Positions 1 to 64,000 of a stretch of 64,000 bases of DNA are shown here, piece by piece. Origin of the DNA: Spinacia oleracea. Lineage: Eukaryota; Streptophyta; Magnoliopsida; Caryophyllales; Amaranthaceae. The position numbers and the translations under genes are program-made. The DNA lies in contig NC_079490.1 of NCBI RefSeq assembly GCF_020520425.1, positions 3,782,001-3,846,000 on the forward strand, given 5' to 3'. Under the pieces are notes generated by a model that did no database searches, was not told the origin of the DNA, and saw nothing but the letters and a program-made list of their open reading frames with translations. The first letter of the stretch is position 1; each line of letters starts with the position of its first letter.

Positions 1-373
1 CTCTATTGAATTTGTATTTTCTTGATCCATTGGTCTGAGAAAACCTTGTTTCAAGTTGTTTCCAGATCTCTTTAGGTGAGTCTATGAACAAGATAGACTT
101 CTTGATGGATTCAGACACTGAGAACACGATCCAAGCACTAACCATGCTGTTACAGGTGTCCCATTGTTCACCTTTAACAACATGTGTAGGATCTCTTTCC
201 AGTGAACCTGTGACAAATCCCAACTTCCTCTTAGAGTTGAGAACAATCTCCATAGATCTCCTCCATTCTCTGTAATTTCCAGATCCTGTCAGCTTTTCTA
301 TGCTACTGACTGTTGCAATCCCATCAGATGGGTGCAAATATAATGGATTATGTATATCTATCATTCTAGCCAT
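1..373 (-). CDS. copia gag polyprotein, N-terminal part (partial)
   Basis: Starting from the ATG complementary to 371-373, an open frame of about 124 codons runs to the window edge. It begins MARMIDIHNPLYLHPSDG and contains the motif LTGSGNYREWRRSMEIVL, followed by SKRKLGFVTGS and a WDTCNSMV..W segment. This is the typical start of plant copia gag (UBN2 / gag-polypeptide family), which packages element RNA. The frame is open throughout the visible part, so the element may be fairly young. Nothing can be said about protease, integrase or reverse transcriptase. Confidence 0.75.
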   Translation of the reverse strand, partial: MARMIDIHNPLYLHPSDGIATVSSIEKLTGSGNYREWRRSMEIVLNSKRKLGFVTGSLERDPTHVVKGEQWDTCNSMVSAWIVFSVSESIKKSILFIDSPKEIWKQLETRFSQTNGSRKYKFNR

Positions 374-545
374 TTTGATTAATACAACTTGGTGTTTTAA
401 TCAGATGCAGGCAGAAATAGATGATGAAATAGAAATGAAAATTTTGATCTTTCAGAGTTCTATTTATCAGTGAACTAAAGATGAGGTTTTTATGTGTTTT
501 GAGAGGATTTTTCCACACCAAATGCTTTCAGAATTTCAACCTACA

Positions 546-565
546 GCTCTGATAGACTGATACCA
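546..565 (-). other. Primer binding site of the copia element (initiator tRNA-Met type)
   Basis: The minus strand reads TGGTATCAG, a 4-base interruption, then TCAGAGC. The uninterrupted TGGTATCAGAGC is the usual plant copia primer site complementary to initiator tRNA-Met. Its place just inside the putative LTR and upstream of gag fits; the interruption is unusual and may be a small duplication of TCAG. Confidence 0.5.
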
Positions 566-943
566 TATTGAGTAAACCGAAATAAAAATGATAAGCAAAT
601 GATTAGGGGAATAATCAGCCGCTCTTTCTCATCATTCACTGATAAAAAAAAAATATCTCTCAGATTACAATCCCTAGGCTGATCCTTATAGCAGTGTATA
701 TAGTACCGGTATGACCTCATACTAAAAGACAAAGAAACAGAAAGAAAATATCTATGCAGTTGTAATTGTACAATTACAATCTGCTTACAATCAAAGCAAA
801 AGGACAAACATCATGACAGCAAGCAAATTAGGCTAAAAGACTAATCAGGTTCTGATGGAAATTTAGCTTGCTGATTCTGGTGTTATTGAGCCTGATTATT
901 AGTCTTCAACACTAACCGTGTTGATGTGTATCATATTGTGTAG

Positions 944-5366
<4,423 letters not shown>

Positions 5367-5563
5367 AAGTGGAAGGTTCTTGAATGTTGTTTGATTGTAT
5401 GTAAAGTTGTAAACCATCGTTCTTGAGAGTGCATTATTGTTTTTCTACATTTAGTAGAGAGATGCAAATATGTTAATTGCTCTGTAATTGTATTCCATCC
5501 AAGGGATCATATTTCATGTAGAGTTCGAGTTCTTACGTACATATTTGTTTATGTTTATGGCAT

Positions 5564-7360
5564 ATACGAGTATTATCTAACCAAATACAGATTAACTATT
5601 CTTTTGAACCCCTGAAGAGGAAGTAAGCATTATGTCTAGAAATATGGCCTAGTCAAGAACTAATTCTCTTCGCAAATTTTTGGCTATACCCGGGTACAGC
5701 CAAAGCTGGCTGTACCCCCATCCAAAACGATGTCGTTTTGTGTTGTTTAAAATGAACATTAATATACTGGTACAAAAATGAACATTTACTATTTCGGAAA
5801 TGAACATTTATTTATTTATTTATTTGGAATGAACATTTACTATTTTGGAAATGAACATTTATTTATTTATTTGGAAATAAACTACAAAAATGAACATTTA
5901 CTATTTCGAAAAAGAACATTTATTTAGTTATTTGGAATGAACATTTACTATTTTGGAAATGAACATTTATTTATTTATTTGGAAATAAACAATATAGGCG
6001 CTTGTAAAAACATAAAAGACCAATGAAGTGAACAATTTCATTATGAATTTTAAAGCCAACATGAAAGAACACACAATACAACAAGAAAGAACAAACAATA
6101 AAGCAGATAATTATTATGAACAAAAAAATAAACAAAAAATAACAAACAATATAAAGAAGAACATAAAATTCCACAAAAAAGCACAAACAATACAACAATT
6201 ATGAACAATTTTATGATGAATTTTAAAGCCAACATGAAAGAACAAACAATACAACAATAAGTTTGATGAATGAATTTAAAAAACAACAAGAAAGAACAAA
6301 CAGTACAACAAGAAAGAACAAACAATACAAAAAGAAATAATAAAAGATTAATGAAGAGTTTAATTATGAACATTAACCATATGATTATTATAAACAAACA
6401 AATAGACAAGAAAGAACAAACAATATTAAAAAAAACATAAAGTTCTAGAAGAAAGAACAAAAAATACAACAATTATGAAAATTTGATGATGAATTTAAAA
6501 AACAACATGAAAGAAACAAACAGTACAACAAAAATGAACAAACAGTACAACAAGAAAGAACAAACAGTACAATAAGAATGAACAAACAGTACAATAAAAA
6601 AGAACAAACAGTCGACAAGAATGAACAAACAATATGAGCCCGTCATTTTTGGGGGGTATACAGCCAGAGTTGGCTGTACCCGGGTATAGCAGTTAGCAAT
6701 TGAATTCTCTTAGCCAGTCATTCTTATAGATGGTTGTGGGTCGGGCTATGCCGAGTTGGCTTCGTGTTGAACCCTTGAGCCCTGGGCCTGATTGAATTCG
6801 ATATGAGAAAAAGAAAAAACTAAGCCCATTTGTTTCCTGCCGGCAGGGCAGGGCCGTGCCAAAATTTTCAAAAATGGCCCAAGATCACATGCCCTTGTAT
6901 CGGATCGGGTCGTGCCTAAGCCTAATATATGGAAAAATAAATTTACATGCTAGTGAGAGCAATACGGAGTATACGAGTATTCTCTAACCAAATACGGATT
7001 AACTATCGTTTCGAGCCCCGTTGGCGGCTCCGGTCCCCCTCGAAAAAGCTGAAGTGAAACTAAGCATATGTCTAGAAATTTGGCCTAGTCAAGAAGTAAT
7101 TCTATTAGCCAGATATTCGTATAGATGGTTGTGAGTCGGGCCATGCCAAGTTGGGCTTCATGTTGAGCCCTTGAGCCTTGGGCTTGAACGAGTTTGTCTC
7201 ACACCAAGTCCATTTATTTCGCGTTGGGCATGACCGTCAAACCGTGTCAAAAATTTCAAAAAGGAGGCTCATACATGGCGCAAAACCACATGCCCTCTTG
7301 CCGGGCCGGGTCGTGCCTAAGCCTATGGAAAAATAAATTTACAAAGCCAGTGAGAGCAAT
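5564..7360 (+). repeat. Duplicated ~380-bp spacer segment, first copy interrupted by a transposon
   Basis: Copy A is 5564-5670 plus 6703-6963; copy B is about 6971-7360. Both read ACGAGTATT.TCTAACCAAATA, GGATTAACTAT, TGTCTAGAAAT.TGGCCTAGTCAAGAA, TTCGTATAGATGG-like, TGAGCCCTTGAGCC, CGTGCCTAAGCCTA and TGGAAAAATAAATTTACA. Copy B has no insertion and so shows the ancestral site for the element at 5671-6702. Confidence 0.8.
5662..6711. mobile_element. Mutator-like non-autonomous element with 9-bp target duplication
   Basis: A 1032-bp insertion (5671-6702) lies between two copies of AATTCTCTT (5662-5670 and 6703-6711). The uninterrupted neighbour copy has AATTCTATT there. The ends are inverted and share GCTATACCCGGGTACAGCC about 12 bases inside each terminus, and each end is itself a small palindrome (GTACAGCC..AGCTGGCTGTAC). 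The interior has no transposase: it is made of short direct repeats, first AATGAACATTTACTATTT-type units, then AGAACAAACAATACAACAAG-type units. The 9-bp duplication is the Mutator hallmark. Confidence 0.75.
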
Positions 7361-7505
7361 CCCATTGACAACGATTTCGCGCGCCAAAAAGGTCCATTTC
7401 TTGGTGGAAGTCTATGAAGGGAATTTCTCCATTTCAATGCCCACATTTTCGAGAGTTTTCGAAACCAAGTTTCGGAAGTCTTTCAAATTGGTCCAAGGGG
7501 GTGTA

Positions 7506-7812
7506 CTTCCTTTTGTTCCGGAATACTCGCATTATTTTAACTGAATACGTTTGTCAATGCACAACTTTGACCACCAAAATTTTTAACTACATATTATAAA
7601 AAACACTTATAAAATATTAATATTTCGAAAATATATATTAAGATGAATGCAACAATATATTATATACTAACATTTGTTTTTATATAGTAGAAATGAAATA
7701 GGATCAATGTGAATTATGTGAATAGTGCATGATAGAATACATAATAATTACAATATTATATATTATATCAGTGCAAAAAGTCAAAACGGTGCGTGTTTTT
7801 GGAATGGGGGAA
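7506..7812. mobile_element. Stowaway-like MITE, degenerate
   Basis: About 307 bp flanked by TA. The interior closely matches the MITE at 24337-24595: both contain GCCAATGCACAACTTTGACC near the left end, AACTACATATTATAAAA, and AAAAGTCAAA.CGGTGCGTGT near the right end. The left end CTTCCTTTTGTTCCGG and the right end TTTGGAATGGGGGAA are eroded. Confidence 0.65.
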
Positions 7813-7892
7813 TATTTGTTTATAACCTCTTTCCTTTTCATACTTTGGATCCACTTAACTTTTGGGTATGGGTCTAAATTCTAAACCAACGG

Positions 7893-8035
7893 TTGAGCAA
7901 ATAGCCAAATACGCTTGTGATAAGTTGTGGGCCTTGTGGCAACCTCAGTCAAAACTCTTATTAAGGCAATTAAGCAAATACGCTTGTAATAAGTTGTGGA
8001 CCGTATGTCAATCTCAGTCAAAACTCATTTATTAA
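7893..8035 (+). repeat. Two-copy tandem repeat (~70 bp)
   Basis: Two adjacent units share AGCCAAATACGCTTGT/AAGCAAATACGCTTGT, AATAAGTTGTGG and CTCAGTCAAAACTC. Intergenic; no function visible. Confidence 0.6.
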
Positions 8036-10090
8036 GTAGATTAATAAAAGTCGTTGGGTAGTAAAGGTGGGATTATTAAAAAATATGTCGTAGGTGGGAT
8101 TAATAAAAGAAAACCGGCCAAAGGTTGGATTAATATTACAAAATTTTCCAAATTGTAATAGGAATTAAATCTTTAACCTTATTAAAAAAAAAAGTAGGAA
8201 TTCAAACGCCTTATTACATAACTACTCAAGTCATTTTTGTTCGTGAACAACTTAATCACACGATTTGAAACTTCTGATCTGATTTGGCATAATCGGGTTG
8301 TTACAACGGACGCAAGAAAGGCAAATTAAGAAAGTAAATAAATAGCACATACTTAACGTGGTTCACTAACAATGTATTGGGTACGTTCACATGTAGAGGG
8401 AAAGTTTACTGATCTTGAGAAGTACAAATTACATAATACAACTAGGTTTTGACCTATTTTAGTTGAGCCTACTGTTTTAGTTCCTACAGGTACTGTTTGA
8501 GAAGTACAAATTACATAATACGGAGTACATTTTTTTTATTTTTTTTAATAGGTAAGAAGAAGGGACCCTAACTGAACCAGCACCTAGCACAGGTGAACCA
8601 GCCCAGCTCCGCAGGTCATCGCTTGAGCCACTCCCAAGCATTACGCCGTTGGGACCCTAACTGAACCACTCCCAAGCATTACGCATAATACGGAGTACAT
8701 GTAGAGGTATTGTTTGAGCCTACTTTTAGTTTATAGTACTCTATATACAGATACGAAAAAATGTTCAAAAAATAGACTCAAACAGATATTCCTCCCATGA
8801 TAACAGATACCGTAAATTTTGAAAGACCTCTATATTAAATTATTCGAAGAGGATTTAACCGATTCACGGCATATTCTAACACGAGTACCGTACCCTATCC
8901 TCAATGTATGATAATTTATCGATCAAGTGTGAATTTGTTGTAGTTTGTGAGCAAGAAAGAGAGGAGTGTAGTCGTGTAGGACAGTCGAAAAGAAGTTGGA
9001 CCATAAAAGTTTAGACTACCCAAACCAATAAGTAAACGCAGTCAACTAAACACGTTATGGTGGGCCCATTTTAACTTGACATTTTTCCTCACTTGCTCTA
9101 CCGTATTGGACCCGTTTAGTGGAAATTCATCAAATTAGTTTGTGGAAAATATACAAGTAAAAAAAAACATTGTTGTAAATAAATAAGAGTAATTAATCGC
9201 GTGATTTTGTCGTAAATTCTGTAAATAATAGGACTTAATTACTCGTATAAAAGATAAAGAATTGGTTTTACTATTTATAAACATTTGTAAATAAGTGTTT
9301 AATACATTTTCTAAATTGGAATTAATTTAGGAATGCATGTCAAAATCACGCGTTGATCAGCATAATTGATGTTTATTTTAAGTTAATATTTCTATTTTTT
9401 AGCTTATTATGTGTAGTCCTTGGAGCACAATACATCATTTTCAACCCTGAGAAGTGTATAGTCGTATAAATTTTTTAAAAGAAAACATTAAAAATGAATC
9501 AAACATCGATAATACCGATTGAACAAGTGATGTTCTCATTCAATCCTAATTCCTAAACTAACATTTTATAAAAATGAATTATGCTTATGTATAACTCGTA
9601 AAGCTACAATATGCTTCATGTATTTAAATCTTAATCAAACACCAATAACACTAGTTGGCGAGTGATATTCTCGTTTAATCCTAAACTTTTAAAGCTACGG
9701 TATACAATATACTTCGTGTATTTAACTCTTACTTATTACGTACGGCGAAACTCATTACCGTAAGTCTCTAACAGTAATTCTTTTTTACCGCCATTTTATT
9801 TCTTCCCGGGTTTTTTACCCCTTTGCCTCCTTTATTGGATTTACTGATTCACTAATTACAGTATCAGTGCGTATCAGTGTATTACCAACCAAATTCACCA
9901 GTAAAACCCAGGTTTGAATTGTCAAAGAAAGGGACTTAAATTTCCTATGATCTTTCCTCCTTTTTTTGGTGTCTTTGGAAAGTGACCCTCCAAGTCTTCT
10001 ATCTTGACTTACTTATTATTTTGGGTTGATTTTCTCCATTGAAATACTCTTTGATTATTATTAATTAATTCCCTTCAAAACTCCCTTCTT
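8036..10090. other. Intergenic AT-rich stretch upstream of the receptor gene
   Basis: No convincing gene here. It holds a short repeated phrase around 8568-8690 (GGGACCCTAACTGAACCA and CACTCCCAAGCATTACGC, each twice) and two loosely related blocks near 9480-9560 and 9600-9730. A fragment near 8330-8400 (TACTTAACGTGGTTCAC) is of a kind often met in retroelement remnants. The last few hundred bases before 10518 include the probable promoter and 5' UTR of the receptor gene; a possible UTR intron donor (GGTATGTCT) lies at 10141. Confidence 0.4.
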
Positions 10091-10517
10091 CAACATTTTC
10101 ACCTCTTCTTTGAGCTCCAAAGGTGCAATCTTTAGTTCTGGGTATGTCTCAACTCTTGCTTATTTCAATTATTTTAGCTTGAATTGAATTGGGTTGCTTC
10201 ATTTTCCCCAGAATTCCAAGTTATTATTGTAGTTTCATAATTAGAAAACTTGTCAATTTCTAGGGTTTTAATGCTCTTTTTATCCCCTATTTCTTTGATT
10301 GCTCTCAATTATAGGATATTATTGGTTGTAATTCAGTGGAATACATAGATATGTAGTAAATCATAGGTTATACAGATATTCAGTGGAAATTATTGGTTAA
10401 TTTCACTCCTAAATTTTTCATTTTTGAGCAATAAATCATAGGTTATACCATTTTTGTTCATATTTTTACCACTTTGGTTCAAAATTTTGCATTTTTTGAA
10501 GCATAATTGGAGTTCAA

Positions 10518-13493
<2,976 letters not shown>

Positions 13494-13874
13494 ATAGATT
13501 TGTAGATCGTTTATACGAAATTAGTAGGTTAATTCGATATGTTTAAAGATGAACACAAGGCCGTGCCTTATAGACTTATACGTAGTATTTCGTAGTAGAT
13601 AATAATTACGTATGATGTTCCTGTATTGCTAGTGTCTTGTATTGTATGATAATATTGATATGTACAGATTTAAGTTACCTGTTCAGGTGATACATAGTAT
13701 TAGGCTTGTCAGTCATTTTTAGATTGAATGCATCTTTCTGATGAGAAATGGAAATAATAGAAGTTGTACTGATGATTGGTCTTTTGCTATATTAGCTCAT
13801 ACGAAGTACAAAACTTGTTTCCCTCTTGCTCTCTTTGATTCGGGCATGACTTAACCTACTTTAGGACACAAACT

Positions 13875-14357
13875 AACCCGGGCCGAACCGAAGACCGGAA
13901 TTTCGATAACTCAAGACCCGGAGACCAGACTGGTTGTGCTTGGACCGGACCTGGACTGAAAAAATCGGTCCAACCCCAGACCAAAATGGTTTGGACTCGT
14001 TGTAGACCTATTTCTATATATTTGTTTTATTTTTTCGACAAAATATGGTAAAAAAATGTAAAAAATATATAAAAAAAAACCAAGTGCTTAAGGCCTTTTT
14101 TGAAACGTAAAATAAAATCTCACAATATAGAATAATATACAACATAATGGAGAAGAAAGTTGACTTTTTAAATGGTTTATACGAAGTATTACATTTTTGT
14201 AGGGAAAAACTCAAAAACCGGTCCGGTCTAAAACCCGATTTTAAAGGGTTTTGGACTGGAGTCACCGGACCGGACCGGACCGAAGACCAGAAAAAGATAT
14301 TAATAACTCGAAGACCGGACCGATTTTTCCGGTCCGGGCCGGTTTTTGCACACCCTT
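13875..14357. repeat. GGTCCGG-rich transposon-like repeat (family 1, copy A)
   Basis: The ends carry clusters of ACCGGACC/GGTCCGG, and the right end reads CGGTTTTTGCACACCCTTA, the complement of the GGGGTGTGCAAAAATCGG start of the element at 26909. The phrase GATAACTCAAGACC / AATAACTCGAAGACC appears at both ends as a direct repeat. No coding capacity. It lies between the 3' ends of the receptor gene and the convergent acetolactate synthase subunit gene. Confidence 0.55.
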
Positions 14358-14602
14358 ACTAACCAGAGTATAAGAAGGTAACGAAAACCCGGAAAGGATT
14401 ACAAGTAGATAACAATTTGGTTATTACAAGGTAGACAAACACAGTGTCAAAACAAAAACCTACTTCTATTCATACAAATTGCATCTTTGAATCAAAGATT
14501 GGAGTTACTATTTTGCCTTCACTCGGAGTCACTTGCATTTTGATCTACACAAGTAACAATGGAAGCGCAAACGGAAATTGGACTCTCTAACCGGAGAGAT
14601 TT

Positions 14603-17600
14603 TCACTCGTACAAGGGAAGCGCATATCCTCGCAAATATGTGGAATCCACCCCGGATTCTCTAGCCAACGCCACTCTTCCAGTACGTGCCACCTACAAGA
14701 CACCGCCATAAATAGTAATGTAAGCCAACAAGGTTGCCATAGAATTTTGTTAATGGAGTATTTCTTAATCAAATCATATATTAAGATGTTGACTCTGAGT
14801 CTGTCCATCTTTTTAGCTTAGACTACGGCTTTGTTCACTTCACCTTATTCTTATTGTTTTATTAGACCATACCAGATGGACCAGAAAAAGCAAAAAACAC
14901 TTACAGAAAACATTCGAATCATACCAAACCAAACTAGGAAGAATCATATCACAACAGAAACTAGAAAAATCAGATCAGATAGGTGAAGAAGAGAACGGAT
15001 CCTACAACCAACAGAGAGACGGTGGAGGCTTGAGGGGAGGACTCAAAATAGAGGTAATAAGTGTAATCTCCCTTTAAAAGACAAGAAAATAGATCTCAGA
15101 CTCAAGTCTCAAGTACCACCTCGAAAGACTTTACCAGCTAAGTTACGACGTTTCTAAATGCTTAACCATACGCATACACACAGGAAACACGACTGTAAAG
15201 TGTACACAGTTAAACAGTATCTAGAAACTGTACAGTGTAATTTACCAGCTAATTTACCACGTTTATGAATGCTCAACCATACGCATAAACACAGGAAACA
15301 CGACTGTACGGTGTACACAGTTAACACGACTGTATTCTTATCTCCGATTCTGAGTTGAACAACCACCCCCATCAAAAACGATGTTCGGTGAGAGGTAGAT
15401 AGAAACAAAAACAGAGAGATCTGCTTCATAAATAATTTTGATTTCCATTTCCCCGAGAAGGGTTGTATGACTTATATCAGTCTGATCAGTAACAAATTTG
15501 TCAGTCCTGAATACTACACAACTGTGAGGAAGCTAAATTTTAATATGACTTTATGTAGGATCAAAGAATTCAGCTGTCAGTTACTTAGGGAATGAAATTT
15601 TTGGTTTCCCTATCCAGATCACAGTATCATACTCCATACTTAAAGTTGATATAATTAAGAATCATCAGATTTCACCAGATCATAATTCTACCCAAAGAAA
15701 AATCAAAGAGTTAATAAATTATCAATATTGGAAGACTTTAAGTATACAGACCTCACAAATGCCATAAGGCTCCAATAATCTCTGTAGTGCAACCATTTTG
15801 TCTAGATCACCCGTAAGCTGGAAAGACAAGTCGAAAACGTTAGAAAGATGCTCATCTAAGTTTTCCTCTGTTTCACAATAGATGCATTACTTTCGATACT
15901 ATTATATATCAACTTTGACCATCAATATATTTAATCGCATATTGATAAATTTTATAAAAAAATTAGATATTTTGAAAATATATATTCAGATTTAAACCCA
16001 ATCACAATTAAAAAAACACAAAACTTGTCTACACAATGTAATGATTATGGTTAAAGTTAGTAAATGAATAGTGTGAAAAATCAAAATGATGCATCTATTG
16101 TGAAATGAAGAAAGTCGTGATTTATGATTTAAAGTCAATAGCCAAAACAATGTAAAATCACATATACCTGTAAAGTTATGGTATGATCAGAGACATCTAC
16201 AGCTTTTGCACGGAAGATATTGGCAATATCAAGGACGTCTCTCCTAGCAGAAGAATTTACAGCAACTTTGATCAACATAAGTTCTCGCTCCGCAAATGGC
16301 AAATGAGTAAGGTCTTGAATCTGCAGAATGAACCTTCCATTAGTCAGGTTGTCAAATCTTTCATGAATGAGGTACATGTAAACAAGCTGCTGACTATCTG
16401 GTATAGTTTGGACTAAGATAACAACTTGGAACCTTTTCTTGCACCTTACGGAACGTTTGGTAGCCAGTAATAAATAGTGGGAATGGAAATAAATCTAAGT
16501 GCTATTTGGAAAGAAAGTGTCTATGGTAATGAAATTTTATCTCAAACTTGGTGTTTTTCTTCATAAATTTGCATTCCCACTTAATACCACTCCCCAAATG
16601 GTAATGGATGGTAATGGAATTTTATAAAGAAAATGAGATAACTTTGAGTAAACTACCATTACCATGGGAATGAACATTGATTTTCTGTACAAATTTACAT
16701 ACAAATTCATCCCCATTAACACCATTTATGGTCGGTTACCAAACGGGCCATTAAAGTAATTCCACAGTAGAAAATGGGAAATCGTGCAAAATATCATAAC
16801 TTTTCCAAAAAAAATGGTCAAAAAATAAGTGACAAAACCTATCTTCAAGACACTATAAGGAACTTATTCTGACTTCGAACTGTATAGGGCTTTAAGAAAA
16901 ACAAGGATCTCACTAATAGCTACTCCCACACAAAAGGAAAGCTTGAATTATGTTTTACTAAATAATTGCACTAAGGCTCCGATTGGTAGGGTGTAAAACG
17001 TTTTTATGGAAAATGATTTTCCCCTTTTTAATCATTTTACGTTGTTTGGTTTGGCAAGGATGGAAAAAACCCATTTTCTTTTAAGGAACCAAACAAAGGA
17101 AAACTAGTTTGGAATTGTGTTTTCCGTTGGAAAATGTTTTCCATGGAAAATCATTACACTGAAAACGTTTTACACCAAACCAAAGGGAGCCTAAATGGAA
17201 CAAATATACAAGGAAAAAATAATAAACCATTTACAACATATATATACAGGAAAATTGGCCTACTTGAGAGTTGAGCAACAGCTCCTACTCTAAATATACA
17301 GATACTCACCTCATGAAGGTCTACTAATTTGCTAAGTTGCTGAACCAATTTTCCAATTGACTCATCATTTCCAGGAACGACAGTCGTGATACGAGAAAGA
17401 CCCTCCTTTTCAGCGGGGCCAACGGCAAGACTCTGAAAAAAAGGGGACGTATAAATCACATACAAAACAAAAGGAAGTATACATATTTACGGATTTTACC
17501 ATAGTCAGAGTCATACCAACCTGAATGTTGTAACCTCTACGAGAAATTACCCCTGTAACTGTGTTGAGAACTCCAGGAGCATCATTTACTAGCATGCACA

Positions 17601-20600
17601 GAGTATGTGACCGGAGTCCACTGGACTGGCATGATGAAAGAAGCACGTCAGGATATTAGTACAAAAGATTGTGCTACGATCAACTTGTAAGTTTGTGCAA
17701 CTATAGAAAGTGAACACTCAAATCTCCCTTTTTATTTCTTAAACCAAACAAACGCGAAAGTTCAGAAAGATAAACATCAGAAAAAGCATTTTTAAAGAGC
17801 TGTTGCTGAGACATGTTTGATATGTCACTGATGCAATAACTGTAATGAATAAAGTGTAAGGGAAGGCCATATTAGGTAGTGAGTGATATTAGGTAAATGA
17901 CAAATTAGGTAGGTTTAGTAGAATGGTTATAAATAAGGCACATTAGGTTATGGAAGGCATGTTGAGAATTTGGTAAAGCTTAGGATTTGGAGAGTGGTGG
18001 CCTCAAGTCACTACTTTTATATCCCCTTTTGTGTTCATCATCTATCAAGCAACTTATTATATTTTCTGCCATTATTTTTATGCTCGAGAATATCAGACAG
18101 TAACTAAAAAGCTTTGAGTATCACATAATAATAGAATGAAGAGTGCTTACATCGCCTTCGTAAAGAACACCCCAGTGAGCATCAAGTACTTGATGTACCA
18201 TGGACATATCATAAGGCTCCACAGGATAAACATCGCCCTTCAGAGAATTAAAAAAAACTCATATAAGTCAAAATGCATATTGTTAAACACAAAACATCTG
18301 TTTAAATTTATGAATAACAATTAAACCTGCAGATAATATATATACTACCTCCGTTCCTGAAAGTTCTTTACGCCTTGGAATATGTGTCCAAAGTATGAAA
18401 ACTTTGACCATAAAATCTCACTATTATATACATCAAAACGTTATCATGTAAGATCTTGTTAGATTGGACTCATGTATTTTCTGAATATCAGCTTTTTATA
18501 ATTTTTTTACATATGGAATTGTATATATTAGTGGTTAAATATTGCATTAGAGTCTATGCAAATAGTAAGCGTAAAGATCTTTAAGGAATGGAGGTAGTAT
18601 AATAAGGGCTTGCAAAATGATGGGCATTGTAACCACAAAATATTACTTTCATATAAGAGACAAGGTGAGATTATTGCTCAGCAGACAGAACTTTACTTAC
18701 ACTTGATGATGAGCCAGGAACGCCATTGATACTTATATTCGCAGACTCCACAAGATTATTAACGGCTTTCTCTTCAAGATCTGGATAAGAAGCAGCAGAA
18801 AATCTCCAAAAAGGAGCTGTCTGACCCATCCTTTCTCGCCTTAGAGCAATCTATCACATCAACACAAACAAAATCAGCTGAGTAAACTTCTTTCTCATTG
18901 ATCTCACATGGAATGAGATTGTAAAAATTAGTTGAAACTTGAAAGATCAATAGTTGTTTAGCTATTCTAAATGTTTCTTTTCCTTTTCTATACTACGACG
19001 TGTATTCTGAGTTTCTGACTCTTTCGTTTAAAGTACTAACCTTTCCTGTCCTTGCAATTTCTTTAATTCCAAACTTGTTAAAATTTCTCAGGACAGCAGC
19101 CATCTTACCAGGATCCCCAGTCACCTGCATAGCAACAGGTAAATAAAATCCAGTTAAAAGTAGAATCTACAAACTACAGTAAACAGGAGAAAATGGTCAT
19201 TTCTTGAGCAGGTTGGAGATTAAAAAAAGTTATAACTTTTGAAGCTTAAGCATCAAGACAACTTTTTGCGCGTTAAACATGAAAAATAAGAACACCCTAA
19301 TAGTAGAGTGCAGCACTGATTAACCAACTAACAAAAGTTACACAAGACGCCATGCATGAAAATAAAAATAAAAATAATACACTGACCTCCACAGTGACCA
19401 AGTCTTCTGAGATATCCACAATTCTTGCTCTGAAGATGTCCACTAACCACTTTATCTGCAGACCAAAAACTTCAACATTTGAGTTAACCAGTATCAGATT
19501 TTCCACCAATACACCTTTAACTGGCGAACGCACAAAACGCTATGCAAACTGATTTCGATAGCAGTATATCACAAATGATAACCAAATATTACATAGAATA
19601 AAGATGGACATATTAAGAAGACACGTGCTTAACAATTTTTCTGAAAATTTTAAAATATTGCCTCCATAAGGTACTCAGATGAACTTATGGAACTACCTCG
19701 GCATGGGTATTTGCATCGGCATTAAGCTTTACAAGCATCAGTTCACGTTCCACTTGTGGCTCTCTCGACAGATCTTCAACCTACAAGGAAGACAGTAATT
19801 AAGACAGTAGGTGGCCACACAACTACACAAGGTGTCCAAAGATGTTATTTAGGACAATGTACAGTAATCACACATAAAATGATCCATTATAATGTACTGG
19901 AGTATTTGTAATGATCCAATAAGAAACAACATGAAATAAAATTTAGAAACACAAAGTTGAGCATAGGTAAAGACATACAGTTGATAGAGGTTCAACAGAA
20001 GAAAGCACTTATTGCCTACACTGATGCGCATCATACAATGGACAATTCGGTCCGAATGTTCTGGGCACCGGATCGTGCGGCGCGCTCCTACCTATTGGGC
20101 GGTAGGGGCGCAAGCCTTGTGCGGAACAAATTCAAAGGGCTCGTGAAGCACGAGCAAGCAAGGTTTCTGAGAATGAGCGCTCTTGTCTATTAGCAACAAG
20201 AAAGGGACGCGGGCGCCGATCGTGCACTTGTGTGCACACAGCAGTCGCAAGTGGAGCCAACGACGCAAGTGTATCTGTTCGGGGGACTTTGTTGAGGCAA
20301 GAAAGCTTAAAAACGAGCGACAGCACAATATTTATAAAGGCATACAACAATGCTAGTGATTAAGCAAAGGCAACTTCTGGTGAGAGGTATATGCTAGCAC
20401 TGCCAAACAACTGAAAACTTTACATAGCATACAAAATGGACCTAACCTGATTGTTTAACCACTTCCCATGCTCGTTAACAATTAAGTGCACAAAAAATGC
20501 AAGTTGAAGCACATTATCTATATTACCAAACTTATTTCACTTTGTAACCATCATTTTGAAGTTCGTTAGAAGAAAATCCATGTGTATAGTGAACATAGTT

Positions 20601-22473
20601 CACGTACTACTAGTGGACATGATTCATGAAGACTGATTGTTAATTAGCTCCTCATCTCTACCATTTTATTGGACAATAATTGCAATACTATTTATCTGTG
20701 ACCTTGTTTTCATTTACAAGCAAAATTCTGAAGTTTTTTAGACAATAAAAGATGTGAATGTTGCGCTGATCTATCTATCTTCAATTCCATGATAAAACCT
20801 GCAGTTGAGATCATATTTCTCTCAAAGATGTCAGCAAAAATGAGGTCTAAGTGAACGAAAATTTAGCAAAATATTAGAGAAGCTATTTAGATTTGTTTGG
20901 TTCGTATCAGCTGGTTGGCACAGCTGGTTGGCACAGCTAATTCAGGGCAATCAGGAAACTAAGTAAACCAAACCCTTTGTCCACTAATTATAAAACTACT
21001 AGCATATAAGTAACCAATCTGGCCTATTAAAAGAGGACAATAACTATAAAGGCATCATCAATTACCAAGTAAAAGAAACACAAACCAGTCATATAAGTAA
21101 TCAATATGGCCGACTCAAAGAGGGTGTGTGTTACCAATTAAGCATCATTAATGACCAACTAAAAGTAACAAAAACCAGTTGACTACCTTCAAGACACTAA
21201 CAAGCTTGTTAAGCTGTTCCATTACTTGGCGCAACACCTTCTCAGTCCCACACACTACAATAGTAAAAAGAGCCTTATCCTTGTTCAAACCAACAGCCAA
21301 AGACTCAATGTTGTATCCTCTTCTAGAAATAACGCCTGCAATTCTATTGATGATACCACTTTCATCCCCGACAAAGACCGAAATCGTGTGGCGCATCACC
21401 CTGGGTAAAAAAGCATGGTCAGACGATTTCCATTTTCAACTAAGAAAAAACAAATGACAGTATACAATGAGATAACAATACGAAGAATTCATACTGACAT
21501 GTATGCAACAAATATTAAGCAAAGAACCATTCATTTACAATTATCAACTTTTCTTAAACACCGATATCTAAACTCTAAAAGGAACAGTTCTGACAACTGC
21601 TTCCTGAATCATTCAATCCCGTCCACATTTCGTAAAAATGTAAGGTCAAATATAGGCAGGAATAAATGTTTTAAGAGACAAATGCAACTAACCTTCAATT
21701 AATAATTAACCTAGACAACACAAAGATCATTCCTAAACTAAAGAAACAAAATCTCCATTCACTTTGAAAAGATCATTTCCTTTTCCAATAGTGAATAAAC
21801 TGGCTCAAAAAGCAGTCTCACACAGTCACACCGAGTCGACTCTTCGACAGCTTTAATCATCACATCATCAGATATTAGATATGTGCTTGAGTGCTTCCCA
21901 AAGAGAAAGGCAGACAACCTTAATTCATACAGGAAATCCCTTCTCTTAGCATAGACCAAAACTAGTTTCTTTACACCACAAGAAAATAATCACCTTAAAC
22001 ATCCACCATGCAGAAGAAATTAGCTCAATATATAAGTAACATTTTAGTACAAACAAGAATTATCAATATCATAACCTCATTATAATGTCAATCAAGCCAA
22101 AATACAGTCAATTAAAAGCCAAAACCTCAACAATAACCAGAATTTTAATCACAACTTTAATTAGGCAAATCAACAAGAGTAATAAACTGCAATGTGAATT
22201 GCCAACAACAACAACAACAACAAAAATGCAATATGAATTGGGAAGAAAAGGGAATTTGAATTACTTGCGTTGAGCAGAAACAGGCACTGCAGTCACTGTG
22301 GCAGTAGCAGAAACCTCGGTTGCCTTGAACCTTAAAGTTTTCGACATGGGTTTTGCCAAAACCGTTGCCGGAGCTCCAAAATCCGGTTTTCTCAAAAACC
22401 CACATCCGAATTCGGGTCGGGTACACAAAGTTCCAAGCTTTCCACCATTGCCATTCAGAGAAACAGCCGCCAT
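14603..22473 (-). CDS. Acetolactate synthase (acetohydroxyacid synthase) small/regulatory subunit, plastid
   Basis: Twelve exons on the minus strand, from 22473 down: 22265-22473, 21187-21400, 19697-19780, 19387-19455, 19041-19124, 18701-18850, 18151-18237, 17521-17625, 17310-17432, 16168-16320, 15752-15817, 14603-14692. They join in frame to 477 residues. The subunit activates the catalytic acetolactate synthase in plastids and confers feedback inhibition by valine, leucine and isoleucine. Residues 1-70 look like a transit peptide ([12 protein letters not shown]..., basic, few acids). Two ACT-type modules follow: [20 protein letters not shown]...[12 protein letters not shown] and [20 protein letters not shown]...RRGYNIQSLAVG. 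Each is followed by an ERELMLIK..., FRA(R/K)..D(I/V)S and TGD..KM block and [10 protein letters not shown] / GICEVARTGR. A linker with [12 protein letters not shown] and GDVYPVEPY joins the halves. The upstream ATG at 22533 is not needed; the MAAVS start gives a standard transit peptide. At least four MITEs sit in its introns. Confidence 0.95.
15130..15335. repeat. Two-copy ~115-bp tandem repeat in the last intron of the small-subunit gene
   Basis: Both units contain TTACCAGCTAA, ACGTTT.T.AATGCT.AACC, ATACGCATA.ACACAGGAAA and CACGACTGTA..GTGTACACAG. Non-coding. Confidence 0.7.
15861..16115. mobile_element. Stowaway-like MITE in small-subunit intron
   Basis: Inverted ends: CCTCTGTTTCACAATAGATG at left and the complement of ATGCATCTATTGTGAAATGA at right. 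The interior holds AACTTTGACCATCAATAT and ATATTTTGAAAATATATATT, phrases shared with the MITEs at 7506 and 24337. About 255 bp; the outermost bases and the TA duplication are eroded. Confidence 0.6.
16449..16750. mobile_element. Tourist-like MITE (GGCCCGTTTGG family), copy 2
   Basis: 302 bp flanked by TTA on both sides. Ends CGGAACGTTTGGTAGCCAGT and the complement of GGTCGGTTACCAAACGGGCC. It is collinear with 4251-4567 (TAATAAAT.GTGGGAAT.G, TTTATCTCAAACTTG, CATTACCATGGGAATGAA). It sits in the intron between exons 9 and 10. Confidence 0.8.
16975..17191. mobile_element. Tourist-like MITE (GGTGTAAAACG family), complete copy
   Basis: 217 bp flanked by TAA (16972-16974 and 17192-17194). Ends GGCTCCGATTGGTAGGGTGT and the complement of TACACCAAACCAAAGGGAGCC (last 20 bases). 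Same intron as the previous element. The 3-bp TAA target matches PIF/Harbinger-type elements. Confidence 0.8.
18345..18597. mobile_element. Stowaway-like MITE in small-subunit intron
   Basis: 253 bp flanked by TA. Ends CTACCTCCGTTCCTGAAAGT and the complement of ATCTTTAAGGAATGGAGGTAG (last 20 bases). Located between exons 6 and 7. Confidence 0.85.
20025..20340. other. GC-rich insertion of unknown nature in small-subunit intron 2
   Basis: About 300 bp much richer in G+C than its surroundings (for example GGATCGTGCGGCGCGCTCC and GACGCGGGCGCCGATCGTGC). It contains short open frames on both strands without recognisable domains. On the minus strand a TATA-like TTTATAAATA lies at its right edge, so an LTR fragment is possible. 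No clear inverted ends or target duplication were seen. Confidence 0.4.
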
Positions 22474-22539
22474 GAGAGAGAAATTGAAGCAGATAACAGT
22501 GGTGCAAAATGGGGAAAAACTTATGTAAACCAAATCTTA

Positions 22540-23910
22540 TTTTTTAAAGATAAATTTTTTTTTCTGTTGTGAATATGATTGATGGAATTTGTATGCCCTT
22601 GCCTTTAATGGAGTGTTCTTCCTGATTTTGATTGGTATCTCTAATGTTAATTTTGGTGAATAATGTTGTTTTTGTTTAGGTGGAACATTTTTAGTGTGTG
22701 CTTATTGTCACTCTTGAGTGGGATTAATTAACTTTTATAAAGTACTCCCTCCTCCTATTTCGAATGTACACATTTATTCTGTATAGTTGCATGCACTCTG
22801 ACTGTTAATACACATACGGAGTAGTATTTAATTTTATATTAATAAAATTATAAAAATTGATATTCTTAAATCACTCATTTACACGAACCAAATTACTAGT
22901 GGTTTCTCATTTGTTTTTTAACTGAAAATAGATCTTTAGTTGGTATTTTATCCTTGATTGAAGCACGTGGAGTGAAATGATTAGTTGTTATTGTCGATTG
23001 TAAACACCTTGGTTATACACACACACAAAATTGCTTACTTATTCTGTATAAGAATTTACTGAGTAATAGATTCTCTCAAACTCTAAATAGTAATAAGATT
23101 TCAAACATGAAGAACGTTAAGAGATAGAAAGAGTTATTTTTTGAATTTTCATAATTTCTACAATAATTAACTTGTGAAAGGAACGTTTTTAATGTGGTCC
23201 TCCACACTAGTATAAATATGGCCACAGAAGTGAAGAACAACAATAATTAATGTTCGGGTTCTTTTCCCACTTTTTTAGCAAATTGTATTATGCTTTTTGT
23301 GGTGACTTGTGAATGTTGTGAATGATCAATTGATCATGTATTCATGTGAATAAGGCCAACTAACTGTAGAACTTTTTAGGGGGTTTTGAAATGGTGAATT
23401 GTGTGAGTCGGGTTCTACCATTTATTTGATTAATGGATCCGTTTATGTGGTTTATATTAGTGACGGATTTTGAACAGTTTCACGAAGAGGCGGTAGAAGA
23501 ATTAAGGAATATAGTATATATTTATACAATTATATTAAATTTTTAGGGGGATATAACCAAAAATACACTAAGAAAATTTGTGTCCGGGAGGATAGAGCCC
23601 ATCCAGGCCATGAAGAAGAACCGCCACTAGTCCATAGGTTTTAATTCTCCTCCTTTTTTGTAAATTGCATTGTTCTTGTGGCTCGTTCGTACGCAAAAAT
23701 TTATTGATAAGCTATTTGCATCATAATATCATTTAATTGAAGATGTATTTAAGTTTAAGATGTAAATTCATAAATTAAACGTTTTGTTTAAAAAATCTTA
23801 TAATGTTGAGAATAGAAGAGACATATGAGCACGTTAAAGGTGCACCTCGCTCTAGATGCACGAGGTTGTTTTTTCGCATATCTAATATGTGTGGCAACAC
23901 ACATATCAAC
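22540..23910. other. Intergenic AT-rich DNA upstream of the small-subunit gene
   Basis: Promoter side of the minus-strand gene. A CTCCCTCCTCC-type MITE left end occurs at about 22744 without a clear right end. A degraded repeat around 23460-23630 contains TCCGGGAGGATAGAGCCCATCC. No gene found. Confidence 0.4.
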
Positions 23911-23912
23911 TA

Positions 23913-24257
23913 CTCCCTCCATTCCTTTTTGTTCTTCCCGTTTCTATTTCGGGCGTTTCTATATGTTCTTCCCATTTCTTTTTTTGGACATACCTTTTTA
24001 CCATAAAATTCCCCACCATCCCTTATTTAATTTATTCACATTTCCATATTCACTCACTCAACTCCACTTTTATAATTTTTTATTACTTTATTAAAAATAT
24101 TTTCTCTCTCCTTCATTTCTTTATTACTTTTCCTTTACTATTTTATTACTTTCTCTTACATTCAATCATTACTCTTACACCAAATCATTACAATATTTCA
24201 TTTTCTTATTTTCCACACCATTTCCCAAACGGGAAGAACATAAAGGAACAGAGGGAG
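23913..24257. mobile_element. Stowaway-like MITE, 345 bp
   Basis: Flanked by TA. Ends CTCCCTCCATTCCTTTTTGT and the complement of GAACATAAAGGAACAGAGGGAG (last 20 bases), with TTCTTCCC/GGGAAGAA continuing the inverted repeat. The long open frames here come from pyrimidine-rich MITE sequence, not genes. Confidence 0.85.
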
Positions 24258-24336
24258 TAAAAGACAAATAGCTAAAAGACAAAAAAGAAGTACCATTCAT
24301 GTTAAAAAAAAAAGTACCATTCTGTAAAAAAAAGTA

Positions 24337-24595
24337 ATCTCTCTGTCCCGGAATACACGCACCGGTTCGAGTCGACACGCTTGCCAATGCACAACTTTGA
24401 CCACCAATATCTTTAACTACATATTATAAAAACTTATGAAATATTAATATTTTGAAAATATATGTTAAGATGAAGCCAACAATATATTATATGCTAACTT
24501 TTGTTTTCATATACTATAAATAAAATAGGGTCAAAGTGAATTATGTGAATAGTGCAAAAAGTCAAACCGGTGCGTGTATTCCGGGACGGAGGGAG
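24337..24595. mobile_element. Stowaway-like MITE, 259 bp
   Basis: Right end CCGGGACGGAGGGAG followed by TA; left end TCTCTCTGTCCCGGAATACA after TA. Inner inverted arms AATACACGCACCGGTT and GGTGCGTGTATT. Same family as 7506-7812. Confidence 0.8.
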
Positions 24596-25264
24596 TACCA
24601 TTTAATTTCTTTTTTGTCCTTTTTCCTATTTTGTCTTTTGTTCTAATATGTATTTGCCCATACATACCTGATATGCGCAAATACTTCCTCCTAGATACAC
24701 CGCCTCACGTTTTCTCTTCACATGTGCAGTGAAAACGTGTGAGGATCGACCAAAATGTACAGACTAATTTTCTCTTCACATCATTTAGTGCACCTACAAA
24801 TTTGTACAGACTAATTTTCGTGTTCAGCATATATTGACTTATTTTATGTCATCTTTGGTGTAAGGATTTCGACAACACGTCTTGACTCATGTCAACTCAA
24901 GTGATTATACACTTAATTATAATCAGTGGCGTATCTAGAATATTTAAATACGGGTTATATACACAATATATTGTCAGATTTTAAACGTGGTGTTTTAATT
25001 TAACTTGAAAGCAACACAAATATTCTTCCATTCCTTAGTTGGAAGAAAATTAAGCAAAATGTTAATGTCTTTCATCGAACTTTAGACTCTCGTGTCACCA
25101 TTAAAGCTTATGTTTAATCTATCCAACTAGATGGAAGTCATGGAAAGTACCTAATTATTCCCTCCTAAAACACTAATTGAACTTTGTTCCCTTCACCTTA
25201 TTTCTAAAAAAAATATGAGTTCACATAAATAAATCTAAGAAAAAAACAAGTGTTACCCAATTAA

Positions 25265-25511
25265 GGCTGCGTTTTATTCACCTGATTTTCACTTATTTTT
25301 CCTGAACTTATCTTATCTGAACTTATCTGAACTTAACTGAACTTATCTGAACTTATTAAAACTTATCAAAACTTATTTTAGTTATAAATTGTACTTGGCC
25401 AACCCTTATTTTTCCTGAACTTATCTTATCTGAACTTATCTGAACTTAACTGAACTTATCTGAACTTATTTTTCCTGAAATAAGTGGAAATAAGGTGAAC
25501 AGAACAGGGCC
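25265..25511. mobile_element. Tourist-like MITE with GAACTTATCT repeats
   Basis: 247 bp flanked by TAA. Ends GGCTGCGTTTTATTCACCTG and the complement of GGTGAACAGAACAGGGCC. The interior is an array of GAACTTATCT/GAACTTAACT decamers in two blocks separated by GTACTTGGCCAACCC. Confidence 0.8.
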
Positions 25512-25672
25512 TAAGGTAGTGAGAGATTATAGTATAGTGTTGGTTTGCATTGAAGAAAACATGAAAAAACTTTGTTAGAAGGCGTTGGAAAATAGTGTTG
25601 GTGGTCGTCGTGGGTAACGGGGATACTAGACTAATGGTAACTAAGAAAGAGGGAGGTTGAGGCCGTGAATAA

Positions 25673-26665
25673 GAGCAGGATTATTGGAGAGGATATATAT
25701 ATCCTCTCTTCTACTCTCTCTCCTTTTCTCCTTTTGACACATCACATTCTCTTTCTTCCACATCATTTCCCACTATCTCATTTCTCTTCCTTTTCCTATT
25801 TCTATTCTTTTCCACACATCAAAGAGGATCCTCTCTTTTTTCCTCTCTCTTAGTTTACATACCCCAATACATATTATCTTTCTTATTAAAATATTTAATT
25901 TAGGAATAATGATAATTTCAAGTATTTAAAAAATAAATTAGCCTGATTAATTAGTTTTCCATTACTATTGATAAAATAAATCGATTTGTAACCTTGACAA
26001 TAATAAACTTGTTAATATAACATTAATAATAATTAAAAATATTACAATGTAATGACAGTAATTAACCAACAATGACAAAAACAAACCATAACATTGACAA
26101 GAATAAAAACATTAATACTAACATTAATTAATGCAATACAGTGACCGTAATTAAAAAAAAACGTGACAGTAAATGAAAAACAATGACAGTGATAAACCCT
26201 AACGGTGACAATAATAATAATAAAAATTGCAGTTACTACTAATAATTCAAAGCAAAAATCTACTACTCAACTCATCTATCAGTTTCAGGTACATATGTAT
26301 GCTTCAAGTTTATCATGAAAAAGATGAGATGTATGAAATATGGTTAAAATTAGGTTCATTTTATAGAGAAAAAATATATATAATCGTTGGTATTTTTTTT
26401 ATTTACAAATAAGTTACCGTTTTTTATTTATTATCGTTATAAAATTATAACAGTATGCAAAATTGTTTAAAACTACCCAATTATTAAATAACATGTGGCT
26501 TAATATATCCTCTAGCTAACTCAATATATCCTCTCCATATAGAGGATATATTGCATTCCTCTCCATATGGAGGATCCTCTCTTCTACTCCTACATTAAAG
26601 AGGATCCTAATTTAGAGGAGAGAGAGTGTAAGGGAGGACATATATCCTCTCCATTGTTGATGCTC
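25673..26665. mobile_element. Foldback-type non-autonomous element, ~1 kb, TAA target duplication
   Basis: Flanked by TAA (25670-25672, 26666-26668). Ends GAGCAGGATTATTGGAGAGG and the complement of CCTCTCCATTGTTGATGCTC. Multiple AGAGGATATAT / ATATATCCTCT palindromes recur near both ends, including two more near 26510-26585. The middle is AT-rich with GACAGTAAT-like repeats. No transposase. Confidence 0.7.
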
Positions 26666-27074
26666 TAAGGTGGGGCTACGTGAAGATAGGGCAAACGAGG
26701 AATTAATTAACAAAAGTAAGGTTAATATTGGTATTTATTAAAACTCTATTTTGTAGGGTTGATTAATAAATCTAAAGCATCTTAACCCCAGTTTACAACT
26801 AATAGAATTATGATAAGTTAAGATAGTATAAAAATCAGATAAATAGAACGCACCAAATCACGTGAATATAACATACTTTGTACCAAAATCAGGTGAATAG
26901 AGCTAGGGGTGTGCAAAAATCGGTCCATACCTGAAAAATGGATCGGACTGGAGGCGATTGGTCCGGTCTCTGGGTTGAGAATATTATTTTCTGATATTCG
27001 GTTAGGTCCGGTTTGGATATTACTATATTATGAATTTTTTTTTTTATCTTTCAAAGAAAGGCGTTAAACAACTA

Positions 27075-27448
27075 CTCCCTCCGTTTCTTTTTGGTTGTTA
27101 CGTTTGGACTTTTCCACATTTATTAACGTATAATAAATATTTTTTTCTTTTTTATTAAAAAAATAAACCCAAGTAAAACCTCAATCCACTAATCATTACA
27201 ACAACCAATAAATTGTTTTATTTATCAAAATGACTCAATAATAAAAAAGCACAAAGATTGATAACTTAATATACTTAGGAAATTGTAAAGAAATTTAACG
27301 AGTTAAAAAAATTGGACCAATTAAAATTAAAAGATGACACAAAAAATGATAGTATAATAAGTTTATAAAAGTAAATATTCTCCCACGTAACAAACATTGT
27401 GAAACACCCTAAAAGGAATACGTAACAAACAAAAAGAAACGGAGGGAG
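27075..27448. mobile_element. Stowaway-like MITE nested in family-1 repeat
   Basis: 374 bp flanked by TA. Ends CTCCCTCCGTTTCTTTTTGG and the complement of CAAAAAGAAACGGAGGGAG, followed inside by TTGTTACGTTT / GTAACAAAC arms. Confidence 0.85.
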
Positions 27449-27479
27449 TATTTTTCTATATACACTTTTATTTTTTATT

Positions 27480-28226
27480 GGGGTGTTTGGTTAGGAGAGG
27501 TTTGAGGGGAAAAAAACTTTTTGGGGTGAATTAGAGGTTTAGACCTTTAGAAAAAGTTAATTGGAAGTGTTTGGTTAGGAGAGGATCGGAAGAGAGTTTT
27601 GGGGTGAAAAGCTAATTTTGAAAAAGCTCAATATAGGAGATTTTTGCAATTAGAGGTTTGAGAAAGTGGATGAAAATGACTATTTTGTCATACTATTGCC
27701 TATTATTACAACCACTATCAACCTTGGTACCATACATATTTTTCTCCTAAAAACATTACTCATACTTTATTTTTCATTTCACCATATTTACTAGATTCGT
27801 TTTTTGTTGTAATAAATTTTATATTAGTACTTTATTTGAAGCAATTGAGGTATATTGCAATCATGCTTAAAATTTCATTAGTAATATTTATCTATTTGAA
27901 AAATATATATATTATTAAAAAAAAATAGAGAATAATTTTTGTAAAAAAATAAATTCATTTTATTCAGTCAATGTTTATTAGAAAAATATAGAGAGAGAAA
28001 ATTAACACAATAAAATATTTGTCTAGTATTAATAAGAAACAAAGTATGTCAATGTCCTTAATGGTCATTTTACATATTAAACAACTAACAGCCATCAGCT
28101 AATTTACCAACACTTTTACACAAACAGCTAATGCAATCAGCTAGTCAAATCAGCTAATGCAAACATCTAACCGCTAACAGCTAGTCAAATCAGCTATCAA
28201 CTAACAACTCCTAACCAAACAGGGCC
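27480..28226. mobile_element. Non-autonomous DNA transposon with GTGTTTGGTTAGGAG ends
   Basis: 747 bp flanked by ATT (27477-27479 and 28227-28229). The left end GGGGTGTTTGGTTAGGAG pairs with right end CTCCTAACCAAACAGGGCC. The right half has TCAGCTAAT/ACAGCTA repeats. No coding capacity. Confidence 0.7.
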
Positions 28227-28562
28227 ATTGTATTTTGTAGAAAAAATTAGAAAATATAGAGTTAGGCGAACAACCGATCCAAATCGGTCCGGTCTGGCTT
28301 TTTGACCGGTTTTCCGTTCCATCCTGGGTCCGGTCAACATAAGCAGTCCGGTCTCCAAATCTAGCATTATCCAAAAATCAATTTCCGATCCGTTCCATGT
28401 CAATCTGATCCGGTCCGGGTTTGGACCGATGAACACAGCAAAATATATTTCGCCATATAATTCAGACAAACATATTTGACAAACCAAAATTTCAAAAATG
28501 GATCAAATCAAATGAATTGGAATCATATTGCTCAAGTAAGAATTCAACCCACAAAAACCTGA

Positions 28563-32247
<3,685 letters not shown>

Positions 32248-32619
32248 TTCTTTCTTGATTTATGTTGGCTTCTTCAAAGGGATTGTTGAGGGTGGCTGTA
32301 TGTACTTGTAGGCTTGTAGCTTAGTGTTTAGATCTAGTTGTAACATGGCACGGCAGTTGTTTGTGCCGCCGTCGGGAGTTTTAAACTGTCCAATACTTTT
32401 TCTTATGTGAAGGAATTACTTCATGACTGGACAATACATATGATGAGTAATTTTGCTTTGAAAAAAAAAATTACAGGAGTATTATTTTGTAGATATTCTT
32501 GTGTGATGTTTAATTTCTTTTATCTTTCATGAATGTGAAACTGAGTATAAATGAACATATTCACTCTCCACAATGTAAGTTGCTCTTTGGACAGAATAAA
32601 ACGTAAGTTGTATTACTTG

Positions 32620-33030
32620 CAAATAGGGGTAGACACGAGTTGAATTGAGCCGAGCTCTAACATGGTTCGCTTGGTTTAGTTAAAATTTTCCGAGTTTGAA
32701 CTTGAACTCGAGACCTCGAGCTTAAAAATCCTTATCGAGCTATGTGTGATAGGAATTCTTCGAGTTCGAACCAAGTTTCGAGCTAGTCCTTTCGTTTTAA
32801 CTTATTTTAACTTATACTGTATTGGCTTATTTCAGCAAGCATAAGTTCAAAAAGGTTTAGATAAGTTTCTACAAGATCTGACGAGTTCAATTCATATAAG
32901 ATCAACAAAAACAAGCTTTTGTTATACATAATTCAACGCATAATCGATTTTTTTTAGCAAAAATAAATTCAGATAAGTGGATTTAAGTTCTGAATGGTTC
33001 AAGTGAATTAATTTCGAATTAAATTGAGCA
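32620..33030. repeat. Intergenic dispersed repeats between WDR5 and RPL16
   Basis: 32630-32770 is rich in GAGCTC/CGAGTTCGAAC/CTCGAG motifs like 3840-4040. 32790-33010 has TTTAACTTATTTTAACTTAT and AGATAAGTTTCTACAAG phrases resembling the decamer-rich MITE at 25265. No gene seen. Confidence 0.4.
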
Positions 33031-33361
33031 AAAAATATCCTACATAGACCAACTTTAATTTTATTTTTTATAAGGTACATACACCAACTTAAAATACCCC
33101 ACACTTTTTAATCACAATTTTAACATTTCATTTTATTATTTTTCAATATGAAAATGCTATTGTGATTTATTTTTTTTCCTTTTTTGCAAAAATAAACAAA
33201 TGAACTTTCTTCAAACTCCAAATCGGGCATAGTCGCATTTGCTCTGCATCTCCTTCCTCCGCCCGAAACCATCCAACAAAAGCAGCATTTTGAAGTTTTA
33301 TCACCACCTCTAGTCGGCGGCGCCTCTGTCAACCACCACTCCTCTGCGGCTGCTTTTCTCA

Positions 33362-36300
33362 GTATGTACTTTCTTCGCTTATCTATTTTGCATCGATTTT
33401 TTTTTTTTTGGATTTTCTGTTGATTTTTGTGTGTTTTATATCGATTCAAAAAGTGTTTAATATGCAATTTTTTGATACAATGGATTCAAATTGTTAAGTA
33501 TGTTCTATTGGTTTATGTTAGCTTTCTTTTGGTGTTGTTTAATGTCTATGCCCACTTCATAATTCTACTTGAAATTCGTATTAGGGTTTGAGCCGTTTTT
33601 TCCTGTTATTTTGTTTCTTGAGATCAGTATTTTGTTGAAATGGTAGTGAAATTCTATGCGTAATGTTTTGATAACTTGGTAATGCTAAAATGGTAGTGTG
33701 GATTGATTATTTGGGAAGTTGCCATTGGATAAGTTATGGCAATTTTGGACTTGCTTTGGAATTTGAGCTTTGGTTTGTGTTACTTTGGATTGGTTTTCTG
33801 TATCGGGTAGTTTGGTGGGGATGTCATAAGGAGTGTGTTTGAGTGATGGATTTGATCACTGTATTTTGGAATTGCCTAGATCAATGATGCATTCTAGTTA
33901 AAGAAACACAAGCCAATTGTGAAGCAATCTGAGTTTCGTTTACTTGTAAGAAAATGAAATCTCAAGGCAAATCTTTTGTTGCATTTTTGTTTGGCTATTT
34001 CAATAATTCGACAGCTGCTCCATAGATAAAGATAACTGTATCATAGAATTTGTGAAACTTTGTTAGGATAATATGTGCGATGGCAGTTTGATTATTTTGG
34101 TGGAAAATGTTCTGTGGACCCTAACAATTATCAACCCCGTCAGGGATATAAAGAAAGAGAGTGCTGTAGAGTCCAGAGGGCAAGTTGCCTAATTTTCTGG
34201 TTGATGATTGATGATTCATTGTTATCTGTCACCTGCGTGTCCTGTTTACATGAGTACTTCTGTCTTCTACAGTTGCTACGGTGTAATTGTGTAAAAAAAC
34301 TTAGCACTCTTTTGATTGCGCTTGGTAGTTGATACATGTGAGACCGAGGGTTTAATTCTTCTTAAGTTTAAATTCAGTGAGGTATGGCAATTGAGGACTT
34401 GTTGTAAAATTTGAGCTTTGGTTTGTGTTTCGACGGGTTCGTTGCATTGTATAGTTTGGCGGGGATGTCATGAGGAGTGTCAGAGTGTGTTTAGGTGAAG
34501 GATTTGATCACTGTATTTTGGAATTGCCTAGGATGAATAATGCATTTTAGTTAATGAAATACAAGCCAATGGTGAAGCAATCCGAGTTTCGTTTACTTGT
34601 AAGAAAATGAAATGTCAAGGTCACATTTTTGTTGCAGTTTTGTTGGGTTATTTGTCCAATTTGACAGCTGCTCTATAGATAAAGATAACTGTATCATAAA
34701 ATTTGTGAAACTTTGTATGTGCGACGGCAGTTTGATTATTATGGTGGAAAATGTTCTGTTGACCCTAGCAATCACCAACCCGGTCAGGGATAAAGAAAGA
34801 AAGTGACTTGAACTTTACCAACTGTAGAGTCCAGAGGGCAAGTTGCCTAATTTTCTGGTTGGTGATTGATGATTCATTGTTATCAGTCACCTGTGTGTCC
34901 TGTTTACATGAGTACTTCTGTCTTCTATAGTTGCTACGGTGTAATTGTGTAAAAGAACTTAGCACTCTTTTGATTGCGCTTGGTAGTTGATACATGTGAG
35001 ACCGAGTGTTTAATTCTTCTTAGGTTTAAATTCAGTGAGGTATGGCAATTGAGGACTTGTAAAATTTGAGCTTTGGTTTGTGTTTCGACGGGTTCGTTGT
35101 ATCATATAGTTTGTCGGGGATGTCATAAGAAGTGTCAGAGTGTGTTTGGGTGAAGGATTTGATCACTGTATTTTGGAATTTCCTAGAATGAATGATGCAT
35201 TTTAGTTAAAGAAGCACAAGCAATGGCGAATCCATCCGAGTTTCGTTTACTTGTAAGAAAATGAAATCTCAAGGCCACATTTTTGCTGCAGTTTTGTTGG
35301 GCTATTTCTCCAATTTGACAGCTGCACCATAGATATTGATGACTGTATCATAGAATTTGTGAAACTTTGTTGGGATAATATGTGCGATGGCAGTTTGATT
35401 ATTTTGGTGGAAAATGTTCTGTTGACCCTAACAATTATCAACCCCGTCAGTGATATAAAGAAAGAGAGCCACTTGTACTTAACCAATAGTAGAGTCCAGA
35501 GGGTAAGTTGCCTAATTTTCTGGTTGATGAATGATGATTCATTGTCATCATTCACCCGCGTGTCCTGTTTATGAGTACTTCTGTCTTCTATAGTTGCTAT
35601 GGTGTAATTATGTAAAAGAACTTAGCACTGTTTTGATTGCGCTTGGTAGTTGATACATGTGAGACTGAGTGTTTAATTCTTCTTAGGTTTGAAAATTTAG
35701 TGAGGTATGGAAATTGAGGACTTGCTGTGGAATTTGAGCTTTGGTTTGTGTTGATGGGTTCGTCGTATAGTATAGTTTTGCAGGGATGTCATAAGGGATG
35801 TGTTTGGGTGACAGATTTGATCACTGTGTTTTAAAATTGCCTAGGATGAATGATGCATTTTAGTTAAAGAAACACAAGCTAATGGTGAAGCCATAAGAGT
35901 TTCGTTTATTTGTAAGAAACTGAAATCTTAAGGCCATATTTTTTTGCAGTTTTGTTGGGCTATTTCTCCAATTTGGCAGCTGCTCCATAGATAAAAATAA
36001 CTGTATCATAGAATTTGTGAAACTTTGTCGGGATAATATGTGCGACGGCAGTTTGATTATTTTGGTGGAAAATGTTCGGTTGACCCTAACAATTACCAAC
36101 GTTGTCAGGAATATGAAGAAAGCGAGTGACTTGAACTTAACCAACTGTAGAGTCCAGAGGGCAAGTTGCCTAATTCTCTGGTTGATAATTGATGATTCCT
36201 TGTTATCAATCACCTGTGTGTCCTGTTTATATGAGTACTTCTGTGTTCTATAGTTGCTATGGTGTAATTGTGTAAAAGAATTTAGCACTGTTTCGATTGC

Positions 36301-37944
36301 GCTTGGTAGTTGATACATGTGAGGGTGACTGAGTATTTAATTCTTCTTAGGTTTGAAAATTCAGTGAGGTATGGCAATTGAGGACTTGCTGTGGAATTTG
36401 AGCTTTGGTTTGTGTTTCGACGGGTTCGTTGTATGATTGTATCGTATAGTTTGGCGGGGATGTCATAAGGAGTGTCAGAGTGTGTTCGGGTGAAGGATTT
36501 GATCACTGTATTTTGGAATTGCCTAGATAAATGATGCATTTTAGTTAAAGAAACACAAGCCAATTGTGAAGCAATCTGAGTTTCATTTACTTGTAAGAAA
36601 ATGAAATCCTCAAGGCCATATTTTTGTTGCAATTTTGTTGGGCTATTTCTCCAGTTTGATAGCTGCTCCTTAGATAAAGATAACCTTATCGTAGAGTTTG
36701 TGAAACTTTGTAGGGATAATATGTGCGACGGAAGTTTGATTTTTTTGGTGGAAAATGTTCTGTTGACCCTAACAATTATCAACCCCGTCAGAGATATAAA
36801 GAAAGAGAGCGACTTGAACTTAACCAACTGTAGAGTCCAGAGGGCAAGTTGCGGAATTTTCTGGTTGATGATTGATGATTCATTGTTACCAATCACCTGC
36901 TTGTCCTGTTTACATGAGTACTTCTGTCTTCTATAGTTGCTACTGTGTAATTGTGTAAAAGAGCTTAGCACTGTTTTGATTGCGCTTGGTAGTTGATACA
37001 TGTGAGACTGAGTGTTCAATTCTTCTTAGGTTTGAAAATCCAGTGAGGTATGGCAATTGAGGACTTGATGTGGAATTTGAGCTTTGGTTTGTGTTTCGAT
37101 GGGTTTGTTGTATCGTATAGTTTGGCGGGGATGTCATAAATAGTGTCAGAGTATGTTTGGGTGAAGGGTTTGATCACTGTAATTTGGAATTGCCTAGGAT
37201 GAATGATGCATTTTAGTTAAAGAAACACAAGCTAATGGTGAAGCAATCTGAGTTTCGTTTACTTGTAAGAAAATGAAATCTCAAGGCACATCTTTTGTTG
37301 CATTTTTGTTTGGCTATTTCTCCAGTTTGACAGCTGCTCCATAGATAAAATAACCGTATCGTAGAATTTGTGAAACTTTGTCGGGATAATATGTGCAATT
37401 GCAGTTTGTTTATTTTGGTGGTGTTGACCCTAACAATTACCTTACCAACCCCGTCAGGGATATAAATAAAGAGAGCGACTTGAACTGAACCAACTTAGAG
37501 TCTAGAAGGCAAGTTGCCTAAATTTCTGGTTGATGATTGATGATTCATTGTTATCAGTCACCTGTGTGTCCTGTTTACATGAGTAATCTAGTTGCTATGG
37601 TGTAAAAGAACTTAGCACTATTTTGATTGCGCTTGGTAGTTGATACATGTGAAACTGTGTGTTAAATTCAGGGTAGTTGATATAGCCGGATTGCGCTTGG
37701 TAGTTGATTGCGCTTAGGTTCGAAAATTCAGGGAGGTATCTGATACGTAGTATTTGTTGAGTTATGGTTGTCTGGTTGTTACACGCGATTCAAATGTAGG
37801 TTTTAGAATCTTGATGTTATCCATTTCACATATTTGTTGCAATCCGGCTATATTATGTGAGTTGGAACTTGGAACCAGTTATACTATATTCCTTCGCGTG
37901 ATTTTAATGAAACATTCCACATACTTGGTTATCCTTGTGTGCAG
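33362..37944 (+). other. Inferred 5'-UTR intron of the L16 gene (4.6 kb)
   Basis: A likely leader exon (about 33210-33361, C-rich, ending TTTTCTCA) is followed by GTATGT. The acceptor CCTTGTGTGCAG at 37944 lies 19 bases before the ATG. This is inferred from splice consensus and from the absence of coding sequence between; transcript data would be needed. Almost the whole intron is the tandem array at 33730-37745. Confidence 0.5.
33730..37745 (+). repeat. Six-copy ~660-bp tandem array upstream of the L16 coding exon
   Basis: The phrase TTTGATCACTGTATTTTGGA or a close variant recurs at 33851, 34503, 35158, 35816, 36498 and 37169, giving periods of 652, 655, 658, 682 and 671. Every unit carries TTTGAGCTTTGGTTTGTGT, TTAGTTAAAGAAACACAAGC, GATAATATGTGCGA.GGCAG, GTAGAGTCCAGAGGGCAAGT and TTGCGCTTGGTAGTTGATAC. 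The last unit is more eroded. Minus-strand open frames of 100-245 codons recur because the units share a stop-poor frame; no domain is recognisable. Confidence 0.92.
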
Positions 37945-37963
37945 AGAGAGCTAGAAGTTACTG

Positions 37964-38647
37964 ATGGCTACTAGAGTGATCTCTCAAATCAGAAAACTTC
38001 CCCTTGTGAATGCACTGAGGCAGGCTAGCCAGCCATCTGCTACTCCTGGCTCATACAGCTCAAGATGGACCATGCCATCTACTTCTGTGGGTCCCACTTT
38101 GAAGAAAACCAGTGGTCTTACTCCTGCAATGGGGTCTCTATTTAGAAATTCGGGCTTAGGATCAGTTACTGCACATCCACGCTCTGGTTTTTCCGCGAGT
38201 ATTCCAAGTATGTCAGTATCTGTACGCTACAATTCAACATCAGGGATATACGCAAATGTTAGGAAGAGGTTTACTAAAGAACGCAGAAACAGAGGAGAAA
38301 TAAAGGGGGTTTCGGATAACGTTCTTTCTTTTGGTAAATATGCACTTCAGGCACTCGAACCAGCTTGGATCACATCTAAACAAATCACAGCAGGACAGCT
38401 GGCAATCAAGAGGAACATGCGCGGTGGGAAGCTTTTCATGCGTATATTTCCACACAAACCGATTTCTCTAAGGCCCGCTGAAACCCGTATGGGTCGAGGG
38501 AAAGGAAACATAGCATTTTGGGTTGCTGGTGTTAAAACTGGTAGAATGATTTATGAAATAAACGGAGTTCCGGAAAGTGTAGCGCGTAAAGCAATCACAG
38601 TTGCAGCATCGAAATTTCCTCTGAGAACCAGGTTTGTCAAATGTTAG
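37964..38647 (+). CDS. Nuclear ribosomal protein L16 (bL16), plastid-type core with mitochondrial-like presequence
   Basis: An uninterrupted 227-codon frame. Residues about 98-225 are a complete bacterial-type L16, the large-subunit protein next to the peptidyl-transferase centre and A-site tRNA. The core contains [60 protein letters not shown] and [11 protein letters not shown]. The block [13 protein letters not shown] is, as far as I recall, typical of plastid and cyanobacterial L16; plant mitochondrial L16 has a quite different sequence there. Residues 1-97 are an extension beginning [20 protein letters not shown], rich in Arg and Ser with almost no acidic residues and ending near VRYNSTSG. 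That resembles a mitochondrial presequence more than a plastid one, but dual or plastid targeting cannot be excluded. L16 is usually organelle-encoded in plants, so a nuclear copy is notable. It is divergent, intronless in the core and has its own leader, so it is not a recent plastid DNA insert. Confidence 0.88.
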
Positions 38648-39640
38648 GGTTAAAACAGGAGATGGATTCTCTTCCCCATTGTTTGGACAGATCTTGTCTC
38701 GTTTTTTTCGAATATTTGTACCTTTTCTACCAAGGAAACTTGCTGAAACATACTCAGAATTTTGATAGGTTGGATTACAAACTCTTTATCTTTTGGTTTC
38801 ATATGAGCAGTTCAGGTAGATAGTTCAGCTTTTATATTACAGATGATATCAGACTTCACCTAGCTGGTAGTTGAAGTGATGTTTTGACTGTTATTCAACT
38901 GTATTTGGTTCGGCATAAAACATTTTCAAGAAAATAATGATACTCCGTAACATTTATCTTTTATCATCATCACTTTTATTTGGGTGATTCCAAATCAATA
39001 ATGATTATTGATGAATAGTATAAATTACATGGCATCTGCCAGAGTTTTCTAGGTTCTTGATTCTCATTTATGGATGAGAATTTTTTTAGGGTTTTTAGGG
39101 TTTCAATAATTGGGAAGGAGATTTGGATTCATACAGGTTTAGGGTTTATCATCAACTCGTCAATCAGAACAATTCGTGCGCATATTGCGAAGGGCTCTAC
39201 TTGGAAAGATGCGAAAACATCGAAAATCACTGCTCGCGTTAAGCTAGAAGCGGTGAAGTACGAGATGTGCTTTAGAATGCAGAATAGTAATTGGTTTGAT
39301 TGTAACAGTTATGTATTTTCTTTGAATCTGTGGTATGCAGATCTATTTTATTATTGTAGATGCCGTATGGCTGATTATTAATGAAATTGTTCTTCCCCGT
39401 CAAAATAAAATAAAATTACATGGCATAATTGTAAATAAATAGACTTTCAAGATATATATTTAACTTTAATTTTTATTTCTTTAAGCTCACATTATTATTA
39501 TTTAAATTCAAATTTTATTGACTTAACCTTAAATTTTTATTCATTTAATTCACTTTTTTCGCTTCCTTTTTTTCCCACCTTTTTTAGTTTTTCTACGATT
39601 TTATTACGAAAATGTCATGTTATTTGTACTATTCACAAAT
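38648..39640. other. L16 3' flank, no convincing gene
   Basis: 3' UTR and AT-rich spacer. A 103-codon frame at 39070-39381 (start MDENFFRVFRVS, middle KTSKITARVKLEAVKYE) has no recognised domain, no nearby conserved context and an ordinary length for chance; it may be part of an unrecognised repeat. Confidence 0.3.
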
Positions 39641-40512
39641 TGTCAAATCACAGTTGTTTCCCTTTTATTTGGTCTTTCTACCCGTTGTTTTTTTCCCGGT
39701 CTAATTGATGGTTTGAAGATTTATTACTACAACATAGTGGATTCTGTTTTAAACTAGTAGAAATGCTTGACCTTGAGTTTAAACATCAAAGCTTTCACCA
39801 CTACACTATTAGATGTTTGATGTTACCATTGCAAAAGAAAAATATATAAGTAAATGTAAATGTCATTAATGTACTAACCTGGGGCATCACCCGGGCCCAA
39901 AAACTAGTTCTACTTTACGAAGCGACTCATATTTTTCATATTGTTGTTTGATAGTTGATCGAAATACAACATCGATATAATTTGTTGATAGTTGATTGGG
40001 TGTATAAGTGTATTAATGTATATCAGTATATTCTTTGTCGGATTTTGAAATGTAAAATGTGACTTGAAGAGTGGTAGAACTCTAATAGTGATTGCCGTAA
40101 GGATTTGTTCTTTTCGCCTTGCAAAATAAGTTTAGATAAGTTTAAGATATAAAGCTCAAATTAGTGAATTTCGAACGAAAAAGACAAGGTATTAGTCAAT
40201 AGTGAAGCTTACAACATTATCCCATGAAAAAAATACTTCTATTTAATTACAAACTTATATGAAGGAGAGGGAGAACTTTGAAAAGGATTACACTTCTACT
40301 AATATGGAGTATTGCAAGGGTTTAAAAGAAAATGTTGTACATGGTTTGAAGAGAACACACATCTTAATTAGTGTAACTTGTAAAAGTGTTTCTTCAAAAT
40401 CGTTATCAAAGATTGCAAGGGGAGTTGGCAAGTCCGGAATCAGAGTAGTGAGAATGTAACTTGCAAGTTGCAAGTAGGTAGGTAAGTCCGGGGCAAGAGA
40501 ATAAGTAGATCA

Positions 40513-41183
40513 AGTAGTGTTGGAAGTATCCTTCCATAAGCTAGTCTTGCTTCAAAAGAATAAAATTTTGCTTGTCCCATATTGACAAAAAACAAGAGTT
40601 TTACCCACTTTATATATCCACACTCCACTAATAGGTTTGTTAGAAGACTTGAGAGGAGGTTCTAGGCGACCGCACGCGCGCGCGCGAGCCGGGCGAGTGG
40701 CACGACGCGTTCGCGGGTGTGGGTGGGGGCCCTTTTTGCCGCCGCTCTGTCTCGCATAACGGCTAGTTTGTCATATTTTGGTAACCGAATATTTTCTATA
40801 ACGGTTAGAGATTTTATTCTGGAAATTGAGTCATTGATTGATTCTAATTGATTACCGAATTTATTTCCTTCCGAAATAATTCCTTCAGGCTTTTCGTTAT
40901 TTATTGTGGCTTTCTTCTTCACGAAAAATAATTGCTCTCCGAATTTTTTCCTCTCAAACACAAATTCTCTGGTTTGTTTTTGGGCAACGTTCAATCTCGT
41001 TTTCAATCTATCTTTTTGTACTACACCAACGAGATAGATGTCGTGTAACCCTGGAGGTTGATTGTCAAGAGGCCGTGTGTACGTAACGGGACAAATTCAA
41101 CTTTAGGGCAGTGTTCATACACGTCATGACTTGGTTAAAGATAAGTTTATTCGTTCATTACTAGTCATTGTTCCTACAAGTAG
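40513..41183. mobile_element. Solo LTR (copia-like), 661 bp, with 5-bp target duplication
   Basis: The LTR spans 40518-41178, beginning TGTTGGAA and ending TTCCTACA, flanked by AGTAG on both sides (40513-40517, 41179-41183). Copy B of the host segment reads CAAGTAGCGTATTCAC without it, showing the empty site. The interior has a GC-rich stretch with CGCACGCGCGCGCGCGAGCC near 40670, and GACAAAAAACAAGAGTTTTA followed by CCCACTTTATATA, features often seen in copia LTRs. Internal open frames are incidental. Confidence 0.88.
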
Positions 41184-41627
41184 CGTATTCACTTATCAAG
41201 AACGTCCAAACCATTACTTTTATTGAAATCATCTCTCCACACTTTAAAATTACCCAATTTGTTTAAGAATCATAATTCACAAGTCTTATTGTCCGACATG
41301 ACATCTAATAAGTGAGTATTGTAACTTCAAGTTCGAGAGCATTTATTCACGTATTCATATTTTTAGAACAAAGTGTGTTAATATTTTCTTTTAAAACAAA
41401 AGTTAAAATAAATATGAAAATCACATAAATAATTCCTCACTTTTTATACAAACCAAAATTTGTACTTCGTATGTTATATCTTATTTTCTAAAGTACAAGA
41501 AAAACATTGATGCAAGTTGGCGTAATTTCACAAGAAAAGTGGGTGTTATAATCTTTTACATGTAAATAAAACATTCACACTTTTAACCGAGCTTCGGAGG
41601 CATATTCTAATTTACTGGAACTATACT

Positions 41628-41648
41628 CCCCCCCCCCCCCCCCCCCCC
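41628..41648. repeat. (C)21 homopolymer tract
   Basis: Twenty-one consecutive C residues within copy A of the duplicated segment. A shorter run (42383-42393) lies in the partial re-duplication downstream. Copy B has TTTTTCCCTCC at the same place, so the run expanded in this copy. Confidence 0.9.
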
Positions 41649-42356
41649 TTCTCTACATCGCTGCTCTCCCTAACTATTAAGAGAACCCGAATAACAATTT
41701 AAATTCAGCATCAGAGAGTTTTTTCTTAAAGAATGGAGCTCGATGTCGTATGTTAACATTTTCCCGATGCTATGTCCCAACGTATTCAATATGAGTCAAC
41801 TTTCATAAACTTGTGTGCCACTGTCTCACTGTTGCATGTATCTTGTTGCAGGTAAAGTATCATTACATTGTAGACGCCTAGGACCATGCCTTGCTTGTTT
41901 GTTGCATTGTTCCAAACCCAAGGAAAAGTGCGATTCATGTGCTATAGTTGTTTTCCTAGATAGGCATTGAGCGCGGAGCCGTTGACACTGAAAACGCTCC
42001 CTATTGACACGGGAAAGCGCCCACTCTTTGTGTTGACCCTAGGAGCATGGATATAGTGTGTGTTGAGCCTCATTCCTATATACCGAAGTGTTACCATGAC
42101 CCCGGGACCTCGGTAGGGAATCGGAAACACAACGCTAGATTATTGAACCAATCACCGTGACCATCGGGTGGGAATGGATTGTAGTAGTGTACAATGCTTC
42201 CTAGACTTACTTGTAATCCACCAAATGACCATGCTTGAGTAGACTAGAGAGACCTTGACTTGCCATAGCTATACTAAGTGGAATCCCTCTTCCCTAGTCA
42301 TACCCCTTTATATTGATTACACCCCTCGTTTGTGCAATTAGTGACAAGTTGTGAAA

Positions 42357-42595
42357 ACAACTCAACATTGATTCAACTATACTCCCCCCCCCCTTCTCTA
42401 CATCGCTGCTCTCCCTAACTATTAAGAGAACCCGAATAACAATTTAAATTCAGCATCGGAGAGTTTTTTTCTTAAAGAATGGAGCTCGATGTCGTATGTT
42501 AACATTTTCCCGATGCTATGTCCCAATGTATTCAATATGATGTCGTATGTTAACATTTTCCCGATGCTATGTCCCAACAATCAATGTTGAGTTGT
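42357..42595. repeat. Re-copied filler fragment between inverted arms
   Basis: 42374-42578 repeats sequence found about 750 bases upstream (41617-41785), including the C tract, TCTCTACATCGCTGCTCTCC and GGAGCTCGATGTCGTATGTT. Its last phrase GATGTCGTATGTTAACATTT is present twice. It is flanked by perfect 17-base inverted arms, ACAACTCAACATTGATT at 42357-42373 and its complement at 42579-42595. Confidence 0.75.
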
Positions 42596-43115
42596 TGTGA
42601 CCAAGTAAAGTTTCTAGTGAGTGCATATCTATTGCCAGTATAGAAAACGCTTGATCCCCGAGAGTTCAATCCCTTACTTACCCCCATGCTACTATACTTA
42701 GTGTAGTGTCATAGGATCGAGTCAAGTGGAGAAAAATATTATAACTCTGGTGAGCTCCCATGATTAACGACTAGTGGGAGGGCATCAAGTATGATGATAA
42801 ATCATCGCATGGGGGCACCAAAGATGGTGCCATCAATTACCGAACCAGTAGCTCAAGATGAGCTATGTAAAGGGAACATATGAGGGGGAACCGTGACCAC
42901 GGTCGTGAATGCGGTGCCCTCCATTGACAAAATTTTATGCTTTATGGCTTGCATGATCACTAGACTTTTCCCTTTTAGGAGTCACCACTAAAGAGTCGAT
43001 GCTATGGTCACCACCACCTGCAAAACAATTCAAAACATGTGCTTTCTCCGAAGAATCACTAGAGGTGGTGTGAGGCAAATCATTATTGATACAAAATCAG
43101 ACACAACTATACTTT

Positions 43116-43171
43116 AACTTGACTCCTCTGTGTTTTGTCAAAAAAAAAAAAAAAAAACTTGACTCCTCTGT
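43116..43171 (+). mobile_element. Ultra-short poly-A insertion with 16-bp target duplication
   Basis: AACTTGACTCCTCTGT occurs at 43116-43131 and again at 43156-43171. Between them is GTTTTGTC followed by about 16 A (43132-43155). Long target duplications with a poly-A tail are the mark of LINE-machinery retroposition; only about 8 non-A bases were inserted. Part of the A run may belong to the target. Confidence 0.6.
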
Positions 43172-43489
43172 CATGGAACCCTTAACAACGCGGGTTAAGT
43201 TGAATATATCATTGTTATCCCCCACATTTAAGGTCAGTTTCTCATTCTTAACATCTATGACTTCCCCTGCAATATGAAGGAAAGGTCTACCCAAAATAAT
43301 GGGAATATGTACGTCCTCCTCCATGTCTAACACAACAAAATCCACAAGAATAATAAATTTACCTACTCTAACAGGCACATCTTCCAAAACACCTAGGGGG
43401 TATTTCACATATCGGTTGGCCATTTGCAGAATTATGTTGGTAACTTTGAAGTCACCCATGTTCAATTTAGTACAAACAGATAAGGGCAT
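43172..43489 (-). pseudogene. Gypsy retropepsin-like domain remnant
   Basis: The minus-strand frame contains MPLSVCTKLNMGDFKVTNII, then QMANRYVKYPLGVLEDVPVR and ILGRPFLHIAGEVIDVKN. This is the LADRS..YP.G..EDV.V....ILGRPFL pattern of Athila-type aspartic proteases. The frame then runs into a short poly-A insertion at 43132-43155. Confidence 0.7.
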
Positions 43490-44089
43490 GACACTAACAC
43501 TAGAACCTAAATCACATAAAGGTTGCCAATATTACATGGAATAGAGAAACTCCCAGGGTCTTTCAACTTGGGTGGAGACTTATTTTGTAGTAAGGCACTT
43601 CACTCTTCGGTAAATGAAACAGTCTCCACCTCACTAAATTCTCTTTTCTTGGTGAAAATGTCTTTCATGTATTTAGCATATGCAGGTACTTGAGTAATTA
43701 ATTCAGTAAAAGGAACCTTTACCTGTGAAATTCTTGACCACTTCTAAGAACTTACCAAACTGTTTGTCTAGTTTGTTCTTAAGCTAACGGTGAGGAAAAG
43801 GAAGTTTGATAAGTGGGACTTGTATCTCAACTTTCTTCTCTGCCTCGGTGCTAGCCTCATTCTCCTCTACTTCCTTTTCAGAGACTACCTTCTCAACTTC
43901 TTTTTCAACCTTACCACTAGCAGATGCTCCAACTCCACCCTCAATAGACATAGGTGGCCCATCGTACTCATAACCACTTTGAAGGGTGATTGCGTTAGCA
44001 GTCTCCCTATTTTCAGGTTGTGAAGGGATTTGACCTGGAGTTCTCCTCGCAAGACTAGTGGCCATCTGGGTCATATATAAATGATCTTA

Positions 44090-45321
44090 TTATGAGCAAT
44101 AAGAGCATCAATCTGAGTTTCATTAGCCAAAAGAGATTTCTGCATGGTGAACATCATATTTCGCATCTCCACTAACATAGGATCAGGTTGTGGAGCCTGA
44201 GACTGGGGTGGTGAAGTATGTGCTTGTTGAGGAGTATAAGATGGTCTGGGGAACCCAGGTGGTCCGCCAGGCTACTGTTGTTGTTGATAATTACTCCTTG
44301 GTTGATATGCTTGTTGGGGTGGTGGAGTCTGTTGAATCTGGTGAGGGTTTTGAACATTAGTACTCTTATATGATAAATAAGGATGATTTTATATCCCTCA
44401 TTATATGAATGGGAGTACAAATTGATCTGCTTGTAGGCCTGAAATGTGTTACATTGCTCAATGGAGCTTCTACACTCCTGTGCATAGTGACCAGACACTC
44501 CCAAAATTATCACATACATTTACCGCTTGAGCATTCATTGCAGCTACACTAACTGGTTGGGAATTTTGAGATGATGTCGCTTGCATGTTATCGAACTTGT
44601 AGTGTAAAGCGGTTAATTGGACAGTAAGTAATTCAATTGAATTAATCTCATGCTTACCACCTTTGTTGGGCAGGCCTCTTGGATTCCCATGCTGGGCATT
44701 GTGAATGGTCATCTCCTCAATCATCTCCAAAGCTCTAGACATTGGGAGTTGCATGAACCTCCCATTTGCAGTAGAATCAAGAATCACTCTAGAGTCATTG
44801 CCCAGACCATTGTAAAACTGTTGAATAAAAAACCATGGTTGCAGACCATGGTGAGGCACTCCCGTTGCAAATCTTTGAATCTTTCCCACACCTCATGTAA
44901 GCTCTCTTCAGTCTGTTGGGAAATAGAAATAATCTGGCCCCTCAGACGGGCAGTCTTCTCAGGTCGGAAGTATTTCACATAGAATGCAAGGGCTAATGAC
45001 TCCCAGTCAGTAATCTTCATAGCCGCTCTATTAAGCCCATTGATCCATAACTTTGCCTTTCCACTCAGAGAGAATGAGAAAAACATCTCCATGGTCTGCT
45101 CTATATTAACACCTTTCTGCTTGATCGTTGAGAATTACCGAATAAAATACTAAATATGGAGATTGGGTCCTCACACCAAACCGATGTCTATCAATCATGT
45201 TGATCAAGGCAGGCACAATTTTGAAATTTTTAGCATTAATATTCGGCATGATTGCCTTTGGTAGCACAGACAGACTAGGCTTGGAGTAGCATGTAAGCCT
45301 TAGCTCTGGTTGGTCACTCAT
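44090..45321 (-). pseudogene. Athila-type gag remnant, frameshifted
   Basis: Pieces in different minus-strand frames: N-terminus 45321-45106 (FKIVPALINMIDRHRFGV), capsid-like 45092-44784 (GKAKLWINGLNRAA, WESLALAFYVKYFRPEKT, SLHEVWERFKDLQREC) and 44889-44470 (FIQQFYNGLGNDSRVILDST, LPMSRALEMIEEM). A broken zinc knuckle lies near 44470-44520, where CDNFG is in one frame and GHYAQEC in another; the second knuckle Cys also reads as Phe. Clearly inactive. Confidence 0.7.
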
Positions 45322-45578
45322 CTCTGAATATGTATTAGAAAGATTTCTAAGATTCAGAGTCAGATAGATCTCCTAGATGTTTGATGAAGTTTCTTCGTCT
45401 ATGAAAGCTTCTTTCGGGTTCGGGATCGTATGAAATAAGATCCTTAGTACATGTGGTTATATGCATAAACAACTAAAACTACAACCACTTGTGAGATCTG
45501 ATCTCAAGGAACAAGTGTCCCTTGAGATAAAAGAGAAAAAATAGTCTAAACAAAACCAATAGTAGAAAATAAAATTGT

Positions 45579-45598
45579 TGCCCCGAAAATGACGCCAA
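45579..45598 (-). other. Primer binding site of the Athila-type element
   Basis: The minus strand reads TTGGCGTCATTTTCGGGGCA, close to the TTGGCGCCGTTGCCGGGG site common in Athila-group elements. It lies 4 bases inside the LTR end (minus-strand end TAACA at 45603). Confidence 0.6.
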
Positions 45599-45602
45599 AA
45601 TT

Positions 45603-46987
45603 TGTTAGGCTAAGTCGTATCACCTTGTCAAAAATAAACCTAAATTCAATAACCAAATAGCAAGGGAAGTCAAAATCGAATCCACAGAGAAACTATATTC
45701 TTTCTACTATTAATCAACAGGTCTAGACTATTGATATCAAGAAAGTTGGTTTGGTTTAATATGATTAAAACTACGACGATAATCAAATAACGATGATAAA
45801 AATGTTAAGGGAATCTATGGCAGCGGTTCACCACAAATGCAGACTAGGATTGGACGATGGTCAATAATAATCAATTAACAACCATAACTACGAAAACATG
45901 CATCTCTCGAATTTAATGAATTCCTTAGAAAATACAACTAGCAGGCTCTCGCAATTTACTAGAAATAGCCCTATCTAATAGTCACAAATCTTAAACATCA
46001 GATTTATACCTCTCGAGGCATAATCTAAGGTTAATCAAGCAATCAAAATAGTCCGGCCGGACACAATTGACGAAAAAATAAAACAGAATATAGAAATCAC
46101 GATCAGTAATCAACTATCAATATCAATCCAATCCCAATCATACATTTATGGATCCCCTAAACCCTAGAAATTAAACTACTCACTCATACTAAAACTAAAC
46201 AAAACAAACATATTTAATAAATACATAAATGAAATTCAATAATGAAATAAAAAATAAGACAATACCAAACTGAAGAACGAATGATGAACTTGAAATATTG
46301 AAGCTTGGATTAAAATTGCAAAAGTAACTGATAAGGGTTTGAGAGAGAAAATAAACTAAGTAAACAAAAGTGCTGAAAATCTAAGATCATTTCTAAGTCC
46401 TTAAGACTTAGTATTTATAGTCTTGTTCGAAATTAAGAAAAACCGAGTCATTAAACTAAGGAAAACACGGAAAGATTGTTGTCGCCATATTGGGCCACCA
46501 TCCGCCCGATCATCGTGCTCGACAAGGAAAAATGTTGTATCTCCAACCGCCGATCGGGCAGCTATTTGCCCGTTTTGCAGCTATTCGCCCGATCGGGTGC
46601 GCGTGCAAAATTGCCTGATTTCCATCTTCAAAATGTCATATCTCCTTCATTATTCGTCGAAATTAGGCGAGTGACCACCCGTTCGAAAGCTCTTGAAGTC
46701 TAGAATCCAACCCTATTAGAATCACTGCATTTGAATTTGTAGAACTTGAGTTATCATTAAAGTAGTGGACTACAATCATTTTTCTACTTATTTCATTATT
46801 TGCTTTGCTTCAAAACTCTTCCAACTCAATATTCGTGCTCTCAAAAGTACATCACCTCTTGCAGTGGTTCAAAAGTAGGAATGCATTAAAATATGTTAAT
46901 GTCTACAATGATAAACCTGAAACTACAAACACACTACAAGGAGCGCATTAATACTAAAAATGGCTCCGAAGAGCACAATTAAGACCA
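45603..46987 (-). repeat. LTR of the Athila-type element (~1.4 kb)
   Basis: The primer-site-proximal end is defined by TGTTAGGCTAAG on the plus strand. The distal end is placed near 46976-46991 where CA dinucleotides offer candidate termini; the exact base is uncertain. It contains a GC-richer block at 46480-46640 with repeated CGCCCGATCGGG / GCCGATCGGGCAG motifs. Confidence 0.5.
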
Positions 46988-47099
46988 ACCATCAACGAGG
47001 GACGGAGGTAAAACTCTATATAAAATAGGCACATCAATACCCGTTCCAAAAAATCGAGAATCGGAACCAGAACATGTTGCAACATGTTCCCAATTTTGT

Positions 47100-47240
47100 T
47101 ACCCGGAACCGGAACCTGTACAAGAGATTCCAGAACCTGGGGTTCCGGTCTTCCGAATCCTCAGGTTCCGAATCCTCAGTTCCAGATCCTCAGGTTCCGA
47201 AACCCTAGGTTCTGGAGCCTCAAGTTTCTAACAGATACCG
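47100..47240 (+). repeat. GGTTCCG-rich minisatellite
   Basis: Short direct repeats such as GGTTCCGAATCCTCA, TTCCAGATCCTCAGG and GAACCTGGGGTTCCGG. Related to the GGAACCGGAACC motifs just before it. No gene. Confidence 0.6.
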
Positions 47241-47674
47241 GTTACGATTCAGAGTACCCTAAGTTTTTGTTCACCCCTAAGTGCAACGACAAGTTCCACC
47301 TAAAACTTCAGTTAAAATCTCATTGATGTTGACAATTTATCAAAAGTTGTTGGACTATGCATTAACCAGGTTTTCATTTAACTCACGACTTTTTTATAAT
47401 ACCAATTTCAAAATAGTCAGATTTTTTTCATCAGTGGCCATTCTCATGTCAAACAATCAAAGCAAAAATTATGTAACAAATGAATAAACGAGACACTTAT
47501 AAGGTAGAAAATTAGAATTAAGAGAATACCTAGTTATTGTTCCGGACAATGCCTCGGTTGTTTCATGTAATTTAGTCATTTATCTTAATTAAAATTAATT
47601 AAAATACTAAACTATTTTTATTTATATAGTTGAGATTTAATTAGTATTTTTTTGTCGGTAAAATTTAATTAGTA

Positions 47675-47945
47675 TTCCCTCTGTTCCTAAATGTTCTTCC
47701 CATTTTCCTTTGGCACACTTGCCAATGCACATTTTATATAGTTAATATCTCTAATTATGTATAATTAAAAATTCTCATATTGTTAAAATACTCATTTAAA
47801 CGATTCAAACAAGACCTCACATGACTATATTTATTCTTATATATTGCACATTTATTCTTATATATTGCACATAATTCAAAAGATTCTCTTCTATGTGAAT
47901 AGTGTTAAGATTCTAAATGGGAAAAACACTAAGGAAGGGAGGGAA
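47675..47945. mobile_element. Stowaway-like MITE, 271 bp
   Basis: Flanked by TA. Ends TTCCCTCTGTTCCTAAATGT and the complement of CACTAAGGAAGGGAGGGAA. The interior shares CACACTTGCCAATGCACA with other Stowaway copies here. Confidence 0.75.
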
Positions 47946-48035
47946 TACTTCTTAACAAATAGTTTGAGATCAATATTATTAATTAAAATATTATTTTTGA
48001 ATTTCTATACTTGCATGTATAATTGAATTGATTTT

Positions 48036-49150
48036 GTACTTGCTTCGTAAATGAATTTATGTAACTCCGTAAATGATTTCATGTAATTGAATATTTTAAT
48101 TGAGTTATTTTGAAAAATAAACCTCGGAGTAATTTGATTAATTATAAATAGTAAAAAAAAATATGCATAAATATTGCATGAATATAGAAAGTTGTATATT
48201 TTGTAGAAAAAAAGTTCATTTGAATGGAAATAAATTGTACGGAGTAACATTTTTTAAAAATCTCAAGGGGCGTAACATTTTCACTTTCTTTGGACCCTGA
48301 TAAATTAAAATTGTCTGACAACCCATCATATTGGAGAAAGAATAATTAGTTTCTTAATAGATCTGATCTAATTACTTTGATATATATGCTTATATATAAA
48401 GCCGTAAAAACATCAATCAAATACAAAAAGAGTTATTTTTCTCCAAAATTATTGTCTTTAATTTATCACTTCACCGTCATTTTTATTTTATTATTTTAAT
48501 AAAACTGTCTGCTACTGCAATTTCTGAACTTATATGCAAAAAAAAAAAAAAGTATCGTGATCATGTTTGGTATGTTGCAAAAGCTAGCACATTCATGGCT
48601 GATTTGCAAAAGAAACTTGGGAGACGATCTCGGTTGTATTGTAGGAATGATGAGAAGGGAGGAGGCCGATGAACAATTGGTATTATATGAAGTTCATCTA
48701 AAACTGGACTCCCAAATACAACTTTTGAGCTATGGATTACATGAATGGAAGATGGAAGGAAGAAACAGACGGCTAAAATGTTTTGTTCTCAACATAAGCT
48801 CTTGAGGGTAAATGGTTATTTAATTCAATCAAACAGATGTGCAACCTATATCAAATGTTAATTTCTATGTCGACCCATTTTAAGACCTTCATTTAACGAG
48901 AGTTCATATCTCTTGTTGTTTCTGCACTTGTTTCGTAAATGAATTTACGTAACTTCGTACATGATTTCATGTAATTAATATTTTAATTGAGCCATTTTGA
49001 AAAACAAACTTCAAAGTAATTTGATTAATTATAAATATAAAATTATATGTATAAATATTGCATGAATATAGAAAATTGTATATTTATAGAAAAAAAAATT
49101 CATTTAACTGAAAATAAAATGTAACATTTTTTAGAAATCTCGAGACTTTT
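48036..49150 (+). repeat. Two diverged ~230-bp direct repeats 890 bp apart
   Basis: 48036-48290 and 48928-49150 share TTCGTAAATGAATTTA.GTAAC, GATTTCATGTAATT, AGTAATTTGATTAATTATAA, TAAATATTGCATGAATATAG and GTAACATTTTTTA. The spacer has an 82-codon frame (48557-48805) with no recognisable domain. Confidence 0.65.
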
Positions 49151-49404
49151 TCACAACATTTTTCACTTTTCAATTATTTTTTGTAACTCAAACTAATATA
49201 AATGCAAAAAAAAAAAATGTAATAATTTTCGTAAATTTTTTGAGTAGGAAATTATAAATATGACATAATTATTTTTGAATAATTTATGATACTGAGTATT
49301 CTTTTAATTTTCTATTTTCTTTAACACCGGATTTCATGAATGAAAATATTGTATACGAAGTAGTTAATTGTATAGAGTATGTCTCATCATAATATTTGGA
49401 TTTT

Positions 49405-49795
49405 TTTTCAAAATTATCATCTTATGAAGTCCAATTTTTCAAACTTATCACCTTATAAAATTTTAATTTTAAATTACCACCTTATAAAATCACAAACCTT
49501 CAAAGTTACCACATGTTAACGAATTTTGTCAATTTTTCCATTAACAGGTGGTAACTTTGAAAGTTTATTTATGTTTTTCCTTCAAAATTTCCACTTTTGG
49601 TTTTAAAATTAGCACCTTATAAAATCACAAACCTTCAAAGTTATCACCTGTTAACGGAAAAATTGACAAAATCCGTTAACAGGTGGTAACTTTGAAGGTT
49701 TGTGATTTTATAAGGTGGTAATTAAAAATTAAAATTTTATAAGGTGGTAAGTTTGAAAATGTGAACTTTATAAGGTGGTAATTTTGAAAATTTCC
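49405..49795. repeat. Nested foldback (long inverted repeat), ~390 bp
   Basis: The left arm has CTTATCACCTTATAAAATTT, TTACCACCTTATAAAATCAC and AAACCTTCAAAGTTACCAC; the right arm has the complements GTGATTTTATAAGGTGGTAA and AAATTTTATAAGGTGGTAAG. A second inner hairpin around ACCTGTTAACGGAAAAATTG (49645-49690) nests in the right half. A transcript would form a long hairpin. Looks like a foldback MITE. Confidence 0.75.
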
Positions 49796-49978
49796 TAATT
49801 ATTTCTATCACTGATATTTTCACCAACTGCTCGTTACAACAACAAAAAAATATTTTCCTCAAATTCCATTTGTATTTGCTTTACAAGAACGTATGAATAG
49901 ATCATTCAAGAGATATGTATTAAAAAATTGTAAAAAAATTGACGTTGAATTAGTTTTGCGATAATAATAAAAAACCTA

Positions 49979-51917
49979 ATACGTGATGAATCATATTTAT
50001 ATAGGGTATTCTAGGCTCATTTAGGTTGCATTTCTAGGCATTCGTCTCATTTTAGTTGCATTTAGAGTCATAATTGCATAAGTCGTCGTTATTGTACTCT
50101 ATTACGCTCCGTTTGTGTTTTCTTTGATATTTCAGGTGATTTTACAATCATTTGGGTGCTTTCGGAGTGTTTGGAGGTGGAACGAATGATCACCGGATGG
50201 TTTGAGTCGGAGACGAAGTGTTTGATCGGAGAATTGAGTTTTCCGGGGATGATTAACTCGATATATCGCTTGTGCATAGCTCGCAAGACCCCTCGTTGGC
50301 TCGCAAGACATCTATCGTAGGCTCGCTACATTTATCGTTGGCTCGCAAGATCCCTCGTTGGCTCGCAAGATCCCTCGTTGGCTCGCAAGACATTTATCGT
50401 AGGCTCGCTACATTTATCGTTGGCTCGCTACATCCATCGTCGTGCCTCGTCGCTTCATGGTTGCTTGCTTCACTAGGCCAGCGAGGGATGGCTCGCTAGC
50501 TCCCTCGCTGCCTCGTTGCTCGTCGCCTTGGCCTGCTATGCATCTCACTAGGCCAGCGAGGGATGGCTCGCTAGCTCCCTCGCTGCCTCGTTGCTCGTCG
50601 TCTTGTCTTGCTGCACTTCACTAGGCCAGCGAGGGATGGCTCGCTAGCTCCCTCGCTGCCTATAGCTTCGTCGTCTTGTCTTGCTGCACTTCACTAGGCC
50701 AGCAAGGGATGGCTCGCTAGCTCCCTCGCTGCCTATAGCTTCGTCGCTTGGCTTGCTACACACACGCACAGGGCAGCGAGGGATGGCTCGCTAGCTCCCT
50801 CGCTGCTCTACCTTCTTGCTAGTCGCTCATCATGATGCCAGCGAGGGATGGTGCGCAAGATCCCTCGCTGCCCATGCCTCGCCATCTATCTTCCCGTGTG
50901 CGCGGCTCGTGCTCGGGTTTGGCTGCCACATCATCGCTCCATCGACCAATCATCGACGACTTTTATTTTTATTTTCATATTTATTTAATTTTTTTTATTT
51001 TAGAAAATAGGAGCATATAAATACTCAAGAACTAATTAATTTCCCTCATGTTATTATTTTCCTAGAATTCTTTTAAACGTTCAGTTTTATTTTTCTCTCT
51101 ACACATTATTGAGCCCTAGTTCATTCCATTCAATTATTCAATATAGAGGTATTTTCATAATTCTTCTTGCTTCTCTTGCTTTGAATTATCGTTTCTTATT
51201 ATTGTTCATTATGAAATTCATTGTTAATTCATATTTCTTGCTTTGAATTATCGTTTCTTATTATTGTTCATTATGAAATTCATTGTTAATTCATATTTCA
51301 TGCTTGTTAATTCAATTATGAGCGAGTAGTTTTATTCTAGGGCTAAGTAAGGGAAGCCATGTTTATACCATGATTGATATGCATTAAAGTTCGTTAATTT
51401 ATAAATTATGATTGAGTAATTCCAATTGATTTGTTCTTAATCGTTGATTCATGTTATCGGCCAATTTCATGGATTAATTATCTAGCTAATAGGAATTAGA
51501 ATCGAAAGATCGTGTTTTTAGAGGCTTTGTACAATTGGCAATTCTGATTATGTTAGCGACCGTACTGCATATGTTGAATTGAAAGTGTTAAGACCCGACC
51601 GTAGGATTAGCATGTACTTTAATTACTCGGCCTAGTTTATTCGTTGTCGAATTGAATTGTGTTATTGGATTGGTATAAGCATGGTGAACCGAACAGACGC
51701 CCTAGACCTTTAATTCATTGATAAATTACGCATTTTTATTATTGTTTTAGCTTTAGTAGTTAATACTCAAACTCAACTTTCGTTATTGAAATAGTTCGTA
51801 TAATTGGGCAAAAACTAATAGAACTTGTCTCCCAGTGGGATCGACCCGTATTTGCTAAGTATCTGCTAACAACAGACACCGTGCACTTGCGGTATCACTT
51901 TTTAATTCATCAATACG
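49979..51917. mobile_element. Solo LTR (gypsy-like), 1929 bp, with 5-bp target duplication
   Basis: The LTR spans 49984-51912, starts TGATGAAT and ends ATTCATCA (perfect 8-bp inverted ends), flanked by ATACG on both sides. The right end contains CTCCCAGTGGGATCGACCCG and GACACCGTGCACTTGCGG, a style typical of plant Athila/Tat gypsy LTR ends. No internal element region is present, so it is a recombination relic. It includes a GC-rich tandem block (50278-50930) and a 67-bp duplication near 51165-51300 (CTTGCTTTGAATTATCGTTT twice). Confidence 0.88.
50478..50872 (+). repeat. Six GC-rich hairpin repeats (~73-bp period) inside the solo LTR
   Basis: Units start at about 50478, 50553, 50626, 50699, 50773 and 50838. 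Most contain the palindrome-forming core CAGCGAGGGATGGCTCGCTA then GCTCCCTCGCTG, whose arms CAGCGAGGGA and TCCCTCGCTG pair; the last unit is altered. Upstream (50278-50440) a second short repeat, TCGTTGGCTCGCAAGA/TCGTAGGCTCGCTACAT, is tandem with a period of about 20-23. Confidence 0.85.
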
Positions 51918-53316
51918 GAGTATCAATTTTTGTACAATACCCTGGTCTGCTCGATTCCAATCTAAACAAAACATTACTTATACTTTTCCCTTTTATTTGG
52001 TCTTTCTACCATCTGTTTTTTTCCCGGTCTAATTGATGATTTGAAGATTTATTACTACAACACAATGGATTTTGTTTTGGAATTATGCATTAAGAAGAGA
52101 CTCACATTTTTCATATTGGTGTATGGTAGTTGATCGAAATGCAATATCGACATAATTTGCGATAGTTGATTGAGTGTATTAGTGTATATCAGTATATCGT
52201 TTTTCGGATTTCGAAATGCAAAATTTGACTTAAAGACCGGTAGAACTCTGATAGTTGTTATCATATAAGGATTTGTTCTTTTCGCCTCGCAAAATAAGTT
52301 TAGATAAGTTTAAAAATTAAGATATAAAGGTCATATTAGTGATTTTCGAGCGAAAAAACAAGGTATTAGTCAAAAGTGAAGTTTACAACCTCATCCCATG
52401 AAAAAACGATTTACAAACTTATATGAAGGAGAGGGAGAACTTTAAATGCATATTGATTATTGAGTATTGCAAGGGGATTGAAAAGAAAATGGTGTAAATG
52501 GTTTGAAGAGAAAACACATCTTAGTTAGTGTAAATTATAAAAAGTGTTTCTTCAATATCGTTATCAAATATTGCAAGGGGAGTAGGCAAGTCCGGAATCA
52601 GAGAAGAGAGAATGTAAATTGCAAGTTGCAAGTAGTTAAGTATGGGGCGAGAGAACGAGTAGTTCAAGTAGCGTATTCACTCAATCGAGTACGTCCAAAC
52701 CTTTACTTTATTGAAATCATTTCTCCTATTAAACACTTTAAAATTACCCAATTTGTTTAAGAATTATAATTCACACGTCTTATATTCCGCCATGACATCT
52801 AATAAGCGAGGCTGGTAACTTCAAGTATGAGAGCATTTATTCGTGTATTCATTATTTTAGAACAAAATGTATGAATATTTTTTTGTTAAAAAAAAGTTAA
52901 AATCAATATGAAAATCACAAAAACAATTCCTCCCTTTTTACACACACCAAAATTTGTACTCCTTAATCCTTATAACTTATTTTCCGAAGTACAAACAAAA
53001 CATCAATGCAAGTTGGCATAATTTCACAAGAAAAAAACAGATGTTATAATCTTTTACATGTAAATAAACCACTCACATTTCTAACCAAGCCTCAGAGACA
53101 TATTCTAATTTACAAGAACTATATTTTTCCCTCCTCTATACATCGCTCCTCTCCCTAACTATTACTGGAACCCAAATAACGTTTTAATTTCAACATTAGA
53201 GACTATTTTCTCAAAGAATTAATTAATGGAGCTCGATGCCACATGTTAGAAATTTTCCTAATGCTATGGCCCATCGTATTCCATATGAGTCATACATGTA
53301 TTTTATTGCAGGTAAA

Positions 53317-54635
53317 GGCCCTGTTTGGAAATTGGCTGTTGGCTGTTGGCTGTTGGCTGTCGGCTATTTTACTTTGCTATTTTGACTGGCTGTTCAAGTT
53401 GGCTGCTTTTGTTGGCTGTTTGACTATGGATTGGTTACAAATATGTTTGGTAAAATCAGTTGTTGGCTGTTGGCTGTAGCTATGTAAAATGACATTTAAG
53501 GACATTTAATGTCTTTTATTCATTTTTCGATACATACTATACTGTGTATTGTGTACAGAGTAAAACATAATTACAAATAAATAGAATATAAATTAAAAAT
53601 AAATTACTTTATGCAATAGTATTAATAAATTATTATTTTAATTAATAATTACGGAGTAATAATTAATAACTAATAATAAATAATCAATGATTAATAATTA
53701 ATAATTAATAATAATTAAATTAAATTAATAATAATTATTAATTATTAATTATTAATTATTAATTAATAATTAATGATTAATTATTAATTAATTATTCACT
53801 TTTAGTTATTAGTCATTAATTAATAGTCCGTAATTATTAATAATTCATTATTAATTATTAAAAATTATTAATTATTAATTATTAATTATTAATTATTAAT
53901 TATTAATTATTAATTATTAATTATTATTATTAATTATTAATTATTAATTATTAATTATTAATTATTAATTATTAATTATTAATTATTAATTATTAATTAT
54001 TAATTATTAATTATTAATTATTAATTATTAATTATTAATTATTAATTATTAATTTAATTATTAATTATTAATTATTAATTATTAATTATTAATTATTAAT
54101 TATTAATTATTAATTATTAATTATTAATTATTAATTATTAATTATTAATTATTAATTATTAATATTAATTATTAATTATTAATTATTAATTATTAATTAT
54201 TAATTATTAATTATTAATTATTAATTATTAATTATTAATTATTAATTATTAATTATTAATTATTAATTATTAATTATTAATTATTAATTATTAATTATTA
54301 ATTATTAATTATTAATTATTAATTATTAATTATTAATTATTAATTATTAATTATTATTTATTATTTATTAATCATTAATTATTAATCATTAATTATTAAT
54401 TATTAGTTAATTAGTAAAAAAAAAGGACAAAAAAGTAATTTAGATAGTGAAATGCCAAAAGCCAACTCCAAAAAGCTAGTGTTACTAGCTTTTCATTTTT
54501 GGCGGAAAAGCTGGCTTTTCAGCAAGCTAAAAAGCCAGTTACCAAACATATTTTTTTGCTGTTTGACCAGATTAAAAAACCAACCGCCAAAAGCCAATCA
54601 AAAAGCCAGCAAAAAGCCATTTGACAAACAAGGCC
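53317..54635. mobile_element. Non-autonomous DNA transposon carrying a heptanucleotide satellite
   Basis: 1319 bp with ends GGCCCTGTTTGGAAATTGGC and the complement of CCATTTGACAAACAAGGCC, flanked by AAA (53314-53316, 54636-54638). Copy A of the host segment shows the empty site GGTAAAGTATC. Subterminal arms are TTGGCTGTTGGCTG-type repeats at left and AAAAGCCAGC/CCAAAAGCC at right, complementary to each other. No transposase. Confidence 0.8.
53690..54415. repeat. (ATTAATT)n heptanucleotide satellite
   Basis: A period-7 array of ATTAATT, near perfect from about 53855 to 54350 with a few phase slips (for example near 53925, 54053 and 54163), and degenerate edges. About 70 clean copies. It sits inside the transposon at 53317-54635. 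Confidence 0.92.
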
Positions 54636-54876
54636 AAAGTATCATTGCGTGTGATTTTCTCACTATTACTAATTTACTCTGGTCGATGTTTGCTTGTAGT
54701 CTCTATATGACTATATCCATTACAAAGTGGAGAGTTTTCAACCTTTAAGACGTGGAGATATCATTTCGGCCCATTTTCACAAAATCACCAAATAAAACGA
54801 ATGTGCGAATCATAAATCACTTCACAACTCGCTTTCTTTATTTTTCTAACACACAGACACACAGTGACAGAGTCCC

Positions 54877-54883
54877 TATAAAA
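54877..54883 (+). promoter_or_regulatory. Probable TATA box of the LETM1 gene
   Basis: TATAAAA in the context CCCTATAAAAACTTACC, followed by a C/T-rich leader from about 54910. Position and strand fit transcription into the LETM1 leader exon; no start-site data. Confidence 0.5.
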
Positions 54884-55037
54884 ACTTACCCCAACGCCTA
54901 AAACCCCTCTTTCCTGACTTTTTCCCCAAGTTTTCTCTCTCCTCAAACCGCACACTCTCCCTGCATTCGTAGAACATTCAAGACTAATCAAATTCTTCTC
55001 ATTTCGGCGACAACAGCAGCTAGGGATTGCGATTTTC

Positions 55038-55470
55038 TCAAGGTTTGATTCACATTTTTCTTTCATAATCTTCGTACTTCTGTGATTATTCTGCAAATGT
55101 AAATTTTGTTCTTCACTTAAAATCAGTTCATTTTGTGGAAAATCGGTTGAATTATTTGTTCGAAATGAGTTCGTTGTTGTGATAAGATTCTTTGACTTAA
55201 CTACTTGCGATTTCTTAAGGTTTGAATCACGTTTTCTTCATAATTTTCGTACTTCTATGATCATTGTGCAAATGCGAATTATGTTCTTCACTTAAATCAG
55301 TTTGTTTTTCTGGAAATTCGGTTGAATTGTTGTTCGAAACGAGTTCGTCGTTGATAATATCCGTACTTCTATTATTGCTGTGCAAATGAGAATTGCGTTC
55401 TTCATTGAAATCAGCTTAATTTTGTGGAAAATCGATTGAATGATTGTTCGAAATGAGCTCTTTATTGTGA
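55038..55470 (+). repeat. Three-copy tandem repeat in the LETM1 5'-UTR intron
   Basis: Units start near 55038, 55219 and about 55355. Shared phrases: GGTTTGA.TCAC.TTTTCTT, TTCGTACTTCT.TGAT, TGTGCAAATG.GAATT.GTTC, GTTCTTCACTTAAA.TCAG, TGTGGAAAATCGGTTGAATT and CGAAATGAGTTCGTTGTTG. Periods are about 180 and 140. They follow a likely donor at 55039 (CTCAAG|GTTTGA). Confidence 0.75.
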
Positions 55471-56269
55471 TAATATTATGCCTAAATCACGTTGTAATTA
55501 GGTAAAGAATCTTGTCAGTTTCTCTTTATAACGCGCGAGTTTGCTTTTGTGACTGTTTTGGACGAATTTGTGTTAATTTCGTCTTAATAATGTTTATATT
55601 ATTTGAGAAAATAGGTTGTAATAATGTTTATCGTTGTGTAGGAAATAGGCCGTTGTAATTTTGTAGAAGAGATGTCGTGTAATTTTAGATGAGTATTAAC
55701 GGAGCTACTCACATCAAGCGAGTTTGTATTCCTCCCGTGATTAGGTGCCGATACATAATAAAATGCACCATGCCTTACTTGATTGATTTAGATTGGACTA
55801 TTAGAGACGAACGAGTAGACGAGATTCGAGATTCTCGGGCAACTAATATGCAACTTTAACATTTTAAAAAATCAATACCTGAAATGCAGCGAATGGGAGC
55901 TTGGGTGGTTAAGAAAGGGTTAACTGTTGGAAATTATGGAAGCAAGTATTTCATCAGTAGGTTCTAAGTGACTAAATGAACAAGTCATATAGTTCCGTAC
56001 CTCACTATTTGTTATGGAGTAGTTTTGTATGCTTCTTTTGTGCCTTTTGTTTATTTTGTGTTCCTTGAAAGTTATGCTATTCTAATGGTTTCTAGCTACA
56101 TTACTTGCTCAAATCGATATTATTTTCTTATCAGTTTTATTGTTTTTATTAGGTTCATTAGGTGTTGGCATTTTTATTGGTCGAGGGAAACCCCATTATT
56201 CCATGGGTATCAACAAGTAGGGACCTAGCAAGAGATTTAGCTTAGTTTTCAATACCTAGAGAGTTGCTC

Positions 56270-59200
56270 ATGGCAACAAGAGCTATCTTGCGCCGGAGGA
56301 GAGCCCTTGCCAGTGCGTGGACTCAACCCAGTGGCTCGTTCCGTTGTTTTTCGAGTTTTGAGCATGGGCAATCATGTTCCGCTCCCCACTCACAGGATTC
56401 AAGTTTGGCTGTTGTTCTTCCTTCTCTTGATTCTGATTCAAGGAACGAAAGGAAATCATTTTCATTAACCAAAGATAAGTTACAACTTTTTTCCTCCGTT
56501 GGGATTCTACGCAACAATTTGAGTGGGAGCTCAAGATTAGTTGATGAACGCCTGAACTATAGATCGTCTTTAGGAGCGGCCTGGAGGTCACAACTTTTGC
56601 GCTATTCTTCAACAGCAACATCAGGTCAGCCAGAGTTTCGGAGCGGTAATGAAAAAAGTGAAGAAAAGATTGCTACTCAAAAGGAAGCTTCACCTGAAGA
56701 ATGTGATCAGGCAGTTGAAGGCCTCAGTTCAGCTAAAGAAAAAGCGAAAGCTAAGCAAATGCAAGAACTTCGTAAGAGTGGAAAATCAATACTGCGAAGA
56801 GTGTGGGCTACACTTTTAGGAATCGGGCCTGCTTTGAGGGCTGTTGCTTCAATGAGCAGGTAAAACCTTTTTAGTTTTTACTAAATCCCTGTTTGACAAA
56901 GTTGTCTGTAGATTTACTTTCATGGATCAATTTTCCGTTACTGTAGAGCGGATTGGGCTATTAAGCTTGTACACTGGAAGGATGAATTTGTATCTACAAT
57001 GAAGCACTATTGGTTGGGCACAAAATTACTTTGGGCTGATGTTAGAATAAGCTCGAAGACGCTGGTGAAGCTTGCTAAAGGCAAGAGTCTATCAAGGAGG
57101 GAGAGACAACAACTCACCCGCACTACAGCTGATATCTTCAGGCTAGTTCCAGTTGCAGTTTTCATTGTTGTCCCATTCATGGAGTTCTTGTTGCCAGTAT
57201 TCCTGAAGTTATTTCCCAACATGCTGCCATCAACTTTCCAACACGAGATGAAAGAACAGGTAATTGTCAATTTGTCATGATGACGTTTGCAAGTAATATG
57301 GTATTGTCACAGACTTGTCGGAGTTGTCGCTATGTCTCGTGCTCATGCTCTCCGTTTAAATTTATTTTTGTTACGGGGTTGTAAATTGGAAGTCAGACTG
57401 TTGTGAAATACTATAGAAAAACTATGCAACTTGTTCTCATGTTTTTACTTTCTTGCATGGAAGTATGTTTTAACTTTTAATGAACTTGATAATTATAATG
57501 TTTTCCCTAAATCAAGAAATTACCTTTACTCTTAATTGTGCATAGTAAAAGCTTGTTTTCTGTTTGATTGACTTCTTTAGTCTGTTTTGTTTTTGGTCTG
57601 TTCACTTATCTTTATATAGCAGCTCCATACTAGCTATATGAACAGGCTGTCTGATTTCTTGTTCCTCAATACAGAAGTTTATTGGATCTTCTTTCTATCT
57701 GTCTTGTTTACTGTTACTTGTGTTGAGGATCATAGTATTGTATGAGCAGCACATGGTTTATTGAAGAAACACTCTTTAACTGAGTCTTGAGCTATCAGCT
57801 ATGATTTATCCCTAGTAAATAAGGCTATCTATTTTTGAGAAAGCGGAAATGTATTATGTTTTTCTCATGTATGAGGGTTGTTCAAGTGTGTATTAATTAT
57901 CGTTTTACGTACTATGATTGTTGTATCCTGTGAATGGGTCTATATGTTACTCTCTTTGTCCCATAAAATTTGCTATTATGTGGAAACTGAAACACGAGAG
58001 CTTGTCATTTGCTGCAATGTGTATAATTTGAATCTTTACTAGTAGCAACAACTGGGTTTTGGAATTCGATTATCCTGTTTAGAAGACTAAACATATGGTC
58101 TAAGGATCTCAATTTATCTGCTAAACTTCTTCAGGTCAAGTTGTGCTACATACAGTGCCATACTTTCAACACTGTCACTCTGTTTTGCTCTTACTCTAAA
58201 CACTGTCTTTTTAGGCCTGTTATCCTATATCTTTGGTGGAATTAATTTATTAAGAATTTAGGAATATATAGGATAAGAGAATAGTTCTCACGAAAATGGC
58301 ACAATGCTTTGTTTCTTAAACGTTTTACTACTGGCACTTTATCCTTCAGGGAAATCCAAAGGTGAAGTTATGTTGTAACTGTAGAATCATCACATTCTAA
58401 ACCGCTGCAGTTCTTGTCTATTATAATAAAGAATTAAAAACCCCATAAAATGAACACAAAAGTATACCATAGTATTGCTTAGTACAGAAAAGCTCTATGT
58501 GCAACTGCATTTTTTTGTTCATACCAAAAATATCATTGGCATTTGATCGCCTCAATTTGGTTTCCAGTTTGCCTTTTGCATATTCTTACTACTACATTTC
58601 CCAATGAGATATGTTAGTGCAGCAGGTTTCCTATTTTCCACTTGTTTGTTCGGCAGATGGGGAGAGTAGTGTGAGCTTCTAGTGGTGACTTGTTGTTATA
58701 CCATGTAATGCAATTTGAAATTCAATAAGATGTCTATGCGCTCATACTTGTAACTTTTCTTATAGGAGGAGATGAAAAGGAAACTAAATGCAAGAATAGA
58801 ATATGCCAAGTTTCTTCAGGATACAGTGAAAGAAATGGCAAAGGAAGTCCAGAATTCTCGCAGTGGAGAGATTAAACAGACAGCAGAAGATCTTGATGAA
58901 TTTGTAAACAAAGTAAGGAGGGTATATGTGTTCATCTTGTAAGAATGTTTCCGGATTTACTTTAGTTTCCTTGATTCAATCGTTACTTTAACAGGTTAGG
59001 AGGGGTGAAGATGTTTCTAATGAGGAAATTCTGGGTTTTGCTAAGTTGTTTAATGATGAATTGACTCTTGATAACATTAGCAGGTTGGTGGGTCTCCTTT
59101 TTCTCTAGACTGTGTATGACCTGTTTTATATTTTTTTCCAGTTCATCTGTCTTCCTTTGTTTTTGTGACGTTGATTTGTTTTGTTCAGGCCTCGATTGGT

Positions 59201-62200
59201 AAATATGTGCAAATACATGGGTATTAGGGCATATGGAACAGATGCATTTTTACGTTTTATGCTTCGAGACAAGCTTCGGAAGTAAGTTACCATACTTACC
59301 AATTCATTATTTGTTTATTATAAGTACAAGCCACTTAAATGTATTGGGGTAATATATCTTATGTTAGGGAAGTTGTGCATAAATTTTACAGACTAATACA
59401 TCGAACAAGTTTAGAGCACTAGCTTTGAAACTTCCTTAAAGTAGATTTTAGGAGAGCCATAGTCAGACAATTCTTGAATCTTTTCTGTAAAGTTGTTCTA
59501 CACTTTAAACTTGTTGAATACAAATTTTGTAGATAAAGGAAAGTTTAACTTTTTTATTCTGGTGTATTGTGCCTAAATTTATTTTATTCATAATTAAGTT
59601 GATCATTCTTTAAGAAGTGAAAATTATTTTATGGTATTTTAGCTTTAGATTTCAACCTTTCACCTCTCCCGAAAAAGTTTAAAATAATAGGAGGGGGAGG
59701 GAAGAATCCAGATTTGAGTTAGGCGCATGAATGTGATGAATAGTAATGCTCCCTATGAATCCAATTTGATTTATGTGAATTCCAACAATATTTCTATTTC
59801 AGGTATTTGGTCGGTCAAACCTTTTCTGTCCTGCTATCACTCAACTTATCTCATATTTAGTGTCACATCTTGAATCCTTTTTTGCAGTATGTGACTATGT
59901 GTACCCTTTTTTACTCTTGGATTCCTGATTTGTTGAATTTTTCCAAGTAAAGTGAGATTGTGGACTCGTCTTTATTTATCTGATTAATTTTGTTTTTCCT
60001 ATGCTTTAACATTTACAATGGTGCAATTCTGCAGTGGCTTTGTTGTCTATTACTCTTATTAAAAATAAGAGTATTGTAAATTCATCATCATTGTTGATTG
60101 GTGAACAATGTTAATTTTCTATTATTCAGTTGTTCAATGTAATAGGGAGACACTAACTACCTTCTATTTGAAGGATTAAAGAGGATGATAAGATGATACA
60201 AGCCGAGGGTGTTGAGTCTCTTTCAGAGGCAGAGCTTCGTCAAGCATGTAGAGATAGAGGTTTACTTGGTTTACTCTCTGTTGAAGAAATGCGTCAACAG
60301 GTTTGTTCACAACTATACCAATTCATTTTCTCCCACATTAATTGGTTTTACACTGCTTATGAGTTGTGAATTTGTGATGATATAATTGTAATCTAACCAT
60401 TTTTTAATGGTAGCAGTGCCTTTTTACTCATGTTACCTGGCTGAAATGATAAAATTTTGAATCCATACAAATTGCTAATCACTAGAATAATTTATGTTCA
60501 TCTATATTTTACATCCTGGTCCGTAGTACTTGTTTTTGGCCAATGTGCATTCATTCAAGTTGTCTTGTATGTGCAGCTGCGTGATTGGCTGGACTTGTCT
60601 CTCAATCATGCTGTTCCGTCATCTCTTCTAATTATTTCCAGGTATGCAATGTTATACTTGGTAATTCTTTTGGTTTTTGGATTAGGCTGTGTTAAAACTG
60701 GCTAAGGCTACTTCCCGACTTTATCCTCTGTTCTGTACTTCTTTTGGCAGAGCATTCAATGTGTCCGGAAAAATCAAACCCGAGGAAGCTGTGGAATTTG
60801 CTATTTCTTCTTTGCCAGATGAGGTTGTCGATACCATTGGAGCTACATCTTTGCCTTCTGAGGATTCTGTTTCAGAAAGGAGGAGAAAGTTAGAGTTCCT
60901 TGAAATGCAGGAAGAATTAATCGAGGTATAAGTCTCTTTTCCTCCCTCCAAACACTTTAGGTCTTAAACTGTACAATTTTACTGGCTGTTCGTTGACCTC
61001 ATATCTCTTCTCAACCTTCTGAACAAAACCATTCCTCTAAAACTTGCTTCATTTGTCGGAGGAAAGTTTTTTTAAATTTGCTTTAGTGTTGATTTTAAGA
61101 CTCTATAAGTATACTCATGTTATAACTTACTAAATTGTAGGAAGAGGAGAAGAAAATGAAAGCAGAAGAAGAAAAGGCGAAATTGAAGGAGTCTATTGTT
61201 AGCGAAAAGGATGTTGCCTTGGAAGAGATGGTGGATGCAACTACCAGGGACGCACAAGAATATGCAAAGGCTGCATCATCAGATACCGATGATCAGCTTT
61301 GTAAGCTCAGTCGTGCATTGGCTGTTCTGGCTTCAGCATCTGTAAGAATATTTTGGTGCAGCATCTTTTTATGATGGAGTCTCTTATGTTACGGAATACG
61401 GAGTACTAATTTTGACTTCGGTTTCTTTTACTCTCTTTAGTCAGTGAGCAGGGAACGGGAGGAGTTCTTAAGACTTGTTAATAAGGAGGTTAGTGAAAAC
61501 TTGGAACTAATTAATTACACTACTGACACCACTGGTTTTCTTTAAACAAGTATTGTCACCACTTTAGGATGATACAGATTTACTTCTTTAATCTCTTTTC
61601 CAGATCGAGCTTTACAATACTATGGTGGATAACGAGGAAAAAGAGGGAATAGAGGGGAAAGTTGAAGCTGAGAAGGCGTACAGAGCTGCTCGGAAAGTTG
61701 ACGAAGAGGAGTCGGATGATACTGCTCAAGTTTCTTCAGCGCTGATAAATAAGGTAATATAGGATCTAAATAAGTTTTGTTTTCCTGATCCATCTCTTAA
61801 TTTAGCTGATATTGTTTCATTGTTTGATGGATCTTCATATTTCTTGTACGGGTTGTACTTATTGAATTACTGGGAATTTTCTGTTTTAATGTATCAGGTG
61901 GATGCTATGCTTCACAAACTTGAAAAGGAAATTGATGATGTGGATGCAAAGATCGGTGATCAGTGGCGATTTCTTGACAGGTATGCTATTAAGAATAGTA
62001 GTTGGGGAAATAGCAATAGAGCCAACCTTCACAAGGTTTATTTCTATGCCACGTCATCATTATACAAACCTCATTTCTAACAAACCTTATGCTTACAATA
62101 GACAAATCTATTTAAAGGTTTATGTCGGGACCCACGAATATATCATCGTACTCACTTACTCACATAACAAATAAAATATTATTTTACTTTCTTTACTTTA

Positions 62201-63905
62201 TGAGATGCAACTAGGTTTGTTTTTAGTAACCTCTCTTAAAACTATTCGGACTAGCAATAGTAAGGTTTATATACAAAACCTAGTAAGGTTTGTATACGAA
62301 CCTCAAAATCATTAAACAAACCTCATGAAGAACCTCTTATTGCTTTTGCCCTTAGATGTTTAAATTAGCCCGTGGAGATTCTTGAGTGGATTACTGTGTT
62401 TCTAAGTTGGCTGAGCTGAATCCGAGATGACGAATTGTTTTAGTCATGTAGCTAACTTCACTTTCTTTGATGAATTACTCTTAATACCCTGAAATCTGGT
62501 AACAATAAGATTAATAGAAAGGTTTCTTGAAGTTGAGGTTAAATATGTAAATGCATTGATATTAAATAAGGTCGTCGTTTTATTTCGCATGTTTTACGTT
62601 CTTGCACTGACTGCTATCGTTCTTTTATTTGTTTATATGTAAAAGCTTGCTATAGTGTTATACAAGCTTTAGAATTAAATACTGCATATGAGTAAAAAAT
62701 GCTGATATTAAACCTGTCTCTGCCATTAGGGATCACGATGGAAAGGTGACTCCAGAAGAAGTGGCTTCTGCGGCTGCGTACCTGAAAAACAAAATTGACA
62801 AAGATGGTATCCAAGAGCTCATCACCAAGCTCTCAAAAGACAGAGGTTCGTTTGATATACTCTCTCCGTCTTTTAAGTAATTGGCCACGTTTCTGTTCAA
62901 AACCGTCTGAATAATAGGTTACATTCTAATATTAGTAGCATATGCTTTGAACTTCCCCGTATTCCGTTTGTTCTATAATGGTGTGATCGAGGGAGTATTG
63001 TTTCAATATAGTTAGTGATTGATTTTTCTTCCCTAATCCGAGCCGTGGTAACCCCAACCCAACCTGAACTGAAACCAAAATGACGTGAAATCGACCCGAT
63101 TTGACCTATTTATCATATTTGTAGTAATATTAAGTTTTACAATGTTTATGATATTCTTTGACACAACCTGAAGCTAAACCCGAAACTGACCCATTAAGCC
63201 GAATTGCCACCCCTTATATAGCTGGTGATTGATTTTACTTCCCTGGCATGAACTTGTTGCTGGCGATGTTTCCTGATACCAGCAACACTTGTGTTTGCGC
63301 CTAGTTTTAGGAATGTTCGTGTGTAGTACATGATAATGAATAAATTAATGTGTAAGTGGGGTTAATGGTGGTATTTTAATAGTTTACGTGGGAGAGAAAC
63401 AAAAAATAATTGGTGCAAGTGGGGTAGAGAAACAATAAAGAATTAGTGGTCTCATGCCAAAAGATAAAGTATTCAGAAACGGCCGAAAAAGACTAGTGTT
63501 GCAAGTATTCAGAAACGGGACATAATTAACCAAAATTAACTCTAATAATGTACTAAATAACCCATTAATAGTACATGATCACAAGAATTGCAGAATTTTC
63601 TAAGACCCCCATTCAATTTTCAGTTTCAATATTTTTCTGATTTGGATCTAATTGTTTATTTAGTGTTTATTATTATTACTATTTTGTGGTACAGTAATAA
63701 CATTAAGGCATAAAGGGAGTACCATTTTTAATTTTTTATCATTTTATGTACCATAAAACATCTTTTTTTACCTCCGACTAACTATTCTCTTGCTATTACT
63801 TGTACTATGGTAATATTTTTTTTACCAGATGGGAAGATACTCGTTGAAGACATTGTTAGGCTAGCCAGTGTGAAGGTTGGAGATGAAGCTGAATCTGAAA
63901 GATGA
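56270..63905 (+). CDS. LETM1-family mitochondrial inner membrane protein
   Basis: Fourteen coding exons join to 757 residues: 56270-56859, 56947-57259, 58766-58912, 58995-59083, 59189-59281, 60174-60300, 60577-60641, 60751-60925, 61141-61341, 61441-61488, 61604-61753, 61898-61980, 62730-62845, 63829-63905. LETM1 proteins sit in the mitochondrial inner membrane, affect K+/H+ (and Ca2+) exchange and organelle volume, and bind mitochondrial ribosomes. Visible parts: Arg-rich presequence (MATRAILRRRRALASAW), LETM1 domain with membrane segment LVPVAVFIVVPFMEFLLPVF (263-282), FPNMLPSTF, RPRLVNMCKYMGI, LLGLLSVEEMRQQL, LRDWLDLSLNHAVPSSLLI, coiled coils rich in Glu/Lys, and an EF-hand loop DRDHDGKVTPEE (693-704). 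A second loop (SKDRDGKILVED) lacks acidic residues at key ends. The true start is the ATG at 56270; an in-frame TTG six bases earlier is not a plausible start. The length matches Arabidopsis LETM1. Confidence 0.95.
57260..58765 (+). other. LETM1 intron 2, no embedded feature seen
   Basis: 1.5-kb AT-rich intron with standard GTAATT donor and TATAG acceptor. No MITE ends, tandem array or open frame of note. Confidence 0.5.
62007..62352. mobile_element. MITE in LETM1 intron 12
   Basis: Imperfect inverted ends: GGGGAAATAGCAATAGAGCC with CTTCACAAGGTTT at left, and the complement of AAACAAACCTCATGAAGAACC with TCTTATTGCTTTTGCCC at right. About 346 bp; AAACCT/AGGTTT motifs recur inside. Target duplication not clear. 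Confidence 0.6.
62860..62995. mobile_element. Small Stowaway-like MITE in LETM1 intron 13
   Basis: 136 bp between TA dinucleotides. Ends CTCTCTCCGTC and the complement of GATCGAGGGAG; arms beyond this are weakly matched, so this copy is old. Confidence 0.5.
63037..63215. repeat. CCCAACC-rich repeat fragment in LETM1 intron 13
   Basis: Begins CCGAGCCGTGGTAACCCCAA and ends AAGCCGAATTGCCACCCC, with AACCTGAA.CTGAAACC / ACAACCTGAAGCTAAACCCG repeats. The ATTGCCACCCC end resembles hAT-type termini (complement GGGGTGGCAAT), but boundaries and target duplication are not clear. Confidence 0.35.
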
Positions 63906-64000
63906 ATAGATTCATCCACCTAGTAGATTTTTGGTAGACGGTCGTTGTTCGACCTGGTATTGAGAATAGTGCTTGAACACTGACATAAAATACGAAAGTT

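Follow-up and report, generated by a model that had tools for sequence, protein, structure and literature searches.

A nuclear L16 gene of plastid origin that probably serves the mitochondrial ribosome

The closest described system is the plastid-like nuclear rpl16 of Silene conica (Sconica_v3_30744-RA), presented in Genome Biol Evol in June 2026 (PMC13308715, available part). According to that text, spectra of the Rpl16 protein came from the two mitochondrial samples (8 and 3), with 0 in the chloroplast and leaf samples (two each); the mitochondrial rpl16 is lost and the plastid rpl16 retained. Its authors state that the mitochondrial gene appears functionally replaced; mitoribosome assembly lay outside their tests. 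In our literature search this paper was the sole description found of a plastid-like nuclear rpl16 with a mitochondrial location, and the remark of an earlier note on the DNA studied here, that no description for L16 was known, is outdated by it. In Gypsophila vaccaria, which belongs to the family of Silene, the mitogenome table has rpl5 as the sole large-subunit gene and the plastome table has rpl16 (PMC12521989). Mitochondrial rpl16 is listed for a cactus, Oxyria and Reynoutria (PMC10468871, PMC11594269, PMC10702355), and an rps3-rpl16 overlap is given for Bougainvillea and other Caryophyllales (PMC12323158), each time in the parts of these papers that were available. For the loss of mitochondrial rpl16 in Gnetales, chloroplast- or cytosol-derived genes have been suggested as possible replacements, and for Zostera functional replacement has been raised as a possibility (PMC8317393 and PMC5435185, cited jointly for both groups); the available passages of these accounts name no plastid-derived L16.

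Here we describe an L16 gene found in a stretch of 64,000 nucleotides, which we call the window. We are fairly confident that its product is a mitochondrial uL16 of plastid origin which replaces the product of mitochondrial rpl16, and hence a genuine case of the already described kind. The features of the gene are collected in Table 1.

Table 1. Features of the L16 gene, with positions in the window.
Feature	Position	Strand	Basis
Presumed 5′ untranslated exon, pyrimidine-rich, GTATGT donor at its end	33230 (start approximate)..33361	+	sequence reading, inference
Presumed spliceosomal 5′ UTR intron, 4.6 kb, GTATGT ... TGTGTGCAG acceptor	33362..37944	+	sequence reading, inference
Tandem array inside the presumed intron, about six repeats of roughly 660 bp each	33716..37669	+	repeat families D1-D12, neighbours mostly 640-683 apart
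N-terminal leader, residues 1-97, candidate processing site R88-Y-N-S-T	37964..38254	+	composition, motif rule
L16 core, residues 98-227 and stop, plastid-type	38255..38647	+	profile, structure, tree and codon comparisons

Identity and plastid origin of the L16 core

The plus strand carries a single intact open reading frame at 37964..38647, which starts with ATG and encodes 227 amino acids in 227 codons, the coding part being free of introns. Because an in-frame TAG stands at 37952-37954, four codons 5′ of the ATG, this is the earliest start possible in the exon. At the base composition of the window, the probability of 227 codons without a stop by chance is about 5e-8. Pfam PF00252 (Ribosomal_L16) matches residues 101-225 with 8.6e-39 and 133 bits (cut-off 27.9; profile positions 4-132 of 132), and NCBIfam TIGR01164 (rplP_bact) scores 139.3 bits (cut-off 76.85; profile positions 5-125 of 126). 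Both models thus exceed their curated cut-offs over nearly the full domain and the protein is a ribosomal protein uL16, which bears out the complete L16 frame claimed by the earlier note. In the comparison with solved structures, chloroplast L16 chains were the best matches with 159 bits, and the L16 chains of plant mitochondria (6xyw, 9evs) reached 73 bits. The chloroplast chain is presumably that of spinach.

Of the two motifs that had been read as a plastid and cyanobacterial signature, RPAETRMG occurs in 10 of 12 cyanobacterial rows and in both rows from plant plastids; the other two cyanobacterial rows have RAAETRMG, and the first R is exchanged for K in 8 Firmicutes rows. QALEPAWIT is present, barring single-letter variants, in the Firmicutes rows of the alignment too and is not plastid-specific.

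As plastid reference we used L001, a 4.4-kb plant plastid stretch in a GTDB record labelled Solirubrobacter sp. CPCC 204708 (NZ_QPKJ02000013.1). We take the label to reflect contamination, since the stretch has the plastid order rps3, rpl16, rpl14, rps8, infA (gene names that we presume from the translations) and its L16 is near-identical to the chloroplast chain. It was the one plant-plastid-like locus among the 80 loci kept of at least 557 relatives found. A search of viral contigs gave no additional plastid sequences; in the plasmid collection the listed records (10 of 62 and 20 of 60) were bacterial, and L001 as query had no match there.

The L16 tree that had been proposed as a check of the plastid origin was built with 39 rows. 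Besides the window, these were 7 sequences derived from the PDB, 27 of the 80 loci, and 4 loci of plasmid records. The 27 comprise L001, 12 loci with cyanobacterial titles or genera and 14 hand-picked others, so that 53 of the 80 were left out; the labels spinach, Thermus and E. coli on PDB-derived rows are our assumption. The window sequence joined spinach plastid L16 and L001 with 98/98 support, the plastid uL16c of PDB 28jw was next to join (97/87), and the enclosing cyanobacterial and plastid group had 96/90. The window thus sits with the L16 of plant plastids and is separate from the cyanobacterial and other bacterial rows; because its branch is long (2.18), the exact spot beside L001 (82/0) is without meaning. 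The core is identical to plastid L001 at 79/126 positions, to spinach plastid L16 at 77/126 and to plant mitochondrial L16 at 48/126. This tree, with the test described next, shows that the core is plastid-derived, as the earlier note had suggested.

Descent from the mitochondrial lineage was considered separately and rejected. Forcing the window into a clade with mitochondrial L16 (two rows) was worse by 14.85 log-likelihood units (p-AU 0.0009), and the eight-residue insert found in both plant mitochondrial rows is absent from the window.

Selection on the gene and its surroundings

In the 126 codons aligned with plastid L001, the first, second and third codon positions are 75, 79 and 51% identical, with pN 0.22 and pS 0.63. 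Of the 43 columns in which at least 90% of the other rows agree, the core keeps 35 and differs at 8, and the indels relative to plastid L16, an insertion of two residues and deletions of two residues and of one, all keep the frame. The synonymous distance to the plastid gene (dS) is about 1.4, a rough value near saturation and a mere hint of age. This pattern is that of a fast-changing gene under purifying selection and not of a decaying insertion. Plant nuclear genomes are rich in plastid insertions, and one may ask whether the locus is just another of these numerous pieces, non-functional and open in frame by chance. A pN far under pS, in-frame indels within an open reading frame of 227 codons, and the fact that only the rpl16 main exon of the 4.4-kb L001 is represented in the window all oppose this. 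With purifying selection visible at the codon positions a dead plastid insertion is unlikely, and we strongly disfavour this reading, to which we give next to no credence.

When L001 was compared with the window, the rpl16 main exon alone matched (38325-38628 by blastn, 73%; 38261-38638 by tblastn), and nothing convincing was found in the window for the L001 intron region or for the four further open reading frames tried. In plastids, rpl16 usually begins with an exon of three codons, followed by a group II intron.

The intact L16 frame stands amid nuclear genes. Directly upstream lies a WDR5-like beta-propeller WD40 gene (28656-32247, plus strand) in at least two parts, the last after a long intron; PF25175 matches its first part. 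A terminal inverted motif, tactccctccgtccct ... agggacggagggagta, is found at 31241-31396, in an element which we take to resemble a Stowaway-type MITE. Judged by these surroundings, with a WDR5-like gene split in two, a presumed intron in the 5′ UTR, a MITE-like repeat and no further L001 plastid sequence in the window, the L16 gene is located in nuclear DNA.

Further elements were seen in the window. The copies of the tandem unit at 33716-37669 are 60-98% alike by sub-block, and GC skew is strong at 34-38 kb. A gene for an LRR receptor-like kinase in two open reading frames (LRR part and kinase part) occupies 10518-13371 and is immediately followed by (AT)60. A zinc-binding dehydrogenase (PF00107), perhaps of the alkenal reductase type, is represented at 4618-5025 by its C-terminal part. 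A multi-exon gene at 56264-59300, which we take to be LETM1-like, has an Arg-rich, mitochondrial-looking N-terminus, and its first exon is without Pfam match. An AATTATT satellite of about 112 copies extends over 53628-54409, and at 50279-50806 two tandem arrays lie side by side, their units containing GCTCGC and their periods being 62/82 and 73/148. Rfam and tRNA scans across the window gave no match.

Leader and destination of the protein

The earlier note had also described an Arg/Ser-rich extension of about 97 residues. Its length and its Ser content (20 of 97 residues) stand, and the Arg content is moderate: 7 of 97, below the 11.5% of the core. The leader additionally contains 3 Lys and no Asp or Glu, the first acidic residue of the protein appearing not before position 106, and it has basic residues at 4, 10 and 11, hence three within the first 11. 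Neither the leader against the PDB (no match better than E 0.21) nor a tblastn search for leader-like stretches elsewhere in the window (none convincing, best other E 5.4) gave a relative. Amphipathicity over the first 30 residues was equalled by 42% of shuffles in 18-residue windows, and over the first 20 residues by 12, 14 and 27% in windows of 11, 12 and 14 residues. As the helix is not clearly more amphipathic than shuffled sequences, the leader alone cannot choose between mitochondria, plastids or both.

A protein targeted to plastids, where it would be a nuclear backup or a replacement of plastid rpl16, would agree with the plastid-type core seen in the tree, and a chloroplast transit peptide could equally be Ser-rich, free of acidic residues and start with MAT, as this leader does. 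The basic residues at 4, 10 and 11 fit this less well. With 79/126 identities the core is moreover over-diverged for a conserved part of the plastid ribosome, whereas the plastid L16 of spinach and L001 are near-identical, and the S. conica spectra all came from mitochondrial samples in the available part of PMC13308715, so that we consider an exclusively plastid destination very improbable. Dual targeting to mitochondria and plastids would be in line with the length of the 97-residue, Ser-rich leader; presequences of dual-targeted proteins are similar to chloroplast transit peptides in their length and net charge, and an RX(F/L) cleavage motif is frequent among them (PMC4986872, available part). 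The core is diverging fast (branch 2.18) and the S. conica chloroplast spectra were 0 (PMC13308715, available part), both of which speak against a second site of action, and we regard dual targeting as unlikely. R88-Y-N-S-T resembles the -2R/-3R rule as given in the accessible text of PMC4986872, yet the residue preceding S is not F, Y, I or L. The charge of the leader and the R88 site lean towards mitochondria, a preference that is suggestive and not decisive. Together with the equivalent gene of Silene conica, on which this assignment mainly draws, a mitochondrial role of the window L16 is probable. The amphipathicity result, the lack of the eight-residue insert that plant mitochondrial L16 has, and the changes at 8 of the 43 highly conserved columns count against it.

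Apart from the question of targeting, the changed sites of the core were compared with mitochondrial L16. The window differs from two agreeing plant plastid rows at 44 sites; at 28 of these the mitochondrial residue differs as well, and the window shares it at 8/28 (2.5 expected), or at 9/32 on a poorer alignment. Bacterial rows match the mitochondrial letters to an equal or nearly equal extent, with 8/23 for Sulfobacillus, 9/30 for each of two actinobacterial rows, and 8/25 and 8/26 for two alphaproteobacterial rows. Since some bacterial rows equal the 8/28 of the window, the numbers are no evidence for mitochondria-specific change, and an adaptation of these sites specific to mitochondria was rejected. 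The exchanges S to R and S to N (RMGSGKGS to RMGRGKGN), which coincide with mitochondrial letters, are an anecdote.

Proposed origin and relation to known systems

For a mitochondrial uL16 of plastid origin the following path can be proposed. The gene derives from a copy of plastid rpl16 that entered the nucleus of a flowering plant, where the main coding exon alone stayed recognisable; the group II intron and the neighbouring plastid genes can no longer be recognised around it. The nuclear copy would then have gained the long targeting leader as well as the spliceosomal intron and the 5′ untranslated exon that we presume. The L16 protein would be made in the cytosol and imported into mitochondria, its leader may be cut near residue 88-90, and the mature protein would enter the large mitoribosomal subunit as uL16m in place of the mitochondrial rpl16 product. 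That the gene is expressed, and its product imported, cleaved and assembled, with loss of mitochondrial rpl16, is what we would expect mainly from the Silene conica gene.

The window gene may be the published plastid-like rpl16 of Silene itself or an ortholog of it. More tentatively, we can imagine that it represents a lineage outside the reported one, which we think rather doubtful; there would then have been either an independent second takeover of L16 from plastid to mitochondrion, or an old transfer that long coexisted with mitochondrial rpl16 before the latter was lost. How the gene is distributed among related species that have kept or lost mitochondrial rpl16 would reveal the order of events.

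The position of L16 in the ribosome is near the peptidyl transferase region. If the proposed reading is true, a ribosomal protein has given way to a homolog whose line split from its own before there were plastids or mitochondria, and the case tests how far ribosomal parts are interchangeable. It also tests whether a plastid-resident gene can become nuclear and mitochondrial without serving the plastid first, a direct path which may have needed several barriers to be overcome almost simultaneously (PMC13308715, available part).

The plant mitochondrial uL16m, which is mitochondrially encoded (PDB 6xyw, 9evs), shares with the window protein the family and the presumed place in the ribosome; it differs in that it falls, in the tree, on the proteobacterial side and has the eight-residue insert. 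S13 came from a nuclear gene encoding a plastid protein, which had been duplicated within the nucleus. Such a donor distinguishes L10 from our locus as well, and S13 (Arabidopsis) and L10 (Brassicaceae, monocots, Silene) are like our reading of the window in that a plastid-type protein takes a position in the mitoribosome (PMC13308715, available part). The donor gene of L16 still resides in the plastid genome, which makes both transfer and retargeting necessary. Rpl16 (uL16m) of Silene conica, compared by its published description and not by sequence, is equally a nuclear gene for a plastid-type L16; in that species the protein was detected in the mitochondrial fraction only (PMC13308715, available part). 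Most likely, the window contains a genuine case of the swap already known from Silene conica.
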